From Clostridiaceae bacterium (GTDB lineage Bacteria > Bacillota > Clostridia > Oscillospirales > Acutalibacteraceae): DNA of 59,103 bases. This document shows, piece after piece, positions 1-59,103 of this stretch (within the stretch, counting starts at the first letter, position 1; each line of letters opens with the position of its first letter). Location of the stretch: NCBI GenBank assembly GCA_016280595.1, contig JAEEHB010000050.1, positions 1 through 59,103 of the forward strand. The letters are read 5' to 3'. The position numbers and the translations under genes are program-made. The notes beneath the pieces were generated by a model that saw nothing but the letters and a program-made list of their open reading frames with translations, searched no databases and was not told the DNA's origin.

Positions 1-150
1 ATGAAATTTGTGCATATTTGCAGGTTTTGACGACGAGGAATACTTGGCTGTATTCCGAGGAGGAAACCCTGCATAAGATGTGCAAAGGTCGCTCTTTGAG
101 GCATTACTGTTTTATGACCCTCCGCCCTTCACACAGCCCGTTTTGTTTTA
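1..150 (+). ncRNA. Candidate structured RNA, 5' end cut by window edge
   Basis: No convincing protein lies here, but the + strand folds compactly. A perfect 7-bp hairpin (GGAATAC 37-43, loop TTGGCT, GTATTCC 50-56) sits inside an outer helix TGCAGG 19-24 with CCTGCA 68-73. A second hairpin pairs CAAAG 83-87 with CTTTG 94-98. GGAGG 59-63 could pair with CCTCC 119-123 as a long-range contact. A U-rich stretch near 141-150 precedes the convergent CDF gene. I infer a non-coding RNA of a large conserved Firmicute type. The raiA motif is one possibility, but this is recollection and not a match I can prove. Confidence 0.4.
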
Positions 151-1245
151 TCATAAGTCGAGGTCGAGAGTCATCTTCACTTCCCAGTCGGGGAAAGCCT
201 CTTTTACCTGCGAAAGAATCTCCGTAAACACGGCTTCCCTGTCTTCAAGTTCAAAGTCAAGTATCACGTCAACGCTCAGGGTTTTCTCCTGCTCGTTTGC
301 GTAGTAGCCGTGTATCTGCAAAACGCCGTCGTGCCTAGAAATGATGCGGTAAACCTCCGTGCGCATTTCATCGTGACCTTCGCCGAATGAATAGATGCCT
401 ATGCCTGCCATAATAATGCCGTGAGCGTCATAAACCTTTTCGGCAATTCTGCGCTCGAGCAGGTCAATCTCTTTGGCTGTAAGCGTTTCGGGTATCTCAA
501 TATGTACCGAGCCGACAAACATGTCGGGGCCGTAACTGTGAAGAAGCAGGTCATACGCGCCTTTTACATCCGGCTCGGAGCAGATTGTGGCTTTGATTTC
601 GTCGGTAAGTTCCTTTTCCGCTCTTTTGCCCACAACGTCGTCAACAGCCTCGAGCATAAGTTCAATACCGCTCTTTATAATGAAAGCCGAAATGATGATG
701 CCGACATATGCCTCGAGGTTGATGTGAAACACCATAAAGATAACGGCGGAAATAAGCACCGACGCGGAGAGTATGGCGTCATAAAGAGCGTCCTTGCCTG
801 AGGCGATAAGCGAGCCGGAATTAACTTTGTTGCCCGTGCGCTTGAAATAAAGCCCTATCGCGATTTTCACCACTATAGCCGCCGCGATTACAATAAGCGT
901 GACCGCAGAATAATCCGCCTGTGCCGGGTGGATTATTTTTTTGACCGATTCCACGCCCGCGGTAATACCCGCATACAGAATGATAGCCGCTATGAGCATT
1001 GTGCTCAGGTATTCTATTCTGCCGTGCCCGAGCGGATGCTTTTTGTCGGGCCTTCTGCCCGCGAGTTTGGTGCCGGCTATCGTGATAACCGATGAGAGCG
1101 CGTCCGTCAGATTGTTGACGGCATCGAGCACAACGGTAAACGCGTTTGCTATAAGGCCTACTGCAATTTTGAATGCGCCGAGCATTATATTGGCTATGAT
1201 GCCGATAATGCTTGTGCGCACTATTACTTTGTCTCTGCTTTCCAT
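151..1245 (-). CDS. Cation diffusion facilitator transporter, probably Mn(II) efflux
   Basis: A 364-residue CDF-family cation/proton antiporter of the cytoplasmic membrane. It has the six-helix transmembrane half, the family motif HPLGHGR near residue 70 and a cytoplasmic C-terminal domain. Metal site residues read N-x3-D in helix 2 (DAVNNLTD) and D-x3-D in helix 5 (KDALYDA). This is the pattern known for manganese exporters such as MntE, whereas zinc exporters have His. The start chosen is MESRDK, whose ATG shares one base with the TAA stop of the preceding gene (TAATG) and follows an AGGAG. A longer in-frame start 14 codons upstream would overlap that gene. Mn specificity is inferred from the motif. 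Confidence 0.9.
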   Translation of the reverse strand: MESRDKVIVRTSIIGIIANIMLGAFKIAVGLIANAFTVVLDAVNNLTDALSSVITIAGTKLAGRRPDKKHPLGHGRIEYLSTMLIAAIILYAGITAGVESVKKIIHPAQADYSAVTLIVIAAAIVVKIAIGLYFKRTGNKVNSGSLIASGKDALYDAILSASVLISAVIFMVFHINLEAYVGIIISAFIIKSGIELMLEAVDDVVGKRAEKELTDEIKATICSEPDVKGAYDLLLHSYGPDMFVGSVHIEIPETLTAKEIDLLERRIAEKVYDAHGIIMAGIGIYSFGEGHDEMRTEVYRIISRHDGVLQIHGYYANEQEKTLSVDVILDFELEDREAVFTEILSQVKEAFPDWEVKMTLDLDL

Positions 1246-1760
1246 TACTCCTGTTTGCCTCTTTCTTTCATTACTTCGCGCCCGCATTTGCCCGAAATGT
1301 GCTCCGCAGTGATTTCAACACAGCAGAGTTTTCCTTTTGCAAGGTACTCTTCGGTCTCCGCTATGCAGTCCTCTTCATAATCCGCCGAATACTTTTTGCC
1401 GATATCGAGTGCGATTTTTCTGAGCGACGCTTCGTCTTCGATTATCTTCGCTCTGCCGAAAACAATGACGCTGATATAGGCTGTGGTCCGTTTTTCGCTG
1501 ATGACATCGTCCTGCGCGATAACGCAGAATGAGACTTTGTCGCAGCGGCGGATTGCGTCAATCTTATGCCCCTGCTTTGCGCAGTGAAAGGTAATCTTAC
1601 CATCCGAGTAACAGTAATTTACGGGCACGCCGTAAGGATATCCTCCGTCTCCGCACAGGGAAAGTACCCCGCAGGAGGCAGAGGAAAGAATCTCTTCGCA
1701 TTCCGCCGGGCTCAGCGCCTGCGCGGCGCGGCGAAGCAGCCTGAATTTATCCGTATTCAA
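1245..1760 (-). CDS. Pyridoxamine 5'-phosphate oxidase-like flavoprotein (NimA-related)
   Basis: A 171-residue split-beta-barrel flavin-binding protein of the NimA/PNPOx-like family. Such proteins bind FMN or heme, and some reduce nitro compounds. The core runs from about residue 17 (LSPAECEEILSSASCGVLSL) through YPYGVPVNY, FHCAKQGHKIDAIRRC and VSFCV, the usual order in the family. It starts two bases after the rubrerythrin stop and its stop overlaps the CDF start, so it sits in the same operon as rubrerythrin and the old-yellow enzyme. A redox or detoxification role fits this context, but the substrate is unknown. Confidence 0.85.
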   Translation of the reverse strand: MNTDKFRLLRRAAQALSPAECEEILSSASCGVLSLCGDGGYPYGVPVNYCYSDGKITFHCAKQGHKIDAIRRCDKVSFCVIAQDDVISEKRTTAYISVIVFGRAKIIEDEASLRKIALDIGKKYSADYEEDCIAETEEYLAKGKLCCVEITAEHISGKCGREVMKERGKQE

Positions 1761-1761
1761 C

Positions 1762-2307
1762 TTAATAGTTTTCCGCGTTTATTTCAAAGAAACTCTGCGG
1801 ATGGTCGCACACGGGGCAGATATCGGGAGCCTGCGTGCCCACAACGATGTGACCGCAGTTGCGGCATTCCCAGATTTTGACTTCGCTCTTTTTGAAAACT
1901 TCCTGCATTTCAATGTTTTTAAGCAGGGCGCGGTATCTTTCTTCGTGATGCTTTTCGATGGCGGCAACCGCTCTGAATTTCTTTGCGAGCTCGGGGAAAC
2001 CCTCCTGCTCGGCGGTAACGGCGAAGCCTTCATACATATCGGTCCACTCGAAGTTTTCTCCGTCCGCGGCGGCGGCAAGGTTGTCTTCGGTGGTGCCTAT
2101 GCCCGCAAGTTCCTTGAACCAGATTTTCGCGTGCTCTTTTTCATTGTCCGCTGTTTTCAGGAAGAGAGCGGCAATCTGCTCAAAGCCGTCTTTCTTTGCT
2201 TTTGAAGCGAAATATGTGTATTTGTTTCTTGCCTGTGATTCGCCGGCAAAAGCCGCTTCGAGATTCTTTTCGGTCTGCGTGCCTGCGTACTTTGTTTTAC
2301 CTGACAT
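1762..2307 (-). CDS. rbr: Rubrerythrin
   Basis: A 181-residue rubrerythrin, a non-heme di-iron peroxidase of anaerobes that reduces hydrogen peroxide. The N-terminal four-helix bundle carries the two ferritin-like Glu/His motifs (GESQARNKY near residue 20, [10 protein letters not shown] near 55, then EQEGF and EKHHEERY). The C-terminal rubredoxin-like domain shows CRNC near 148 and CPVC near 165, with the typical closing FFEI. Length is usual for the family. It lies 16 bases after the flavin oxidoreductase gene and just before the NimA-like gene, consistent with an oxidative-stress operon. Confidence 0.97.
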
Positions 2308-2323
2308 TTTCTTTTCTCCTTTG

Positions 2324-4396
2324 TTATTTTATACTCATTGCCGCGCGGTAAGCATCGTGATTTGCTTTGCCGATGTTTCCGCCTTTGTTTGCGTCTCCGG
2401 CGACAACTGTGTTTACTGTAATATTCTGCATCGCGTCAAGCAGCGATCTTTCCGGCCTCACTCCTACGGCGAGCACGACGGCATCGCAAGATATTTTTTC
2501 CGCTTTGCCGTTTTTTGTGACCGTAATCTCGTCTGCCGCTATTTCGCTGAGCGCGGTGGATGTATAAATCTTGACTCCGAGCGGCTCAAGGCGTGAGAGC
2601 GAGTCATCCGTGTGCTGGAACCAGCCCTTGGGAGCGACTGAATCCGCCGCCTCGATGATAAAGACTTCCTTGCCTTCGAGCGCGAGATACTCCGCTGTTT
2701 CAAGGCCCGTGAGTCCGCTGCCTACAACGGCGACTTTTTTGCCCTCAATCTTTTTCCTGCCGAGAAGAATGTCCGGCGGGGTGAATACGTTATCCGCATC
2801 TGCTCCCTTGATTGAGCGCGGCACAACGGGCACGGAGCCGGTCGCAAGCACTATCGCATAAGGCGAAAGCGCCCTGACGGTTTCTTCGTCGGCTGGAGTG
2901 CCGAACATAAATTTGACGCCGAGTTTTTTCGCCTCTGTCATAAGGTCCTCAATGCACCAGTAAAGTTTGTCTTTGAGGTGACCCGATGCGGCGGCGATAA
3001 CCTGACCGCCCGCTTTTTCGCCTTTTTCAATCACGGTAACGGCAAAACCTCTTCTCGCGAGAGTGACTGCGGCAGTGAGACCCGCGGGGCCCGCTCCGAT
3101 AACGGCAACCGGTCTTCCGTTTCCGTCCTGGGGGGGATTGAAATATTCTTTTTCACAGCCCACGCCCATATTAAGAGCGCACTCGCCGGGCTGACCGACA
3201 CCTGCGTTGTTAATGAAGGATTCAATGCAGTAAAGACAGCCTATACAGCGGCGTATGTCTTCGGGGTGACCCTCTTTCGCTTTTTTTGCGAGGTGCGGGT
3301 CACAGATGAAACTTCTTGCGGAGCCGACCATATCCTGACAGCCTTCGCGAAGCTGTCTTTCAGCCTGCTCGGGTGAGCGGATAAAGTTTGCCGCGATAAC
3401 GGGGATTGAAACCGCTTCCTTAACCGCCTTTGCGAGGTAGGCTCTCCAGCCGGGCTCAAACGAGGTGGGCTCGAGCCAATAATTGTAGTTATCGTAACAA
3501 GCGGAAGAAACATCAATCGCGTCAACGCCGAGTTTTTCAAGGCTCTTCGCGATTTCAACGCCCTCTTTAAGGGTGTAGCCTTTGCCGGGCTTTCCGTTTT
3601 CGGCATACATTTCATCTGCCGTAAGGCGGACTATCAGAGGATAATCCTTGCCGCATTTTTCCTTGATGCCCGTAATGATTTCCGAAATAAATCTCAGGCG
3701 GTTTTCAAAACTGCCGCCGTATTTGTCCGTTCTCTTGTTTGTGTTGGGGCTTAAGAACTGATGAAGAATATAGCCGTGAGTGGCGTGAAGTTCAACGGCG
3801 TCAACATCCGCTTTTTTGCATCTTACCGCCGCCTCGATGAAATCGTTTATAAGCGCCTTTACCTCTTTTTTGCTCATGGCGTGAATTCTTGTCGCGCCGT
3901 GTGCCGAAAGCTCACAGTCCGACGGTGCCTGAAGCGAGAAGCAGATTTTCTTCTGCTCAAGGCCGAGAAGCACGGGCGTGGTTTTGAAGAGGAGATTCGG
4001 CAGTTTCGGGAATTTTTCGGTGAGAGGGATAATCATGGGCAGGGTATTTATTGAACTCGCGTAGCCCTGCCTGCCCGGATGATGCAGCTGGATGCAGAGT
4101 TTCGCCCCGCAGTTATGAATTCTGCGCACCATTTCCCTCATGGGCTCAATATGCCTGTCGCTGCTCATTGAAAGCTGAGTGAATGTAGAGGCGGCGCCCT
4201 TGTCGTTTACCCTGCATATGCCGGGGATGATGAGACCGACTTCGCCTTTTGCCCTCTCCTCATAGTATTCAATCATTCTTTCGGTAGGGCAGCCGTTAAT
4301 CTGACCGAGACTCATCTCGGCTGCATTCATCACGATGCGGTTTTTTATTTCAAGATTTCCGATTTTAACCGGGGAAAAAAGCATATCGTAACTCAT
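2324..4396 (-). CDS. NADH:flavin oxidoreductase / 2,4-dienoyl-CoA reductase family (old yellow enzyme plus FAD domain)
   Basis: A 690-residue multidomain ene-reductase. Residues 1 to about 370 form the FMN-binding TIM barrel of the old yellow enzyme family ([36 protein letters not shown]). A 4Fe-4S site follows near 387 (CIGCLYC, then CALN). Two dinucleotide-binding folds come next: [10 protein letters not shown] for FAD and [13 protein letters not shown] for NAD(P)H. Relatives are FadH, 2-enoate reductase, trimethylamine dehydrogenase and BaiCD/BaiH. Cys spacing is C-x2-C-x2-C with the fourth Cys 15 residues on, closer to trimethylamine dehydrogenase than to FadH. The substrate, probably an enoate or enone, cannot be told. 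Its start overlaps the SDR stop by 4 bases. Confidence 0.9.
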
Positions 4397-5196
4397 TTGT
4401 TTTCATCCCTGTACTTTTTTATTTCTTCCTTGAAGCGTTTAAGTTTTTCCTGCTCAAGTTTCCAGTATATTGTGCGCACGGGAGGCGCAACGCCCATAAG
4501 CACCTTTGAAAGGGCAAACAGCGGACTCGGCGAACAAAACTTCTTGCCCTTTTCGAGCGCGGCAACCATTTTTCTTGCGACCACATCGGGCTGCTGCACG
4601 GGGAAGGGCTTTTCAAACTTGTAGGGTGAAGCTACATTGAAGAAGTTGGTGTCCGTTGCCACGGGGTAGAGGCAGGTGAGTTTAAGCGAATTGGGCATCT
4701 CAAGGCGGATTGCCTGCTGGAAGCCGTGAAGCGCGAATTTTGTGGCGGAATAGAGGGCGTAGCCGGGCATAGCCATCTGACCTATTGCCGACACGGTATA
4801 GGCGAGGTGTCCCTCCCTGCCGTCAAGATGATGAAGGTACTTTGCGTATGTATATATAGGTGAAATTGTATTCGTTTCAAAAATTTTAAGGATTCTCTCC
4901 CAGTTTGTGTAGTTGAATTCCTCATAATAGGGGAAGCCTGCGTTGGCGTAAAAGAGGTCTATCTTGCGCCCTTCGAAAACTTTGTTCGCCTCTTCAAATA
5001 AAGAGTCTACTCCTTCGCGGGAGCTTACGTCGCAGGTAAAGGGTATGACATTGTCGGCAAAGGAAGCAAGTTTTTCCTCCGCGTGGCGGGAAACGGCGAG
5101 GATGAGATTTGATTTTTCGGCGCTGAGGAGTTTGAGCACTTCGTAGCCTATGCCGCTTGACGCGCCGGTGAGAACGATGGTCTTATTGCTTATCAT
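4393..5196 (-). CDS. Short-chain dehydrogenase/reductase
   Basis: A 267-residue NAD(P)-dependent SDR. It shows the cofactor motif TGASSGIG near residue 9, a NAG-type motif (YANAGFPYY) near 85, and the catalytic YSATK with the upstream Ser of TVSAIGQM. The C-terminal extension is basic. The chosen start MISNKTIV has AGGAG 8 bases upstream. A longer frame begins inside an intrinsic terminator hairpin and is rejected. Its stop overlaps the start of the flavin oxidoreductase (ATGA), so the two enzymes are translationally coupled and may act in sequence on a carbonyl/ene substrate. That coupling in function is inference. Confidence 0.9.
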   Translation of the reverse strand: MISNKTIVLTGASSGIGYEVLKLLSAEKSNLILAVSRHAEEKLASFADNVIPFTCDVSSREGVDSLFEEANKVFEGRKIDLFYANAGFPYYEEFNYTNWERILKIFETNTISPIYTYAKYLHHLDGREGHLAYTVSAIGQMAMPGYALYSATKFALHGFQQAIRLEMPNSLKLTCLYPVATDTNFFNVASPYKFEKPFPVQQPDVVARKMVAALEKGKKFCSPSPLFALSKVLMGVAPPVRTIYWKLEQEKLKRFKEEIKKYRDENK

Positions 5197-5211
5197 GGTT
5201 TTTCTCCTTGT

Positions 5212-5241
5212 AACAAAAGGCTCTGCCAAAGCGGCAAAGCC
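5212..5241 (-). terminator. Intrinsic terminator between yegP-like gene and SDR gene
   Basis: On the minus strand a 9-bp stem with one G-U pair (GGCTTTGCC, loop GCTTT, GGCAGAGCC) is followed by TTTTGTTA. It ends only about 16 bases before the SDR ATG at 5196, leaving no room for a separate SDR promoter. Downstream genes therefore depend on read-through. Confidence 0.85.
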
Positions 5242-5265
5242 CTCTGCGTTTTGATAGTGTTTTGC

Positions 5266-5634
5266 TTATTTCGCTTTTACAACGGGTGACTCGGGTGCAT
5301 TCTTCTTGACGCTGGCAATACCGTTGTTGCAGCTCTTCTTGGTCTTGTAGCCTTCGCCGGTAGCGATAATCTGACCGTTGCGTGCTTTCAGGCGGAATCT
5401 GAATTCGCCCTTCTTGTCAACATAGATTTCGTATTTGGGATTCTTGAGTTTTGCGTATCCCTCTACGGTCTGGTCCTCGATTTCGCTTGCGCAGTTGGCG
5501 CGTACGCTCTCAATGCCGTTAAGGCAGGATTTTTCGGATGCGTATACTTCGCTGGTCGCGATGATTTCTCCGTTGCCTGCTTTAAGGTTGAACTTTACGC
5601 CGGATTTGACTGCTTTGATTTCAAATTTGCCCAT
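5266..5634 (-). CDS. YegP-family protein, two DUF1508 repeats
   Basis: A 122-residue protein made of two DUF1508/YegP repeats, at about residues 3-52 and 58-110. Each has the pattern F-x-F-x-L-K-A-x-N-G-(E/Q)-I-I-A-T followed by a KSC-x-NGI helix. This small domain is widespread in bacteria, has a two-stranded swapped fold and no established biochemical role. The gene has its own strong promoter at 5697-5725, a leader hairpin at about 5662-5684, an AGGAGG ribosome binding site and a terminator right after it, so much of its transcript is probably monocistronic and abundant. Confidence 0.92.
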   Translation of the reverse strand: MGKFEIKAVKSGVKFNLKAGNGEIIATSEVYASEKSCLNGIESVRANCASEIEDQTVEGYAKLKNPKYEIYVDKKGEFRFRLKARNGQIIATGEGYKTKKSCNNGIASVKKNAPESPVVKAK

Positions 5635-5696
5635 TATTTCTGCCTCCTCTTTATTTTCAGGGTGCGGCCCTGTGCCGCCCCTTAATCCCTAATTAG

Positions 5697-5725
5697 AATA
5701 TAGCACTATAAAATAATTATGTCAA
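5697..5725 (-). promoter_or_regulatory. Sigma-A promoter of the YegP-like gene
   Basis: Minus strand TTGACA (5720-5725), 17-bp spacer, TATATT (5697-5702). This is a near-consensus match about 60 bases upstream of the ATG at 5634. A GC-rich hairpin (GCGGC, loop ACAGG, GCCGC) lies in the leader. Confidence 0.85.
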
Positions 5726-5736
5726 ATAAAATAAGG

Positions 5737-6690
5737 TTACCGGTCCTTGTATTGGTAGCATCTGACATAATCGACCGTCATTGAGGCGGGAAGGTCGGTG
5801 TTTCTCCCGACCTTTTCGTCAACTCCGATTGATATTATGAGATACAGCGGCACCTCGCATACGCCGCCGAAACTTGTGCGCGCTGTTTCAACGCCGTTGA
5901 TATAGAAAATGTATTCATCTTCGTTCCATTCAACGCCGTATGTGTTGAATTCGTTGTAGGGGTCATTCGCGTAGAAACTGCCCTGCTGCTCTTTTTTGTG
6001 CGCGTCGCCGTAGGCGTCAACGTGAATTGTCTGATAGACAGAGCCGAAATCGGGGCTGTTCGGATTATAGTCGGTCACGGTTTCAAATACATCTATCTCC
6101 GCTCCGCTCACCCCTCCGTCGGTGTCATCCGCCCACATACCGTCCGTGAGCAGCCAGAAGGCGGGGTTGAGCCCCGCGCCCTTGGGCAGAATACAGCGGA
6201 TTTCGAAGTAGCCGTATAACTGCTCGTATCCGGTGTGGTCGCCCGAATAGTTTTTGGCGGGATTTGTTTCCATGCCGTAGGAGTAGTAGCCCGCGCCCTT
6301 CGGTCCGTCTTCTTTGTATTCCACAGTGAGTTTAAGGCAGCCGTCATCGGTGAAACTCACCTGGTCGCGATTCCACCACGCGGTATCACGCTTTTGTGTG
6401 TCGTTTGCGCCGTAAACATAGTGCCCCTGCCATACGGTGGTATCAAATCCGTTTTCAAACTCATCCTCCCAGACGAGGTCAAAGCGGCTCATATCAATGG
6501 AATCTTTGTAGGGCGTTACGGGCGTATCGAAAGCGAAGGCGCCGAAAAGCTGAAATACAGCCGTGAAAAGCGCCGCCGCGCGTTTTAAGTCAAACGAGAA
6601 AAATGCTTTGAACAGCAAGCCTGTTGCGGAAAACATATCGCCGAGTGAATTTATCTGCCTGGTTGCGAAAAGAGAAAGAACTTTATTCAC
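5737..6690 (-). CDS. Glycoside hydrolase family 16 (beta-glucanase/laminarinase-like)
   Basis: A 317-residue GH16 endo-beta-glucanase-type enzyme. The catalytic domain starts near residue 72 (FDLVWEDEFENGFD) and carries the retaining signature E-I-D-V-F-E near residue 204, where the first Glu is the nucleophile and the last the acid/base. Typical strands include AFWLL and YGVEWNEDEYIFYING. The N-terminal 60 residues have no ordinary signal peptide. A hydrophobic stretch around 38-55 (ALFTAVFQLFGAFAF) could act as an internal signal or membrane anchor. Probable substrates are beta-1,3 or mixed-linkage glucans, and the exact one cannot be read from sequence. The gene is 29 bases after the acetyltransferase gene. 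Confidence 0.93.
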   Translation of the reverse strand: MNKVLSLFATRQINSLGDMFSATGLLFKAFFSFDLKRAAALFTAVFQLFGAFAFDTPVTPYKDSIDMSRFDLVWEDEFENGFDTTVWQGHYVYGANDTQKRDTAWWNRDQVSFTDDGCLKLTVEYKEDGPKGAGYYSYGMETNPAKNYSGDHTGYEQLYGYFEIRCILPKGAGLNPAFWLLTDGMWADDTDGGVSGAEIDVFETVTDYNPNSPDFGSVYQTIHVDAYGDAHKKEQQGSFYANDPYNEFNTYGVEWNEDEYIFYINGVETARTSFGGVCEVPLYLIISIGVDEKVGRNTDLPASMTVDYVRCYQYKDR

Positions 6691-6719
6691 GCTCTCATCC
6701 TCCTTTGCGTACTGTAAAA

Positions 6720-7880
6720 TCAGACGTTATCCTGTGAAAAGAAGAAGAAATCAACGGGGAACCAGCCGGCGGCGCAGGCGGGCATTTCTCTGCGCTTGCC
6801 GCCGTAAGTGCTCGCGATAACCCTTATCGCTTCAATGTGGTCAAGTTCAACATCGGGCTTTTCGTCTGTGTCTTCAACGGTAACCTGAGTTCCCCTGACC
6901 GTTATCTTTAACTGCTCGTCTTTCTTGTATCCGTGAATAAGAAGCACTGCGCTTCCTTCACCTAAGTTTACCCTCTTTGCCTTGACGGAAAGGAAGGCGA
7001 GAATGAATTTTTTATAGTTGAGAATGTTGATCTGTTCGCTGTGAGTAAGTTCATATCCGTCGGAATTTGCACTCAGATAATCGCAGAGTTCTTTATCATA
7101 AAGCGGAATTGAGACTTCAATTTTATCCGCGCCCGTCGTATTAAGCACGCAGAGCGCAAGGTCAAGCGTATCTTCGGTTTTTACGGGCTTGAATTCCTGT
7201 ATTCCGCTTTCGCCCCTGCGGCAGAAGTAGCCCTTGAATTCATCGCCGTCAAAAACAGCATAGGGAATACAGTTCCATGAGCGCAGAATATCCTCGTAAT
7301 CCTCTTCGGGGCGGTTTACGTAAACGCCCGTTTCCTCGTGCAGGGCTTTTATCCGCCTTAGAATGTCCTTATCATCAGCGGTGATTTCCTTCGCCGTGTA
7401 GTTGTTGGTATAGCCGTCGCCTTTTAAATAACTGATTGTTCTTCTGTTAATCTCTGCGCAGAAGGAGATGCCTGCGGGCTCATAGCCGAAATGCTCGTAT
7501 CTCTGCCTCTGTCCGCCGAGCAGGGAAATGTCGGTACCATCGTTTTTCATCTGATCGAGCGTCATATTCATGCACTCAATCATATAGCCTTTGCCCCTTG
7601 CGTCCCTCGCTACCGCGACATTGCCTATGCCGCCGATTTTAATCGGGATGCCGCCCGCATTCATTGTCATGGGGAAAAGACCGACGGAGGCTTTTATGTC
7701 GCCGTCTTCCTTAATCATAAAATTGTTGTAAGCAGGCTCGTATTTATCTTTGTAAAGTTTCGGCAGAAGGCTGAGAAAATGAACTTCGGGATCTTCATCT
7801 CTGAAAAACACGTCGTCAAGCACTTCTATAAGTCTGCCGTTATCCGCGGCACAGCCTCTGCCTTTATATATCTCTTTCAT
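6720..7880 (-). CDS. Eis-like GNAT acetyltransferase
   Basis: A 386-residue N-acetyltransferase of the Eis-like (enhanced intracellular survival) architecture. It has an N-terminal GNAT domain with the acetyl-CoA loop around V-A-R-D-A-R-G-K-G-Y-M (about residues 90-100), a second GNAT-like half, and a C-terminal sterol-carrier-like domain ending in the free C-terminus that closes the active site in this family. Length matches the family (about 390-410). It starts two bases after the stop of the carboxypeptidase gene, so the two are co-transcribed. Mycobacterial Eis acetylates aminoglycosides, but the substrate here is unknown. Confidence 0.85.
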   Translation of the reverse strand: MKEIYKGRGCAADNGRLIEVLDDVFFRDEDPEVHFLSLLPKLYKDKYEPAYNNFMIKEDGDIKASVGLFPMTMNAGGIPIKIGGIGNVAVARDARGKGYMIECMNMTLDQMKNDGTDISLLGGQRQRYEHFGYEPAGISFCAEINRRTISYLKGDGYTNNYTAKEITADDKDILRRIKALHEETGVYVNRPEEDYEDILRSWNCIPYAVFDGDEFKGYFCRRGESGIQEFKPVKTEDTLDLALCVLNTTGADKIEVSIPLYDKELCDYLSANSDGYELTHSEQINILNYKKFILAFLSVKAKRVNLGEGSAVLLIHGYKKDEQLKITVRGTQVTVEDTDEKPDVELDHIEAIRVIASTYGGKRREMPACAAGWFPVDFFFFSQDNV

Positions 7881-7882
7881 AT

Positions 7883-9250
7883 TTATCTCCCTTTTTTCTG
7901 AAAATCTCCGCTGCTGAGCGATTCATAATTTGATTTGCGGCGCGTTTTTCTCTTTGCTGCCTTTCTCGAAAGCACAAGCAGTATAAGCGCCGCGCCTATT
8001 ACTACCGCAAGGGCTTTGAATACGGACGAAGAAAACACATCTTCAAAAGTCGTGCCGAAAAACGAGAAGAACGAGCGCTTTATATCAGCGGACGCGACAA
8101 GGTCGATTTCGGCTATCGGCTTACCTGCGTAGAGCACCTTGCCTTTGCAGATTTTATCGCCTTTGCCTACGGGCGCTTTGATAAGCTCGGGCACGGTGTC
8201 CGCAACGGGCTCAATGAGAAGGCTCTTGTCCGTTTCGCCTTTGGGAAGCAGGCCGTAAGCGTTTTCCGCAGGGCACAGGCCGACTGAGTCAACCCCTTTG
8301 CCGTATTTCACAGGCACTTCGCTGACTACCTGCGACGCGCTCGCAATCGGCACAAGGCGAAGGTTTGTAAACGCCCAGTCATACATTTGCTTGGTGTCAA
8401 CAAAGGCGCCGTTTTCGTCAACATAGTCCTTGTCGATATCTTCCATAATGGAATTCATGCAAACGGCAATATAGTTGTAGCCGTTGTTTGACGCCTTGCT
8501 CACAAGGCAGCGTCCCGCGCCGGATGTGGTGCCGGTTTTGCCGCAGATTTCGTGCTCGCAGTAGTAATCCTTGTAGCCGGGCATAAGAGTGAAGTTTGTG
8601 GTGCGGATTATCCTCTCCTTGTGCATATCCGTTTCGGGAAGCGTGTAGGAGGTCTGTGATGAGATTTCCGAAAAAGCGGGGAATTTCATCGCGTATTCAA
8701 AAAACTTCGCCATATCCGCGCAGGATACATAATGCTCTTCGTCGTCAAGACCGTGCACATTCATAAAGTGTGAATTCGTGCAGCCGAGTTCTTCCGCGAG
8801 AGCGTTCATCTTATCCACAAAAGCCTGCCTGTCGTCACCCGTTGACCAGTAGGCAAGGGCGGTGGCGGCATCGTTTGCCGACGGAATCAGAAGACAGCAG
8901 AGCCAGTCGTGGATTGTAAGAACTTCGCCGGGTTTGAGTCCGCTGAGCGAACTGCCCGTGCCGTCAAGTTCTCTGATGCAGGATTCCGGCATGGCAAACT
9001 CCTCATCGAGGTCTTTGCACTCGGAAAGGATTATGCTCGCGGTGATGACTTTCGTCAGCGAGGCGGGTTTCGTCTGCTTGTTTATGTTTTTGGAAAAAAT
9101 CACTTCGTCGTTATCGAGGCACAGCAGCATTGCGCAGTCCGAATAAAGCGGAGTTTCAAGGTAACTGCTGTACTCCGCAGACGCACTCGTGAGCGCGGCA
9201 GACAAAACTGTGACTGCCGCAAGGAGCAGTGACAGAAACGCTTTTTTCAT
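7883..9250 (-). CDS. D-alanyl-D-alanine carboxypeptidase (DacF-type PBP5 family)
   Basis: A 455-residue low-molecular-weight penicillin-binding protein that trims the terminal D-Ala from peptidoglycan stem peptides. A signal peptide covers about residues 1-25. The serine-protease-like motifs are SLTK (nucleophile Ser, near 64), SAN near 128 and KTG near 240. The C-terminal part ends in a membrane helix (VFKALAVVIGAALILLVL) followed by a strongly basic tail, so the enzyme faces outward and is anchored at its C-terminus. It lies between a PfkB kinase gene and the Eis-like gene with gaps of 4 and 2 bases. Confidence 0.95.
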   Translation of the reverse strand: MKKAFLSLLLAAVTVLSAALTSASAEYSSYLETPLYSDCAMLLCLDNDEVIFSKNINKQTKPASLTKVITASIILSECKDLDEEFAMPESCIRELDGTGSSLSGLKPGEVLTIHDWLCCLLIPSANDAATALAYWSTGDDRQAFVDKMNALAEELGCTNSHFMNVHGLDDEEHYVSCADMAKFFEYAMKFPAFSEISSQTSYTLPETDMHKERIIRTTNFTLMPGYKDYYCEHEICGKTGTTSGAGRCLVSKASNNGYNYIAVCMNSIMEDIDKDYVDENGAFVDTKQMYDWAFTNLRLVPIASASQVVSEVPVKYGKGVDSVGLCPAENAYGLLPKGETDKSLLIEPVADTVPELIKAPVGKGDKICKGKVLYAGKPIAEIDLVASADIKRSFFSFFGTTFEDVFSSSVFKALAVVIGAALILLVLSRKAAKRKTRRKSNYESLSSGDFQKKGR

Positions 9251-9254
9251 CTTT

Positions 9255-10133
9255 TCAGTATAACTCCTTTATATAGTTTTCAACATCTTCTCTCGTGCCC
9301 TTGAACGGACCGGGAGCTTCCATTTTGAGCGATACGGTTGCGGTCGCGGTCAGCAAAGCCTCGGGTATTGTGTGCTCAAGGCGCTCGTTTATGTAGGAGG
9401 CGAAGGTGGTGTCGCCTCTGCCTGTCCTGCCGCTGAGATTTCTCGATTTGATGGGGCAGGTCGCAAATTCCTTGCCGTCATATATAAGCACTTCGGTGTT
9501 GTGAGTTATCATTATTTCCCTTGCGCCCCACGAGTACATATGCTTTGCCGCCTCTTTCCTGTCGGTACAGCCGGTGAGGATTTCCGCCTCGGCGGCATCG
9601 GTTTTGAGGTAGGTTATATAGGGAAGGCACTGCAGTTTATCCGCCCAGTCTTCAAAAAAGACGGAGCCGTCATCGTTTGCGTGGCGGAGCATCGCCTGAA
9701 CATCCAGGGCAACGGGAGCCTTCTTTGAAAGAGAAACTATCAGGTCTCTGTCAAAATCGCCGTAGATAAGACCTGCCAGGTGATAAATCGCGACATCCGC
9801 CTCGGGGATTTCCTCAGTCCTGAACGGATCGCCTTTTGAAAGGCACATACAGGTGCGCCTCTCTTTATCCGCCGTGTGGTAAATGTTTACCATATCGGTG
9901 GATTTTTCGCTTTTAAGGCAGATTATATCCTCCCTCGGAATGGTGAAACAGTCGAGCCTGTCCATATCTTTATCGGCAACCTTTGTCACCGCGAGCACCC
10001 TGTGCCCCAGAGCGTATGCGGCGGCGGATGAATACACTACCGCGCCGCCCACGATTTTTACATTGTTGCCGAGATAGTCGGTGTTTGAGTCAAGAGTCGC
10101 GTGCCCTATTATCATTGATGAATATTCAGCCAT
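9255..10133 (-). CDS. PfkB-family carbohydrate kinase
   Basis: A 292-residue PfkB (ribokinase-like) kinase. The C-terminal signature reads GRTGRGDTTFASY near residue 235, where the usual anion-hole GAGD appears as GRGD with the catalytic Asp kept. The N-terminal half has the GHATLDSN opening and a VVYSSAAAYALG stretch in place of the usual GG motif. Short relatives of this type (about 290 residues) include inositol/nucleoside-like kinases, and the substrate cannot be assigned. It is followed 4 bases later by dacF-type carboxypeptidase, with no functional link evident. Confidence 0.88.
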   Translation of the reverse strand: MAEYSSMIIGHATLDSNTDYLGNNVKIVGGAVVYSSAAAYALGHRVLAVTKVADKDMDRLDCFTIPREDIICLKSEKSTDMVNIYHTADKERRTCMCLSKGDPFRTEEIPEADVAIYHLAGLIYGDFDRDLIVSLSKKAPVALDVQAMLRHANDDGSVFFEDWADKLQCLPYITYLKTDAAEAEILTGCTDRKEAAKHMYSWGAREIMITHNTEVLIYDGKEFATCPIKSRNLSGRTGRGDTTFASYINERLEHTIPEALLTATATVSLKMEAPGPFKGTREDVENYIKELY

Positions 10134-10184
10134 TGTTCCACCTCGTTAAAAGTTTTTTATATAGTCCCTTGTCATTAAATATAA

Positions 10185-11405
10185 TCAGACCACCCTGAAT
10201 AAATAGAATTTGAGATAATCTGTTTCGGGTACATTCCAGAGCACGGGATGGTCCGCGCCCTGCTGCCTCGCCTCAATCTGAACAAGCTGCACGCTCGCGT
10301 CCTTTGCCGCCTCGGCAAGCATTTTTTCAAAAAGCGCGCTCTCCATAAAATGAGAGCAGGAGCAGGTTGCGAGGTATCCGCCTCTGGGAAGCAGTTTCAT
10401 CGCCTTGTAGTTTATTTCTTTATATCCTCTCGTTGCCGCAGATACGGTTTTGCGGCTTTTGGTAAACGCGGGAGGGTCGAGGATTATCATATCGTAAGGC
10501 TTTCCGCCTTTTTTATCAAGTTCTGTCAGCAGGTCGAAAACATCCGCGCAGACAAAATCAATCCTGTCTTCAAGGGAGTTTCTTCGGGCATTTTCTTTCG
10601 CTGTTTCAAGAGCGTCCGCGCTGATGTCAACGGCGCACACTCTTTCGGCCCCGCCCTTTGCGGCGTTCAGCGCGAACGAGCCCGTGTGGGTGAAACAGTC
10701 GAGCACCTTTTTGCCTTTCGCCAGTTTTGCAACCTGGGCGCGGTTGAATTTCTGATCGAGGAAAAAGCCCGTCTTCTGTCCGTTTTCAAAATCAACTGTA
10801 TATATTATTCCGTTTTCGGTGATGTCCGCGGTTATCTTTTGCGGGTGAGGCAGACCTTCATACCAGCCCTTGCACTGAGGCAGCCCCTCTTTTTCACGCA
10901 GGATAACATCGTTTCTTTCGTAGATTCCCTCTATATGCTCGCCCTCTTCTTCGAGCACCTCGCATATGAGCGGATAGATTGTATCTTTCAGTTTTTCAAT
11001 GCCGTATGAAAGTACCTGCGTCACGATTATGCCGCCGAATTTATCGGCGGTGAGCCCGGGTATGCCGTCGGACTCTCCGAATATAAGACGGCAGTTTTCG
11101 AGGTTTCCCTGCATAACGGTTTTGCGGTAATCAACGGCGTATTTTATTCTTCTTTTCCAGAAGAGAGGTGTAAACTGCTCGTTGGGGTTTGAGGAAAGCA
11201 CTCTCACGCGAATCTTGCTCTCAAGGCTTACAAGCCCGGTGCCGAGATACGCCCCTTTGGGGGAGGAGACGTGAGCAAGGCAGCCGTTTGTCACCTCGCC
11301 GAAGACATCCGTCACCTCTTCGGAATATACCCACGGGTGCCCGGAACGCAGAGACGCCTCCGCTTTTTTATTCACTTTGAAAATCGGAAAACCTTTTCTG
11401 TCCAT
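10185..11405 (-). CDS. rlmI: 23S rRNA (cytosine-C5) methyltransferase, RlmI family
   Basis: A 406-residue SAM-dependent methyltransferase of the RlmI/YwbD type. An N-terminal PUA domain covers about residues 1-75 (SGHPWVYSEEV). A central EEHEDH-like region and a Rossmann-fold methyltransferase follow, with FENGQKTGFFLDQ, DCFTHTGSFALNAA (SAM binding) and DPPAFTKSRK. The start MDRKGFP is chosen because AGGTG lies 4 bases upstream and family members begin close to the PUA domain. An in-frame ATG 13 codons earlier falls inside the terminator hairpin described at 11415-11455. The terminator position means expression requires read-through. Confidence 0.92.
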   Translation of the reverse strand: MDRKGFPIFKVNKKAEASLRSGHPWVYSEEVTDVFGEVTNGCLAHVSSPKGAYLGTGLVSLESKIRVRVLSSNPNEQFTPLFWKRRIKYAVDYRKTVMQGNLENCRLIFGESDGIPGLTADKFGGIIVTQVLSYGIEKLKDTIYPLICEVLEEEGEHIEGIYERNDVILREKEGLPQCKGWYEGLPHPQKITADITENGIIYTVDFENGQKTGFFLDQKFNRAQVAKLAKGKKVLDCFTHTGSFALNAAKGGAERVCAVDISADALETAKENARRNSLEDRIDFVCADVFDLLTELDKKGGKPYDMIILDPPAFTKSRKTVSAATRGYKEINYKAMKLLPRGGYLATCSCSHFMESALFEKMLAEAAKDASVQLVQIEARQQGADHPVLWNVPETDYLKFYLFRVV

Positions 11406-11414
11406 AAACACCTG

Positions 11415-11455
11415 AAAAAAACACAATGCCGGATGCATACACATCCGGCACCGTG
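11415..11455 (-). terminator. Strong intrinsic terminator abutting the rlmI start (possible attenuator)
   Basis: On the minus strand a 14-bp stem (CACGGTGCCGGATG with CATCCGGCATTGTG, two G-U pairs, 6-base loop) is followed directly by seven T. The T-run ends 9 bases before the rlmI ATG, with only the AGGTG ribosome binding site between. It could end the M18 peptidase transcript, but no promoter fits after it, so it may attenuate rlmI. Confidence 0.85.
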
Positions 11456-11505
11456 TTTTGGGGAAAGAGAAAATAAAAATGAAAAAAGAAGATGTCTAGA
11501 TAATC

Positions 11506-11597
11506 GGACAAATTTGTCCTTGTGTGGTAATATTACCCCATTTACTCGGGATTTTTGTGTCTTTTTCTTAAACAGATTGTTAATAAACTATTAACAA
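11506..11597. promoter_or_regulatory. Palindrome cluster in the M18-rlmI intergenic region
   Basis: The 261-base gap between the M18 peptidase and rlmI holds three perfect dyads: GGACAAATTTGTCC (11506-11519), GGTAATATTACC (11526-11537) and TTGTTAAT-5-ATTAACAA (11577-11597). The DNA is AT-rich. A weak minus-strand promoter may overlap the last one (TTGTTA, 17 bp, TGTTTA). They may be operators or leader RNA stems. No regulator is assigned. Confidence 0.4.
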
Positions 11598-11666
11598 GTC
11601 CTCTTTTTTCAATTTTTGCCGGATATTCTGTATATTTATATGGTTTTTTGTATTTTTATTCTGTTT

Positions 11667-13067
11667 TTATGCTTCAAGAAATGCCTTGAAACCCTTGTAC
11701 GCCATATAGACATCCGCCTTTGCAACCACTTCAAACGGCGCGTGCATCGAAAGAACGGGAACGCCCACATCAACTACCTGAGCGCCGAGTTTTGCGATAT
11801 ACTTCGCAACCGTTCCTCCGCCGCCCTCGTCAACCTTGCCGAGTTCGCCCGTCTGCCACACGACTTTCGCTTTGTCAAACGCATCGCGTACGGAGAAGAC
11901 GAATTCCGCGTTCGCGTCGTTTGTGCTGCCCTTGCCGCCTGAGCCTGTATATTTGGTGAGCACTATGCCTTTGTTGAGGTAGGCGGCGTTTTTCTTATCG
12001 TGTACGCTTCCGAAAGTCGGATCGTAGCCTGCGTTTACATCGGCGGAAAGGCAGGTGCTGTTTCTGATTACATCCCTGTATTCCGCTTTGCCGATTGCGG
12101 CTATGTCGGCTATAAAGTGCTCAAGGTAGGCGCTCTGAAGACCCGTGTTGCCGTCGGAGCCGATTTCCTCTTTGTCGGTGAGCACGGTGACGGTGGTGTA
12201 TTCGGGCTTTTTAACGGCGAATGCCGCCATAACGCTCGGATAGGCGCACACTCTGTCATCGTGGCCGTAGGAGCCGATGAGGCTTCTGTCAAAGCCTATG
12301 TCAACCGCGGGATAAGCGGGCACGGCTTCAAGCTCGGCGGAGAGGAAGTCCTCTTCGATGATGCCGTATTTTTCGTTGAGAATTTTTAAGACATTGAGTT
12401 TCACGGCGCAGTCGCTCTTCTCTTTGCCGAAGGGTCTTGAGCCGATGAGTATGTTGAGTTCTTCACCCTTTATGACCTTTGTCATAGGTCTGTCCGCCTG
12501 CTGTTTGTCAAGGTGGGGAAGAAGGTCGGTCACGACGAATACGGGGTCGCCCGGCTCATCGCCTATGCGCACGCAGACCTTTTCGCCGTTTTTCTTCATC
12601 ACGATGCCGTGAAGGGCAAGCGGTATAGTGGGCCACTGATATTTTTTGATGCCGCCGTAGTAATGGGTTTTGAAGAGGGCAAGTTCATCCTCCTCATAGA
12701 GCGGATTGGGTTTAAGGTCAAGACGGGGGCTGTCGATATGAGCGGCGAGAATTCTCACGCCGTTTGCGGCGCTCTTTTTGCCGAAGGTACACAGAATGAC
12801 CGCCTTGCCGTGAATTACGGAATAAACTCTGTCACCCGCTTTGTATTTGGCGTGCGGGTCGAATTCCTTATAGCCCTGCTTCTTCGCGAGGTCCTCGGTG
12901 TAAGCCGCCGCCTCTCTCTCGGTCCTGCAGGCGTTTAAAAATTTGACATAGTCAACACAGAATTTATCCGCCCCGGCAATTTCTTTTTCGTCGCACACAT
13001 AGTTTGCGTGCTCGGGCTTGTAAAAAAGTTTTTCTTTGAGAATTTCGGCTTCTGTTTTCTTGCTCAT
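11667..13067 (-). CDS. M18-family zinc aminopeptidase
   Basis: A 466-residue aspartyl-aminopeptidase-type metallopeptidase of family M18 (co-catalytic zinc, dodecameric in studied members), cytosolic. Visible metal and catalytic segments are AAHIDSPRLDLKP near residue 130, DKEEIGSDGNTG near 290, DVNAGYDPTFGSVHD near 350 and SMHAPFEV near 440. Length is normal. Its ATG overlaps the stop of the TsaC-CoaE fusion gene by 4 bases, so it is the last gene of the prfA operon. It probably recycles peptides by removing N-terminal acidic or hydrophobic residues. Confidence 0.95.
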   Translation of the reverse strand: MSKKTEAEILKEKLFYKPEHANYVCDEKEIAGADKFCVDYVKFLNACRTEREAAAYTEDLAKKQGYKEFDPHAKYKAGDRVYSVIHGKAVILCTFGKKSAANGVRILAAHIDSPRLDLKPNPLYEEDELALFKTHYYGGIKKYQWPTIPLALHGIVMKKNGEKVCVRIGDEPGDPVFVVTDLLPHLDKQQADRPMTKVIKGEELNILIGSRPFGKEKSDCAVKLNVLKILNEKYGIIEEDFLSAELEAVPAYPAVDIGFDRSLIGSYGHDDRVCAYPSVMAAFAVKKPEYTTVTVLTDKEEIGSDGNTGLQSAYLEHFIADIAAIGKAEYRDVIRNSTCLSADVNAGYDPTFGSVHDKKNAAYLNKGIVLTKYTGSGGKGSTNDANAEFVFSVRDAFDKAKVVWQTGELGKVDEGGGGTVAKYIAKLGAQVVDVGVPVLSMHAPFEVVAKADVYMAYKGFKAFLEA

Positions 13068-14668
13068 TTCAATTCCTCCGTTATAAACTTCCCTGCCGCC
13101 TGCGCGGCTGTAACAGGGTCTGTATTTTCTATAATTACATCAGAAAGCGCGGCGTATTCGGAAATACTCTTCTGCGCGGCAACCCGCACCCTCGCTTCCT
13201 GCTCCGTTATGCCGTCCCTTAAAGAGATTCTTTTTATTCTCTCCTCTTCGGGAGCGGTTACGCAGATTATTTTGTCACACACGGCGGTCAGCGGACTTTC
13301 GAAAAGCACGGGGGCGTCTATCACCGAGGCCTTTGCTCCCCTGCCCTCACCCAAGTGTATTTCTTCAATGGTGAGTTTCGTGATTTCGGGGTGGGTGATT
13401 TTATTGAGAAGCAGGGTGTTTTCGGGTGACGAAAACGCGCGCCTTGCAAGTTTCCTTCGGTTAAGAGTGCCGCTCTCAAACAAATCCGCGCCGAAACTTT
13501 CGCTAATATCTTTTATGACCTGCGGGTTTTCGACCGCCTTTCTCGCGAGCAGGTCCGTATCTATCACATTACAGCCGTGAGACGAAAAGACTTCGCCGAT
13601 TGTCGTTTTGCCCGATCCCGTTGGACCTGTCAGCCCGTAAACGGGGCGGGTAAAATCGAGGTCAATCACATTGAATGCGGCGGAGCGCAAAAGGCGGTTG
13701 TAAACCGCGAGCCCCACTCCCTGCATATCGGGGAAACGGACAAAGGCGTTTTCACAGCCCGTTTCGTCAACTCTGCGCAAGGCATCGAAAATATGCTCCG
13801 CCTGCGAGCCGGCATCGCCCTTTATTCCGTATTCGAGCGAATGCTCAAAATACTTTCCTTCGCCTTCAAAGCAAACCGCGCAGGTGGCGGTTTTCTGCGC
13901 GAGGAGAAACTTTTCGTATTTTTCAAAACTGCCCTTAATCAGGGTAACCTTTGCTTTGGGCGCGTAATGCTTGTATTTCATGCCGGGTGACTGTGCCTTT
14001 TCGCCTTCGGCAAGTTTTTCAAACACCGCGTGTGATATTTCAATCTTTCCGAGCACCTCTTCAAGCTGCGCGGGTGAAATTCCGCCGGGTCTCAGGAGCA
14101 CCGGAGGGTCGCTGACAAGCGATATAACCGTTGACTCAACGCCCACCGAGCAGTCGCCGCCGTCTATCACCGCGTCAATCCTGCCGTCAAGGTCCTCTTT
14201 TACGTGGGATGCCTTAGTCGGACTCGGTCTGCCCGAGGCGTTTGCGCTCGGGGCGGCGAGCGGAAGTCCGCTTTTTCTTATTATCTCCCTTGCCGCAGGA
14301 TGAGACGGCATACGGATTGCCACCGTGTCAAGCCCCGCCGTCACCTCGTCGGGCACGAGATCCGATTTTTTCATTATGAGCGTAAGCGGACCGGGCCAGA
14401 ATTTCTCCGCGAGCGGATAGAGCGCGGGGGACATCTTAGATACAAGCGGCGGTATCTCCTCAAGCGAGGAAACGTGGACAATCAGGGGATTATCCTGCGG
14501 TCTGCCCTTTGCCTCAAATATTTTCTTTACCGCGCCGGGGTCAAGCGCGTTTGCGGCGAGCCCGTAGACCGTTTCGGTAGGGATGGCGACAATGCCGCCC
14601 GACTGCAGAATCTCAGCCGCTTTTTCAGCCGCGCCCGGCTCGTTTGAATTGATGTAAAGTGTGTTCAT
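13064..14668 (-). CDS. Fusion: L-threonylcarbamoyladenylate synthase (TsaC/Sua5) + dephospho-CoA kinase (CoaE)
   Basis: A 534-residue fusion in one uninterrupted frame. Residues 1 to about 205 are a YrdC/TsaC domain (IPTETVYGLAANA, KGRPQDNPLIVH, PSANASGRPSPT), which makes threonylcarbamoyl-AMP for the t6A modification of tRNA. SPGMKYKHYAPKA (228-240) and the region to about 335 form the Sua5-type C-terminal domain. Residues 343-534 are a full-length dephospho-CoA kinase with P-loop GPTGSGKTT (348-356) and the DTD motif, catalysing the last step of CoA synthesis. It starts one base after prfA. Both halves keep their active-site motifs, so a bifunctional enzyme is inferred. This linkage is unusual. 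Confidence 0.93.
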   Translation of the reverse strand: MNTLYINSNEPGAAEKAAEILQSGGIVAIPTETVYGLAANALDPGAVKKIFEAKGRPQDNPLIVHVSSLEEIPPLVSKMSPALYPLAEKFWPGPLTLIMKKSDLVPDEVTAGLDTVAIRMPSHPAAREIIRKSGLPLAAPSANASGRPSPTKASHVKEDLDGRIDAVIDGGDCSVGVESTVISLVSDPPVLLRPGGISPAQLEEVLGKIEISHAVFEKLAEGEKAQSPGMKYKHYAPKAKVTLIKGSFEKYEKFLLAQKTATCAVCFEGEGKYFEHSLEYGIKGDAGSQAEHIFDALRRVDETGCENAFVRFPDMQGVGLAVYNRLLRSAAFNVIDLDFTRPVYGLTGPTGSGKTTIGEVFSSHGCNVIDTDLLARKAVENPQVIKDISESFGADLFESGTLNRRKLARRAFSSPENTLLLNKITHPEITKLTIEEIHLGEGRGAKASVIDAPVLFESPLTAVCDKIICVTAPEEERIKRISLRDGITEQEARVRVAAQKSISEYAALSDVIIENTDPVTAAQAAGKFITEELK

Positions 14669-14669
14669 C

Positions 14670-15743
14670 TTAACTTTCCGCCGCCTTCAGTTTTTCAGCC
14701 GTGTCGGCAGTTATGAGGGCATCTATGATTTCGTCAAGATCCCCGTTTACTATCGAATCTATCTTGTAGAGCGTGAGATTTATGCGGTGGTCGCTGACTC
14801 TCCCCTGCGGGAAGTTGTAGGTGCGTATTCTTTCGCTCCTGTCGCCTGTGCCGACCTGCGCTTTTCTCTCGCCCGCTATTGCGCTCTGCTGTTTGCTGCG
14901 CTCCGCCTCAAGTATTTTTGAGCGAAGCACCTTCATTGCCTTGTCTTTATTCTTATACTGGCTTCTTTCGTCCTGGCACTCAACAACCGTGCCTGTGGGG
15001 ATGTGCGTAATCCTTATCGCGCTTTCCGTTTTGTTGATATGCTGGCCTCCCGCTCCGCTTGAGCGGAAAGTGTCTATCTGCAGGTCCGCGGGGTTTATGT
15101 CAACATCAACATCCTCCGCCTCGGGCAGCACAGCGACTGTGGCGGTGGAGGTCTGAATTCTGCCCTGATTCTCCGTCTCGGGCACTCTCTGCACGCGGTG
15201 AACGCCGCTTTCGAATTTGAGGCGTGAATACGCGCCTTCGCCCTCTATCATAAAACTGATTTCCTTGAAGCCGCCGAGTTCGGTGGGGTTTGAGGATATG
15301 ATTTCTGTTTTCCAGCCCTTCGTTTCGGCATACATTGAATACATTCTGTAAAGCACGCCCGCGAAAAGGGAGGCTTCCTCTCCTCCCGCTCCGCCTCTGA
15401 TTTCAACGATGATGTTCTTATCGTCGTTTTCGTCTTTCGGCAGAAGGAGCACTTTCAGTTCTTCGAGGCAGGTTTCCATTGAGGCGGCGCTGTCTCTGAA
15501 TTCCTCCTGCACCATCTCTCTGAAATCAGGCTCAAGTCCGCCTGCGTCGAGCAGAGCCCTCGCCTCCGCCTGCGCCTCTTCGGCTTTTTTATACTCCCTG
15601 TATTTTTCAACAACGGGCGTGAGGGCTTTGAGTTCTTTCATTATGCTTTTGTATTCCTCTATGTCGGAGGAAATATCGCTCTCGCAAAGGCGGGCATTGA
15701 GGCTTTCAAACCTCTTTTCCACCTCTTTCAGTTTGTCAAGCAT
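14670..15743 (-). CDS. prfA: Peptide chain release factor 1
   Basis: A 357-residue class-I release factor that reads UAA/UAG and triggers peptide release on the ribosome. The anticodon-like tripeptide is PET (in [11 protein letters not shown], the common Firmicute form), and the peptidyl-hydrolysis motif GGQ appears in [12 protein letters not shown] at about residue 227. The start [12 protein letters not shown] is preferred because it matches the family N-terminus. A GTG three codons upstream (MKK) is also open. It overlaps the DUF951 gene by 8 bases and is followed one base later by the TsaC-CoaE fusion. The prfA-tsaC order is common in Firmicutes. Confidence 0.97.
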
Positions 15744-15924
15744 CTTCTTCACGCATTACTTTCTTGATATTCTTCTCTATCTTGATTCGCTCCTGCATTA
15801 TCTCTCTGCCGCAGCCGAGACATCTGATGCGGAAATCCGCGCCTATGCGAAGCACGGTGAATCTGTTGCATCCGCAGGGGTGATTCTTTTTCATTATGAG
15901 TTCATCGCCTACGCGTACATCCAT
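15736..15924 (-). CDS. DUF951 small zinc-binding-like protein
   Basis: A 62-residue DUF951 protein, the Firmicute family represented by a conserved small gene of unknown role. It opens with [18 protein letters not shown] and has a second pair, CLGCG, giving a four-Cys zinc-ribbon-like pattern (CGC and CLGC). A basic tail follows. The start MDVRVG is chosen over a longer open frame because GAGAGG lies 6 bases upstream and the family begins here. Its end overlaps the prfA start, so the two are translationally coupled. A nucleic-acid or ribosome-related role is only a guess. Confidence 0.9.
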
Positions 15925-15934
15925 AAGCAGCCTC

Positions 15935-16906
15935 TCATTCGCTGTAAAAATGCTGCACCCAGCAGAGATTTCTGCCCGGGTCGCAGTCCGCCGCAACTCC
16001 TATGCCTATGCTCTTGAATGCGGGGTTGATGATGTTTTCATAGTGTGTTTCGGAGTTTCTCCACGCGTTGCAGACGGCAGACGGGGTTGCGTAGCCCCAG
16101 CCGATATTTTCGCCCGCGGTACCGGAGGTAAATCCGTTTTCTCTGAATATGGTTGTGTAGTACTTGTTGCCCGGCCTCATATGGCTGTGCTTGCCGCTCC
16201 AGGCAACCTCCTCCGCTCTCACGCAGGCCTGCTCGGTGAGTCTGCTGCTCAGGGTGAGAGGCGAAAGACCTTTTTCGGCTCTCATCTTGTTTGTCAGGCG
16301 GAGCACCTCGTTTATGTAATCGGAATAAGTGTTTCTGTTATCCTGCGCTGCAGGCAGAAGGTCGCTGTAACTTGCGGAATATCTGAGCCTGTTGTATGTG
16401 ATATCCTCGTTTTGATAGCCTATCAGCGTAACGCTGCCGTCGGCGTTTACGGCGTAGAGTTCATCTCTCGTGCCCGTGCGCGAAACGCCGTATTTGAGGC
16501 TTTCGTTTACGCTCTTGCTCTGTACCTTTGTTTCGCCCTCGTACTTAATGGTGGTCGGCTTTGTGGTGGTGGGCTTTGCTGTCGTTGTCACTCTTGTAGT
16601 GGCTGTGACGGTGGTTGACGGTTTAGCCGAAGTTGTTTTAACCGGCAGAGTTGCGGTTGTAACAAGAGGCGCGGAGGTTGTGAAAGGAGACTGTGTGAGC
16701 GAAGGCTCAGTCTCCGTTTCCGATGTGACCTCTTCGCTTTCCGAAGTGATTTCTTCTGTTTCGGAAATCTCCGCTGTTTCTTCGGTATCCGTCTGCGCCG
16801 TTGTGCCCGTGTCCGCTTTTTCTATGCTTCCGAATGGGAGCGAGCACGCCGCGGCGCAAAGGATGAGCGCAATGAGCACGGGTATGATTATTATTTTATT
16901 TGACAT
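15935..16906 (-). CDS. CAP-domain (SCP/PR1-like) lipoprotein
   Basis: A 323-residue exported protein. Residues 1-21 form a lipoprotein-like signal with Cys21 after AAA (weak lipobox). An acidic Glu/Thr-rich stretch (about 30-75) and a Thr/Pro/Lys linker (about 85-125, TTTAKPTTTKPTT) follow. The C-terminal 130 residues are a CAP domain of the YkwD type: NKMRAEKGLSPLTLS, WSGKHSHMRPG, AGENIGWGYATP, AWRNSETHYENIINP and the closing CWVQHFYS. Bacterial CAP proteins are cell-surface or spore-associated and their activity is poorly known. It sits between DUF6171 and DUF951 genes in the prfA operon, though a surface role has no clear tie to them. Confidence 0.93.
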   Translation of the reverse strand: MSNKIIIIPVLIALILCAAACSLPFGSIEKADTGTTAQTDTEETAEISETEEITSESEEVTSETETEPSLTQSPFTTSAPLVTTATLPVKTTSAKPSTTVTATTRVTTTAKPTTTKPTTIKYEGETKVQSKSVNESLKYGVSRTGTRDELYAVNADGSVTLIGYQNEDITYNRLRYSASYSDLLPAAQDNRNTYSDYINEVLRLTNKMRAEKGLSPLTLSSRLTEQACVRAEEVAWSGKHSHMRPGNKYYTTIFRENGFTSGTAGENIGWGYATPSAVCNAWRNSETHYENIINPAFKSIGIGVAADCDPGRNLCWVQHFYSE

Positions 16907-16922
16907 TGTTATTCCTCGCTGT

Positions 16923-16942
16923 CGGAGCCGTTTGCGGCTCCG
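16923..16942. other. Perfect hairpin in the leader of the CAP-domain gene
   Basis: CGGAGCCG, loop TTTG, CGGCTCCG: an 8-bp perfect GC-rich stem between the DUF6171 stop and the CAP gene start. No T-run follows on the minus strand, so it is more likely an mRNA processing or stability element than a terminator. Confidence 0.6.
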
Positions 16943-16949
16943 GTTGTAT

Positions 16950-17201
16950 TCACCATTTTTTTACGGGGCATCTGTTTTTTGCGAATGCCGCCCTGAATTC
17001 GGGGTAACAGCCGCATTTGAGGCAGGTGCCGTCCGAAAGGTCGGGACACTCTCTGCACTTTTCAAGCCTTTCGGCGTAGATTTCTTCACCTGCCCTCTCC
17101 TTTTCGGAAAGGCGGCTTATGCGCATTTTTATGTCCTCATATATTTCGTCTTTGCCCGTCTGCCGCAAAAGACAGCGGCAGGGCCTTATGTTTTCACTCA
17201 T
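16950..17201 (-). CDS. DUF6171-like small Cys-rich protein
   Basis: An 83-residue cytoplasmic protein with a charged helical middle ([17 protein letters not shown]) and a Cys cluster C-x2-C-x6-C-x2-C-x-C ([17 protein letters not shown]) near residues 49-65, closing with [11 protein letters not shown]. It resembles the DUF6171 family of Firmicutes and could bind a metal or iron-sulfur cluster. No function is known. Its ATG overlaps the GH51 stop by 4 bases. Confidence 0.8.
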
Positions 17202-18676
17202 TTTTCAATTACGAATTTAACCACGCTGCAGGGCGGCACGGTTGCCGTGAAGCCGTCGGGCGTGAGTTCAAAATCCGTAAACTCGGCTGTTTTGACATTT
17301 TCTTTATTGTCAAAACTGTTGTAGGCATCAACCGCTCCCGTAAGGATTTCGGCGCGCACGCCTTTTACAAGCGAATCGGCAATCTGGCATTTAATCTGCT
17401 TTGATTCCCCTGCGCTTATATTTGCTACCGTTGAGTAAATCACGCCGTTTTCGTCCTCGGACGCGCTCTCGATGAGAGTGGGCAGGCTGTTTTCGCCCTC
17501 GCCCGATTTATCTGTTGTGAGGTGTGAGCCGAGCAGGGTGTTGCCCTGATGGTCCTTGAACATCTTGAAAACATAATAAGTGGGGGTGAGCAGCATATCC
17601 GCCCCGTCGGTAAGGGCGACAGACTGAAGCACGTTTACCGTCTGCGCGATGTTGCACATCTTTATTCTGTCGCTGTGTTTGTTGAAAATGTTGAGGCTCA
17701 GCGCGGCAACCATGGCGTCTCTCATCGTATTCTGCTGATAGAGGAAACCCGGGTTGGTGCCGGGCTCAACATCGTGCCAGGTGCCCCACTCGTCGATAAT
17801 CAGGTCAACCTTCTTTTCGGGATCATATCTGTTCATTATCTCAAGGTGGCGGCGGATTATCTCTTCTATCTTGTATGCCTTGCGAAGGCACATATAGTAT
17901 TCATTCTCATCAAACTCGGTTGCCGAGCCCTTCTGCCCCCAGTTGTGGGTGATGGTGTAGTAATGAAGCGCAAGACCGTTCATCATCCGGTGGGCGTTTT
18001 TCATAAGCTCTTCGGTCCAATGGTAGTCTTCCGCGTTGGGACCGCAGGCAACCTTGTAAATCGGATTGTTCCAATCGTACACGCGAACGTAGGTTGCATA
18101 TTTTTTATATGTGTTGGAGTAATAGTACGGGTCCATATTTCCGCCGCAGCCCCAGTTTTCGTTGCCTACGGCAAAATACTTGACTCTCCACGGCTCCTGC
18201 CTGCCGTTTTCGCGGCGGAGCCTGCTCATCGGGCTGTCGCCTCCGAAGGTCATATATTCAACCCATTCGCTCATTTCCTGCACCGTGCCGCTGCCGAGGT
18301 TGCCCGTGATGTAGGCATCACAGCCTATCTGGTCGCACAGTTCAAAAAACTCGTGTGTGCCGAAGGAATTATCTTCAACCACTCCGCCCCAGTGGGTGTT
18401 TATCATCTTTTTTCTGTTTTCTTTGGGGCCGATGCCGTCGCGCCAGTGATATTCGTCCGCGAAGCAGCCGCCCGGCCAGCGAAGTACGGGCAAACCCATT
18501 TCCTTAAGTGCGTTTACCACGTCTTTTCTCATACCGTTTACATTGGGAATATCGGAATTCTCTCCCGCGTAAAGCCCTTCATAGATGCACCTGCCCAGGT
18601 GCTCGGAAAAGTTGCCGTAAATATCCTTGCAGATTTCAGATTTCTTTTCGTTGGGGTTGATGAGATATTTTTCCAT
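17198..18676 (-). CDS. Alpha-L-arabinofuranosidase, GH51
   Basis: A 492-residue family GH51 arabinofuranosidase releasing arabinose from arabinan, arabinoxylan or their oligosaccharides. The N-terminal (beta/alpha)8 barrel shows [17 protein letters not shown] near residue 64, the acid/base Glu in [10 protein letters not shown] near 174, and the nucleophile Glu in [10 protein letters not shown] near 293. A C-terminal beta-sandwich (from about 390) completes the family's two-domain plan. No signal peptide is present, so it acts in the cytoplasm on imported oligosaccharides. It is the first gene of the minus-strand operon, with an extended -10 promoter upstream and AGGAAACT before the ATG. Confidence 0.96.
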
Positions 18677-18733
18677 AGTTTCCTCCGTCTCCGGTCAGGT
18701 TGTTCAAAAATGACCCGATTTTACAATCGTTGT

Positions 18734-18742
18734 ATTATAACA
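18734..18742 (-). promoter_or_regulatory. Extended -10 promoter of the GH51 gene
   Basis: Minus-strand TGTTATAAT (consensus TATAAT with a TG-N extension) about 58 bases upstream of the GH51 ATG. The -35 (TTTATT at 17 bp) is weak. Confidence 0.65.
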
Positions 18743-18840
18743 TATAATTACGCGTAAATAAATATATTTTTCTAAAAATTTACAAAATATTCCGTTTTAT
18801 TTTCCGTCAGCCACCATATATTGGGTAAATCAAAGGATAT

Positions 18841-18869
18841 TTGACACGTGGGTGACGTTGTGATATAGT
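18841..18869 (+). promoter_or_regulatory. Sigma-A promoter of the antiporter gene
   Basis: Consensus TTGACA (18841-18846), a 17-bp spacer and TATAGT (18864-18869), 37 bases upstream of the ATG. The 230-base gap it sits in divides the divergent GH51 and antiporter genes. A TAATGATAATC stretch follows the start site. Confidence 0.88.
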
Positions 18870-18906
18870 TGCTTCATATAATAATGATAATCGCAGGTGT
18901 ATTGTT

Positions 18907-20187
18907 ATGATACCTCTTTTTGCAATATCCATTTCACTCGCGGCGGGGCTTTTCGCCTCCCGCCTTTCAAAACTTCTCGGTCTGCCCTCTGTAACGGCTT
19001 ATCTCGTGGCAGGCATACTCATCGGCCCGTTTTTCCTCGGCAGGCTCGGAATACAGGGGCTCGGCTTTGTTTCAACCGAAGATGTCAAATCATATTCGCT
19101 TATCTGCGATGTGGCGCTCGGCTTCATCGCCTTCGCAATCGGCAACGAATTCCGCCTCTCTCAACTCAAGGAAATAGGCGGCAAGGCGACTTTCATAGGA
19201 ATATGGCAGGCGGTAATAGCCACAGCCTGTGTTGACGCGGCGCTTATCGGACTTCACTTTGTGCTCGGCGACAGACTGCCCGTATCAATGGCAATCACGC
19301 TCGGCGCAATCGCCGCCGCAACAGCCCCCGCGGCAACGCTTATGGTTGTGCGTCAGTATAAAGCGAAGGGCTCGCTCACGGATTTGCTGCTGCCGATAGT
19401 CGCGATAGACGACGCGGTCGGTCTTATCATATTCTCCGTGTCATTCGGCGCGGCGGAATCAATGGAAAGCGGCGAATTCAATGTGCTCGGCATAGTGGCG
19501 GAGCCTCTGCTCGAAATAGTACTTTCGCTTGCGCTCGGCTGTATTATGGGCGTGCTGTTTACTTTTGCGGAGCGTATGTTTTCGTCAAACTCAAAGAGAC
19601 TTTCGCTCTCGGTTATGATAGTTTTTCTTTCGGTTGCCGTTTCAAAACTCGAGTTTCATATCGGCTCTCTGACAATAGGTTTTTCAACCCTTCTCACCCT
19701 TATGATGCTCGGCACGATGTTTTGCAACCTCTGTGATTTTTCACCCGAAATGATGGAGAAAACAGACCGCTGGACTCAGCCTCTGCTCGTGCTTTTCTTT
19801 GTGCTCAGCGGCGCGGAACTCGAGCTTGACGTTATAAAAATTCCCGCGGTTGTCGGCATAGGTATCGCCTATATTATCGCGCGCTCGGCAGGCAAATACC
19901 TCGGCGCTCTTTCCGGCGCGGCAATCACAAAATGCGAGCCGAAAATCAAAAAGGATCTCGGCATAACCCTGCTTCCTCAGGCGGGCGTCGCTCTCGGTAT
20001 GGCAAGTATCGTGACGGAACTTGAAGGCATAGGCACTATCGTGAGAAATATCATTCTTTTCTCCGTGCTCATATACGAACTTGTCGGCCCCGCGCTCACG
20101 AAGAGAGCGCTCATCGACGCCGGCGACATAACCACGAAACCGAAAGAGAAAGACAGAAGCAACAGAGAAGCGCCTGCAAAAATCTGA
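18907..20187 (+). CDS. Cation:proton antiporter, CPA2/Kef-type
   Basis: A 426-residue membrane protein of the Na+/H+ exchanger superfamily with about 12 hydrophobic helices. It opens IPLFAISISLAAGLFASRLSKLLGLPSVTAYLVAG in short segments, and the buried acidic pair of the ion site appears in the helix P-I-V-A-I-D-D-A-V-G-L near residue 165. The C-terminus is short and charged (KPKEKDRSNRE), with no TrkA-N domain, unlike full Kef proteins. It probably exchanges Na+ or K+ for H+ in pH or osmotic homeostasis. It is monocistronic, with its own promoter and a shared terminator. Confidence 0.92.
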   Translation: MIPLFAISISLAAGLFASRLSKLLGLPSVTAYLVAGILIGPFFLGRLGIQGLGFVSTEDVKSYSLICDVALGFIAFAIGNEFRLSQLKEIGGKATFIGIWQAVIATACVDAALIGLHFVLGDRLPVSMAITLGAIAAATAPAATLMVVRQYKAKGSLTDLLLPIVAIDDAVGLIIFSVSFGAAESMESGEFNVLGIVAEPLLEIVLSLALGCIMGVLFTFAERMFSSNSKRLSLSVMIVFLSVAVSKLEFHIGSLTIGFSTLLTLMMLGTMFCNLCDFSPEMMEKTDRWTQPLLVLFFVLSGAELELDVIKIPAVVGIGIAYIIARSAGKYLGALSGAAITKCEPKIKKDLGITLLPQAGVALGMASIVTELEGIGTIVRNIILFSVLIYELVGPALTKRALIDAGDITTKPKEKDRSNREAPAKI

Positions 20188-20202
20188 TTACACAAACAAA
20201 AG

Positions 20203-20231
20203 CGGCACACGGAAGAATCTTCCGTGTGCCG
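20203..20231. terminator. Bidirectional intrinsic terminator (antiporter / purB)
   Basis: A perfect 13-bp stem (CGGCACACGGAAG with CTTCCGTGTGCCG, loop AAT) flanked by A-rich and T-rich sequence on both sides. It sits between the convergent antiporter gene and purB and serves both. Confidence 0.9.
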
Positions 20232-20248
20232 TAATTTTATTTGAAATT

Positions 20249-21664
20249 TTACACGTTTATCTCCGCGTCGGCTTTGCCTGCCGAGCCGATAACGTCTTTG
20301 AGTTCGTTGAGGTATGCGGTAACCTGCTCGGGGCAGCGGCCGATATAAAGCTTCGGCTCAAGCACCGCTTCCATCTCCGCTCTGTCAAGCCCGAATTCTG
20401 GTCTTGCGGCAAGCAGTTCAAGCAGATTGCAGCTTTCGCCCGCCTTCATTCTTGCGGTTGCCTCCATTGAGCAGGTCCTTATAACCTCGTGAAGCTGCTG
20501 TCTGTCTCCGCCCCTCTTTACGCCTTCCATAAGGATGTTTTCGGTTGCTATAAAGGGCAGATACTCTCTCACCGTGCGGTCAACGATTTTTTCGTTGACA
20601 ACAAATCCGTTTGTCACATTCTGCGCAAGGCGGAGCACCGCGTCTGCGCAAAGACAGCCCTCGGGGATTGATATCCTGCGGTTTGCGGAGTCGTCAAGTG
20701 TTCTTTCAAGCCACTGCGTGCCTGCAGTCATCGGGGCATTGAGCGCGTCCGCCATAAGGTAGCGGGAGAGAGAGCAGATTCTTTCGCTCCTCATCGGGTT
20801 GCGCTTGTAGGCCATGGCGGATGAGCCTATCTGATTCTTTTCAAACGGCTCTTCAACCTGCCTGTCGTGCTGAAGAAGTCTTATGTCGTTTGCCATTCTG
20901 TAACTGCTCTGCGCGATTGAGGAGAGCACGTTGAGTATTCTGGAGTCGAATTTGCGCGGGTAGGTCTGACCGCTGACGGAGAAGCATCTGTCAAAGCCGA
21001 AATCCTTGCAGATGAGCGCGTTCATTTCGTCAATCTTCGCAGTGTCGCCGCCGAAAAGTTCCACAAAACTCGCTTCGGTGCCGGTAGTGCCGCGGCATCC
21101 GAGAAGTTTCATTGAGCCGATTACGAAATCAAGTTCTTCAAGGTCGGAGGCGAAATCCTGCAGCCAGAGGCAGGCTCTTTTGCCTACGGTCACAAGCTGC
21201 GCAGGCTGATAATGAGTGTAGCCGAGAGTCGGCATATCCTTATATTTATCGGCAAATTCGGCGAGGTTTGCCATCACGCCGATAAGTTCGTTTCTGAGGT
21301 ATTGCAGTGCATCGCGGTAGATAATCATATCCGCGTTGTCCGTCACATAGCAGCTCGTGGCGCCAAGGTGGATTATGCCCGCCGCCGAGGGGGCAACCTT
21401 GCCGTAAGTGTAAACGTGAGCCATAACATCGTGGCGCACTTCCTTTTCCCTTGCCGCCGCAACATCAAAATCTATGTTGTCAATGTTATCCTCAAGTTCT
21501 TTCACCTGCTCCGCCGTAACGGGCAGACCGAGTTTCATCTCCGCCTTCGCGAGTGAAACCCAGAGTTTTCTCCAGGTGGTTATCCTCGTTCTGTGAGAAA
21601 AGAGGGTAAGCATATAGTCCGATGCGTATCTTGAGCCGAGTGGGGATTCGTATTTGTCGTACAT
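20249..21664 (-). CDS. purB: Adenylosuccinate lyase
   Basis: A 471-residue fumarase/aspartase-superfamily enzyme that splits adenylosuccinate to AMP and fumarate, and SAICAR to AICAR in purine synthesis. The signature GSSAMAYKRNPMRSE lies near residue 282, with the catalytic Ser in the flexible loop and the His pair in HLGATSCYVTD and GYTHYQPAQ. Length fits the longer eukaryote-like PurB form found in many Clostridia. It lies 9 bases after purA, so the two AMP-branch enzymes form an operon. Confidence 0.97.
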   Translation of the reverse strand: MYDKYESPLGSRYASDYMLTLFSHRTRITTWRKLWVSLAKAEMKLGLPVTAEQVKELEDNIDNIDFDVAAAREKEVRHDVMAHVYTYGKVAPSAAGIIHLGATSCYVTDNADMIIYRDALQYLRNELIGVMANLAEFADKYKDMPTLGYTHYQPAQLVTVGKRACLWLQDFASDLEELDFVIGSMKLLGCRGTTGTEASFVELFGGDTAKIDEMNALICKDFGFDRCFSVSGQTYPRKFDSRILNVLSSIAQSSYRMANDIRLLQHDRQVEEPFEKNQIGSSAMAYKRNPMRSERICSLSRYLMADALNAPMTAGTQWLERTLDDSANRRISIPEGCLCADAVLRLAQNVTNGFVVNEKIVDRTVREYLPFIATENILMEGVKRGGDRQQLHEVIRTCSMEATARMKAGESCNLLELLAARPEFGLDRAEMEAVLEPKLYIGRCPEQVTAYLNELKDVIGSAGKADAEINV

Positions 21665-21673
21665 AACTGCTCC

Positions 21674-22948
21674 TTATCTGATAATGATGCTGTCGCGCTC
21701 GGGGCCGACGGAAACATACTTTATGTAACAGCCGATTTCTTTCTCAATGTAAAGCACATAATCCTGCGCCGCCTTGGGCAGATCCTCCCATCTGCGGCAG
21801 GATGAAACATCCGTCTTCCAGCCGTCCATATATTCTATGACGGGCTCCGCGTCGGGAAGGGCGCAGGGGAAGGGGAATTTATCGGTGTATTCGCCGTAAA
21901 GTTTATACCTTGTGCATACGGGAATCTTATCAAGGTAAGAGAGAACATCAAGTTTGGTGAGGGCTATCTCCGTTGCGCCCTGCACTTCAACGCCGTAGCG
22001 GGTTGCAACTATGTCGATGGGACCTACCCTTCTGGGTCTGCCCGTCTTTGCGCCGTATTCAAAGCCGGCTTCACGGAGTTTCTCCGCCTCTTCGCCGAAC
22101 ATTTCACAGGTGAACGGACCTTCGCCCACGCATGTGGAATAAGCCTTTACAACGCCGATTATATCTTCGATGTGAGCGTTTGTAAGTCCGCTGCCCACGG
22201 GAGCGTAAGCGGCAACGGGGTTTGACGAGGTGGTGTAAGGCACTATGCCGAAATCAAGGTCTCTGAGTGAGCCGAGCTGCGCCTCAAACAGAATTCTCTT
22301 GCCCTGTTTGTTTGCCTGACGCAGGTAATCCGCCGTGTCGCAGATATAGGGCTTGATTTTTTCGCCGTACTCAGCCGCCCACGCAAGCAGGTCATCCATT
22401 GTGACCGCCTTCGCGCCGTAAACGCGGGTGAGGGTGAGGTTTTTCCATTCAAGCAGGTCCGCAAAATGCTCTTTGAGTTTTTCGGGGTAGAAAAGTTCGC
22501 CCGCGAGCACGGTCTTCTTCTGATATTTATCGGAATAAAACGGCGCTATACCCTGCTTTGTGGAGCCGTACTGCTTGTCGGCAAGTCTCGCTTCCTCAAG
22601 GCCGTCAAGTTCTCTGTGCCAGGGCAGAACGAGTGAAGCGCGGTCGCTGATTTTGAGATTTTCGGGTGTGAGTTCAACTCCCTGGTCCACAACCTCCTGC
22701 ATTTCTTTGCTGAGGTTTTCGGCGTCAAGAGCGACACCGTTACCCAGGATATTTACCACTCCGCTGCGGAATATGCCCGAGGGGAGCAGATGAAGAGCGA
22801 ATTTGCCCTTTTCATTTATTACGGTGTGTCCGGCGTTTCCTCCGCCCTGATATCTGACAACGATGTCATACTGTTCGGTAAGCAGGTCCACCATACGGCC
22901 CTTGCCTTCGTCGCCCCAGTTTATGCCTACTATTGCAGCGGTTGCCAT
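21674..22948 (-). CDS. purA: Adenylosuccinate synthetase
   Basis: A 424-residue GTP-dependent enzyme joining IMP and aspartate to adenylosuccinate, the first committed AMP step. The N-terminal signature INWGDEGKGRMVD (catalytic Asp and P-loop) is followed by GGGNAGHTV with the catalytic His. KTGRPRRVGPID and the C-terminal GPERDSIIIR are typical. Together with purB it converts IMP to AMP. It is driven by the promoter at 23012-23040. No purine riboswitch is seen in the 64-base leader. Confidence 0.98.
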   Translation of the reverse strand: MATAAIVGINWGDEGKGRMVDLLTEQYDIVVRYQGGGNAGHTVINEKGKFALHLLPSGIFRSGVVNILGNGVALDAENLSKEMQEVVDQGVELTPENLKISDRASLVLPWHRELDGLEEARLADKQYGSTKQGIAPFYSDKYQKKTVLAGELFYPEKLKEHFADLLEWKNLTLTRVYGAKAVTMDDLLAWAAEYGEKIKPYICDTADYLRQANKQGKRILFEAQLGSLRDLDFGIVPYTTSSNPVAAYAPVGSGLTNAHIEDIIGVVKAYSTCVGEGPFTCEMFGEEAEKLREAGFEYGAKTGRPRRVGPIDIVATRYGVEVQGATEIALTKLDVLSYLDKIPVCTRYKLYGEYTDKFPFPCALPDAEPVIEYMDGWKTDVSSCRRWEDLPKAAQDYVLYIEKEIGCYIKYVSVGPERDSIIIR

Positions 22949-23011
22949 TTTATTCTCTCCTTATATGTGAATTTTTGATTGCGTTTTTGCGGGCTTAAAC
23001 ACCCAAAGATT

Positions 23012-23040
23012 ATTATATAACACACAGTGCATAATGTAAA
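23012..23040 (-). promoter_or_regulatory. Sigma-A promoter of purA-purB
   Basis: Minus-strand TTTACA (23035-23040), 17-bp spacer, TATAAT (23012-23017), about 63 bases before the purA ATG. Confidence 0.8.
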
Positions 23041-23057
23041 GAAAAAAACACGGCGCG

Positions 23058-23588
23058 TCAGGATTTATTCCTGTTTTTCAGTTTTTTAATCCTGTCGCCC
23101 GCAATCACGGCGAGCGCGAGTTTGACCGCGTCCGGTATGATGAAGGGAAACACGCACAGCGAAAGAATGTGAATTATCCCCTTCTGCCCCGAAACGGCGG
23201 CAAACCATAGTGTGCCGAAAGCGTAGCAGACAAAGAGCCCCGCGGCAAGAGCGCAGACTTCCGCCGCTTTTCCTTTTGTAAGTTTCTGCGCGGCGAGGTA
23301 GACAAGGCACAGCGGAATAAAGCCGAGAATATATCCGCCCGTCGGTCCCGCAATTACGGAAACGCCGCCGCGAAAGCCCGAAAAAACAGGCAGACCCGCC
23401 GCCCCTGCCGCTATATAGATGATAACCGAAACGGTGCCCTTTGCCGCGCCGAGAATACGAAGCGCGAGAAAGATGCCGAAAGTCTGCAGAGTGAAAGGCA
23501 CGGCAGACGGCACGGTTACAAACGCGCAAACGGCAATCACCGCGCTCATAAGCGCCGTTTCGGTGATGCTTAAAATCTTTTTGTTCAT
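23058..23588 (-). CDS. bioY: BioY-family biotin transporter (ECF S component)
   Basis: A 176-residue membrane protein of the BioY family, the substrate-binding S component of energy-coupling factor biotin importers. It has about six hydrophobic helices and the conserved stretch GPTGGYILGF near residue 95. It is preceded by an aromatic/Phe-rich region (PFTLQTFGIFLALRILG) typical of BioY. No ECF ATPase or T component is near, so it would use a shared module or work alone. An extended -10 promoter sits just upstream. A BirA operator is not visible. Confidence 0.93.
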   Translation of the reverse strand: MNKKILSITETALMSAVIAVCAFVTVPSAVPFTLQTFGIFLALRILGAAKGTVSVIIYIAAGAAGLPVFSGFRGGVSVIAGPTGGYILGFIPLCLVYLAAQKLTKGKAAEVCALAAGLFVCYAFGTLWFAAVSGQKGIIHILSLCVFPFIIPDAVKLALAVIAGDRIKKLKNRNKS

Positions 23589-23611
23589 TGTTTTCTTTCC
23601 TTTCGCGCTCC

Positions 23612-23620
23612 ATTATATCA
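23612..23620 (-). promoter_or_regulatory. Extended -10 promoter of bioY
   Basis: Minus-strand TGATATAAT (23612-23620), 24 bases upstream of the bioY ATG. The -35 region (TTTTCG) is poor. Confidence 0.6.
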
Positions 23621-23706
23621 CACTTTGCCGCCCGCGAAAAGTCTGTTTTGCTCTGCATCTTGAATAAATCGCTGTCTTCTGCTAATATAATCACGGAGGT
23701 GCTGTT

Positions 23707-24390
23707 ATGTTAAAATTCTCAATTTCCCCCTCGCTCATGTGCGCGGATATTTTCTCTCTCAGAGAGATAATAAGAAGTTTTGAAAAATGCGGCATCGCAT
23801 ATCTGCATATTGATGTTATGGACGGCGAGTTTGTGCCGAATTTCTGCCTGGGCACCGATTACTGCAGGCGTATGAAGGCGGAAACTTCCATCCCTCTCGA
23901 CATCCACCTTATGGTGACAAAACCGCTTAAAAAACTCAGCGCTTTCCCCTTCGGAGAAGGCGACATCGTTTCGGTGCATTATGAGAGCGACAGCCCCGGA
24001 AACACCGTCCTCGCGCTTAAAGAAATCGCGGCGAAAGGCGGCAGACCGTTTCTCGCGATAAACCCCGACGCCCCGGTTGAAACCGTGAAGGATTTTATTC
24101 CGTATATAAGCGGAGTGCTTCTTATGACGGTGTATCCCGGCTTCGCGGGGCAGAAGATGGTGGAAGGCTCGCTCGAAAGAATCACCGCCCTGAGGAAACT
24201 GCTTGACGAAAGCGGTCACCCCGAAATGAATATTGAAGTAGACGGCAATGTCAATTACGAAAAAGCCCCGCTTATGAGAAAGGCGGGCGCGGACATCTTT
24301 GTTGTGGGCACATCGAGCATTCTCGGGCCCGGCGACATAAGCGAAAACACATATAAAATGATTTCCCTGCTTGAGGAGGCGGACAGATGA
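23707..24390 (+). CDS. Ribulose-phosphate 3-epimerase family protein
   Basis: A 227-residue TIM-barrel pentulose/hexulose-phosphate 3-epimerase. Metal and acid/base residues are in HIDVMDGEFVPNFCLG (Asp near residue 38), IHLMVTKP near 66, TVYPGFAGQKM near 140 and VDGNVNYEK near 179. Family members interconvert ribulose-5-P and xylulose-5-P. Some close relatives act on allulose-6-P or other sugar phosphates. Because it overlaps by 4 bases with a ribokinase-like gene, it may serve a dedicated pentose or rare-sugar route. A TATAAT box lies at 23686-23691 and GGAGG precedes the ATG. Confidence 0.9.
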   Translation: MLKFSISPSLMCADIFSLREIIRSFEKCGIAYLHIDVMDGEFVPNFCLGTDYCRRMKAETSIPLDIHLMVTKPLKKLSAFPFGEGDIVSVHYESDSPGNTVLALKEIAAKGGRPFLAINPDAPVETVKDFIPYISGVLLMTVYPGFAGQKMVEGSLERITALRKLLDESGHPEMNIEVDGNVNYEKAPLMRKAGADIFVVGTSSILGPGDISENTYKMISLLEEADR

Positions 24391-25283
24391 AAATCCTCGT
24401 TTTCGGCTCGTTCAATATAGATAAAGTTTATTCAATGCCGCACCTGCCCGAAAGGGGCGAAACCCTTTACTGCGAAGGCTTTGAAATCCACGTGGGCGGC
24501 AAGGGGCTCAACCAGGCGCTAGCTTTTTCAAAGGCGGGCGAGCAGGTATTCGTCGGCGGCAAAGTCGGTAAGGACGGCGACTATCTTACCGGTTATCTCA
24601 AGGCAAACGGAATAGACATTTCCGACATAGATTCGTCGGGCGAACACACCGGTCACACGATAATCGAAACCGACCCCGACGGGCAGAATCAGATGATACT
24701 TTTCGGCGGGGCAAACCGCGAAATCACGGAAGACTACTGTGATTATCTGCTCTCAAAACACGGCGACGCCGACCTTGTGCTTATGCAGTATGAAACCTCG
24801 TGCGTTGAGTATATGCTCGCGAAGGCTCACTCGCTCGGCATAAAGACCGCGCTCAACCCCTCGCCCTACGTGAAAGCAATCAACGATATTGATTTTTCAT
24901 CGGCGGACATACTGATACTGAACGAATATGAAGCGCAGTCAATTACGGGAAAGAAAGACGCGCGCGAGTGCGCCGAAGCCCTGTATGCCTTGGGCAGCCG
25001 CGAAATAATCCTCACACTCGGCGCGGACGGATCGGTGTATTATGACGGCGAAAGATATGTCACCTGCCCCGCTTTTAAGGTAAACGCCGTTGACACAACC
25101 GGCGCGGGGGACACCTTCACGGGTTACTGCCTGTCACACCTTCTCGGCGGAGCACAGCCTTATGACGCGCTTATCACGGGCTCTGCCGCCTCCGCCATAG
25201 AGGTGACAAAACCCGGCGCGGCGGAAACGATACCGTCAAAAGACGAAGTTGAACGGTTTCTGCTTGCAAACAAAACAATGTAA
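24387..25283 (+). CDS. Ribokinase-like PfkB kinase
   Basis: A 298-residue PfkB kinase. The substrate motif GGKGLNQALAFSKAG lies near residue 37 and the ATP/anion-hole signature DTTGAGDTFTGY near 235, with the catalytic Asp in GAGD. These match ribokinase well, and length is usual. It is translationally coupled (ATGA) to the epimerase gene, so the pair could phosphorylate a pentose or ketohexose and epimerise the product into the pentose phosphate pathway. No transporter is adjacent. Confidence 0.9.
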   Translation: MKILVFGSFNIDKVYSMPHLPERGETLYCEGFEIHVGGKGLNQALAFSKAGEQVFVGGKVGKDGDYLTGYLKANGIDISDIDSSGEHTGHTIIETDPDGQNQMILFGGANREITEDYCDYLLSKHGDADLVLMQYETSCVEYMLAKAHSLGIKTALNPSPYVKAINDIDFSSADILILNEYEAQSITGKKDARECAEALYALGSREIILTLGADGSVYYDGERYVTCPAFKVNAVDTTGAGDTFTGYCLSHLLGGAQPYDALITGSAASAIEVTKPGAAETIPSKDEVERFLLANKTM

Positions 25284-25290
25284 GATTTAT

Positions 25291-25316
25291 GAGCCGTATC
25301 CGCGAGGATGCGGCTC
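25291..25316 (+). terminator. Hairpin terminator-like element after the ribokinase gene
   Basis: GAGCCGTATCC, loop GCGA, GGATGCGGCTC: an 11-bp stem with one G-U pair just after the ribokinase stop. The following bases are AACTTGACATTTA and not a clean T-run, and they already form the -35 of the next promoter, so termination may be partial. Confidence 0.6.
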
Positions 25317-25319
25317 AAC

Positions 25320-25348
25320 TTGACATTTATCTTCTTTTTAAGTATAAT
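25320..25348 (+). promoter_or_regulatory. Consensus sigma-A promoter of the citrate synthase operon
   Basis: TTGACA (25320-25325), exactly 17 bp, TATAAT (25343-25348). This is a perfect consensus match about 80 bases before the citrate synthase ATG. A strongly expressed operon is expected. Confidence 0.92.
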
Positions 25349-25427
25349 AAGCAAATATTATGGTGTATTATATCCTAATTTCGGGAAAAAGATATATACC
25401 TGATTATCCGGCGAAAGGAGAAAAGCA

Positions 25428-26792
25428 ATGTCAATCATCGAATCAAAAGTAAATCAGGAACAATATGATAAATTTGAAACAAGCCTGCACAACAGTTATT
25501 TCATAGACCCCAAACTTTTTTCAAAGTATGATATCAAAAAGGGTCTTCGCAACGCCGACGGCACGGGCGTTATGGCGGGCCTTACCAAGGTAAGTTCCGT
25601 TGAAGGCTATGTCATTTACGACGGTGAAAAACTGCCGCAGGAAGGTAATCTCTATTACAGGGGCATCAACCTCAACAGCCTTGTTGAAGCATGCATTGCG
25701 GAAAGCCGCTTCGGTTTTGAAGAAATAGCATATCTTCTTCTCTTTGGCAATCTGCCCGATAAAGAGGAACTTGCGAGATTTTCCGGCGTTCTTTCGGATT
25801 CGCGTGAACTTCCCGAAGATTTTACCGAAGATATGATAATGAAGGCTCCCTCGGCAAACGTTATGAACAAGATGGCGCGCTCCGTGCTTGCCCTCTATTC
25901 GTTTGACAAGGACCCCGACAATCTCGACGCGCCCAATGTGATGAGGCAGTGCATTCAGCTGATTGCCCAGCTGCCCGTGATTATGGCTTACGCCTATCAG
26001 GTAAAGCGCAGGACTTTTTATCACAAGAGTATGTATCTTCATCCCCTTGTACCCGGCCTTTCAACCGCCGAAACTATACTCCGCTCTATCAGAAGCACCA
26101 AAAAATATACGCCGGAAGAGGCAAGGCTTCTTGACCTTTGCCTTATGCTTCACGCGGATCACGGTGGCGGCAACAACTCCACCTTTGCCACCAGAGTAAT
26201 CACATCAAGCGGAGCGGACACCTACGCTTCCATCGCTTCGGGAATCAGCGCCCTCAAAGGCCCCAAGCACGGCGGCGCAAACATCAAGGTTTCCGAAATG
26301 GTGTCAATGATGCTTGATACAATAGACGACCCCGACAACGACGCGGAAGTGAAGGACTTCCTCGCGGACGTCATCACAAAGAAAGCCGGCGACGGCTCGG
26401 GACTCATCTACGGTATGGGCCACGCGGTCTACACGAAATCCGACCCGAGAGCGGTTATCCTCAGCAGTAAGGCAGGGGAATTCTCCGAGGGCACCGAGTT
26501 TGAAAGAGAATACCGCGCCCTCGCCGCAATTGAGCGCCTCACCCCCGAAGTCTTTGCAACTATCAAGGGCTCCGACAAAGTGATGTGCGCAAATGTTGAC
26601 CTGTATTCGGGCCTCGTTTACAAAATGCTCCGCATTCCCGAGGACCTCTATACTCCCGTATTTACCTGCGCGCGTATCGCGGGCTGGTCCGCTCACCGCA
26701 TAGAAGAACTGCTCACGGGCGGCAGAATCATCAGACCCGCTTACAAAAATGTCGGCGAAAGCCGCAACTATGTTCCCATTTCGGAAAGATGA
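25428..26792 (+). CDS. Citrate synthase
   Basis: A 454-residue citrate/2-methylcitrate synthase condensing oxaloacetate with acetyl-CoA. Catalytic elements are the first His in LMLHADHGGGNNSTF near residue 245, the second in GMGHAVYTKSDPRA near 326 and the Asp in NVDLYSGLVYKML near 386. GPKHGGAN is the family signature. The N-terminal extension of about 60 residues is common in clostridial forms. In an anaerobe it likely feeds glutamate synthesis through a partial TCA cycle. It opens an operon with queG-, holB- and ricT-like genes, which are functionally unrelated. Confidence 0.96.
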   Translation: MSIIESKVNQEQYDKFETSLHNSYFIDPKLFSKYDIKKGLRNADGTGVMAGLTKVSSVEGYVIYDGEKLPQEGNLYYRGINLNSLVEACIAESRFGFEEIAYLLLFGNLPDKEELARFSGVLSDSRELPEDFTEDMIMKAPSANVMNKMARSVLALYSFDKDPDNLDAPNVMRQCIQLIAQLPVIMAYAYQVKRRTFYHKSMYLHPLVPGLSTAETILRSIRSTKKYTPEEARLLDLCLMLHADHGGGNNSTFATRVITSSGADTYASIASGISALKGPKHGGANIKVSEMVSMMLDTIDDPDNDAEVKDFLADVITKKAGDGSGLIYGMGHAVYTKSDPRAVILSSKAGEFSEGTEFEREYRALAAIERLTPEVFATIKGSDKVMCANVDLYSGLVYKMLRIPEDLYTPVFTCARIAGWSAHRIEELLTGGRIIRPAYKNVGESRNYVPISER

Positions 26793-26808
26793 AAGAAGGT
26801 CTTTACCT

Positions 26809-27696
26809 ATGAACATAAAATCTCTTAAACTTCTGCCTTCTATACTCGTTCTGGCGGTAAGCGCTCCCGTTGCCGTGCTTCTTCGCTGCACCCACTATTT
26901 CGGCCTGCTTGAGGTGCACACGGGCTTCTTTGCCGAAACGGGATTCAAGGTAATTCTGTTTTATGCCGTGCTTCTTGCGGCGGCGCTGTTTTTCTATATC
27001 AGCGTTTTCGTCAACAGAAAGATTTACGCGTTTGACTCCGCCGTTGCGAAGAGACCCGTCTCCGCAATCGCTTCAATCATATGCGGTATCGGCTGTTTCA
27101 TTTCCGTTTACGGCGAATACACCGCGAAGGATGTTGACTCCTCCGCCTACACCGTATCATCGGCGCTGACTTCATCGTCCGTCGGCCCCGTGCTCACTTA
27201 CGTAATCTGCGTTCTCGGCCTCATATCCGCCGTGTGGTTTCTGGTGCTCGGCATCACCCTGCTTACGGGCAGAAGCAACGGCTCGGCTTACAGACTGCTC
27301 GCCCTCGCGCCCGTGCTGTGGTGCATCGTGAGGCTTGTGCTCAGATTCACAAGAACTGTCAGTTACCTTAAAGTTTCCGACCTCTTCCTTGAAATGATGG
27401 CTCTCGCGGCATACTGCATATTCTTTATGGCTTATGCGCGCTGCTCCTCCGGCATCAATGCCGAAACCTCACCCAAACAGATTGTTTCCTTCGGCTTTAT
27501 CGGCGCTCTGCTCGGCTTCGTCTGCTTTATTCCCAGAGCCGTTGCCGCTCTTTCGGGCCGCGCCGATTTCATATTCATTCTTTCAAGAGCGGACCTGAGC
27601 GATTTCACAATCGCCCTGTTTATGCTCGCATCAATCTTCACGCGTATGATACCCGCCGGCTCCGTAATCGCGCAGGACGGCACCCCGGCAAAATAA
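26809..27696 (+). CDS. Uncharacterised polytopic membrane protein
   Basis: A 295-residue protein with about eight hydrophobic helices and short loops. Segments include LPSILVLAVSAPVAVLL, VILFYAVLLAAALFFYISVFV, LTYVICVLGLISAVWFLVLG and FGFIGALLGFVCFI. There is no recognised transporter or enzyme motif. The start MNIKSLK is chosen because AAGAAGG lies 9 bases upstream and a longer frame would run back into the citrate synthase gene. Similar multi-spanning hypothetical proteins are common in gut Clostridia. It lies 16 bases after citrate synthase and 24 before the AEC transporter. Function unknown. Confidence 0.85.
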   Translation: MNIKSLKLLPSILVLAVSAPVAVLLRCTHYFGLLEVHTGFFAETGFKVILFYAVLLAAALFFYISVFVNRKIYAFDSAVAKRPVSAIASIICGIGCFISVYGEYTAKDVDSSAYTVSSALTSSSVGPVLTYVICVLGLISAVWFLVLGITLLTGRSNGSAYRLLALAPVLWCIVRLVLRFTRTVSYLKVSDLFLEMMALAAYCIFFMAYARCSSGINAETSPKQIVSFGFIGALLGFVCFIPRAVAALSGRADFIFILSRADLSDFTIALFMLASIFTRMIPAGSVIAQDGTPAK

Positions 27697-27720
27697 TATA
27701 ATCAACACTGAGGGAAAACC

Positions 27721-28668
27721 ATGTTTCTTCAGAATATGCTTATTGCCGCAAGGCAGGTGGGAATTCTTTACATAATGGTGCTTATCGGCGTGATTGCCGA
27801 CAAGACAGGTTTCTACACCGAAGGCGTTGCGAAAAAATGCACAGACCTTCTCTTTTACATCATCACTCCCGCCAAAATACTTGAAAGTTTCTTTACACTC
27901 GAATACAGCCGCAAAGCCCTCATCGGGCTGCTTGTTGCTATAGGCGCGGGCCTTGCGATGCACACCTTCGCCGCGCTCGTAACCCTGCCGTTTTTCAATA
28001 AAGAAACGCCCGAAAAAGCCGCAGTGTACAAGTACGCGGCAGTTTACGGCAACTGCGGATATATGGGTCTGCCCCTTGTGGATGCAGTGGTGGGCGCGAG
28101 CGGTGTTTTCTACTGCTCGGCGGTGATAATCTCTTTTCAGATTTTCACCTTCACACACGGCGTGTGGCTTATGACAAAAGACTCCGGTGACGCGGGCAAA
28201 AAGTTTGATTTCAAAAAAATCATACTCAATCCCGGCGTGCTCCCCGTCTTTGTAGGCCTGCCCGTTTTCATATCGGGGCTTCGCCTGCCCTCTCTGATTC
28301 TCTCTCCGATAGAATCGATAGCGGGTATGAACTCGCCCCTCGCGATGCTTATTTTCGGCACCTATGTGGCAAACACCGATTTCAGATCGATTTTCGGCCA
28401 CGCAAAAATCGCGGGCGTGGCACTGGTTAAACTTATTCTGCTGCCGCTCGCTATGATAGGCGCGCTGAAACTGCTCGGTATAGGCGGCGAGCTCGGCGCG
28501 ACACTTGTGGTCGTATCCGCAACGCCCCCCGCCAACAACACTATACTTTTCGCCTCAAAATATGAAAGAGACACTTCCCTCGCTTCGCAGACCGTTGCCG
28601 TGCTGAGCCTCATTTCAATTCTCACCCTGCCGGTAATGATTGCCCTGGGAAGCGCGGTGCTGAATTAG
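27721..28668 (+). CDS. AEC-family (auxin efflux carrier-like) transporter
   Basis: A 315-residue membrane protein with about ten transmembrane helices in two halves. The family motif YGNCGYMGLPLVDAVVG lies near residue 103, and the C-terminal half has ATPPANNTILFASKY near 275. AEC transporters export or exchange organic anions such as malate or amino-acid derivatives. Next to citrate synthase, a dicarboxylate or tricarboxylate substrate is tempting but not shown. It is followed one base later by the QueG-like gene. Confidence 0.92.
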   Translation: MFLQNMLIAARQVGILYIMVLIGVIADKTGFYTEGVAKKCTDLLFYIITPAKILESFFTLEYSRKALIGLLVAIGAGLAMHTFAALVTLPFFNKETPEKAAVYKYAAVYGNCGYMGLPLVDAVVGASGVFYCSAVIISFQIFTFTHGVWLMTKDSGDAGKKFDFKKIILNPGVLPVFVGLPVFISGLRLPSLILSPIESIAGMNSPLAMLIFGTYVANTDFRSIFGHAKIAGVALVKLILLPLAMIGALKLLGIGGELGATLVVVSATPPANNTILFASKYERDTSLASQTVAVLSLISILTLPVMIALGSAVLN

Positions 28669-28669
28669 T

Positions 28670-29473
28670 ATGAACGAAATACTTTCAAAGGTTTCTCCTC
28701 TGTGGGGAATCTGCCCGTTTGATTTTATAGGCATGGACAATCTGATTGATTGCCGGGCAAAAAGCCGTATGCCGGAAAACCCGAAGTCGATTATCGTTTT
28801 CGCCTTCCCCTATCTTCACCCCGAAGAGGACTATGAGGGACTCAATGTTTCAAAATACGCCGCCGTGCAGGATTATCACACGGTGTCCTCCGCGAGGCTT
28901 GACGAAGCCTGCCGAGCGCTCTCGGAAAAATATCCCGGCGAGGAATTCGTATATTTCGCGGATAATTCCCCCCTGCCCGAAGTGAAGGCGGCTGTGGGCG
29001 CAGGCATAGGTGTAAGGGGCGCAAATGCACTGCTCATCACAGAAAAATACGGTTCTTTCGTCTTTCTCGGCGAAATAATCACATCGCTCGAAATCGAAGC
29101 AAATCTGCCGCACGTGTCGGAGTGCATAAAATGCGGCAGGTGCGAAAAGGCCTGCCCGCAGGGCGCGATAAAAGACGGAATAATCACCAGAGAAAAATGC
29201 CTTTCATATATCACCCAGAAAAAAGGTGAACTCACCCCCGAAGAGCAGGAACTTATCAGAAAATCAGGCTGCGCCTGGGGCTGCGATATCTGCCAGAATG
29301 TCTGCCCGCTCAACAAAAAGGCGCAGACAACGGAAATGGAAGATTTCATCTCCGGCTTCAAGGCAAATGTGAGCCCCGAAGACCCGGTCGAAGGCAGAGC
29401 CTTCGCCTGGCGCGGCGAAAAAACCATCAGAAGAAATCTTGGAATTCTCGAAAACGACAGTGAACAGGACTGA
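28670..29473 (+). CDS. Epoxyqueuosine reductase-like Fe-S protein (QueG family, short form)
   Basis: A 267-residue cobalamin/4Fe-4S reductase of the QueG family. The cobalamin-binding part shows DNSPLPEVKAAVGAGIGVRGANALLI near residue 100, followed by YGSFVFLGEI. Two ferredoxin-type clusters follow: CIKCGRCEKACP near 160 and CAWGCDICQNVCP near 203. E. coli QueG converts epoxyqueuosine to queuosine in tRNA. This protein lacks the C-terminal HEAT repeat, and its loop reads GIGVRGAN where QueG has the GLGWIGKN type, so it may be a divergent paralogue. It sits 6 bases before holB. Confidence 0.85.
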   Translation: MNEILSKVSPLWGICPFDFIGMDNLIDCRAKSRMPENPKSIIVFAFPYLHPEEDYEGLNVSKYAAVQDYHTVSSARLDEACRALSEKYPGEEFVYFADNSPLPEVKAAVGAGIGVRGANALLITEKYGSFVFLGEIITSLEIEANLPHVSECIKCGRCEKACPQGAIKDGIITREKCLSYITQKKGELTPEEQELIRKSGCAWGCDICQNVCPLNKKAQTTEMEDFISGFKANVSPEDPVEGRAFAWRGEKTIRRNLGILENDSEQD

Positions 29474-29479
29474 AAAGCC

Positions 29480-30361
29480 ATGATTGTAAAAGGATTTGAC
29501 CTCACCAGCGCAACCGAAAATCTTATAGTTGAATCCATCAAGGCAAATCACTTCCCTCACGCGGTGCTTATTGAAGGCTCCGGTGCCGCGCAGAGAGCCG
29601 CCCTCGCGGACAAAATCGCTCTCGCGCTTATCTGCGGCAACAAGGAGACCGTGCCCTGCGGCGAGTGTTCGGACTGCATCAAAGCGAGCCACCGCTCCCA
29701 TCCCGATATAATCTACCGCGAGCCTGATTCGGGCACGTCCGCTCCGCTGTATAAAGTGGAATCAATCAGAAAAATCGTTGAAGACTGCTATGTGCTTCCC
29801 AACGAAGCAGATGTGAAAATATACATAATCGCCGATGCGGACAAAATGAATATCTCCGCGCAAAACGCTTTTCTCAAAACGCTCGAAGAGCCTTCCGCGC
29901 ACTCGATGTATATACTGCTGTGCAGTGCCAAAGAGGCTTTTCTGCCCACGATTCTCTCAAGAGTCACCCTCTTCAACATAGGCGAGGAGGAGCGCGAGGA
30001 GGCAAGCGAAGAGGCGAAAAACGCGGCGGACGCCGTTGCCCTTGCACTTACACAGGCGAATGAATACGAAATTTTGAAAGCGGCGGGCGTGTTTGACAAA
30101 AACCAGAAACTGCTTACGGAAACCCTGCCTCTGCTCGAAGAAATCTTCGCTCAGGCACTCAGAATAAAACTTGACGCGGCCGTTGACGAGCCCACCGGCA
30201 CTCCGGTGACGCTTGCCCGCACTCTTTCGTCGGCGGCACTTCTGCGCCTCATTGACAGCGCGGAAAAAATCGCGGCGGGCATCAAACAAAACGCAAATCT
30301 CAATCTTACGATTGTCAGGCTGTGCACCTGCTTCAGGTCCGCCGTCAAAGAACAGGAGTAA
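29480..30361 (+). CDS. holB: DNA polymerase III subunit delta'
   Basis: A 293-residue AAA+ clamp-loader subunit. The P-loop region is degenerate (EGSGAAQRAALAD), as is usual for delta'. The zinc module reads CGNKETVPCGECSDCIKASH near residue 55-75, and the sensor/arginine-finger region is NAFLKTLEEPSAH near 132 followed by CSAKEAFLPTILSRV (SRx motif). It loads the beta clamp with delta and tau. The neighbour ricT is its usual partner in Firmicute chromosomes, which supports the call. Confidence 0.93.
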   Translation: MIVKGFDLTSATENLIVESIKANHFPHAVLIEGSGAAQRAALADKIALALICGNKETVPCGECSDCIKASHRSHPDIIYREPDSGTSAPLYKVESIRKIVEDCYVLPNEADVKIYIIADADKMNISAQNAFLKTLEEPSAHSMYILLCSAKEAFLPTILSRVTLFNIGEEEREEASEEAKNAADAVALALTQANEYEILKAAGVFDKNQKLLTETLPLLEEIFAQALRIKLDAAVDEPTGTPVTLARTLSSAALLRLIDSAEKIAAGIKQNANLNLTIVRLCTCFRSAVKEQE

Positions 30362-30364
30362 ATT

Positions 30365-31228
30365 ATGGCAGAAATAGTCGGAATCCGTTTCAAGGATGTA
30401 GGCAAAATTTATTATTTCGACCCCGACGGTCAGAAATTCGAAAAAGGCAGCCACGCGATAGTTGAAACCGTGCGCGGCGTTGAATGCGGCGAAGTTGCCA
30501 TCGCCAACAGAGAGGCCGACGAAAACGAAATCGTGAAGCCGCTCAAAAAAATAATCCGCCCCGCCTCCCCTCAGGATATCAAAACCTATGAGGAAAACAG
30601 AGCGAAGGAAATCAAGGCCGCCGAAATATGCAGAGAGCGTATAGAGGCGCATAAACTTGAAATGAACCTCGTTGATGTGGAATACACTTTTGACGGGGGC
30701 AAGATTCTCTTTTATTTCACCGCTGACGGCAGAGTTGACTTCCGTGAACTTGTTAAAGACCTTGCCGGTATTTTCAGAACGAGAATCGAACTGCGCCAGA
30801 TAGGCGTGCGCGACAAGGCGAAAATGGTGGGCGGCATAGGCATATGCGGCAGACCTTTCTGCTGTAAAACCTTCCTGGGCGATTTTCAGCCCGTTACCAT
30901 CAAGATGGCAAAGGAGCAGGGGCTCTCGCTCAACCCCGGCAAAATCAGCGGCTGCTGCGGCAGACTTATGTGCTGCCTCAAATACGAGCAGAACGCATAT
31001 GATTACCTGCTCAAAATCACGCCCAAGCCCGGCGCGATAGTCGATACCCCCGAAGGCAGAGGCAAAGTGACGGAGTGCAGCCTTATCACCGGCAAACTCA
31101 AGGTACAGATGGACGACAGCCCCAACGGCATACCCAGAACTTTCGGGCGTGACGATGTGAAACTCATAAAGGACGGCAGAATAAGCGTTGACAAAGAAGA
31201 ACTTGCCGGACTTGAGGATATAGAATAA
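30365..31228 (+). CDS. ricT: PSP1-domain protein RicT (YaaT), RicAFT complex subunit
   Basis: A 287-residue PSP1-domain protein. The Cys-rich signature is ICGRPFCCKTFLGDF near residue 160, continuing with SGCCGRLMCCLKYEQ near 196. In Bacillus subtilis RicT joins RicA and RicF in a 4Fe-4S complex that promotes RNase Y-dependent mRNA processing and affects sporulation and competence. N-terminal IVGIRFKDVGKIYYF and AKMVGGIG segments are typical. It lies 3 bases after holB, the conserved order. It is the last gene of the operon, followed by a strong terminator. Confidence 0.95.
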   Translation: MAEIVGIRFKDVGKIYYFDPDGQKFEKGSHAIVETVRGVECGEVAIANREADENEIVKPLKKIIRPASPQDIKTYEENRAKEIKAAEICRERIEAHKLEMNLVDVEYTFDGGKILFYFTADGRVDFRELVKDLAGIFRTRIELRQIGVRDKAKMVGGIGICGRPFCCKTFLGDFQPVTIKMAKEQGLSLNPGKISGCCGRLMCCLKYEQNAYDYLLKITPKPGAIVDTPEGRGKVTECSLITGKLKVQMDDSPNGIPRTFGRDDVKLIKDGRISVDKEELAGLEDIE

Positions 31229-31234
31229 TAAATT

Positions 31235-31259
31235 GAGCCGCCGAAGGGCGGCTCTTTTT
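31235..31259. terminator. Intrinsic terminator after ricT
   Basis: GAGCCGCC (31235-31242), loop GAAG, GGCGGCTC (31247-31254), then TTTTT. It is strong on the plus strand. On the minus strand it may also end the convergent DUF4298 gene, where the trailing run (AATTTATT) is weaker. Confidence 0.92.
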
Positions 31260-31264
31260 GTTTA

Positions 31265-31567
31265 TTACATGTTGCCGAGCGCGGCGGCTCTTTCCTTGAT
31301 TTCGCGTATCTCTTCAAGCAGATTGTAGATGCCGTCCTCCGAAAGCACTCCCCTTTTCATGCCGGGCGGGAAAAGTCCTTCCTCATCCGCGGCAAAGTCC
31401 TTCTTCCACTCGCTTCCGGTATAGTAGGCGTCAAGCTTCTGCGCGCCGGGAAGCTGTTTCTCAAATTCATCAAGAGAAGCCGACAGCTGTTTTGCCGCGG
31501 CGGAAACTTCGTCAAAGATTTTTTCATAACGCTCAACTCTGTTTATCTGCGTTCTGGTCACTTTCAT
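31265..31567 (-). CDS. DUF4298 protein
   Basis: A 100-residue cytoplasmic protein of the DUF4298 family. The sequence is mostly helical and charged: RVERYEKIFDEVSAAAKQLS, LDEFEKQLP, then the family stretch YYTGSEWKKDFAADEEG, LKRGVLSEDGIYNLLEEI-type end. DUF4298 genes are common in Firmicutes and have no known role. It is monocistronic in appearance, read toward the ricT terminator. Confidence 0.88.
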   Translation of the reverse strand: MKVTRTQINRVERYEKIFDEVSAAAKQLSASLDEFEKQLPGAQKLDAYYTGSEWKKDFAADEEGLFPPGMKRGVLSEDGIYNLLEEIREIKERAAALGNM

Positions 31568-31626
31568 ATGTTTATCCCTTCCGGTGTTCAGATATTATAG
31601 GCGAAATCCGCCCAACGGATTATGTT

Positions 31627-31657
31627 GAAAAAAGACCTGCCTTCGCAAGTCTTTTTT
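31627..31657 (-). terminator. Intrinsic terminator of the tRNA-Arg transcript
   Basis: On the minus strand, two bases after the tRNA CCA: AAAAAAGACTTGC, loop GAAG, GCAGGTCTTTTTT. The 7-bp core is extended by A-T pairs and ends in a T-run. Confidence 0.88.
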
Positions 31658-31658
31658 C

Positions 31659-31733
31659 TGGCACCCCCTGGGGGAATCGAACCCTCAACTGACCCTTAGG
31701 AGGGGTCTGTTATATCCATTTAACTAAGGAGGC
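31659..31733 (-). tRNA. tRNA-Arg (anticodon CCT)
   Basis: A 75-nt cloverleaf with encoded CCA. Acceptor GCCTCCT pairs with AGGGGGT (G-U at 1-72 and 4-69). The D arm is GTTA/TAAC and the anticodon stem GACCC/GGGTC with loop CTCCTAA gives anticodon CCT (codon AGG). The T arm GAGGG/CCCCC, loop TTCGATT, has one A-C mismatch. A terminator follows at once. Confidence 0.93.
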
Positions 31734-31795
31734 ATATGTTTTAATTTTCAATCTTTCTGGGCTTATTCAATAAGGCGCAAAGCGACATCATTTAT

Positions 31796-31838
31796 CAAAG
31801 GCAGGGCCTTTGATATATCTCCGTTTAACTATGGGGGC
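31796..31838 (-). pseudogene. Truncated tRNA-Arg-like relic (5' half)
   Basis: The minus strand reads GCCCCCATAGTTAAACGG, then an intact-looking stem CAAAG/CTTTG with loop GCCCTGC whose middle is again CCT. It parallels the acceptor, D and anticodon arms of the tRNA-Arg 60 bases downstream. Position 33 is C where U is required, and no T arm or 3' acceptor strand follows. It lies about 10-15 bases after the promoter, so it is transcribed ahead of the real tRNA. Confidence 0.6.
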
Positions 31839-31854
31839 ATCTGTATCTTGCACT

Positions 31855-31883
31855 ATATTATCAAAACCTCGTTGTAAAGTCAA
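31855..31883 (-). promoter_or_regulatory. Promoter of the tRNA-Arg transcript
   Basis: Minus-strand TTGACT (31878-31883), 17-bp spacer, TAATAT (31855-31860), placed just before the tRNA relic. The gene-free stretch 31568-32014 also holds the tRNA, its terminator and the pgk promoter. Confidence 0.8.
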
Positions 31884-31939
31884 GATAAAAAATTCACGCG
31901 AACGGCGCAATCTTCGTATATTTCGTCAACAAAAACTTC

Positions 31940-31968
31940 TTGAATTATCACGTGCCATACTTTATAAT
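31940..31968 (+). promoter_or_regulatory. Promoter of pgk-tpiA-gpmI
   Basis: TTGAAT (31940-31945), 17-bp spacer, TATAAT (31963-31968), 46 bases before the pgk ATG. It is divergent from the tRNA-Arg promoter. Confidence 0.87.
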
Positions 31969-32014
31969 ATTATACGGTCAATATTAAGAATTTAACCCGA
32001 AAGGACGGACCCTC

Positions 32015-33226
32015 ATGAGTTTACTTAACAAGAAAACCGTTGACGACATCAACGCAAAAGGCAAAAGAGTACTTGTCCGCTGCGACTTCAACGTTCCCAT
32101 CAAAGACGGTGTCATTACCGACGAAAACAGAATCAACGGTGCGCTTCCTACCATCCGCAAACTGATTGATGACGGCGCAAAGGTTATTCTCTGCTCCCAC
32201 CTCGGCAAGCCCAAAAACGGCCCCGAAGCAAAGTTTTCACTTGCTCCCGTAGCAGTCAGACTTTCCGAGAAACTCGGCAAAGAAGTTGTATTTGCAGCCG
32301 ATGACACGGTTGTGGGCGAAAACGCAAGAGCCGCTGTTGCCGCCATGAAAGACGGCGATGTTGTTCTGCTTGAAAACACCCGCTTCCGCCCCGAAGAAAC
32401 CAAAAACGGCGAAGAGTTTTCAAAAGATCTCGCCAGCATCTGCGATATCTATGTAAACGACGCTTTCGGCGCCGCTCACAGAGCGCACTGCTCCACCGTA
32501 GGTGTTGCAAACTATGTGCAGGAGGCAGCCGTAGGCTACCTTATGGGCAAAGAACTCAAATACCTCGGCAACGCAGTTGAAAACCCCGAAAGACCTTTTG
32601 TAACCATCCTCGGCGGCGCAAAGGTTGCCGACAAACTCAATGTTATTGACAACCTGCTTGAAAAAGCCGACACCCTCATCATAGGCGGCGGCATGGCATA
32701 CACCTTCATCAAAGCGAAAGGCTACGAAATCGGCCTTTCAATCTGCGATGATTCCAAGATTGATTACTGCAAGGATATGCTCAAAAAGGCTCAGGAAAAG
32801 GGCGTAAGAATCATCCTTCCCATCGACACCGTTATAGGCCCCTGCTTCCCCGACCCCATTGACGCTCCCATCGAAACCAGCATTGTAGATTCAAGAGAAA
32901 TTCCCGCCGACATGGAAGGCCTTGATATCGGCCCCGTGAGCGCGGAAAACTTCGCTCTCGAAATCAAGCACGCAAAGACCGTTGTATGGAACGGCCCCAT
33001 GGGCGTGTTTGAAAATCCCGTTCTCAACAAGGGCACCCTCGCTGTTGCGAAAGCGCTTGCAGAGTCAAACGCAGTCACCATTATCGGCGGCGGCGACTCC
33101 GCGGCGGCTGTTAACCAGCTCGGCTTCGGCGACAAGATGTCTCATATATCCACCGGCGGCGGCGCTTCACTCGAATTCCTCGAGGGCAAAGCACTTCCCG
33201 GCATTGAAGCAGTAAACGACAAATAA
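32015..33226 (+). CDS. pgk: Phosphoglycerate kinase
   Basis: A 403-residue two-domain glycolytic kinase moving phosphate from 1,3-bisphosphoglycerate to ADP. N-domain substrate residues show in [12 protein letters not shown], the HLGKPK loop near residue 68 and [12 protein letters not shown] near 148. The C-domain nucleotide site is marked by GGAKVADK, and [13 protein letters not shown] near 357 forms the conserved loop. Length is usual (about 395-405). Codon use is strongly biased, as expected for high expression. It leads an operon with tpiA and gpmI. The usual partner gap is not present in the window. Confidence 0.98.
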
Positions 33227-33243
33227 ATTACCGGAGGTTAATT

Positions 33244-34011
33244 ATGGATAAATCACTTCGCAGACCTGTTATCGCAGGCAACTGGAAAATGAACAACACT
33301 CCCGCTCAGGCAAAGGCTCTTATTGAAGAAATGAAACCCCTCGTAGCAAACGCCGACTGTGAAGTCGTTCTTTGCGTGCCTTACATTGACCTTTACGCCG
33401 CTATGGAAGCAGCGCAGGGCTCCAACATCAAAATCGGCGCAGAGAACTGCCACTGGGCTGAAAAAGGCGCTTTCACCGGCGAAATCTCCGCTGAGATGCT
33501 CAAAGCCGCAGGCGTGCCCTATGTTATCATCGGCCACTCCGAGAGAAGGCAGTACTTCGGCGAAACCGACGAGACCGTACGCGACCGTGTTCGCGCCGCT
33601 CTTGACGCAGGCCTCAAGGTAATCCTCTGCGTAGGCGAAGTTCTCTCCGAGAGAAAACTCGGCATCACCTCCGAAATCGTCTGCAAGCAGACCAAGGTTG
33701 CTCTCTCCGGCGTTAAGGCCGAAGAACTTGCAAACATCATTATCGCTTACGAGCCCGTATGGGCAATCGGAACAGGCGAAACCGCCACTCCCGAGCAGGC
33801 AAATGAAGTATGCAAAATCATCCGCGAACTCATTGCAGACCTCTACTCAAAAGCAGACGCCGACAGATTTGTTATCCAGTACGGCGGCTCAATGAACGAC
33901 GGCAACGCAGCCGAGCTCCTCGCTCAGTATGATGTTGACGGCGGCCTTATCGGCGGCGCTTCGCTCAAAGCCGACAAATTTGCCGTTATCGTTGACGCGG
34001 CAAGCAAATAA
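33244..34011 (+). CDS. tpiA: Triosephosphate isomerase
   Basis: A 255-residue TIM barrel interconverting dihydroxyacetone phosphate and glyceraldehyde-3-phosphate. Catalytic Lys is in GNWKMNN near residue 15, His in IGHSERRQYFGE near 98 and Glu in AYEPVWAIGTG near 171. The phosphate loop GTGETATPEQA and YGGSMND complete the site. It lies 17 bases after pgk, with GGAGG before its ATG. Confidence 0.98.
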   Translation: MDKSLRRPVIAGNWKMNNTPAQAKALIEEMKPLVANADCEVVLCVPYIDLYAAMEAAQGSNIKIGAENCHWAEKGAFTGEISAEMLKAAGVPYVIIGHSERRQYFGETDETVRDRVRAALDAGLKVILCVGEVLSERKLGITSEIVCKQTKVALSGVKAEELANIIIAYEPVWAIGTGETATPEQANEVCKIIRELIADLYSKADADRFVIQYGGSMNDGNAAELLAQYDVDGGLIGGASLKADKFAVIVDAASK

Positions 34012-34019
34012 TAAAGCAC

Positions 34020-34061
34020 ACGGGGCTGTTGCAGAGAGGTAACTCTTTTGCGGCAGCCCGT
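34020..34061 (+). other. Long intercistronic hairpin between tpiA and gpmI
   Basis: ACGGGGCTGTTGCAGAGAG (34020-34038) pairs with CTCTTTTGCGGCAGCCCGT (34043-34061) with one bulge and internal loops. No T-run follows, so it is an mRNA processing or stability element rather than a terminator. Confidence 0.6.
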
Positions 34062-34085
34062 AAATAATACAGAAAGAAGATAGTT

Positions 34086-35654
34086 ATGGCAGAAAAAGTT
34101 TTACTTATAGTAATGGACGGCGTTGGCTTTTCAAAGACCGGTCTCGGTGATGCCGTTACCCTCGCCAATACCCCCACCCTTGACCGCCTGCTCAAAGAGT
34201 GCCCCAACACCCGCCTCAAGGCTCACGGCGACGCCGTAGGTCTGCCTTCGGATGACGATATGGGCAACAGCGAGGTCGGCCACAACGCACTGGGCTGCGG
34301 CCAGATTTATTCACAGGGCGCAAAACTCGTAAATGAATCAATCGCCTCCGGCAAGATTTACACTTCGGACGCGTGGAAGGCCGTTACGGGCAACTGCCTG
34401 CAGAAGGATTCCGCCCTCCATTTTCTCGGCCTTCTCTCCGACGGCAATGTTCACTCCAACATCTCCCACCTCATCGCCATGCTCAAGCAGGCGAAAGCGG
34501 AAGGCATAAAGAAAGTTCACGTACACATCCTGCTTGACGGCAGAGATGTGCCCGCGACTTCGGCTCTCACCTATGTTGACGAGCTCGAAAATGAAATCGC
34601 CGCTCTCAATTCAGATTCCTTCTGCGCCGATATTGCATCGGGCGGCGGCAGAATGAAAATCACGATGGACCGCTATCAGGCGGACTGGAATATGGTGAAA
34701 CTCGGCTGGGACACTCACGTGAAAGGCCTCGGCAGGCAGTTTGAAAGCGCAAAAGCGGCAATCGAAACCTACCGCGCCGAAAACCCCGGTGTGATTGACC
34801 AGGATCTGCCCCCCTTCGTTATCGCGAAAGACGGCGCGCCCGTCGGCAAAGTGAACGACGGCGACAGCGTGATTCTCTTCAACTTCAGGGGCGACAGAGC
34901 GCTTGAAATCTCAATGGCGTTTGACTATGACGAATTCACCTTCTTTGACAGAGGCGCAAAGCCCGATGTGGTTTACGCGGGTATGCTTCAGTATGACGGC
35001 GACCTTAAAATCCCCGTGAGATTCCTCGTCAATCCGCCTGAAATCAAAGAAACCCTTTCCGAACTTCTCGTCTCTCACGGCATGACTCAGTTTGCCGTGT
35101 CCGAAACACAGAAATACGGCCACGTCACCTATTTCTGGAACGGCAACAGAACCGAAAAATTCAGCGAAGAACTTGAAACCTTTATGGAGATTCCCTCCGA
35201 CAGAGTTTCGTTTGACGAGAGACCCTGGATGAAGAGCGCGGAAGTGACCGACGCGATTATCGAAGCGATGCAGAGCGGCAAATACGATTTTATCCGCTGC
35301 AATTATCCCAACGGCGATATGGTAGGCCATACAGGCTCGCTTGACGCCACAATCACCGCAGTTGCGAGCGTTGACCTCGGCATAGCGAGAGCTCTCAAGG
35401 TTGCCGATGAAACGGGCTACACCGTGCTTGTGACGGCAGACCACGGCAACGCCGACGAGATGCTCGAAAAGAACAAGAAGGGTGAACTGCAGGTAAGGAC
35501 CGCGCATTCGCTCAACCCCGTTCCTTTCATCATCGTTTCAAAGAACGAATACAAGATTAAAGACGGCGCCTACGGGCTTGCCAACGTCGCTCCTACGGTC
35601 GCGAAAATCTTCGGCATTGCGCCCTACGATTCCTGGACCGAGAGTATGATTTAA
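34086..35654 (+). CDS. gpmI: 2,3-bisphosphoglycerate-independent phosphoglycerate mutase
   Basis: A 522-residue Mn-dependent mutase of the alkaline phosphatase superfamily interconverting 3- and 2-phosphoglycerate. Metal and nucleophile sites are DGVGFSK near residue 11, the Ser of MGNSEVGHNALG near 62, DGRDVPATSA near 153, NFRGDRALEIS near 268, and the late TADHGNADE and HSLNPVPFI segments. Length is typical. It closes the pgk-tpiA-gpmI operon, with a strong terminator 17 bases after the stop. Confidence 0.97.
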   Translation: MAEKVLLIVMDGVGFSKTGLGDAVTLANTPTLDRLLKECPNTRLKAHGDAVGLPSDDDMGNSEVGHNALGCGQIYSQGAKLVNESIASGKIYTSDAWKAVTGNCLQKDSALHFLGLLSDGNVHSNISHLIAMLKQAKAEGIKKVHVHILLDGRDVPATSALTYVDELENEIAALNSDSFCADIASGGGRMKITMDRYQADWNMVKLGWDTHVKGLGRQFESAKAAIETYRAENPGVIDQDLPPFVIAKDGAPVGKVNDGDSVILFNFRGDRALEISMAFDYDEFTFFDRGAKPDVVYAGMLQYDGDLKIPVRFLVNPPEIKETLSELLVSHGMTQFAVSETQKYGHVTYFWNGNRTEKFSEELETFMEIPSDRVSFDERPWMKSAEVTDAIIEAMQSGKYDFIRCNYPNGDMVGHTGSLDATITAVASVDLGIARALKVADETGYTVLVTADHGNADEMLEKNKKGELQVRTAHSLNPVPFIIVSKNEYKIKDGAYGLANVAPTVAKIFGIAPYDSWTESMI

Positions 35655-35671
35655 TCAAAACGGATATAAAG

Positions 35672-35705
35672 AAAGAACTGCGGAGAATTCTCCGCAGTTC
35701 TTTTT
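35672..35705. terminator. Bidirectional intrinsic terminator after gpmI
   Basis: AAAGAACTGCGGAG, loop AATT, CTCCGCAGTTCTTT: a perfect 14-bp stem ending in TTTTT on the plus strand and flanked by A-rich sequence. It also suits the convergent surface-protein gene that stops at 35719. Confidence 0.9.
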
Positions 35706-35718
35706 GTTTGTTTTGTTA

Positions 35719-36621
35719 TCAGGCAAACAGGCCTTTGAAGAAGTTGATTATCATCATAAAGAAGTCTTTGATTGCGTTGATTGCCTTTACGAAGAAATTG
35801 GGTTCTTCTTCGGGCTCTTCTTCTTCGCCGGAGCCCGCTACGGTGAAGGATATTTCAACATCCTCGCCGAGCGTGTTGCCATTGTTTGCTTTGAGGTCAG
35901 CGCCGAGCTTTAAGGTGTATGAACCTGCCGCAAGGCCGCTGTATGAAAGCTCGGTGAAGGAGTTGCCGCTTTCGTCTTTGGTGAATGCGGTGAGAGTGGT
36001 TCCTTCAACCTTTTTGCCCTGTGCGTCGTAAATGCCTATCAGCTCGAAGTTTGCATCCTGATTTGCGGTCATGCCGCGGTCGAAGGTGATAACGATTTTG
36101 CCGTCGGCTTCGACTTCTGCGTCTTTGAGGTCGGCGTCGCCAGCCTTGACGGAAACGAGCGCAAGAGGATTGTTGCCGCCGCCCGTGCCGGTGCCGTCAC
36201 CTTTTACGGAGAAATCGATTTCCACAGAGTCGCCGAGCGTGTTGCCGTTTTTCGCGGCAAGCTTTCCGCCTAAGTTAAGCGTGTAATCGCCCTTGGCAAG
36301 GTCGCCGAGAGTAACAAGCAGCACGGTTTTCTCTTCGCCTGCGGATACTGTGCAGGCAACGGCGCCGTCTGCGTTTTTGACTTTGACTTTGCCGATGTTG
36401 TTTTCAAGCACGGATTCGTCGGTTACGTTGTTTGAGAAGGTGAGAGTAATTACCGAGCCGGGTGCTACTCTGGAGCCGGCAAGGTCAGTGTCTCCGACCT
36501 TTGCGGACACAAGGGTAAGGGGGCTTTCTCCGCCGCCGTTGCCGCCTTCTGCAAATGCCGTGATATTCAGCACCATGAGAAGGGCGATAAGGACGCTGAG
36601 AACTGATGTTAAGCGTTTCAT
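35719..36621 (-). CDS. Secreted protein with two SbsA-type Ig-like domains and amphipathic C-terminus
   Basis: A 300-residue exported protein. A signal peptide (about 1-24, ending ITAFA) leads into a Gly-rich start EGGNGGG. Two repeats follow, at about 30-135 and 150-262. Both begin PLxLVSxKxGDxDL and end in a (K/N)NGNTLG(D/E)xVEI(D/S)F strand, a pattern like SbsA/Big-type Ig domains. An acidic spacer EEEEPEEEP leads to a final 25-residue amphipathic, Phe-rich helix (FFVKAINAIKDFF then MMIINFFKGLF) that may associate with the membrane. It is the last gene of the FecBCD/TiaS-like operon and shares its N-terminal layout with the gene upstream. Function unknown, perhaps surface ligand binding. 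Confidence 0.8.
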   Translation of the reverse strand: MKRLTSVLSVLIALLMVLNITAFAEGGNGGGESPLTLVSAKVGDTDLAGSRVAPGSVITLTFSNNVTDESVLENNIGKVKVKNADGAVACTVSAGEEKTVLLVTLGDLAKGDYTLNLGGKLAAKNGNTLGDSVEIDFSVKGDGTGTGGGNNPLALVSVKAGDADLKDAEVEADGKIVITFDRGMTANQDANFELIGIYDAQGKKVEGTTLTAFTKDESGNSFTELSYSGLAAGSYTLKLGADLKANNGNTLGEDVEISFTVAGSGEEEEPEEEPNFFVKAINAIKDFFMMIINFFKGLFA

Positions 36622-36643
36622 TTGTTTTCTTCCTTTCGTTATG

Positions 36644-37792
36644 TTATTTTTTCTTCTTTATGAATATTACAATCGCCGATACGGCGACAATTGCAATCGC
36701 TCCCGAGATAATAAAAGGCAGATAAGCCGATTTGCCGCTGCTTTCCGTATCCGCCGTTTCTCCGGATGTTTCTTCGGAGGCTGTAACCTCTTCGGAGAAG
36801 TCCTCTGTCTGCACGGTCACGGCGGAGGGTTTCTTAATTTCTGTTTCTGCAGTAACATCGACCTGAGCATCGGCGGAAGTTTCAGCCGTAACGGTTACGG
36901 TCACCGATGTGACCGACGCGGTCTTTTCGTTTTTAACAGTTGTTTTTATATCCTGCTTTGCGGTCGTTGTGAGCGCGGAGGTTGTTTTGGAGCCGGCGGT
37001 TGTTTTGGTTGCGGCTACGGTTGTCTGCGTCTGCGCGGCAGTTGAAGTGTATCTCCTGGCAACACGCGAAGTGGAAATCTCTTGTTTTGTTGTTGTTTCC
37101 CTCGCCGCTGTAGTAGTTACCGCGACGGGATTCGTTGTGGTTGTCGGTTTCGTTGTGATTGTGGGCTTTGTTGTAGTTGTCTGCTTTGTTGTAGTTGTCT
37201 GCTTTGTTGTAGTTGTCGGCTTTGTCGTGGCTGTCGGTTTTGTCGTGGTTGTGGGCTTTGTTGTAGTTGTCGGCTTCGTTGTAGTTGTCGGCTTTGTCGT
37301 TGCCGCTGTGCCGCCGCTCTTCGCTTTGGTGGTAAAACTTATATACGAATCCTTTTCAAGATATGAGCCGTTTTTCGCCTGTAAATCTTTGCTTATTTTC
37401 AGTATATATTCCGTTGAGTATTCAAGGGAGGATTTCGGCTTTACGGTCACGGTCCGCTTCACTTCATGCGTAGGCTCAACCTGATCGTCTCCCATAATTA
37501 TTTCAATGGGAACCTGCTTTCCGTCTTCGTCTTTCAGAGTAAAGCATTTCATATTGTTTTCACGCACGGCGATATTGACCACATTTTTGTTAAAGCCGAG
37601 CACAATGCTTGTGCCGGGGTCAACGTTTTCCGCCCCATTGGAAATGCTTGAGGAAATAAACTGAAACGGTATATCTTTGCCTCCGCCCGAGCCGTCGCCG
37701 CCTTCCGCGAAAGCGGAAACAATGAGAGTCAGCAGAATAAACACCGCCGCAAGGCAGGCAAGCGCCCTGTGAAGTCCGCTTCTGTTTTTCAT
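36644..37792 (-). CDS. Membrane-anchored surface protein: Ig-like domain, TTTTKP repeats, C-terminal helix
   Basis: A 382-residue exported protein. A signal peptide (about 1-30, ending SAFA) is followed by EGGDGSGGGKD, like its downstream neighbour. One SbsA-type Ig-like domain (about 38-145) ends in LQAKNGSYLEKDSYISF. Then come about nine six-residue KPTTTT-type repeats (about 150-215), a Thr/Ala-rich stalk, and a C-terminal transmembrane helix (IISGAIAIVAVSAIVIF) with a KKKK stop. The design is a stalked outward-facing receptor without a sortase motif. The start MKNRSG is chosen because its ATGA overlaps the stop of the Cys-rich gene and AGGAG lies upstream. It is likely part of the metal-chelate uptake operon. 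Confidence 0.82.
   Translation of the reverse strand: MKNRSGLHRALACLAAVFILLTLIVSAFAEGGDGSGGGKDIPFQFISSSISNGAENVDPGTSIVLGFNKNVVNIAVRENNMKCFTLKDEDGKQVPIEIIMGDDQVEPTHEVKRTVTVKPKSSLEYSTEYILKISKDLQAKNGSYLEKDSYISFTTKAKSGGTAATTKPTTTTKPTTTTKPTTTTKPTATTKPTTTTKQTTTTKQTTTTKPTITTKPTTTTNPVAVTTTAARETTTKQEISTSRVARRYTSTAAQTQTTVAATKTTAGSKTTSALTTTAKQDIKTTVKNEKTASVTSVTVTVTAETSADAQVDVTAETEIKKPSAVTVQTEDFSEEVTASEETSGETADTESSGKSAYLPFIISGAIAIVAVSAIVIFIKKKK
37130..37310 (-). repeat. 18-bp tandem repeats coding KPTTTT
   Basis: About nine degenerate 18-bp units within the surface-protein gene, giving KPTTTT with KQ, TATT and TITT variants. This is low-complexity spacer coding, prone to copy-number change. Confidence 0.85.
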
Positions 37793-37998
37793 TTTCCCGC
37801 TCCTTTCATACACTCAAAACTTTTTTCGGTCCAGCGGCGGTAGCGGCAGTTATAGCAGCTTTTTTCATCGTCGCACACCGTTTCGTCCTCGCAGTCCTCC
37901 GAATAAGAAGGGCAGGCATCAGCGCAGAGCGCGGCGGCTTCAAACGCGGTCTTTCCGCCGGCGAATACCGTTTTTCCGTTTTCTTTAATCCACATCAT
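37789..37998 (-). CDS. Cys-rich miniprotein
   Basis: A 69-residue protein of unknown function. The second half holds seven Cys in the order C-x3-C (CADAC), C, C, C-x2-C (CYNCRYRRW) and C near the end (FECMKG), suggesting a metal or iron-sulfur site or a disulfide-rich fold. No signal peptide is present, so it is probably cytoplasmic. It overlaps both neighbours by 4 bases (ATGA type): the TiaS-like gene before it and the surface-protein gene after it. That tight coupling argues it is a real gene working with them, perhaps as a metal carrier. This role is inference. Confidence 0.75.
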   Translation of the reverse strand: MMWIKENGKTVFAGGKTAFEAAALCADACPSYSEDCEDETVCDDEKSCYNCRYRRWTEKSFECMKGAGK

Positions 37999-38723
37999 TT
38001 TTTTGCTTTCTTTATTTTCGGTTTCGGCATAAGCCTTCCGTTTTCGTTTACGATAACGGAGGTAACAAGCCCGCCTTTGTAGATGAGTTTGGTCGGGTGC
38101 ATAAACACAAACGACAGAGGCTCCTTAATTTCGCGCCCCTCTTCGTCCGTGAAACTCTGCACTCCGAACATTTTTGAAAATTCGTCCGAAGTCCACTCCG
38201 TTTTGCCTGGTACGGGCTGAAGTTTTCCTTTTATGCGCCCCTCTTCTTTTCCGGCTCTGAGGGCCGCGCCCGCGAGAGCGCCGATAACTCCGCCGCCCGT
38301 GCCTCCGTGCTCGCTCAGGTGAACATCTTTGCCGAAGGCAAGCGCCGTGCTGTATGCCTCGTCTTTTGTGAGCACCTCTCTCTGCGCCCGCCTGCCGAAA
38401 TCAATGAGCGGCGTATAGTCGAGCGAGTCGTCGTCGGTCAAAATGCAGAGACCCGGGTCCGAGCCCTCTGCGGAATTTGCTTCAAGATAATCTTCGCAGA
38501 ATTTCGTGAGCGCGTCAAGGTTATCCGTCTGCGCGTTGCAGCACATTGAACTGTTGTGCGAGGTGTAGGGTATATCATCGTGAATAAACAGCTGATACCT
38601 CACGGTCATTCCGCTGCTGCACAGGTTATTGAGCGATGCTTCGCACATCATGTTTTCAAGCAGCTCGCCCGTGCCTATGCTGTCAAGATTGTCGGTGTCG
38701 TCTATGCAGACAAATATTTTCAA
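37995..38723 (-). CDS. TiaS-like DDTD-motif protein, stand-alone kinase-type domain
   Basis: A 242-residue protein related to the N-terminal part of archaeal TiaS, the tRNA-Ile2 agmatidine synthetase. It opens with the ATP-binding motif CIDDTDNLDSIGTGELLE (DDTD at about residues 7-10) and has HGGTGGGVIGALAGAAL near residue 130, the counterpart of the archaeal GLIGALAAIG stretch. The OB-fold and zinc-ribbon domains that bind tRNA in TiaS (about 420 residues) are absent. Bacteria make lysidine with TilS instead, so tRNA modification is unlikely. It is one base after fecB-like and overlaps the Cys-rich gene, so a role in processing the imported ligand is inferred. Confidence 0.8.
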   Translation of the reverse strand: MKIFVCIDDTDNLDSIGTGELLENMMCEASLNNLCSSGMTVRYQLFIHDDIPYTSHNSSMCCNAQTDNLDALTKFCEDYLEANSAEGSDPGLCILTDDDSLDYTPLIDFGRRAQREVLTKDEAYSTALAFGKDVHLSEHGGTGGGVIGALAGAALRAGKEEGRIKGKLQPVPGKTEWTSDEFSKMFGVQSFTDEEGREIKEPLSFVFMHPTKLIYKGGLVTSVIVNENGRLMPKPKIKKAKK

Positions 38724-38724
38724 C

Positions 38725-39801
38725 TCATTCCACTCCTTTTTCTGTTTTCGGAGCGCGCATTTCGGAAGCGTCGATTATTGCTTCAAGCAGACTGTCGCTT
38801 ACCGTGTAATCAAAAAACGTTTTATAGAAACTCTTTATTTCGGAGTTGATGTCAATTTCAAATGTATCGGGGTGAAGCAGATTCATAAGCCACAGCATGG
38901 CAAGCGGAGTTTCAAAACTCGTGGGGTGCCCCCACCTCGTTATGCCGACGGGTATTTGATAAACCCTGCCGTTTATAACGCAGTCGAGCCCTTTCCACTT
39001 TGAATCGCTCAGGATATAATCGTCAACCATAGCCTCGTTGCAGATTATGATATCGGGGTTCCACGCGTAAATCTGCTCGAGGGTGGTGTAGGATTTTTCG
39101 CCTTCAACAGTTAGTTTTGCTCCGCTCACGGAAACGTTTTCCGCGCCCGTGTGGGCAATCCATTCGGCGCAGTAACTGCCTTCGCTGTCGGTGCGCACCG
39201 CCTCGTTGACCGAGTGATAAAGACGCAGGGAAGTTTTGTTTTTGAGCGCCTCTTCGTCAACCCGCTCTATAACCGAGCGGAAATATGATATATATTTCTC
39301 CGCCTTTTCGCTCTGCCCGAAGGTTTCTCCGAGCACGCGCACGGCGGCAAACTGGTCTTCGATTGTGTTGTAATCAACCACCACATAGGTGATGCCCGCC
39401 GCTTCGATTTTGGCTCTTTCAACCTCGTTGTCATAGACGCCCGAATCCATTACGAGCAAGTCCGTATTGCGCGCCATTATCTCTTCAACATTAACCGTGC
39501 CGCTGTTTTTTACAACCGCCGCGTCCGAAAGTGAAGAGCAGATGTCAAGCAGCATATAACTTCTCGCGGCGTTGTTGGTGAAGGAAGTGATTTTGTCACC
39601 GCAGCCGAGCATCACGATAACGGGCCCCGAAAACGGGCTGAGTGCGCATACGGACTTCGGGTCGGCAGGCACACTTACCTCTCTGCCTCTGCAGTCCGTA
39701 ACCTTTATTTCGCCCGCGGCGGGTGAAAGTTTCGGCGTGCAGGAGCACAGGGAAAAAATTATGAGAATTACGGAGAGTGTCAGCGCGGCACATCTTTTCA
39801 T
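38725..39801 (-). CDS. ABC transporter substrate-binding lipoprotein, FecB/BtuF type
   Basis: A 358-residue periplasmic-binding-protein-like lipoprotein (COG0614 type). The signal ends in SLCSC with the lipidated Cys near residue 21. Two lobes follow: the first with KVTDCRGREVSVPADPKSVCALSP and MLGCGDKITSF, the second with YAWNPDIIICNEA near 242 and VPVGITRWGHPTSFETPLAMLWL near 290. The family binds ferric siderophores, heme, cobalamin or other metal chelates. The ligand here is not evident. The WGHPTSFETP element is a possible ligand-contact loop. It lies 12 bases after the ATPase gene. Confidence 0.92.
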   Translation of the reverse strand: MKRCAALTLSVILIIFSLCSCTPKLSPAAGEIKVTDCRGREVSVPADPKSVCALSPFSGPVIVMLGCGDKITSFTNNAARSYMLLDICSSLSDAAVVKNSGTVNVEEIMARNTDLLVMDSGVYDNEVERAKIEAAGITYVVVDYNTIEDQFAAVRVLGETFGQSEKAEKYISYFRSVIERVDEEALKNKTSLRLYHSVNEAVRTDSEGSYCAEWIAHTGAENVSVSGAKLTVEGEKSYTTLEQIYAWNPDIIICNEAMVDDYILSDSKWKGLDCVINGRVYQIPVGITRWGHPTSFETPLAMLWLMNLLHPDTFEIDINSEIKSFYKTFFDYTVSDSLLEAIIDASEMRAPKTEKGVE

Positions 39802-39813
39802 AAGATTGTCTCC

Positions 39814-40626
39814 TTAAAAGCGGTCTTCACTGCCGAATACGGTGACCGATTTCACGGTTTTCCCGTCAGAGTCGCTTGTTTCGGTAACGGCGGCTCTCAC
39901 GCCGTAAATTTCAAGCAGGTTTTCGGATGTTATGATTTCGCCGGGCGCGCCCGTGCGCACGGGTTTGTTCCGGCAAAGCATAGCCGCCTTTGTTTTAAGC
40001 CCCTCCGATTCAAAATAAAGAGGGTGCTGCAGGGCGTGGGTTGCCATAAGAACGGATATGCCTTCGTAAAGAATAAGGTCCGTGAGCGTTTCAAGGAAGA
40101 GAAGTTCGTTTTTGAAGTCAAGCGAGCCGGTCGGCTCGTCAAGCACAATCAGTGGTGCGCTCTGCGCAAATGCGCGGGCAAGCAGCACAAGTTTGCGCTC
40201 CCCTCCCGAAAGTTCGGTGTAAGGTCTTGCGGCAAAGTCCTCAATTCCGACTTTGCGTATGGCGCGGTCACTTGCCTCATAATCCTCTTTGCCGGGTGCT
40301 CCGAGCAGCCCCGAGCGGGCGGTCCTGCCCATTAGCACAACCTCCCTCACGGTGTAGGGGAAGGTGGGTGTGTGAAGCTGAGGCACATAGGAAATATATT
40401 TTGCCGCTTCCGGGCGTGAAAGCGAAAGCACGTCTTTGCCGCACACCTCTATACTGCCGCTGAAGTGCCGGTGAAAACCGAGCACGCAGTCAAGCATAGT
40501 CGTTTTGCCGCTTCCGTTGGGGCCGAGCAGGCATACAGCCTCACCCTCGCTTACCTCAAGGGAAACGCCCGAAAGAACAGGTGTATTATCATAAGAAAAA
40601 GAGAGGTTTTCAATTCTTAATATCAC
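39814..40626 (-). CDS. ABC transporter ATPase, FecE/BtuD type
   Basis: A 270-residue ATPase for a metal-chelate importer. Walker A is GPNGSGKTTMLD near residue 36, the Q-loop YVPQLHTPTFPYTV near 82, the signature LSGGERKLVLLARA near 136, Walker B PLIVLDEPTG near 157 and the switch His in MATHAL. Start is a GTG (V-I-L-R-I-E-N-L) whose GTGA overlaps the permease stop, with GGGGAGG upstream. A longer in-frame ATG lies inside the permease gene and is rejected. Confidence 0.95.
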   Translation of the reverse strand: MILRIENLSFSYDNTPVLSGVSLEVSEGEAVCLLGPNGSGKTTMLDCVLGFHRHFSGSIEVCGKDVLSLSRPEAAKYISYVPQLHTPTFPYTVREVVLMGRTARSGLLGAPGKEDYEASDRAIRKVGIEDFAARPYTELSGGERKLVLLARAFAQSAPLIVLDEPTGSLDFKNELLFLETLTDLILYEGISVLMATHALQHPLYFESEGLKTKAAMLCRNKPVRTGAPGEIITSENLLEIYGVRAAVTETSDSDGKTVKSVTVFGSEDRF

Positions 40627-41636
40627 GTGGCGAAACCTCCCCTCGTTTTTTTGAGCAGATATACGAAGAAGGGCGTGCCTATCAGGGCGCAGAGTATGCC
40701 TACAGGTATCTCCGAGCCGGTCAGGGTGCGCGCGAGAAGATCCATAATCACCATAAAGCACGCGCCCAGAGAAATACTCACGGGTATGAGTTTCTGATTG
40801 CTGTTGCCCGTCAGCATACGCCCTATATGAGGAATCACAAGACCCACCCAGCCTATAGTGCCGCTGATACATACAGCGGCGGCTGTGCAGAGGGTTGCGC
40901 CTCCTATTATCATTATCTGGCTTTTGCGCACGTCAACTCCGAGCGATGCCGCCTCTTTTTCTCCCATTGAAAGCACATTGAGCCTCCAGCGCGAAAGAAA
41001 AATGAGCAGCATGCCGAGCCCCATGGGAATCGCGGCGTAAAGCTGAGGATAGCCGATTGATGCGAAACTGCCCATAAACCAGAATGTGATGCCGGGCAGC
41101 TGGCTGTATGGGTCGGCAACATATTTCATGATTGAAACAAGCGCGCTGAAAAACGCGCCGACTATAGTGCCGCCCAGAATCATTGTAATTGTCGTGGTCA
41201 CGCGGGAAATTCTGCCCGCGAAGTAACTGAGAATAACTGCGGAAACCGCAAATATGAAAGAGAAAATATAAGTGAATACTCCGCCGCCGAAAAAGACTAT
41301 CGCAACGCAGGCGCCGAAGCCCGCGCCGTTTGAAACGCCGAGTATGCCGGAGTTAACAAGCGGATTGCGGAATATGCTCTGAAACGCCGCGCCCGACACC
41401 GCGAGGGATGCCCCCGCAAATGCCGCCGCGACGGCTCTGGGAAGGCGAAGTTCAAGCACAGCCACTGCCGAGGCGGGCGTAACGCCTTTATGATTCACGA
41501 GCGCGAGAAGCACCTCGGAGGGTGAAATATGCAGTCTGCCGAAAAACAGGGAGAAAACAATGCAGACGAGCGGCAACACTGTCAGTATTGCCGCAAAACC
41601 GAAACCGATATTCTGTTTCTGTCTGCCCTTTTGCAT
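40623..41636 (-). CDS. ABC transporter permease, FecCD/BtuC family
   Basis: A 337-residue permease with about ten helices. Conserved segments are LRLPRAVAAAFAGASLAVSGAAFQSIFRNPL near residue 62, LSMGEKEAASLGVD (the coupling helix contacting the ATPase) near 220, and GTIGWVGLVIPHIGRMLTG near 262. It is the first gene of the seven-gene set permease, ATPase, binding protein, TiaS-like, Cys-rich protein and two surface proteins. It would import an iron chelate, cobalamin or similar complex. Confidence 0.95.
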   Translation of the reverse strand: MQKGRQKQNIGFGFAAILTVLPLVCIVFSLFFGRLHISPSEVLLALVNHKGVTPASAVAVLELRLPRAVAAAFAGASLAVSGAAFQSIFRNPLVNSGILGVSNGAGFGACVAIVFFGGGVFTYIFSFIFAVSAVILSYFAGRISRVTTTITMILGGTIVGAFFSALVSIMKYVADPYSQLPGITFWFMGSFASIGYPQLYAAIPMGLGMLLIFLSRWRLNVLSMGEKEAASLGVDVRKSQIMIIGGATLCTAAAVCISGTIGWVGLVIPHIGRMLTGNSNQKLIPVSISLGACFMVIMDLLARTLTGSEIPVGILCALIGTPFFVYLLKKTRGGFAT

Positions 41637-41674
41637 CAGGTATGTTTCTCCCGTTGTTTATATTACTTACTTAA

Positions 41675-42730
41675 TTATTCGCCGAAAATCGCGAATATGC
41701 CTGCGCGGTAGTAAATATCGTAAATCCAGGCGAAGGCGGGCATAATCAGGTTGAAGCCTCTTACAAACGGGAAGGCGAGGTAATCGCCGAGTTTGTCCTT
41801 TATCTCTGCCGGATTGGGCTCAACGCTCTTTTCCCTGCTCTCGCCGAAGAGACCTGCGGGCACGCGGGAGTCAAAGTAATCGGGCACTTCAATGCCGAGC
41901 GCGTAAAGCGCTATCGCGGCAACGTCTCTGTTGTGAGCGCTCTCGGGGAGAATGGTCTTGTTTACGGAGTGACCCGCAACGGCAAGTATGGCGGAACTTT
42001 CCTCAACGGTCTGTCCGCCGTGTCCGTCGGTTGTTTCGCCGTGGTCGGCAACAAGAATGAAGAGGCTGTTTTCCATAAGACCTCTTGCCTCAACGGCATC
42101 GTAAATCTGACCGAGGAATTTGTCGGACCTGGCCGCCGCCTCATAGTATTCGTCGCTGAATCCGCCATAGGTATGAGCGGCGTGGTCAACCTCGTCAAGC
42201 TGTACGAACATAAGGTCGGGCACTTTTATGCTGTTTATATTGTGAATAACCTCGTCAACGGTGAGGATGTCGGTGAAGCGGTTTACTCTTTTAACGCCGA
42301 TATCTTCCTCAACTATGCCGTAATTGATATTGGGCCAGTGGTTTACCGAAACAAGTTTTGCTTTCGGGTTTGCCTGGCGGACATAGTAGAATATGCTGTG
42401 AAGTTCATCATCCGAGGTGTGACGGTTCTTTTCGGTTGAATCGTTTGTCATACCGTGTGTTTCATAGTCAACGCCGAGCAGGATTGAGCCCCAGTTCTGG
42501 GCGCTGGTGGTTATATACTCGGTGTGGGCGTTGTGGCGGTAGGCGTTATCCGCAAAAATGCGGTCAAAGTTGGGCGAATCGACTTTTTCGTATGATGCGC
42601 CGAGACCGTCAATGCCGATAATGAACACATGCTCATAATCGCCGAAGCCCTGCTTTGAGGCAGCCGAAGCATAAGCCGCGCAGGAAAGAATCATTATGAG
42701 TGAAAGTAATACCGCGAGTGTTTTTTTCAT
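41675..42730 (-). CDS. Exported alkaline-phosphatase-superfamily protein (type I phosphodiesterase/nucleotide pyrophosphatase-like)
   Basis: A 351-residue exported hydrolase. A signal peptide ends at AYASA near residue 24. The superfamily metal sites are IIGIDGLG near 39, the nucleophile region TSAQNWGS near 80, QLDEVDHAAHTYGG near 168, and VADHGETTDGHGG near 215. It likely hydrolyses phosphate mono- or diesters outside the membrane. A hydrophobic C-terminus (FNLIMPAFAWIYDIYYRAGIFAIFG) may tether it. It lies between the PfkB kinase gene and the ABC permease gene with short gaps. Substrate unknown. Confidence 0.87.
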   Translation of the reverse strand: MKKTLAVLLSLIMILSCAAYASAASKQGFGDYEHVFIIGIDGLGASYEKVDSPNFDRIFADNAYRHNAHTEYITTSAQNWGSILLGVDYETHGMTNDSTEKNRHTSDDELHSIFYYVRQANPKAKLVSVNHWPNINYGIVEEDIGVKRVNRFTDILTVDEVIHNINSIKVPDLMFVQLDEVDHAAHTYGGFSDEYYEAAARSDKFLGQIYDAVEARGLMENSLFILVADHGETTDGHGGQTVEESSAILAVAGHSVNKTILPESAHNRDVAAIALYALGIEVPDYFDSRVPAGLFGESREKSVEPNPAEIKDKLGDYLAFPFVRGFNLIMPAFAWIYDIYYRAGIFAIFGE

Positions 42731-42755
42731 ATCAATTCTCCTTTATTTAACCGGA

Positions 42756-43685
42756 TCAGCAGTCTGCGGCATAATCCGTTATTATTACCGATTTTGATAT
42801 TTCTTTAAGTTCACTCTCCGTAACATAAGCGGAAAGAGCGCCTACGGCGGTTACCGCTTTGCCGCCGGTAACATTGCCGAATTTTACGCACTCCCTGAAC
42901 GGGAAATCATAGTAAAGACCGTAGCAGAGCCCCGCGAGGAAGGCGTCGCCCGCTCCCGTGCTGTCAACATTTCGGAAAGCATCAATGCTTCTGCAGAAGA
43001 ATACGCCATCGTCGTCAATGCCGAGACAGCCGTCTTTGTCAACCTTTACAAGCGGATACCTGAAATGCTCTTTAAGGGCACGCAGGGCTTCGTAAGGGCT
43101 TTCGCGCCCTGTCAGTTTAAGCGCCTCTTTGCGGTTGGGCGTGTAGTAATCCGCGAGGTCAAGGAATTCCCCGTATTTGTCAAAGCCGAGTTCTTCGTCC
43201 CAGCCCATATCAAGCACAAGGGTTGTGCCCTCTTCTTTGAGTTTGCGGTAAACATCAGTAAATCCGCGCGGAGTCATAAGGCAGATTTTCGCGCCGCTCG
43301 CCATACGGTAAAACTCCTCTTTGGTGACATCGTCACATTCGAGATCGCCTTTGCCGTAGGAAACAAAACTGCGGTCGTCTTTGAGTATGATTGCGCTCGT
43401 GATGTTGACGGGTATTTTACTGCCTCTGTAGAGGTTAAGGGGCGCAACATTGTTTTTCTCATACTGCTGAGAGGCAAATGACGAAAACATATCGCCGCCG
43501 AGTTCTGTCGCTATACGCGCGGGAATGCCGAGTCGCCCTATGTTTATAAGCGTCGCGGGCAGACCGCCGCCGAGCTGCAGGGAGAAACTGTCCGTATAGA
43601 CTTCCTCGCCCGGAGCGGGGATTTTTCTCATGTTTTCGTAGAGCAGGTCCACGTTTGTGGAGCCGATTCCGGCAACAAAACTCAT
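42756..43685 (-). CDS. PfkB-family sugar kinase (coupled to GH4)
   Basis: A 309-residue PfkB kinase with GIGSTNVDLLYENM at the start, LQLGGGLPATLINIGRLG near residue 38 (substrate GG motif) and DSTGAGDAFLAGLCYG near 240 (GAGD catalytic signature). The chosen ATG overlaps the GH4 stop (ATGA). A TTG two codons upstream is also open. It is translationally coupled to GH4, which usually acts on 6-phospho-glycosides, so it may phosphorylate a released or imported sugar. The direct substrate is not known. Confidence 0.9.
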   Translation of the reverse strand: MSFVAGIGSTNVDLLYENMRKIPAPGEEVYTDSFSLQLGGGLPATLINIGRLGIPARIATELGGDMFSSFASQQYEKNNVAPLNLYRGSKIPVNITSAIILKDDRSFVSYGKGDLECDDVTKEEFYRMASGAKICLMTPRGFTDVYRKLKEEGTTLVLDMGWDEELGFDKYGEFLDLADYYTPNRKEALKLTGRESPYEALRALKEHFRYPLVKVDKDGCLGIDDDGVFFCRSIDAFRNVDSTGAGDAFLAGLCYGLYYDFPFRECVKFGNVTGGKAVTAVGALSAYVTESELKEISKSVIITDYAADC

Positions 43686-45046
43686 TTCCAACCCCCGGTG
43701 TATTCTTTGTTGTGTTCAAGGTAGGCGTCAACAAGGCGCGTAGCGAGGCTGTAACTTGCCACAAGCGGATGCAGGGTAAGAGCCTCAACCGCCCTTGTTT
43801 TTGATTTTTCGCGGATAGCCTCGCTCGCAAGGCGCTCGTATATCTTAACTCTGCGTATGAGTTCAAGATTCTGCTCGTCAACTTTTCCGAAACGGTGAGG
43901 CACCGCTCCGTTTCCTGTGATGTCGCAGGTCACTTCGACCACGTCGCTGTCGTAAAGCCCCTCTATCGCGCCCTCATTGGGCACGCAGAGTATCATGGAG
44001 TACGTTTTGCCGCCGCGGGCAATTTCCATGAATTTAAGGGCAACGCCCGCGTAGCCGCCGTCATCTTTTCCGAACATATCAAAGGCCCATTTCGTCTGTC
44101 TCTTTATGCCGGATTCGGCCGCCATATAGTTGTTTTCTCTCTCGCCGTACCAGTGTTCAAAAACGGCAAGGGCTGAGTCAAAATTGTTTTCAATGTCGAT
44201 TTTTTCAAGTTCGGCAGTCATCTGCCTGTTAATCTGAGCAATCTGCTCGCCTCTTGTTTTTTCGGCGCGCAGTATATTTTCCACCGCTTTTTCGCGGTAA
44301 TAGAAATAATAGAGATATTCGTTGAGAATCGCCTTTCTCTCTCTGAGAAGCGATTTTTCAAAATAGCGCAGGTCCGTTTCTTCGTAGGCTCTGTCGTTTT
44401 CAATCAGTTCGTCGAGCACATCTCTGCCGTCAATCGTGATGCGGCTGAAATATGACAGATGATTGAGTCCGTAAAGTTCGCCTTTTGCGGAGCCTTCGGG
44501 CGCGCCGTAAAGTTTTTCAAACGAGTGGAGCATACCGCTGGGCGCGTCGCAGATGCCGTAAGTGAAGTCATAACCCATATCGCGCAGAGTCTGTGAAACG
44601 ACACCCGCCGGATTGGTGAAATTGAAAACCTTGCAGCCGGGCTTTGCGTTTTTTTTCACAAGTTCACAGTAGCCCGCAAGCGCGTCAACGCTGCGCATGG
44701 CAAACGAAAAGCCTGCCGCTCCGGTGGTTTCCTGCCCGAGCAGTCCCATATTGAGGGCGATTCTCTCGTCCCTCACGCGCATATCATCTCCGCCCTCGCG
44801 GATGGTGGTTATCACATAGTCGGCGTCTTTTACCGCCTCTGTCGCGTCAAGGGTAAGGGTGAAGCGCATATCCGGGTTTATTTTGCCGGCAACCGTTTTT
44901 GCCATAAGCCCGTAAATGCCGAGTTTCTTCTCATCCTTATCCATAAAGACGATTTCGTTTATCTCAAGGCCGGCGGCTTTCTGCGCAATGCTCTTTGCGA
45001 GAAACATCGAGCGCACTCCGCCCCCGCCTATAACCGCAAGTTTCAT
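43682..45046 (-). CDS. Family GH4 glycosidase (6-phospho-beta-glucosidase-like)
   Basis: A 454-residue NAD+/Mn2+-dependent GH4 enzyme, which cleaves glycosides by an oxidation-elimination route. The Rossmann motif is VIGGGGVRS at residue 5, and the substrate part is NFTNPAGVVSQTLRD near 140. The metal-binding Cys is in YGICDAPSG near 168 and the His in YGLNHLSYFS near 200. Relatives act on 6-phospho-beta-glucosides such as cellobiose-6-P. No PTS gene is near, so how a phosphorylated substrate would arise is unclear. The coupled PfkB kinase is the only candidate in the window. Both its ends overlap neighbours by 4 bases. Confidence 0.92.
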   Translation of the reverse strand: MKLAVIGGGGVRSMFLAKSIAQKAAGLEINEIVFMDKDEKKLGIYGLMAKTVAGKINPDMRFTLTLDATEAVKDADYVITTIREGGDDMRVRDERIALNMGLLGQETTGAAGFSFAMRSVDALAGYCELVKKNAKPGCKVFNFTNPAGVVSQTLRDMGYDFTYGICDAPSGMLHSFEKLYGAPEGSAKGELYGLNHLSYFSRITIDGRDVLDELIENDRAYEETDLRYFEKSLLRERKAILNEYLYYFYYREKAVENILRAEKTRGEQIAQINRQMTAELEKIDIENNFDSALAVFEHWYGERENNYMAAESGIKRQTKWAFDMFGKDDGGYAGVALKFMEIARGGKTYSMILCVPNEGAIEGLYDSDVVEVTCDITGNGAVPHRFGKVDEQNLELIRRVKIYERLASEAIREKSKTRAVEALTLHPLVASYSLATRLVDAYLEHNKEYTGGWK

Positions 45047-46161
45047 TCTTCTTCTCCGCTGTAATCCGTAAATACGTCTCTGATTGCCTCGAGGTAGCCG
45101 TAGCCGTAAACATCATCCGGCTCAAGGTAACTCATTTCGGTCCACTCATTCCAGGAGTTTACGGTGATGAGCGGCACGTCGTTGTATTTGTCGCTGTATT
45201 CCTTAGCCATCTCAAACGCCTTCTTGACTTCTTCGGGCGTGTTGTTTCTCATGATGGGCCACTTGAGGTATGTGTATCTCGGGTTGTTATCCCAGCCGAC
45301 TGTTACATGGGGATAGAAAGGCACTTTATATTCGGTGCGCAGTCTCTCCCACTCCGTTGCAACATCGGGCAGAATCTCTTTATAGTCGCGGTTTGCGTCA
45401 ACAAAGTGAACAAACTGATAGTGTGTAATCGAGTCAAAGCCGAGCAGGTCAACAAAGTCTTTTGACGTGCCCGAGTATTTCGGGTCAACCGCGCTTACAT
45501 CCGCCGCTTTTTCGGAATAGACCACCATCTGCAGATGAAGACCGGGGAAGCCCTCCGCTTTGACAAGCTCGCGGAAATCGTCAAGGGCTTTTCTCGCTTC
45601 GTCAATGCCGCCGAGACCTCTTACGAAATTCATGATGTCGTAAATCATAAACACGGGGCAGCCGTCGATTTTATAGTAATTCGGCTTTTTGAAATACATA
45701 TCGATAACTCTGCGGCAGATTATGTCAAATTCATCCCTGTGCTGAGAGCCGAACCATACGGTTTCGTTGAGGTCTGTCTGACGCTTATCCCAAAGATAGG
45801 AGGCGTCGTGATTTGCCCACATGAGATAAAACTTCATATCCTCGTTGTTTTTCGCTCCGAGGAATCCTTCGTCAAGGCACTGCTCGAGGAAGGGGCGGCG
45901 GTCATACCAGTACCAGTCGTAAATGAAAACATTTACGCCGTGGCGCACCGCTTCTTTAATCTGAAATTCCATAACCTCCGGGTCCGCCTCGTCAACGGTG
46001 CCCCAGAGGGGCTTGCGGGGCAGAATATGGCAGTCGGTTCTCTTTTCGGCGGAAATTACGCTCTGCCATTCGCCTATGCCTTTTTCCCAGAACTGATATG
46101 CTCTTTTTTCCTTGCCTGTGTAAGACGGCCATATAAACGCCGCGACATCATAATTTTTCAT
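45043..46161 (-). CDS. GH99-like / WbsX-domain protein
   Basis: A 372-residue (beta/alpha)8-barrel protein of the WbsX (GH99-like) family. It opens AAFIWPSY, has YDWYWYDRRPFLEQCLDEGF near residue 100, and closes with TVNSWNEWTEMSYLEPD near 334, the family hallmark. WbsX proteins occur in O-antigen clusters and in polysaccharide-use loci, where a glycoside hydrolase role is likely. No signal peptide is present, so it is cytoplasmic. It overlaps GH4 by 4 bases, which points to intracellular breakdown of one shared oligosaccharide. Confidence 0.88.
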   Translation of the reverse strand: MKNYDVAAFIWPSYTGKEKRAYQFWEKGIGEWQSVISAEKRTDCHILPRKPLWGTVDEADPEVMEFQIKEAVRHGVNVFIYDWYWYDRRPFLEQCLDEGFLGAKNNEDMKFYLMWANHDASYLWDKRQTDLNETVWFGSQHRDEFDIICRRVIDMYFKKPNYYKIDGCPVFMIYDIMNFVRGLGGIDEARKALDDFRELVKAEGFPGLHLQMVVYSEKAADVSAVDPKYSGTSKDFVDLLGFDSITHYQFVHFVDANRDYKEILPDVATEWERLRTEYKVPFYPHVTVGWDNNPRYTYLKWPIMRNNTPEEVKKAFEMAKEYSDKYNDVPLITVNSWNEWTEMSYLEPDDVYGYGYLEAIRDVFTDYSGEEE

Positions 46162-46184
46162 ATTGAATACCCCCGTTTTTTATT

Positions 46185-47363
46185 TCAGAACCAGAGTTTT
46201 TCGGTCTTGGGTACAAGTTCGCAAAGAGTGTTTTTGCAGAATTCTACCAGACGGGCTTTGTAGTCCTCGTCCTCTTTTGCCTTGCGGAAAGTGCGGCGCA
46301 GAATTCTCGCGTAGCAGATTATCGCGCTTGCGTCCTCAATCTTCTGAAGGAATTCGCGGTCCTGCGTACCGAAGTAACTTTCGAGCGTTACGTTCCAGAA
46401 TTCATCGCCCTGCTCGCGGGTGATGCCGAGGAATTTTTCAATATTGTTTCTGTCAATACAGCTGAAGCCCTTGTAAGCGGCAAAAATTGCCGAGAATTCG
46501 AATATCGGGTGACCCATCGCGAGGGTGTCCATATCTATCAGCAGGTTTTCGCCGTTCTGGCGCATAATGTTTTTGATGTGATAATCGCCGTGAAGCATAT
46601 TGAGTGTGTCGGGCACGTCCTTTACCAGCTGCACGAGTTTTTCGCCCACGTCTGCCGGCAGATAGTCGCAGCAATATTCCGCCCAGACCAGCGCCTCCGC
46701 CTTTTTGTCGGGCAGTTCGCCGGGCTTGAGCACGGTGGAGTGAATGGTTTTGAGTATGTCTGCGCTCTCCTTAGCAAGTTCGGGAGTAAGCGACGGGTCG
46801 GCAATCATAAGTTTTGCAAACGACTTTGCGTTGAGCAGTTCAAACACGGAGCCGTAGAGGTCGCCGACCTTCACCACATCATAGGGGATGGCGGTGGGTA
46901 TGCCCATAACGAAGGCCTTGCGGGCAAGTTCGCGCTCGTTGTGAATCTCTTCGAGAGCGTCGTGGTTCTTATATACCTTCACGATAGTGTCGGCGTCAAT
47001 GCGGTAAACCTTGCCGTTTGCGCCCTCGCCTATAACTTCACAGCCTTCAACGGAAATCTTGCGGTATGCCTTGGATATATCCATCATTTCCGTAAAGCCG
47101 GTCATATCGAAAATCTCATAAACTTCGGAGTTGCAGTTTATGATTGAGGTGTCGGGGTTGTTCTTTTTAAGGCGCAGTATGATACGCAGACCTGCGCTCG
47201 AAATATATTCAAGGTTTGCGGCGTCAAGCACAACGGGGCCCGTGTGGCCCGACACAATCGCCTGAATATCGGCCTCCGCCTCTGCGGAGTTGCCCGAATC
47301 TATTCTGCCGGATATTGCTATGGTGAGAGTGTCGCCCGATTCTTTCTTTTTTACTTCGTACAT
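46185..47363 (-). CDS. STAS domain fused to aminoglycoside-phosphotransferase-like kinase
   Basis: A 392-residue fusion. Residues 1 to about 100 are a STAS (anti-sigma-factor antagonist) domain with the phospho-Ser site in LEYISSAGLRIIL near 55. Residues 110-392 are a phosphotransferase of the APH/choline-kinase fold: GEGANGKVYRI (nucleotide loop), VKVYKN (ATP Lys), LHGDYHIKNIM (Brenner motif, catalytic Asp) near 280 and LIDMDTLAMGHPIFE (metal Asp). A kinase carrying its own STAS switch domain suggests stress or growth signalling. The phospho-acceptor is unknown. It lies 12 bases after an HD hydrolase gene. Confidence 0.9.
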   Translation of the reverse strand: MYEVKKKESGDTLTIAISGRIDSGNSAEAEADIQAIVSGHTGPVVLDAANLEYISSAGLRIILRLKKNNPDTSIINCNSEVYEIFDMTGFTEMMDISKAYRKISVEGCEVIGEGANGKVYRIDADTIVKVYKNHDALEEIHNERELARKAFVMGIPTAIPYDVVKVGDLYGSVFELLNAKSFAKLMIADPSLTPELAKESADILKTIHSTVLKPGELPDKKAEALVWAEYCCDYLPADVGEKLVQLVKDVPDTLNMLHGDYHIKNIMRQNGENLLIDMDTLAMGHPIFEFSAIFAAYKGFSCIDRNNIEKFLGITREQGDEFWNVTLESYFGTQDREFLQKIEDASAIICYARILRRTFRKAKEDEDYKARLVEFCKNTLCELVPKTEKLWF

Positions 47364-47375
47364 TTTGCCGCCTCC

Positions 47376-47936
47376 TTAAAATCTGTCAAAAAGTCTGTGA
47401 ACGAGAGTTTTATATTCGCTGTAGGCTCCGTAACCTTCAAGGTCGGAAAGCAGTTCTTCTATTGTGACGAAATACCATTTCTGCTTTTCGGGGTCCGGCT
47501 GATTGAAGCGGCTGAAAAATTCGTCGCCGACATTTTCGTATTCCCTGACAAAAGCTCTCATATTTGAGAGTTTGTCGGAGAGCCAGAGAATTTTTATGCC
47601 CTCGTCATCGCAGTTTTTAAGCACTTCAAGCGACTCCTCCTTGCGTATAAGCCAGGTGTCGCTCGCTTTCTGTTCGGGGCGTTTATCCTCCGTTTCGCTC
47701 GCCACAAGTTCTGCCACGCGCTCTCCGAAATTTGAGAGGATGTCGTCGGCTGTCACGGGAGTGTCCTCTACGGTGTCGTGAAGCACGGCCGCCGCGAGCA
47801 CAGCCTCGTCCCTTGTCATTGTGCCGGCTATTACCGCAACCTCAAGCGGATGCAGAATAAACAGGCTCTTGTCCTTTCTTAACTGCCCCTCGTGGGCTTT
47901 GACGGCAAACTCTACCGCCCGGTCAAACAGATTCAT
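47376..47936 (-). CDS. HD-domain hydrolase resembling (p)ppGpp hydrolases
   Basis: A 186-residue HD protein with the SpoT/SAH-type pattern: AHEGQLRKD near residue 14, ILHPLEVAVIA, LHDTVEDTPV near 52 (HD plus ED) and LWLSDKLSNMRAF near 117. No synthetase, TGS or ACT domain is present, so this is a small alarmone hydrolase-like protein, as in MESH1-type enzymes that use ppGpp or NADPH. It lies just upstream of the STAS-kinase gene, and the two may form a signalling pair. Confidence 0.87.
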   Translation of the reverse strand: MNLFDRAVEFAVKAHEGQLRKDKSLFILHPLEVAVIAGTMTRDEAVLAAAVLHDTVEDTPVTADDILSNFGERVAELVASETEDKRPEQKASDTWLIRKEESLEVLKNCDDEGIKILWLSDKLSNMRAFVREYENVGDEFFSRFNQPDPEKQKWYFVTIEELLSDLEGYGAYSEYKTLVHRLFDRF

Positions 47937-47968
47937 TTATTTACCGCTCCTTTACTGTGAGTGAATTA

Positions 47969-48820
47969 TTACCATATGAAGAGAGCCGCGGTGCCCGCAA
48001 CACACAGGGCAACCGAAGCAATTTCCTTTTTTCCGAGGCTGCGCGAGGCGAAGAAACTGTAAATCGCCGAGAGCACCATCACCCCGCCCGTTACAAACGG
48101 ATACTGCGCGGAGGCGGGCACACTGCGAAGAGCAATCAGCAGTATGTAATTGCCTATGGAGCAGAGTATGCCGTAGCCGCCCATACAGGCGATGCCGCCG
48201 CCACCGATTTTCTTCGTGCGCTCTTTTTGGAAAATCAGAAGTATAAGACAAAGCGCAACCGTAAACGCCTCTATCAGGATTGAAAAGCCCGCTTCGCTTG
48301 TTTTTATTTCGGGCGAAGACGCGCTGAAAAATTTATAGATTACTCCGTAAAGTCCGTTTGTCACAAACACGCCCGCGTAGTAAATCCACGAACCTTTTTT
48401 CTCGCCTTTTTCGGCAGAAAGGGCTATCCCCGCGCAAACGAGCACAAGGCAGATTATTTTGCCCGCCGTGATTTCTTCCCTGAAAAAAAGAATTCCTGCG
48501 GAAAACGGAAGCACCATGCCGCCTACCATATTGAAGACGGAATATTTTGAAAGATTTGTTCTTTCGAGCGCCCTTAAAGAACAGAGGTTAAACAGAATCA
48601 AATCAACAGCCGCAACAGCCGCAACGGCTAAGGTAAACGGCGTTGCTTCAAGGCGGAATCTGTTGATTACAAGCAGTGCCGCGAGCCCCGAAAAATGAGC
48701 ACCCGCCGTGAATTTCAGCACGGCGTCGGGAGACGAGCCGTATTTCTGCCTGTATCTGTCGCTGAATACAAACACCGCACTGAAAAGCAGCGCGGAAAGC
48801 GCAAGCAGTCCGTAATACAT
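47969..48820 (-). CDS. DMT superfamily transporter (EamA type)
   Basis: A 283-residue ten-helix membrane protein of the drug/metabolite transporter superfamily. Two EamA repeats are visible, the first ending LVLVCAGIALSAEKG near residue 130 and the second ending in ASVALCVAGTAALFIW. The first helix pair is separated by FVFSDRYRQKYGSSP. The substrate is unknown. It lies one base after the lipoprotein gene and is probably driven by the promoter at 49519-49547. Confidence 0.88.
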   Translation of the reverse strand: MYYGLLALSALLFSAVFVFSDRYRQKYGSSPDAVLKFTAGAHFSGLAALLVINRFRLEATPFTLAVAAVAAVDLILFNLCSLRALERTNLSKYSVFNMVGGMVLPFSAGILFFREEITAGKIICLVLVCAGIALSAEKGEKKGSWIYYAGVFVTNGLYGVIYKFFSASSPEIKTSEAGFSILIEAFTVALCLILLIFQKERTKKIGGGGIACMGGYGILCSIGNYILLIALRSVPASAQYPFVTGGVMVLSAIYSFFASRSLGKKEIASVALCVAGTAALFIW

Positions 48821-48821
48821 A

Positions 48822-49475
48822 TTACTGAATCTCGGTTATTTCGGGAGAGGAAAGCTGCACGTTGAGGTCTTCGTCAACCTCCGCCTCATATACGGCGTCA
48901 TAATTGTCCGCTATGGGCGAGCGCGCTTCAAGGAAGAGTTTCGTCTTGCCGGGTTTTAAGCCCGTGAAGGTGTAGACCACCGTGTAGGCGGAGCCGTCCA
49001 TCTGAGCGTGATTCGGGTTGCCGTAATCTCTTTCGACTTCAAACGAAAGGATTGACGGGTCCTCCGCTTTGAGGCTGTATTCGGGCCCGCCGCCGTCAAA
49101 CGAATCCAGTCTTAAAGTTGTCGCGTCGCCGGAGGGTCTGTACTCCATTGAGTTTTCGGATGTCATGGTGAGTTTCACATCGTGAGCGGGCATTGTGAAT
49201 TCGATCACAAAGCCTTTGTTATCGTCATAGGTGTAATTGATTCTCTCGCCGTCAAGGAAAAACGAATAATCCGTGTCGGTCGCTATGATATCGTAATAGA
49301 TTTTTACGTGCGCGCCCTCGCGGTATGAATCCTTTGCGCCTTTGTAAGAGTCCTTCATGCCGTTGTAGTCAACGCTGTATTTTTCGGCCGAAAAACAGCC
49401 CGGAAATGTTAAAAACATAAGCCCTCCGATAATCAGAGCGAGAATAAGCGAAACGGTTTTTTTCACACTTTTCAC
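48822..49475 (-). CDS. Putative lipoprotein of unknown function
   Basis: A 217-residue exported protein starting with GTG (GGAGG lies 11 bases upstream). The signal ends with lipobox-like FPGC near residue 27. The remainder is beta-rich: an N-terminal part with YREGAHVKIYYDII and DYSFFLDGERI, and a C-terminal part with DSFDGGGPEYSLKAEDPSIL and TFTGLKPGKTKLFLEARSP. The C-terminal part resembles chagasin-like (I42) inhibitors only loosely. It is the first gene of the minus-strand run. Function unknown. Confidence 0.78.
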   Translation of the reverse strand: MKSVKKTVSLILALIIGGLMFLTFPGCFSAEKYSVDYNGMKDSYKGAKDSYREGAHVKIYYDIIATDTDYSFFLDGERINYTYDDNKGFVIEFTMPAHDVKLTMTSENSMEYRPSGDATTLRLDSFDGGGPEYSLKAEDPSILSFEVERDYGNPNHAQMDGSAYTVVYTFTGLKPGKTKLFLEARSPIADNYDAVYEAEVDEDLNVQLSSPEITEIQ

Positions 49476-49518
49476 GTTTTTCCCTCCAATAAGCGCAATA
49501 ATTAAAAATATATAATAA

Positions 49519-49547
49519 ATTATACTACTAATATATATTCAGTTCAA
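49519..49547 (-). promoter_or_regulatory. Promoter of the lipoprotein-EamA operon
   Basis: Minus-strand TTGAAC (49542-49547), 17-bp spacer, TATAAT (49519-49524). It probably drives the lipoprotein, EamA, HD and STAS-kinase genes and perhaps further. Confidence 0.85.
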
Positions 49548-49591
49548 GAGTTTTGAAAACATCCGGAGCAATTATCGGGCAATAATTTCTG

Positions 49592-49620
49592 TTGCGCGCG
49601 TGTCTTAACTTTGCTATAAT
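49592..49620 (+). promoter_or_regulatory. Promoter of mtnN
   Basis: TTGCGC (49592-49597), 17-bp spacer, TATAAT (49615-49620), 29 bases before the ATG. Confidence 0.75.
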
Positions 49621-49649
49621 TATTCCATAATAATATCGGGAGGCTCGTT

Positions 49650-50345
49650 ATGATCGGTATAATCGGAGCAATGAAAGTTGAGATTGAAGAACTTGAAACC
49701 TATATGGAGCAGAAAGAGGAAAAGACCATCGGCTCCGTAAGGTTTGTAAAAGGTCTGCTTGACGGCAGGGAAATAGTTGCCGCCGTGTGCGGCATAGGCA
49801 AGGTTGCCGCCTCAATCTGCGCGCAGACTATGATAATGGCATACGCCCCGGACTGCATTATAAACACGGGCGTTGCAGGCTCGCTCTCCGAAAAGGCGGG
49901 AATCTGCGACACGGTGATAGCGGATACCCTCGTTCAGCACGATATGGATATAACTCCGCTCGGCGACCCGCCCGGAATGATAGAAGGGCTCGGTATAGTC
50001 GATATACCCGCCGACGAAAAGGTTGCCTCGGTGCTTAAAGAAGCGGCCTTGCAGGCGGCTCCCGGCAAGGTAATCACAGGCAAAATCGCGTCCGGCGATC
50101 AGTTTGTGGCAAGCAGTGAAAAAAAGGATTTCATAGTTAACACCTTCAATGCGATTGCCTGTGAAATGGAGGGTGCCGCAATAGCGCAGACCTGCTACAG
50201 CGCGGGTGTGCCCTTCGGAGTGCTCAGGGCGATAAGCGACAATGCCGACGGCTCTGCCCATTTAAGTTACGCCGAGTTTCTGCCCGAAGCCGCGTCGGCG
50301 GCGTGCAAAACGATTGTCGGCTTTGTGAAAAAATACAGCAAATAA
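49650..50345 (+). CDS. mtnN: 5'-methylthioadenosine/S-adenosylhomocysteine nucleosidase
   Basis: A 231-residue nucleosidase that removes adenine from methylthioadenosine and S-adenosylhomocysteine, recycling SAM by-products and feeding AI-2 precursor formation. The N-terminus MIGIIGAMKVEIEEL is canonical. INTGVAGSL near residue 71, the substrate Glu in CEMEGAAIAQTCY near 172 and the catalytic Asp in RAISDNADGSA near 196 are in place. It is monocistronic, with its own promoter and terminator. Confidence 0.97.
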   Translation: MIGIIGAMKVEIEELETYMEQKEEKTIGSVRFVKGLLDGREIVAAVCGIGKVAASICAQTMIMAYAPDCIINTGVAGSLSEKAGICDTVIADTLVQHDMDITPLGDPPGMIEGLGIVDIPADEKVASVLKEAALQAAPGKVITGKIASGDQFVASSEKKDFIVNTFNAIACEMEGAAIAQTCYSAGVPFGVLRAISDNADGSAHLSYAEFLPEAASAACKTIVGFVKKYSK

Positions 50346-50350
50346 AAAAT

Positions 50351-50376
50351 TCTCCCCTCTCTTTCGAGAAGGGAGA
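50351..50376. terminator. Bidirectional terminator after mtnN
   Basis: TCTCCC-C-TCTC, loop TTTC, GAGA-A-GGGAGA with one mismatch, flanked by AAAAAA on the left and TTTATTAT on the right. It serves mtnN and the convergent DNP-repeat gene. Confidence 0.8.
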
Positions 50377-50394
50377 TTTATTATACGATTTATA

Positions 50395-51243
50395 TCAGAG
50401 TGAGCCGTCGGAAACAACAAAGGCGTAGGCGCTGCTGCCTTTACCCGCCTGCTTCATAACCTGATCTCTTTCAACGTGCTCAAACTTAAAACTGCGCGAG
50501 GCGCCGCGTGTAGCCATAATGCCTCTCATAATCCAGGGCAGGACCACCACTCTCGCGAGATGCTGTCCGCCGCCCGCATTCCAGCAGCCTGTTGCAAACC
50601 AGGAGCAGTTGCGGATAAGGGGGTCGAACACATTGTGGTTGAGAATAAACTCGGTTACGTTTTCAAGGTCGGATTTTGAAATGACCTTTGAAAGCGCGTA
50701 AATGCCTCTGTAGGTGTGCTTGTATTCGTTGCGGTGATTTTCAAGGTTATAGTAAATTCCGCCGCCGTCGGATACCGACATTCCGAATGAGCCTACGGAA
50801 ACCGCTCCGCCCGCGGGCACTGTGTAAGCGCCTACCGTTATCTCGTGGTCGGTGAGATTTCTTACAAAGAAAAATACGTGGGGTACAACCGAATTCCAGT
50901 TTGAAACAATTGACATCTCGGCGTAATGATCGGTGTCTTCGGGAACTTCGGGATTGTCGGGATTATCCGGATTGTCGGGGTTATCGGGATTGTCCGGATT
51001 GTCGGGGTCATTCGGGTTTTCCGGGTCGTCCGTGCCCGGGGTATCTCCGTCTTCCTGCGGCATATCTGCGGATTCGTCTGCTGTCTCGGCAACGGTTTCT
51101 TCTGCGGTTTCAACAGCGGCTTCAGCGGCTGATTCATCGTAAGCAATCGCTTCGTCATACTCGTCGCGCGAGGCAAATACAGCCGTGCCTGTCAGAGAAA
51201 ACGCGAGAATAACGGTGAGTAAAATACAAATAATTTTTTTCAT
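50395..51243 (-). CDS. Secreted protein with DNP repeats and an NCSWF-containing domain
   Basis: A 282-residue exported protein. A signal peptide (1-24, ending AVFA) leads into an acidic Ala/Glu/Thr region (about 27-65), then about seven DNP triplets (75-98). The C-terminal domain (105-282) is unrecognised. It has VRNLTDHEITVGAYTVPAGG, then DPLIRNCSWFATGCWNAGGG near 214, where an Asn-Cys-Ser element recalls the nucleophile region of some Cys-peptidase or NlpC/P60-like families. This similarity is weak. The gene is monocistronic, with its own promoter and a shared terminator. Confidence 0.8.
   Translation of the reverse strand: MKKIICILLTVILAFSLTGTAVFASRDEYDEAIAYDESAAEAAVETAEETVAETADESADMPQEDGDTPGTDDPENPNDPDNPDNPDNPDNPDNPDNPEVPEDTDHYAEMSIVSNWNSVVPHVFFFVRNLTDHEITVGAYTVPAGGAVSVGSFGMSVSDGGGIYYNLENHRNEYKHTYRGIYALSKVISKSDLENVTEFILNHNVFDPLIRNCSWFATGCWNAGGGQHLARVVVLPWIMRGIMATRGASRSFKFEHVERDQVMKQAGKGSSAYAFVVSDGSL
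50949..51020 (-). repeat. 9-bp tandem repeats coding DNP
   Basis: Degenerate 9-bp units (GGATTGTCC type on the plus strand) inside the secreted-protein gene, giving DNPDNP. This is a flexible spacer. Confidence 0.85.
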
Positions 51244-51299
51244 TTAACTGTGCTCCTTGGTAAAATGCTTTGAAAAGTGTTTGCTTATATTACCGTTGA

Positions 51300-51327
51300 A
51301 TTATACTACATTTCAAAAAAATTTCAA
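51300..51327 (-). promoter_or_regulatory. Promoter of the DNP-repeat protein gene
   Basis: Minus-strand TTGAAA (51322-51327), 16-bp spacer, TATAAT (51300-51305). Confidence 0.7.
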
Positions 51328-51345
51328 GCCCCTGCCTCTTTTTCA

Positions 51346-51374
51346 TTGACATTGTAAGAGGCGGATTATAAAAT
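51346..51374 (+). promoter_or_regulatory. Promoter of the CE15 gene
   Basis: TTGACA (51346-51351), 17-bp spacer, TAAAAT (51369-51374), 26 bases before the ATG. Confidence 0.78.
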
Positions 51375-51400
51375 CAAAACAGGAAAGGAAGGCGGTTTTA

Positions 51401-52459
51401 ATGATTTTTACACCCGAACTTATGAAACTTGAAAACGGCGCTCCCGTCACAAACGAAGCGGATATGCACCTGCGCAGAGAAGAAATGCTCGAAATACTGA
51501 AAAAGTATGCCTACGGCGATATGCCCGCTCCCGTGCCCGTAAGCGGAGAGGTTGTGTCTGCCGAAAAGAAGTGCGCCGCAGGCAAGGCGATGCTCTACGG
51601 CATAAACATAACCTGCGATTTCGGCGAAAAACAATTCACCTTCCCCGTGAAACTGTTTATGCCGCACGGAGAAGGAAGAAGAAAACTTATAACCGTTATA
51701 AACTTTACCGAAAGTCCTTATGACAAATATATTCCGTCAGAGGAAATAATCGATAACGGCTTTGCCCTGGCATATATATGGTATGAGGATATAGCCTCCG
51801 ACAGTGCCGATTTCGAAAAAGGCGTTGCCCCGTTTTTCCCGCGCACGGGAAGCGGCAGAGACCCCGCGAAAATCAGCATGTGGGCGTGGGGCTTGAGCCG
51901 CGCTCTCGACTACCTCTCAACAAGGGATGATGTTGACCCGGATAATCTTGCGGTAATCGGTCACTCCCGTCTCGGCAAAACCGCGCTCTGGTGCGCCGCA
52001 AATGACGAGAGAGTGAAATTTGCCTGCTCAAACGATTCCGGCTGTATGGGCGCGGCATATCACCGCACCCTTCACGAGGGCGGCGAGCCGCTTTCTTCAA
52101 TAGCAAATGTATTTCCTTACTGGTTTTGCGAAAATATACAGAAGTTTGAGGGCGATTCATCTGCCCTTCCCTACGACCAGCATTTCCTGCTCGCCTGCAT
52201 CGCGCCGAGATTCGTGCTTATAAACAGCGCCTCTCTCAACGATTGGGCGGACCCGTATTCGGAGCAGCTGACCTGCGCCGCCGCCTCCCCTGCCTGGAAA
52301 GTTTACGGCAAAGCGGGCTACAAGGGCGGCACGGAAGAATACGGCGCCGACGAGGGCTGCCTTTACGGTGAGGTCGCGTATTTCAAACGATACGGCGTTC
52401 ATTTCCTCGGCAGAAAAGACTGGCAGAATCTTATGTTTGTGATATCACATAACACTTAA
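51401..52459 (+). CDS. Carbohydrate esterase family 15 (glucuronoyl esterase-like)
   Basis: A 352-residue alpha/beta hydrolase of the CE15 type, which cleaves ester links between lignin and 4-O-methyl-glucuronic acid of xylan. The nucleophile Ser is in VIGHSRLGKTALW near residue 190, the following SNDSGCMGAAYHR near 210 is the family loop, PYDQHFLLACIAPRFVLINSA near 258 is conserved, and the catalytic His is in RYGVHFLGRKDW near 335. Unlike most CE15 enzymes it has no signal peptide, so it would act inside the cell on imported glucuronoyl esters. It is convergent with larE and overlaps it by 15 bases. Confidence 0.88.
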   Translation: MIFTPELMKLENGAPVTNEADMHLRREEMLEILKKYAYGDMPAPVPVSGEVVSAEKKCAAGKAMLYGINITCDFGEKQFTFPVKLFMPHGEGRRKLITVINFTESPYDKYIPSEEIIDNGFALAYIWYEDIASDSADFEKGVAPFFPRTGSGRDPAKISMWAWGLSRALDYLSTRDDVDPDNLAVIGHSRLGKTALWCAANDERVKFACSNDSGCMGAAYHRTLHEGGEPLSSIANVFPYWFCENIQKFEGDSSALPYDQHFLLACIAPRFVLINSASLNDWADPYSEQLTCAAASPAWKVYGKAGYKGGTEEYGADEGCLYGEVAYFKRYGVHFLGRKDWQNLMFVISHNT

Positions 52460-53260
52460 ATCCCTGTTCATACTGCCTGTCTCGTATCCGGCGAGGTTCG
52501 CCGTCACATAATGAAAACCGAGAGAGCGCAGATATGAATTTATTTCGGCGGATATGTTTTCGCCGGCAAGCAGAGCAAGTTTGTCTTTTTCAACTTCTAT
52601 TCGGGCGAGTGAGCCGTGCATACGCACCCTCGCCTGTGTGAATCCCATATCAAACAGTTTTTGCTCCGCTTTTTCTATAATACGGAGTTTTTCGGCGGTG
52701 ACCGCTTCTCCGTATGCAATTCTTGTCGCAAGGCACGCATAAGAAGGCTTGCTCCACGTGGGCAGGCCTTCTTCTTTTGAAAGAATGCGGATATCCTCTT
52801 TCGTCAGCCCCGCCTCTTTGAGAGGGCTGATAATTCCGAGCTCATCAAGGGCTCTCATACCCGGGCGGTAATCGCCCGTGTCGCTTGCGTTTGAGCCGTC
52901 CGCAACGGTGTGAATTCCTTCTTTTTCCGCCGCCTCTTTTAGGGCCGTGAAAAGCGCTTTTTTGCAGTGATAGCACCTGTCGGGCGGGTTTTTGACAAAG
53001 GCGTCAAGGCTGAGCAAATCGGGCGTGATTACAATCTGTTTTATGCCGTTTTCGCGGCAGAAGTCAGCCGCTTCGACGCTCTCCCTTTCGGGGTTTACGG
53101 GCGAAACGCAGGTAAGCGCAACCGCGTTTTCCTTAAGCGCCTCGCTGCATATTTTCAGCAGAAAAGTCGAGTCAACTCCCGCCGAAAATGCCACCGCGAT
53201 TTTGCCGGGCGACTGTATGCGCGAAATCAGTTTTTCTTTTTTAAGATGCAGTTCATCCAT
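52445..53260 (-). CDS. larE: Sacrificial sulfur transferase LarE
   Basis: A 271-residue ATP-dependent PP-loop enzyme that donates sulfur to the nickel-pincer nucleotide. The PP-loop is VAFSAGVDSTFLL near residue 26, with PPDRCYHCKKALF near 90 and the sacrificial Cys in SYACLATRIAYGE near 172. It is the last of three lar genes. The start at MDELHLKK overlaps the larC stop. A TTG four codons earlier is possible. LarE loses its Cys sulfur in each round in studied forms with this Cys. Confidence 0.92.
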   Translation of the reverse strand: MDELHLKKEKLISRIQSPGKIAVAFSAGVDSTFLLKICSEALKENAVALTCVSPVNPERESVEAADFCRENGIKQIVITPDLLSLDAFVKNPPDRCYHCKKALFTALKEAAEKEGIHTVADGSNASDTGDYRPGMRALDELGIISPLKEAGLTKEDIRILSKEEGLPTWSKPSYACLATRIAYGEAVTAEKLRIIEKAEQKLFDMGFTQARVRMHGSLARIEVEKDKLALLAGENISAEINSYLRSLGFHYVTANLAGYETGSMNRDLSVM

Positions 53261-54470
53261 TTTCTTTTTCAATAAGCGCCTGCGCCTCTCTGAGCGATAT
53301 TCCCCTGTCTTTCGCTATGCGGGCGAGGTCTTCATATTCATATTTTTCTTTTGTCACTCCGTAACCGGAGGACACTTTTTTTCTCACTTCTCCGCAGGGT
53401 GTGTCAAGAGTAACCGTGCGTCTGTCAAGCACATATCTTTTCACCGCCGTTTCGCGCACGCCGATAGTGGAGGTGTGCCTGAAAATAAGGGAAAGTATTT
53501 TGTCTCTGTCCGCCTGTTTGCACAGCACGGTAATCATTGTCCCGGGGCGCGATTTTTTCATGCCCGCGGGCAGGGTGAAAACTTCGAGCGCTCCGCCTTC
53601 AAGCAGAGCCTCACAGGCAAAGCCCGTTTCCTCCGCCGTCATATCGTCAACATTGAACGAAATCTCGCACACGGTCTGAGCCGTGTTTTCTGTTTCGCCG
53701 ATGACCGCACGTACGCAGTTTGCCGCCGGGAAATCTTTCGCGCCCGCTCCGTAGGCTGTTTTTTCCGCCTTCATCAGCGGCTGATTTTCAAAGCGGGTCG
53801 CAAAATATTTGAGCAGAGCTGCTCCCGTGGGTGTGCAGAGTTCACCCTCAATGTCTCCCGCGTAAGTCGGTATGCCTTCAAGAATGCGTGCCGCCGCGGG
53901 TGCGGGCACGGGCAGAATTCCGTGAGCGCATTTTACTTTTCCGAATCCCGTTCTCACAGGCGAAACAACTATTTCATCAGGCGCGAGTTCGTTTATCGCA
54001 AGGCTGGCGGCGGTGATATCCGCGAGCGCGTCCGCCGTGCCGATTTCGTGAAAATGTATCTCCTCAACGGGCACTCCGTGAACGCTGCTCTCCGCCTGCG
54101 CAAGTATCGAATATACGCCGAGAATATCTTTTTTTACTTTATCGGAAACGCCTTCAAAATCCTCAACCGTATGGGTGATTCTGTGCATCACGCCGCCGTG
54201 ATGATGATTGTGATGATGCTCGTGGTGATGGCCGTCATCGTGTAATCCGTGCCTGTGCTCCCACACTTCATCACCATCGACAAACACCGAAAAGTGCAGA
54301 CCTGTTATGCCGCATTTCACGCTTTCTTTAAGGTCTGTCATCACTCCGGGAATGCCGGCTGAATTAAGTTTTTTTATAAACGCGTCCGGGTCGGGCAGCA
54401 GCCCGGCAACGGCGGCGGTGAGCATATCCCCCGCCGCGCCCATTCCGCAGTCAAGATAAAGTATTTTCAT
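53253..54470 (-). CDS. larC: Nickel insertion protein LarC
   Basis: A 405-residue LarC, the cyclometallase that inserts nickel into the pincer cofactor. It opens [14 protein letters not shown] His-rich loop (about 75-95, [11 protein letters not shown]) can collect nickel. [12 protein letters not shown] near 140 and [17 protein letters not shown] near 285 are family motifs. In Lactobacillus plantarum LarC is made by a programmed frameshift between larC1 and larC2. Here the frame is continuous. It overlaps larB by 4 bases. Confidence 0.94.
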
Positions 54471-55222
54471 TTTTCTGCCTCCATATGATTAATCATTGAA
54501 GCGAGGTAACCCGCGCCGAAACCGTTGTCGATATTGACCACCGACACTCCCGACGCACAGGAATTGAGCATTGAAAGAAGGGCGGAAAGCCCGCCGAATG
54601 AGGCTCCGTATCCGACGCTTGTGGGCACCGCAATCACGGGGCAGTCCGCAAGGCCGCCCACCACACTCGCGAGCGCGCCCTCCATACCCGCAACGGCGAT
54701 AATCACGCTCGCGTGCATTATCTCCTCTTTGCAGCTCATCAGACGGTGTATGCCCGCAACGCCCACATCATAAAGGCGGACAACTTTGTTGCCGAAAAAC
54801 TCCGCGGTCTGCGCCGCCTCCTCGGCAACGGGGATGTCGCTTGTGCCTCCCGTGGCAACCGCTATTGTGCCTATACCGTCGGGTGCGGGCGGAGCGCCGA
54901 GTGCCGCGCATCTCGACTGCTCATTATATGCAAGCGGATATTTTTCCTTAAGAATTTCGTACTTTTCCGCAGAGAGGCGGGTGATAAGTATTCTCTGCTG
55001 CCCGTTTGCGAGCATTGTGTCCGTTATGCCCTCAATCTGCCGGGCCGTTTTGCCCTCGCCGTAGATTACCTCCGGCATACCCTGCCTTATGCTGCGGTGA
55101 AGGTCAACCTTGGCGTAGCCGATATCCGCGAAGGGCTGTGTTTTAAGGCTTGTGAGCGCCTCATCAACGGTTATTCTGCCGTCGCGCACCCCTTCAAGTA
55201 TATTTTTGACCTGAGTTTTCAT
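54467..55222 (-). CDS. larB: Pyridinium-3,5-biscarboxylic acid mononucleotide synthase LarB
   Basis: A 251-residue LarB, which carboxylates nicotinic acid adenine dinucleotide in the first step of nickel-pincer nucleotide synthesis. The C-terminal half is PurE-like: [23 protein letters not shown] near residue 130 and [33 protein letters not shown] in parts near 180-215. It is the first gene of larB-larC-larE, driven by the promoter at 55257-55285. larA, the racemase that uses the cofactor, is not in the window. Confidence 0.95.
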
Positions 55223-55256
55223 ATTTCTCTCCCGGAATTTTTAATATAACAGATTC

Positions 55257-55285
55257 AGTATATCACACATTGTTTTTTCGTTCAA
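55257..55285 (-). promoter_or_regulatory. Promoter of larB-larC-larE
   Basis: Minus-strand TTGAAC (55280-55285), 17-bp spacer, TATACT (55257-55262) with a TGA extension, about 35 bases before the larB ATG. Confidence 0.82.
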
Positions 55286-55365
55286 GAATTCGTATTTTTA
55301 TTTGCGAATAAATCCGGCTGTCAACCGTTTTTGAGTTCAAAAACCGCCGATTCTATTGGATAAAA

Positions 55366-55402
55366 TTGCCGATTTGTCCGACTTTTTGTGTAAATCGGGC
55401 AA
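55366..55402 (+). promoter_or_regulatory. Inverted repeat upstream of the ligase cassette
   Basis: TTGCCGATTT (55366-55375) and AAATCGGGCAA (55392-55402) are inverted with one extra G, spaced 16 bases. The repeat ends 8 bases before the -35 of the cassette promoter. This fits an operator for an activator or repressor. The right arm of the 281-base lar/cassette gap holds nothing else evident. Confidence 0.5.
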
Positions 55403-55410
55403 AATGTCTA

Positions 55411-55439
55411 TTGATTTCTCTTTATATAAAATATATTAT
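55411..55439 (+). promoter_or_regulatory. Promoter of the ligase-condensation-ACP cassette
   Basis: TTGATT (55411-55416), 17-bp spacer, TATTAT (55434-55439), 64 bases before the ligase ATG. It is AT-rich. Confidence 0.75.
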
Positions 55440-55503
55440 CCCATAGGATAAATTAAAACAAGAAACTTCTCTATATAAAAAACGAAAAGGCGAATGTGAA
55501 AGA

Positions 55504-57045
55504 ATGAAAGAATTGTATGTTCCCACCCTGAGGGAAATAATCGATAACAGCGCCGCAAAATACGGATCGAAAACTTTCATAAAATATCTCAAAGATGACG
55601 AGATAGTTGAAAAGAGTTACAGCGAAGTACGCCGTGACGCAATAGCCGTATGCAGATACATCCGTAAATTCACCACCGAAAAGCAGCATATCGCGGTGCT
55701 CGGCAAAACTTCATACGAGCACATCATCTTTATGCTCGGCGTTATTCTCAGCGGCAACGTGCTTGTGCCCCTCGCCCCCGAAATCTCGGCGGACGAAGCG
55801 GCAATGCTCGTGAAAGACGCGGACGTAAACGCATTCCTTTACGGCAACGTTTTCAAGGACAGGGCAGCCGATCTCAAGAGGCAGTGCCCTCACCTTTTCC
55901 CCTTTATGAATTATGATGATGACATCATTATGGCGCTTGTCGCAGACAAGTTTTCGGATGAGAGCGAGTTTGCCTCTCTTTCGGAGTTTGAGGTTGACAA
56001 GGAAGAATGCTGCACCATCGTTTATACTTCCGGCACCACCGGGCGCAAAAAGGGCGTTATGCTCTCAACCAATTCGCTCATCGGCAACATTATGTATACC
56101 GACAAGTGGGATGTGCTCACCGAAGGGCGCTCAACGCTCAGCGTGCTCCCGATGCACCACCTCTACTGCTTCTCGGGCGACGTGATACGCAACCTGCGCG
56201 ACGGCGTTACTCTCTGCTTAAACGGCGAAATCAGAGACCTGCAGAAAAACATTCTCAGATTCCAGCCCTATGTTATGAGAATAGTTCCCCTCATTGCGCA
56301 GTCGCTTCTCCAGAGATTCAGGGTTGTTTCGTCAAAGAATCCCGGGCTCACCACCTCGCAGGCGGCTGAACTCGTTTTCGGAAAGCACTTAAGACAGATT
56401 ATCTCAGGCGCCGCCTACCTCAAGCCCTCGCTTGTTGCCGAATACGCAAAACTCGGCATCAAACTCATTCAGGGCTACGGTATGACCGAGGCAGGCTGCA
56501 GAATCGCCGTGCCCGACCCCGCCGCTCCCGTAGGCGCGGTAGGCAGGGTTATCGACATCTGCGAAGTGCGCACATCCGCAGGCGAAATCCAGGTGCGCAC
56601 CCCCTCCGTAATGCTCGGCTATTATAAAATGCCGGAAAAAACCGCCGAAATGTTTACCGAAGACGGCTGGCTGCGCACGGGTGACATAGGCGAGGTTGAC
56701 GAAAACGGTTTCCTGTTTATCAGCGGCAGGCTTAAAAACCTGATTATTCTCTCAGGCGGAGAAAATGTTTCACCCGAGGCGATTGAGAAAAAATTCGCAA
56801 ACTACGAGCCCGTTGCGGAAATACTCGTAAGAGCGGAAAACGACAGACTTGTTGCCGATGTTTTCCCCGATTATGATTACTGCAGAATGAGCGGAATCGA
56901 CGACATCGAAAAGACTATCAGAGACAAGGTCAACGAGATGAATATAACCGCGAAACCCTCGCACATCATCTCCGAAGTAAACATATACGAAAATCCTCTT
57001 CCCAAAACGGCAACCGGCAAACTCAAACGCCGCTACAATATATAA
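55504..57045 (+). CDS. AMP-forming acyl/aminoacyl ligase (adenylation enzyme)
   Basis: A 513-residue ANL-superfamily enzyme that activates a carboxylate with ATP. Core motifs in order are YTSGTTGRKKGVML near residue 177 (A3), QGYGMTEAGCRI near 324 (A5), LRTGDIGEVDENGFLFISGR near 391 (A7/A8) and LPKTATGKLKRR at the end (A10 Lys). It is closest in style to long-chain acyl-CoA synthetases/fatty acyl-AMP ligases, so the substrate may be an acyl chain, though an amino acid cannot be excluded. It is followed 22 bases later by a condensation-domain gene and then an ACP, so it probably loads that carrier. Confidence 0.88.
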   Translation: MKELYVPTLREIIDNSAAKYGSKTFIKYLKDDEIVEKSYSEVRRDAIAVCRYIRKFTTEKQHIAVLGKTSYEHIIFMLGVILSGNVLVPLAPEISADEAAMLVKDADVNAFLYGNVFKDRAADLKRQCPHLFPFMNYDDDIIMALVADKFSDESEFASLSEFEVDKEECCTIVYTSGTTGRKKGVMLSTNSLIGNIMYTDKWDVLTEGRSTLSVLPMHHLYCFSGDVIRNLRDGVTLCLNGEIRDLQKNILRFQPYVMRIVPLIAQSLLQRFRVVSSKNPGLTTSQAAELVFGKHLRQIISGAAYLKPSLVAEYAKLGIKLIQGYGMTEAGCRIAVPDPAAPVGAVGRVIDICEVRTSAGEIQVRTPSVMLGYYKMPEKTAEMFTEDGWLRTGDIGEVDENGFLFISGRLKNLIILSGGENVSPEAIEKKFANYEPVAEILVRAENDRLVADVFPDYDYCRMSGIDDIEKTIRDKVNEMNITAKPSHIISEVNIYENPLPKTATGKLKRRYNI

Positions 57046-57067
57046 CAAATCAGAAACGAGGACCGAA

Positions 57068-58450
57068 ATGAGTAAAGACATCAAGTATTATCCCTTTACC
57101 CCTGCGCAGGAAATGATTAATTTCATGCTCAAATACAGTTTCTTCCACAAACAGGTTATCCAGATTCCCGCTTCGATAGTTGTCAAAAGAAAAATCGACT
57201 TCGATCTTATGCAGAAGGCTCTCGAAATCGAAATCGAAAGAAATGACTGCATGCGCCTGCGCTTTGAGAAAAAAGGTGGCTGCCGCCAGTATTTCGCGGA
57301 CAGCATAAACTTCGGCAAAGTGCCCGTTAAGACCTTCTCGAGCCTTGAGGAGCAGGAGGCGTTTTTAACCGCCGACGCTCAGAAGCCCATCCGTTTCCTT
57401 AAGGGCGAAACCTACCGCATGTACTTCTTCAACACCGCAGACGGCAGATACGGTATCTACATCAACGTAATTCACCTTGCGATGGACGCCCCCGCAGTGT
57501 TCATCTTCTTTGCGGACCTGCTCGCCGTATATGAGGCGCTTGAATCCGGCTCCGAAATGCCCAAGCCCCTCGGCAGTTTTGAAACCGCAATTCAGAAAGA
57601 ACTCGAATATATCAACAACGAAGACAAAGTCAACGCCGACAAAGACTTCTATATCAACTACTTCAAGAAAGACGGCGAGCCCGTCTGGAACGGCGTTATG
57701 GGTCCCGGCCCTCTTGACAGAGTGAGAGAAAAGAAAAAGAACCCCGATCTCAAATCCTGCGGCAGTTTCGACCCGATTCACGACCAGGCAGTGCTCGAAA
57801 AGAAAACTCTTTCGGTTGAGGACAGCAAAATAATTCTCGACTATATGGAAAAGAACAGCCTAAGCGGCGAATGCGTCGTTCAGCTCGGTATGCGCCTGCA
57901 CGTAGGCAAAATCAACCACAGGCACAATGACACGCATTTCCTCGTTCTCTCCAACAGACGCAAGACTCTCAACGACAAGCGCTGCGGCGGCACACTGGCT
58001 TCCGCTCTGCCCTGGAGAGTTATTCTGCCCGAAGACCTCACGTTTGCGCAGGCTGTTGAAAAACTCAGACTGCTCCAGAGTGAGATTATGAGGCACAACA
58101 ACTATCCCTTCATCAACTGGCTTGAAGAGGAGCGCAAACTTTTCAACTACAGTATGAAAGACGGCACCACCACAATGATGTTCTCATGGTTCCCGCTTGA
58201 AGACAACACCATGAACGGCTGGGATTATGAATTCCACGGCTACAGCATCGGCCATTATGTAATGCCGCTTTACACTTATGCAATGAAGGATTCCGTGACC
58301 GGCGGCCTGAGATTTGCATATCTCCACAGGACCGACACCATTTCGAGCGCGGATATTGACCGCCTTCAGGACAATATGGTAAAGGCGCTTGTAATGGGCT
58401 GCTCGAATCCCGACATAACTCTGAAAGAAATTCTTGATAATATAGACTGA
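57068..58450 (+). CDS. Stand-alone NRPS-type condensation domain protein
   Basis: A 460-residue protein with the two-lobed condensation (CAT-like acyltransferase) fold. Motif C1 is YPFTPAQEMINFM near residue 9 and C2 is ALEIEIERNDCMRLRF near 57. The active-site motif is VIHLAMDAP near 137, corresponding to HHxxxDG with the second His and the Asp kept. C5-like ALPWRVILPEDLTFAQAVE and HNNYPF lie near 318-353. It would join an ACP-bound acyl or aminoacyl group to an amine or alcohol. Its only partners are the ligase before it and the ACP after it. No thioesterase or reductase is visible. Confidence 0.82.
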   Translation: MSKDIKYYPFTPAQEMINFMLKYSFFHKQVIQIPASIVVKRKIDFDLMQKALEIEIERNDCMRLRFEKKGGCRQYFADSINFGKVPVKTFSSLEEQEAFLTADAQKPIRFLKGETYRMYFFNTADGRYGIYINVIHLAMDAPAVFIFFADLLAVYEALESGSEMPKPLGSFETAIQKELEYINNEDKVNADKDFYINYFKKDGEPVWNGVMGPGPLDRVREKKKNPDLKSCGSFDPIHDQAVLEKKTLSVEDSKIILDYMEKNSLSGECVVQLGMRLHVGKINHRHNDTHFLVLSNRRKTLNDKRCGGTLASALPWRVILPEDLTFAQAVEKLRLLQSEIMRHNNYPFINWLEEERKLFNYSMKDGTTTMMFSWFPLEDNTMNGWDYEFHGYSIGHYVMPLYTYAMKDSVTGGLRFAYLHRTDTISSADIDRLQDNMVKALVMGCSNPDITLKEILDNID

Positions 58451-58464
58451 AAGGAATAACTCAA

Positions 58465-58695
58465 ATGACAGATATGCTTGAAAAAATCAATGAGATAATC
58501 TCCAACTATGTTGATCTCGAAGAGCCTATCACCGAAGAAACCTCCCTGAGAGGCGACCTCGGTATGAGTTCGCTCGACCTTATCAACCTTGCCGTGGAAG
58601 TTGAGGATACTTTCGATGTTATGATTCCCGATAAAGAAATCAACAGCATGAACACCGTAAAAGACCTCATCACCTACCTTGCACTCAAGAAATAA
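58465..58695 (+). CDS. Acyl/peptidyl carrier protein
   Basis: A 76-residue acidic carrier protein with the four-helix pattern of the ACP family. The phosphopantetheine Ser is Ser36 in DLGMSSLDLINL, followed by VEVEDTFDVMIPDKEI, the usual helix-II/III boundary. It lies 14 bases after the condensation gene and is the last gene of the cassette. It is not beside fatty-acid synthesis genes, so it is probably dedicated to the cassette and not the housekeeping AcpP. Confidence 0.93.
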   Translation: MTDMLEKINEIISNYVDLEEPITEETSLRGDLGMSSLDLINLAVEVEDTFDVMIPDKEINSMNTVKDLITYLALKK

Positions 58696-58736
58696 TTCGG
58701 TCCGTTGAATCAGACAGCCGGCATAAATGCAGATAT

Positions 58737-58759
58737 CGGCGCTTCACCCGGGAGCGCCG
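58737..58759. terminator. Hairpin after the ACP gene, weak terminator
   Basis: CGGCGCT (58737-58743), 9-base loop, AGCGCCG (58753-58759). A T-run is missing, so termination is uncertain. The rest of 58696-58834 shows no gene. Confidence 0.4.
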
Positions 58760-58834
58760 CCTCTGCCCGCCGGGAAAGAGAGGATTGCCCGGTATCCGCG
58801 ATGATGAGAACGCCTCAGGCTTTTCAAAAAAACC

Positions 58835-58866
58835 TTGACAGACCAAACGCGTTATGATACTATAAT
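58835..58866 (+). promoter_or_regulatory. Promoter of the tRNA-Ser genes
   Basis: TTGACA (58835-58840) followed by TACTAT at 17 bp or TATAAT (58861-58866) at 20 bp, 12 bases before the tRNA. Confidence 0.78.
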
Positions 58867-58878
58867 GAGGCACTTTAC

Positions 58879-58969
58879 GGAGAGATACCGAAGTGGTCAT
58901 AACGGAACGGTCTTGAAAACCGTCGTACTCTCACGGGTACCGTGGGTTCGAATCCCACTCTCTCCGCCA
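58879..58969 (+). tRNA. tRNA-Ser (anticodon TGA)
   Basis: A 91-nt class-II tRNA with encoded CCA. Acceptor GGAGAGA pairs with TCTCTCC. The anticodon stem ACGGT/ACCGT with loop CTTGAAA gives anticodon TGA. A long variable arm (CGTACTCTCACGGGTAC) and the T arm GTGGG/CCCAC, loop TTCGAAT, are complete. Confidence 0.95.
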
Positions 58970-59015
58970 CTTAAAAAGCAAGTTTCAATTTTATATAAAG
59001 CATTCACGCTACCAT

Positions 59016-59103
59016 GGAGAAGTACTCAAGTTGGTGACGAGGCGCCCCTGCTAAGGGCGTAGGTCGGGTAACCGGCGCGAGAGTTCGAGTCTCTCCTTCT
59101 CCG
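59016..59103 (+). tRNA. tRNA-Ser (anticodon GCT), 3' CCA cut by window edge
   Basis: Acceptor GGAGAAG pairs with CTTCTCC. The anticodon stem CGCCC/GGGCG with loop CTGCTAA gives anticodon GCT (AGC/AGU codons). A long variable arm and the T arm GAGAG/CTCTC, loop TTCGAGT, are present. The sequence ends at the discriminator base, so CCA and any downstream gene lie outside. It is 46 bases after the first tRNA-Ser and probably co-transcribed with it. Confidence 0.93.

Follow-up and report, generated by a model that had tools for sequence, protein, structure and literature searches.

The original report of fatty acid amide gene clusters in gut Clostridia is said to be that of Chang et al. (2021), and those clusters reportedly have the same architecture and presumed reaction as the locus analyzed here. 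In Coprococcus eutactus, the ligase OaaA, the carrier OaaACP and the condensation protein OaaC together join a fatty acid and a free amine to an amide, a reaction that depends on OaaC according to the available part of the preprint (PMC13142362). In Blautia and other Lachnospiraceae, the CTA operon likewise encodes a ligase, a carrier and a condensation protein; its homologues, sought in 7,781 isolate genomes with a 70% identity cut-off, were present only in Lachnospiraceae, as stated in the accessible sections of PMC13060934. The same sections describe a rescue of Blautia wexlerae from toxic fatty acids by dopamine and some other amines, and acyl-amine formation in Blautia is linked to protection from such acids (PMC13060934). 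Known members of the family are described, in the text available from both sources, as making lipids acting on host receptors (PMC13142362, PMC13060934).

The locus studied here lies close to the end of the window, i.e., the whole analyzed stretch of 59,103 nucleotides of a Clostridiaceae bacterium. A first-pass annotation had recognized in it genes for a ligase (A), a condensation protein standing alone (C) and a carrier protein for acyl groups (T), separated by gaps of 22 and 14 bases, and this was confirmed by the open reading frames and by Pfam, with E-values of 6.2e-51 for AMP-binding in A, 9.1e-27 for Condensation in C and 8.4e-11 for PP-binding in T. The whole cassette spans 55504-58695 with all three genes on the plus strand (Table 1), and both motifs quoted in the annotation, VIHLAMDAP and DLGMSSLDL, are present. 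The tRNA genes placed after the cassette were also found: two tRNA-Ser genes start downstream of T, at 58879 and 59015. The contig stops at the window end, which limits the downstream reading to the window. The genes typed upstream were larB, larC, larE and one esterase-like gene, and no thioesterase or exporter adjoining the cassette was found among the genes typed there. As to the single promoter that had been claimed, a 9-of-12 site does stand in front of A, but such sites are as frequent in shuffled sequence (5 observed in the scanned stretch, 4.3 expected), and the site argues only weakly for a promoter. In the same scan no terminator-like site appeared on the plus strand after T. The operon is beyond chance, since the same three genes recur together in relatives (see below).

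Table 1. Features of the cassette and their positions in the window.
Feature	Position	Strand	Basis
A: acyl ligase of the AMP-forming type, resembling fatty-acid CoA ligases, 513 aa	55504-57045	+	ORF, Pfam, NCBIfam
C: stand-alone condensation protein, 460 aa	57068-58450	+	ORF, Pfam, 12kh match, trees
T: acyl carrier protein, 76 aa	58465-58695	+	ORF, Pfam, NCBIfam
C HxxxD active-site motif, His136-Asp140 within IHLAMDA	57473-57487	+	alignment
C residues 198-240 with ~20-residue insert and helix	57659-57787	+	alignment, model
T Ser36, predicted phosphopantetheine site (GMSSL)	58570-58572	+	ACP consensus, Pfam PP-binding match
Promoter-like site 5' of A	55411-55439	+	9-of-12 match

Among solved structures, the best match of C was 12kh, deposited as 'Condensation Domain Protein' (E 2.8e-42, 148.7 bits, residues 6-457), followed at a long distance by the NRPS tyrocidine synthase 2 with 24.9 bits. 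The entry name of 12kh is generic; since the protein in the available part of the preprint has a matching size and two chains in the crystal, we infer that 12kh is OaaC of Coprococcus eutactus (PMC13142362). The AlphaFold2 model of the C monomer (mean pLDDT 91.9) adopts a condensation fold, and its best PDB matches by Foldseek were condensation domains with TM scores (by query) of about 0.66-0.80, the clearly named ones among the matches listed belonging to NRPS or PKS; this search contributed nothing beyond the fold. The entry 12kh was absent from the best 50 Foldseek rows and is probably missing from the library, which ends at 2026-04-08, while the preprint is dated 2026-04-28. No PapA or WS-DGAT family model matched C, the only family model to do so being PF00668 (Pfam, E up to 0.001); the C trees contained NRPS and stand-alone sequences only, with no PapA or WS-DGAT among them.

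An alignment of 41 window-clade, 30 OaaC-clade and 23 NRPS sequences, with L068, L070, L071 and L079 omitted from the group counts and with two window-clade proteins truncated at contig ends (L090 and L107) included, separated the stand-alone proteins from the NRPS domains. Between the alignment columns that hold residues 198 and 240 of the window C there are 39-44 residues in all 71 stand-alone sequences and 18-25 in all 23 NRPS sequences, i.e., an insert of about 20 residues is common to both stand-alone clades and absent from the NRPS domains. In the model of C the insert forms a helix at residues 214-223, and an insert of 17 residues with a helix, covering the adenylation-domain face, is described for OaaC in the accessible text of the preprint (PMC13142362). 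Moreover, 17 positions are conserved to at least 80% in both stand-alone clades and in at most 25% of the NRPS sequences. All 71 stand-alone proteins keep the catalytic Asp and all but one of them the His (70 of 71), with His136 and Asp140 invariant across the window clade (41/41). The family motif given in the available part of the preprint is (D/H)HxxxDS (PMC13142362). Of the 30 OaaC-clade sequences, 21 have D before the His and 7 have H. In the window clade this residue is H in 13, I in 12, S in 11, C in 3, F in 1 and T in 1 of 41 sequences, and the Asp is followed by A in 28 of them and by N in the other 13. The window protein itself reads IHxxxDA, with HxxxDA present and Ile preceding the catalytic His.

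Matches to C, own genome included, were obtained in 33 of 45 genomes of the genus, 26 of 150 of the family, 11 of 295 of the order, 84 of 391 of the class and 18 of 299 of the phylum. At an identity of at least 50%, the protein is present in 30 of the 45 genus genomes; three others (G429, G431 and G450) have only a distant C with 28-31% identity. Among the class matches listed, 19 other genomes carry stand-alone frames of 416-505 aa with E of 5.2e-113 or lower, and the remaining ones, none with E better than 2.7e-58, are for the most part domains of long NRPS frames; L127 and L136 are short frames among these weaker matches, yet they group with NRPS in the tree. In the phylum search nothing apart from the own genome was better than E 1.1e-59.

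Two unrooted trees were computed: a quick one of 96 of the 109 domains, leaving out exact duplicates and truncated C, and a careful one of 50 sequences chosen to span the clades (13 NRPS, 17 window-clade and 20 OaaC-clade), in which the support was 100/100 for NRPS, 100/100 for the window clade and 99/95 for the OaaC clade. In both trees C grouped with the stand-alone proteins, apart from the NRPS domains, and fell in a sister clade outside that of the characterized OaaC. Its place is beside this characterized clade and not inside it; a place inside would, for the first-pass annotation, have spoken against the proposed system. All 19 class-level stand-alone proteins belong to the OaaC clade in the 96-domain tree, and among sequences with stated kinship, all members of the window clade came from the order to which the window itself belongs. 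The identity of C to eight OaaC-clade sequences is as low as 24-27%. By their titles, the named relatives come from samples of goat omasum, horse feces and reindeer and from RUG isolates, which we take to be rumen genomes, and these origins suggest a herbivore-gut habitat for the clade. No literature on the window's clade in herbivore-gut Clostridia was found among the matches listed in the open literature. Spread by viruses or plasmids was considered and dropped: among viral contigs, 7 stretches matched a pattern and 0 were relatives, and plasmids gave only weak matches, with 20-23% identity, in 5 records, of which two carry an NRPS/PKS annotation and three carry none.

The gene order was compared in 29 genus loci besides the window, one per genome with C of at least 50% identity (L046, L047 and L081-L107). 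The three genes usually stand together, whereas genes usually found apart would have spoken against the annotation: 22 of the 29 loci have the order A-C-T (L094 and L095 with a second ligase after T), and three more, cut by contig ends (L090, L106 and L107), fit it. The four true exceptions are L096, where T is missing and a further ligase accompanies A and C, the longer stretch L010 being the same, and L099, L101 and L102, where C stands alone and the longer stretches L190-L192 have no A or T nearby. A similar gene follows C in L190-L192, identified by Pfam on L190 as a Gfo/Idh/MocA oxidoreductase. The class-level loci are arranged C-T-A in 18 of 19 cases, the nineteenth being cut by a contig end. 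The order is not strictly clade-bound, since the OaaC-clade loci L062, L063, L065 and L066 are A-C-T; L069 of the same clade has C without detected A or T. The basal branches of the window clade (L050-L055 and L058) show C-A'-T, where A' belongs to a different ligase family, with an extra A-like gene upstream in L053 and an extra A' downstream in L058. Also basal are L057, with C and T and no adjacent ligase, and L056, with a GH3-family gene upstream of C, whose partners cannot be judged because the contig ends 164 bases after C. L068 was below the score cut of the partner scan and gave no row.

The host assembly (1.83 Mb, 65 contigs, 78% complete) contains seven AMP-binding matches, one of them the cassette A, and two PP-binding matches, one of them the cassette T. 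An NRPS module was discarded as an explanation, C being in no common protein with adenylation and carrier domains according to the open reading frames, Pfam and the genome. The ACPS phosphopantetheinyl transferase family has one match in the genome, related to the transferase of L014. Relatives of the latter are encoded in the flanks of 10 of the 85 loci scanned, most of which had only 1.5 kb of flank and which represent fewer than 85 genomes, as several of L003-L015 are present twice; in L003 and L013 such a relative stands directly upstream of A.

With a probability of about 0.8, the cassette is a fatty-acid-amide (CTA-type) synthase operon, whose activity is assigned by analogy with the related proteins. 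T would need prior loading with phosphopantetheine by a transferase whose gene lies at another place in the genome, A would activate a free fatty acid at the expense of ATP and then load it onto the phosphopantetheine arm of T, and C, with His136 as the catalytic residue, would transfer the acyl group from T to a small free amine. Since C itself would release the N-acyl amide in this step, no thioesterase would be needed. The benefit to the cell might be the removal of toxic free fatty acids, a signalling lipid or both. By the same analogy, we infer that the window copy performs the reaction of the related systems with a fatty acid as donor. The first-pass annotation had proposed ligase loading, transfer by the free C to an amine and release without a thioesterase, all of which agree with what the available sections report for OaaA/OaaACP/OaaC (PMC13142362) and CTA (PMC13060934), while the amino acid it allowed as donor became less likely. 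Neither source contains, in those sections, an assayed enzyme of the window clade (PMC13142362, PMC13060934). The reading is favored by the 12kh match of C, the separation of the three groups in the careful tree, the insert and the 17 positions, the partners present at 22 of 29 loci, the closeness of A to fatty-acid CoA ligase models, the transferase match in the genome, the confident condensation fold and the lack of a second Condensation match in the assembly. Against it stand Ile in place of D/H before His, the low identity to the OaaC-clade sequences, the Foldseek rows with NRPS or PKS domains and no 12kh, the 4 of 29 loci lacking partners and the other ligase family in the basal branches.

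An acceptor of another type, an alcohol or hydroxy acid giving an ester by PapA-like chemistry, is improbable. C-fold enzymes can make esters, and the residue before His, which is D/H in 28 of 30 OaaC-clade sequences, is neither in 28 of 41 of the window clade; the 17 positions common with the branch of the amide-forming OaaC favor an amide instead. The neighborhood adds another hint of a hydroxy acid, since larB, larC and larE build the cofactor of 2-hydroxy-acid racemases, and in 7 of the 20 genus genomes with both genes no more than 5 kb separates larC from C, in two arrangements. However, in the other 13 of the 20 they are on different contigs, where contig breaks could hide some cases, so that linkage is not established; larC occurs without any C match in three genus genomes, and no lar gene occurs in the flanks of 10 OaaC-clade loci (L059-L067 and L069). 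Among the matches listed there is no LarA-like racemase near C, and Lar_N matches occur in 24 of 45 genus genomes. A functional tie to larBCE was not adopted, given the linkage in just 7 of 20 genomes.

Slightly less probable still is an amino acid donor with the same chemistry, or a cassette that starts a lipopeptide. AMP-binding enzymes include amino-acid adenylating domains, and the model TIGR01733 for these scores 115 bits with A, below its cut-off; a fatty-acid ligase model reaches 221 bits, also below its curated cut-off, and the best NCBIfam model for A is that of a long-chain fatty-acid CoA ligase. T, in turn, has acyl carrier protein as its best NCBIfam model and matches fatty-acid ACP models (TIGR00517 with E 1.1e-14, again below the cut-off). 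With such scores, the NCBIfam models name neither A nor T outright, and a fatty acid is the likelier donor by sequence because A reaches higher scores against models of fatty-acid CoA ligases than against the amino-acid adenylation model. The C-terminal PKTATGKLKRR of A presumably contains the expected catalytic Lys (Lys506), and Ser36 in the GMSSL of T is, as we assume from the ACP consensus, the phosphopantetheine site. The donor may vary within the clade, as the ligase beside C in the basal branches is of another family. The lipopeptide starter was set aside: no second Condensation match was found in the 78% complete host assembly, and hence there is no peptide assembly line to feed. Least probable of all is a decaying or regulatory leftover with a C no longer catalytic, to which L099, L101 and L102, keeping C without A and T in the stretch read, might point, but against which stand the three open frames and intact motifs of the window and the invariant His136/Asp140 of its clade.

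Returning to the amide synthase reading, a new point of the analysis is that the trees of A and C conflict. Of two relatives, L003 is the closer one by C (84% identity to the window, against 62% for L009), and L009 the closer one by A (72%, against 57% for L003). When 15 C proteins were placed in a tree, that of the window fell in a nine-sequence clade with L003 (support 100/99), and in the A tree it grouped with L195 and L009 (support 100/99). In AU tests, for which the sets were taken from the tree of the other gene, the C data rejected the grouping of the window with L009 (p-AU 0.00077), and the A data rejected the nine-sequence C clade (p-AU 3.8e-05), as they did with L195 added (1.5e-50) and without L091 (7.5e-07). 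The nearest relative for the whole cassette is G427 (L195 and L196), with 78% identity in A, 85-87% in C and 91% in T, its cassette being split over two contigs. Moreover, in a larger ligase tree, from which 5 of 66 sequences were dropped, the window-clade ligases are adjoined by those of four loci with an OaaC-clade C, namely L062, L063, L065 and L066. Since the conflict is significant, the simplest reading of the sequences is that cassettes have apparently exchanged genes, C or else A. If so, these are natural swaps from which one could learn which residues choose the amine. A wider and rather tentative proposal is that of a second branch of fatty-acid-amide systems in herbivore-gut Clostridia, the acceptor of which, an amine or other, would lie outside the known set, and in which the C gene, probably together with its acceptor, would have been swapped between ligase/ACP backbones.

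Overall, the cassette can be compared with three known systems, the Oaa and CTA descriptions being taken from the available parts of their reports. The Oaa system of Coprococcus eutactus has, like the window, one free-standing protein each of the ligase, carrier and condensation kinds; the kinship of the window C with 12kh covers almost the entire protein, and the insert and the family positions are common to both systems. In contrast to Oaa, the window C belongs to the sister clade and has IHxxxDA as opposed to (D/H)HxxxDS in the preprint (PMC13142362), and the OaaC-clade loci are mostly C-T-A as compared to A-C-T in the window. The 127 to about 300 sequences in that preprint may include some of the window's branch. 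The CTA operon is alike in that a single operon of gut Clostridia encodes all three, ligase, carrier and condensation protein (PMC13060934); it was placed by its description, and the OaaC-clade sequences compared here are far below 70% identity to the window C. The NRPS starter domains, such as that of RzmA (7c1s), have the same fold as the window C (TM about 0.8) and an acyl donor in common with it, but are embedded in large proteins, and the 23 NRPS domains of the alignment, RzmA not among them, have HHxxxD[A/G/S] and lack the insert. The new kind of minimal system suggested in the first-pass annotation is therefore unsupported, the ligase/ACP/C kind being already in print (PMC13142362, PMC13060934). 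The kind is known, and the cassette, judged by its sequence, belongs to an uncharacterized sister branch of the probable fatty-acid-amide systems; as a separate branch, it would extend the family from human-gut Lachnospiraceae to herbivore guts.

The nickel-pincer cofactor genes larB, larC and larE lie next to the ligase–condensation protein–ACP cassette in the window (Table), and in five comparison loci (L004, L006, L007, L008 and L015) they are found downstream of the cassette on the same strand. Among the 20 genus genomes holding both larC and the stand-alone condensation protein C, the two genes were within 5 kb of each other in 7 and on separate contigs in the remaining 13.

Table. Features around the cassette, in related loci and elsewhere in the host genome
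Feature	Position	Strand	Remark
Glucuronyl-esterase-like protein	window 51401-52459	+	PF22244, 2.2e-33; adjoins lar genes
larE-larC-larB	window 52445-55222	-	adjoin cassette, divergent from it
Second acyl ligase	L010:9384-11048		immediately 3' of cassette
Second acyl ligase	L014:9645-11294		immediately 3' of cassette
GH3-family gene	L056:1570-3240	-	immediately upstream of stand-alone C
Three AMP-binding proteins	L194:4463-12989		cluster, host genome contig C51

In genus locus L010, where a second ligase follows the cassette, no ACP was detected. At L056, the contig stops shortly past C, and a ligase or ACP could be located beyond its end. Neither partner was found in the stretches read around C in three genus loci (L190, L191 and L192), which are a reduced form of the cassette; a similar gene comes after C in all three, typed in L190 as an oxidoreductase by Pfam.

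Elsewhere in the host genome, one of the clustered AMP-binding proteins is fused to a xylose-isomerase-like barrel and the other two to an HTH and cupin part, the latter being a ligase–regulator fusion of odd appearance.
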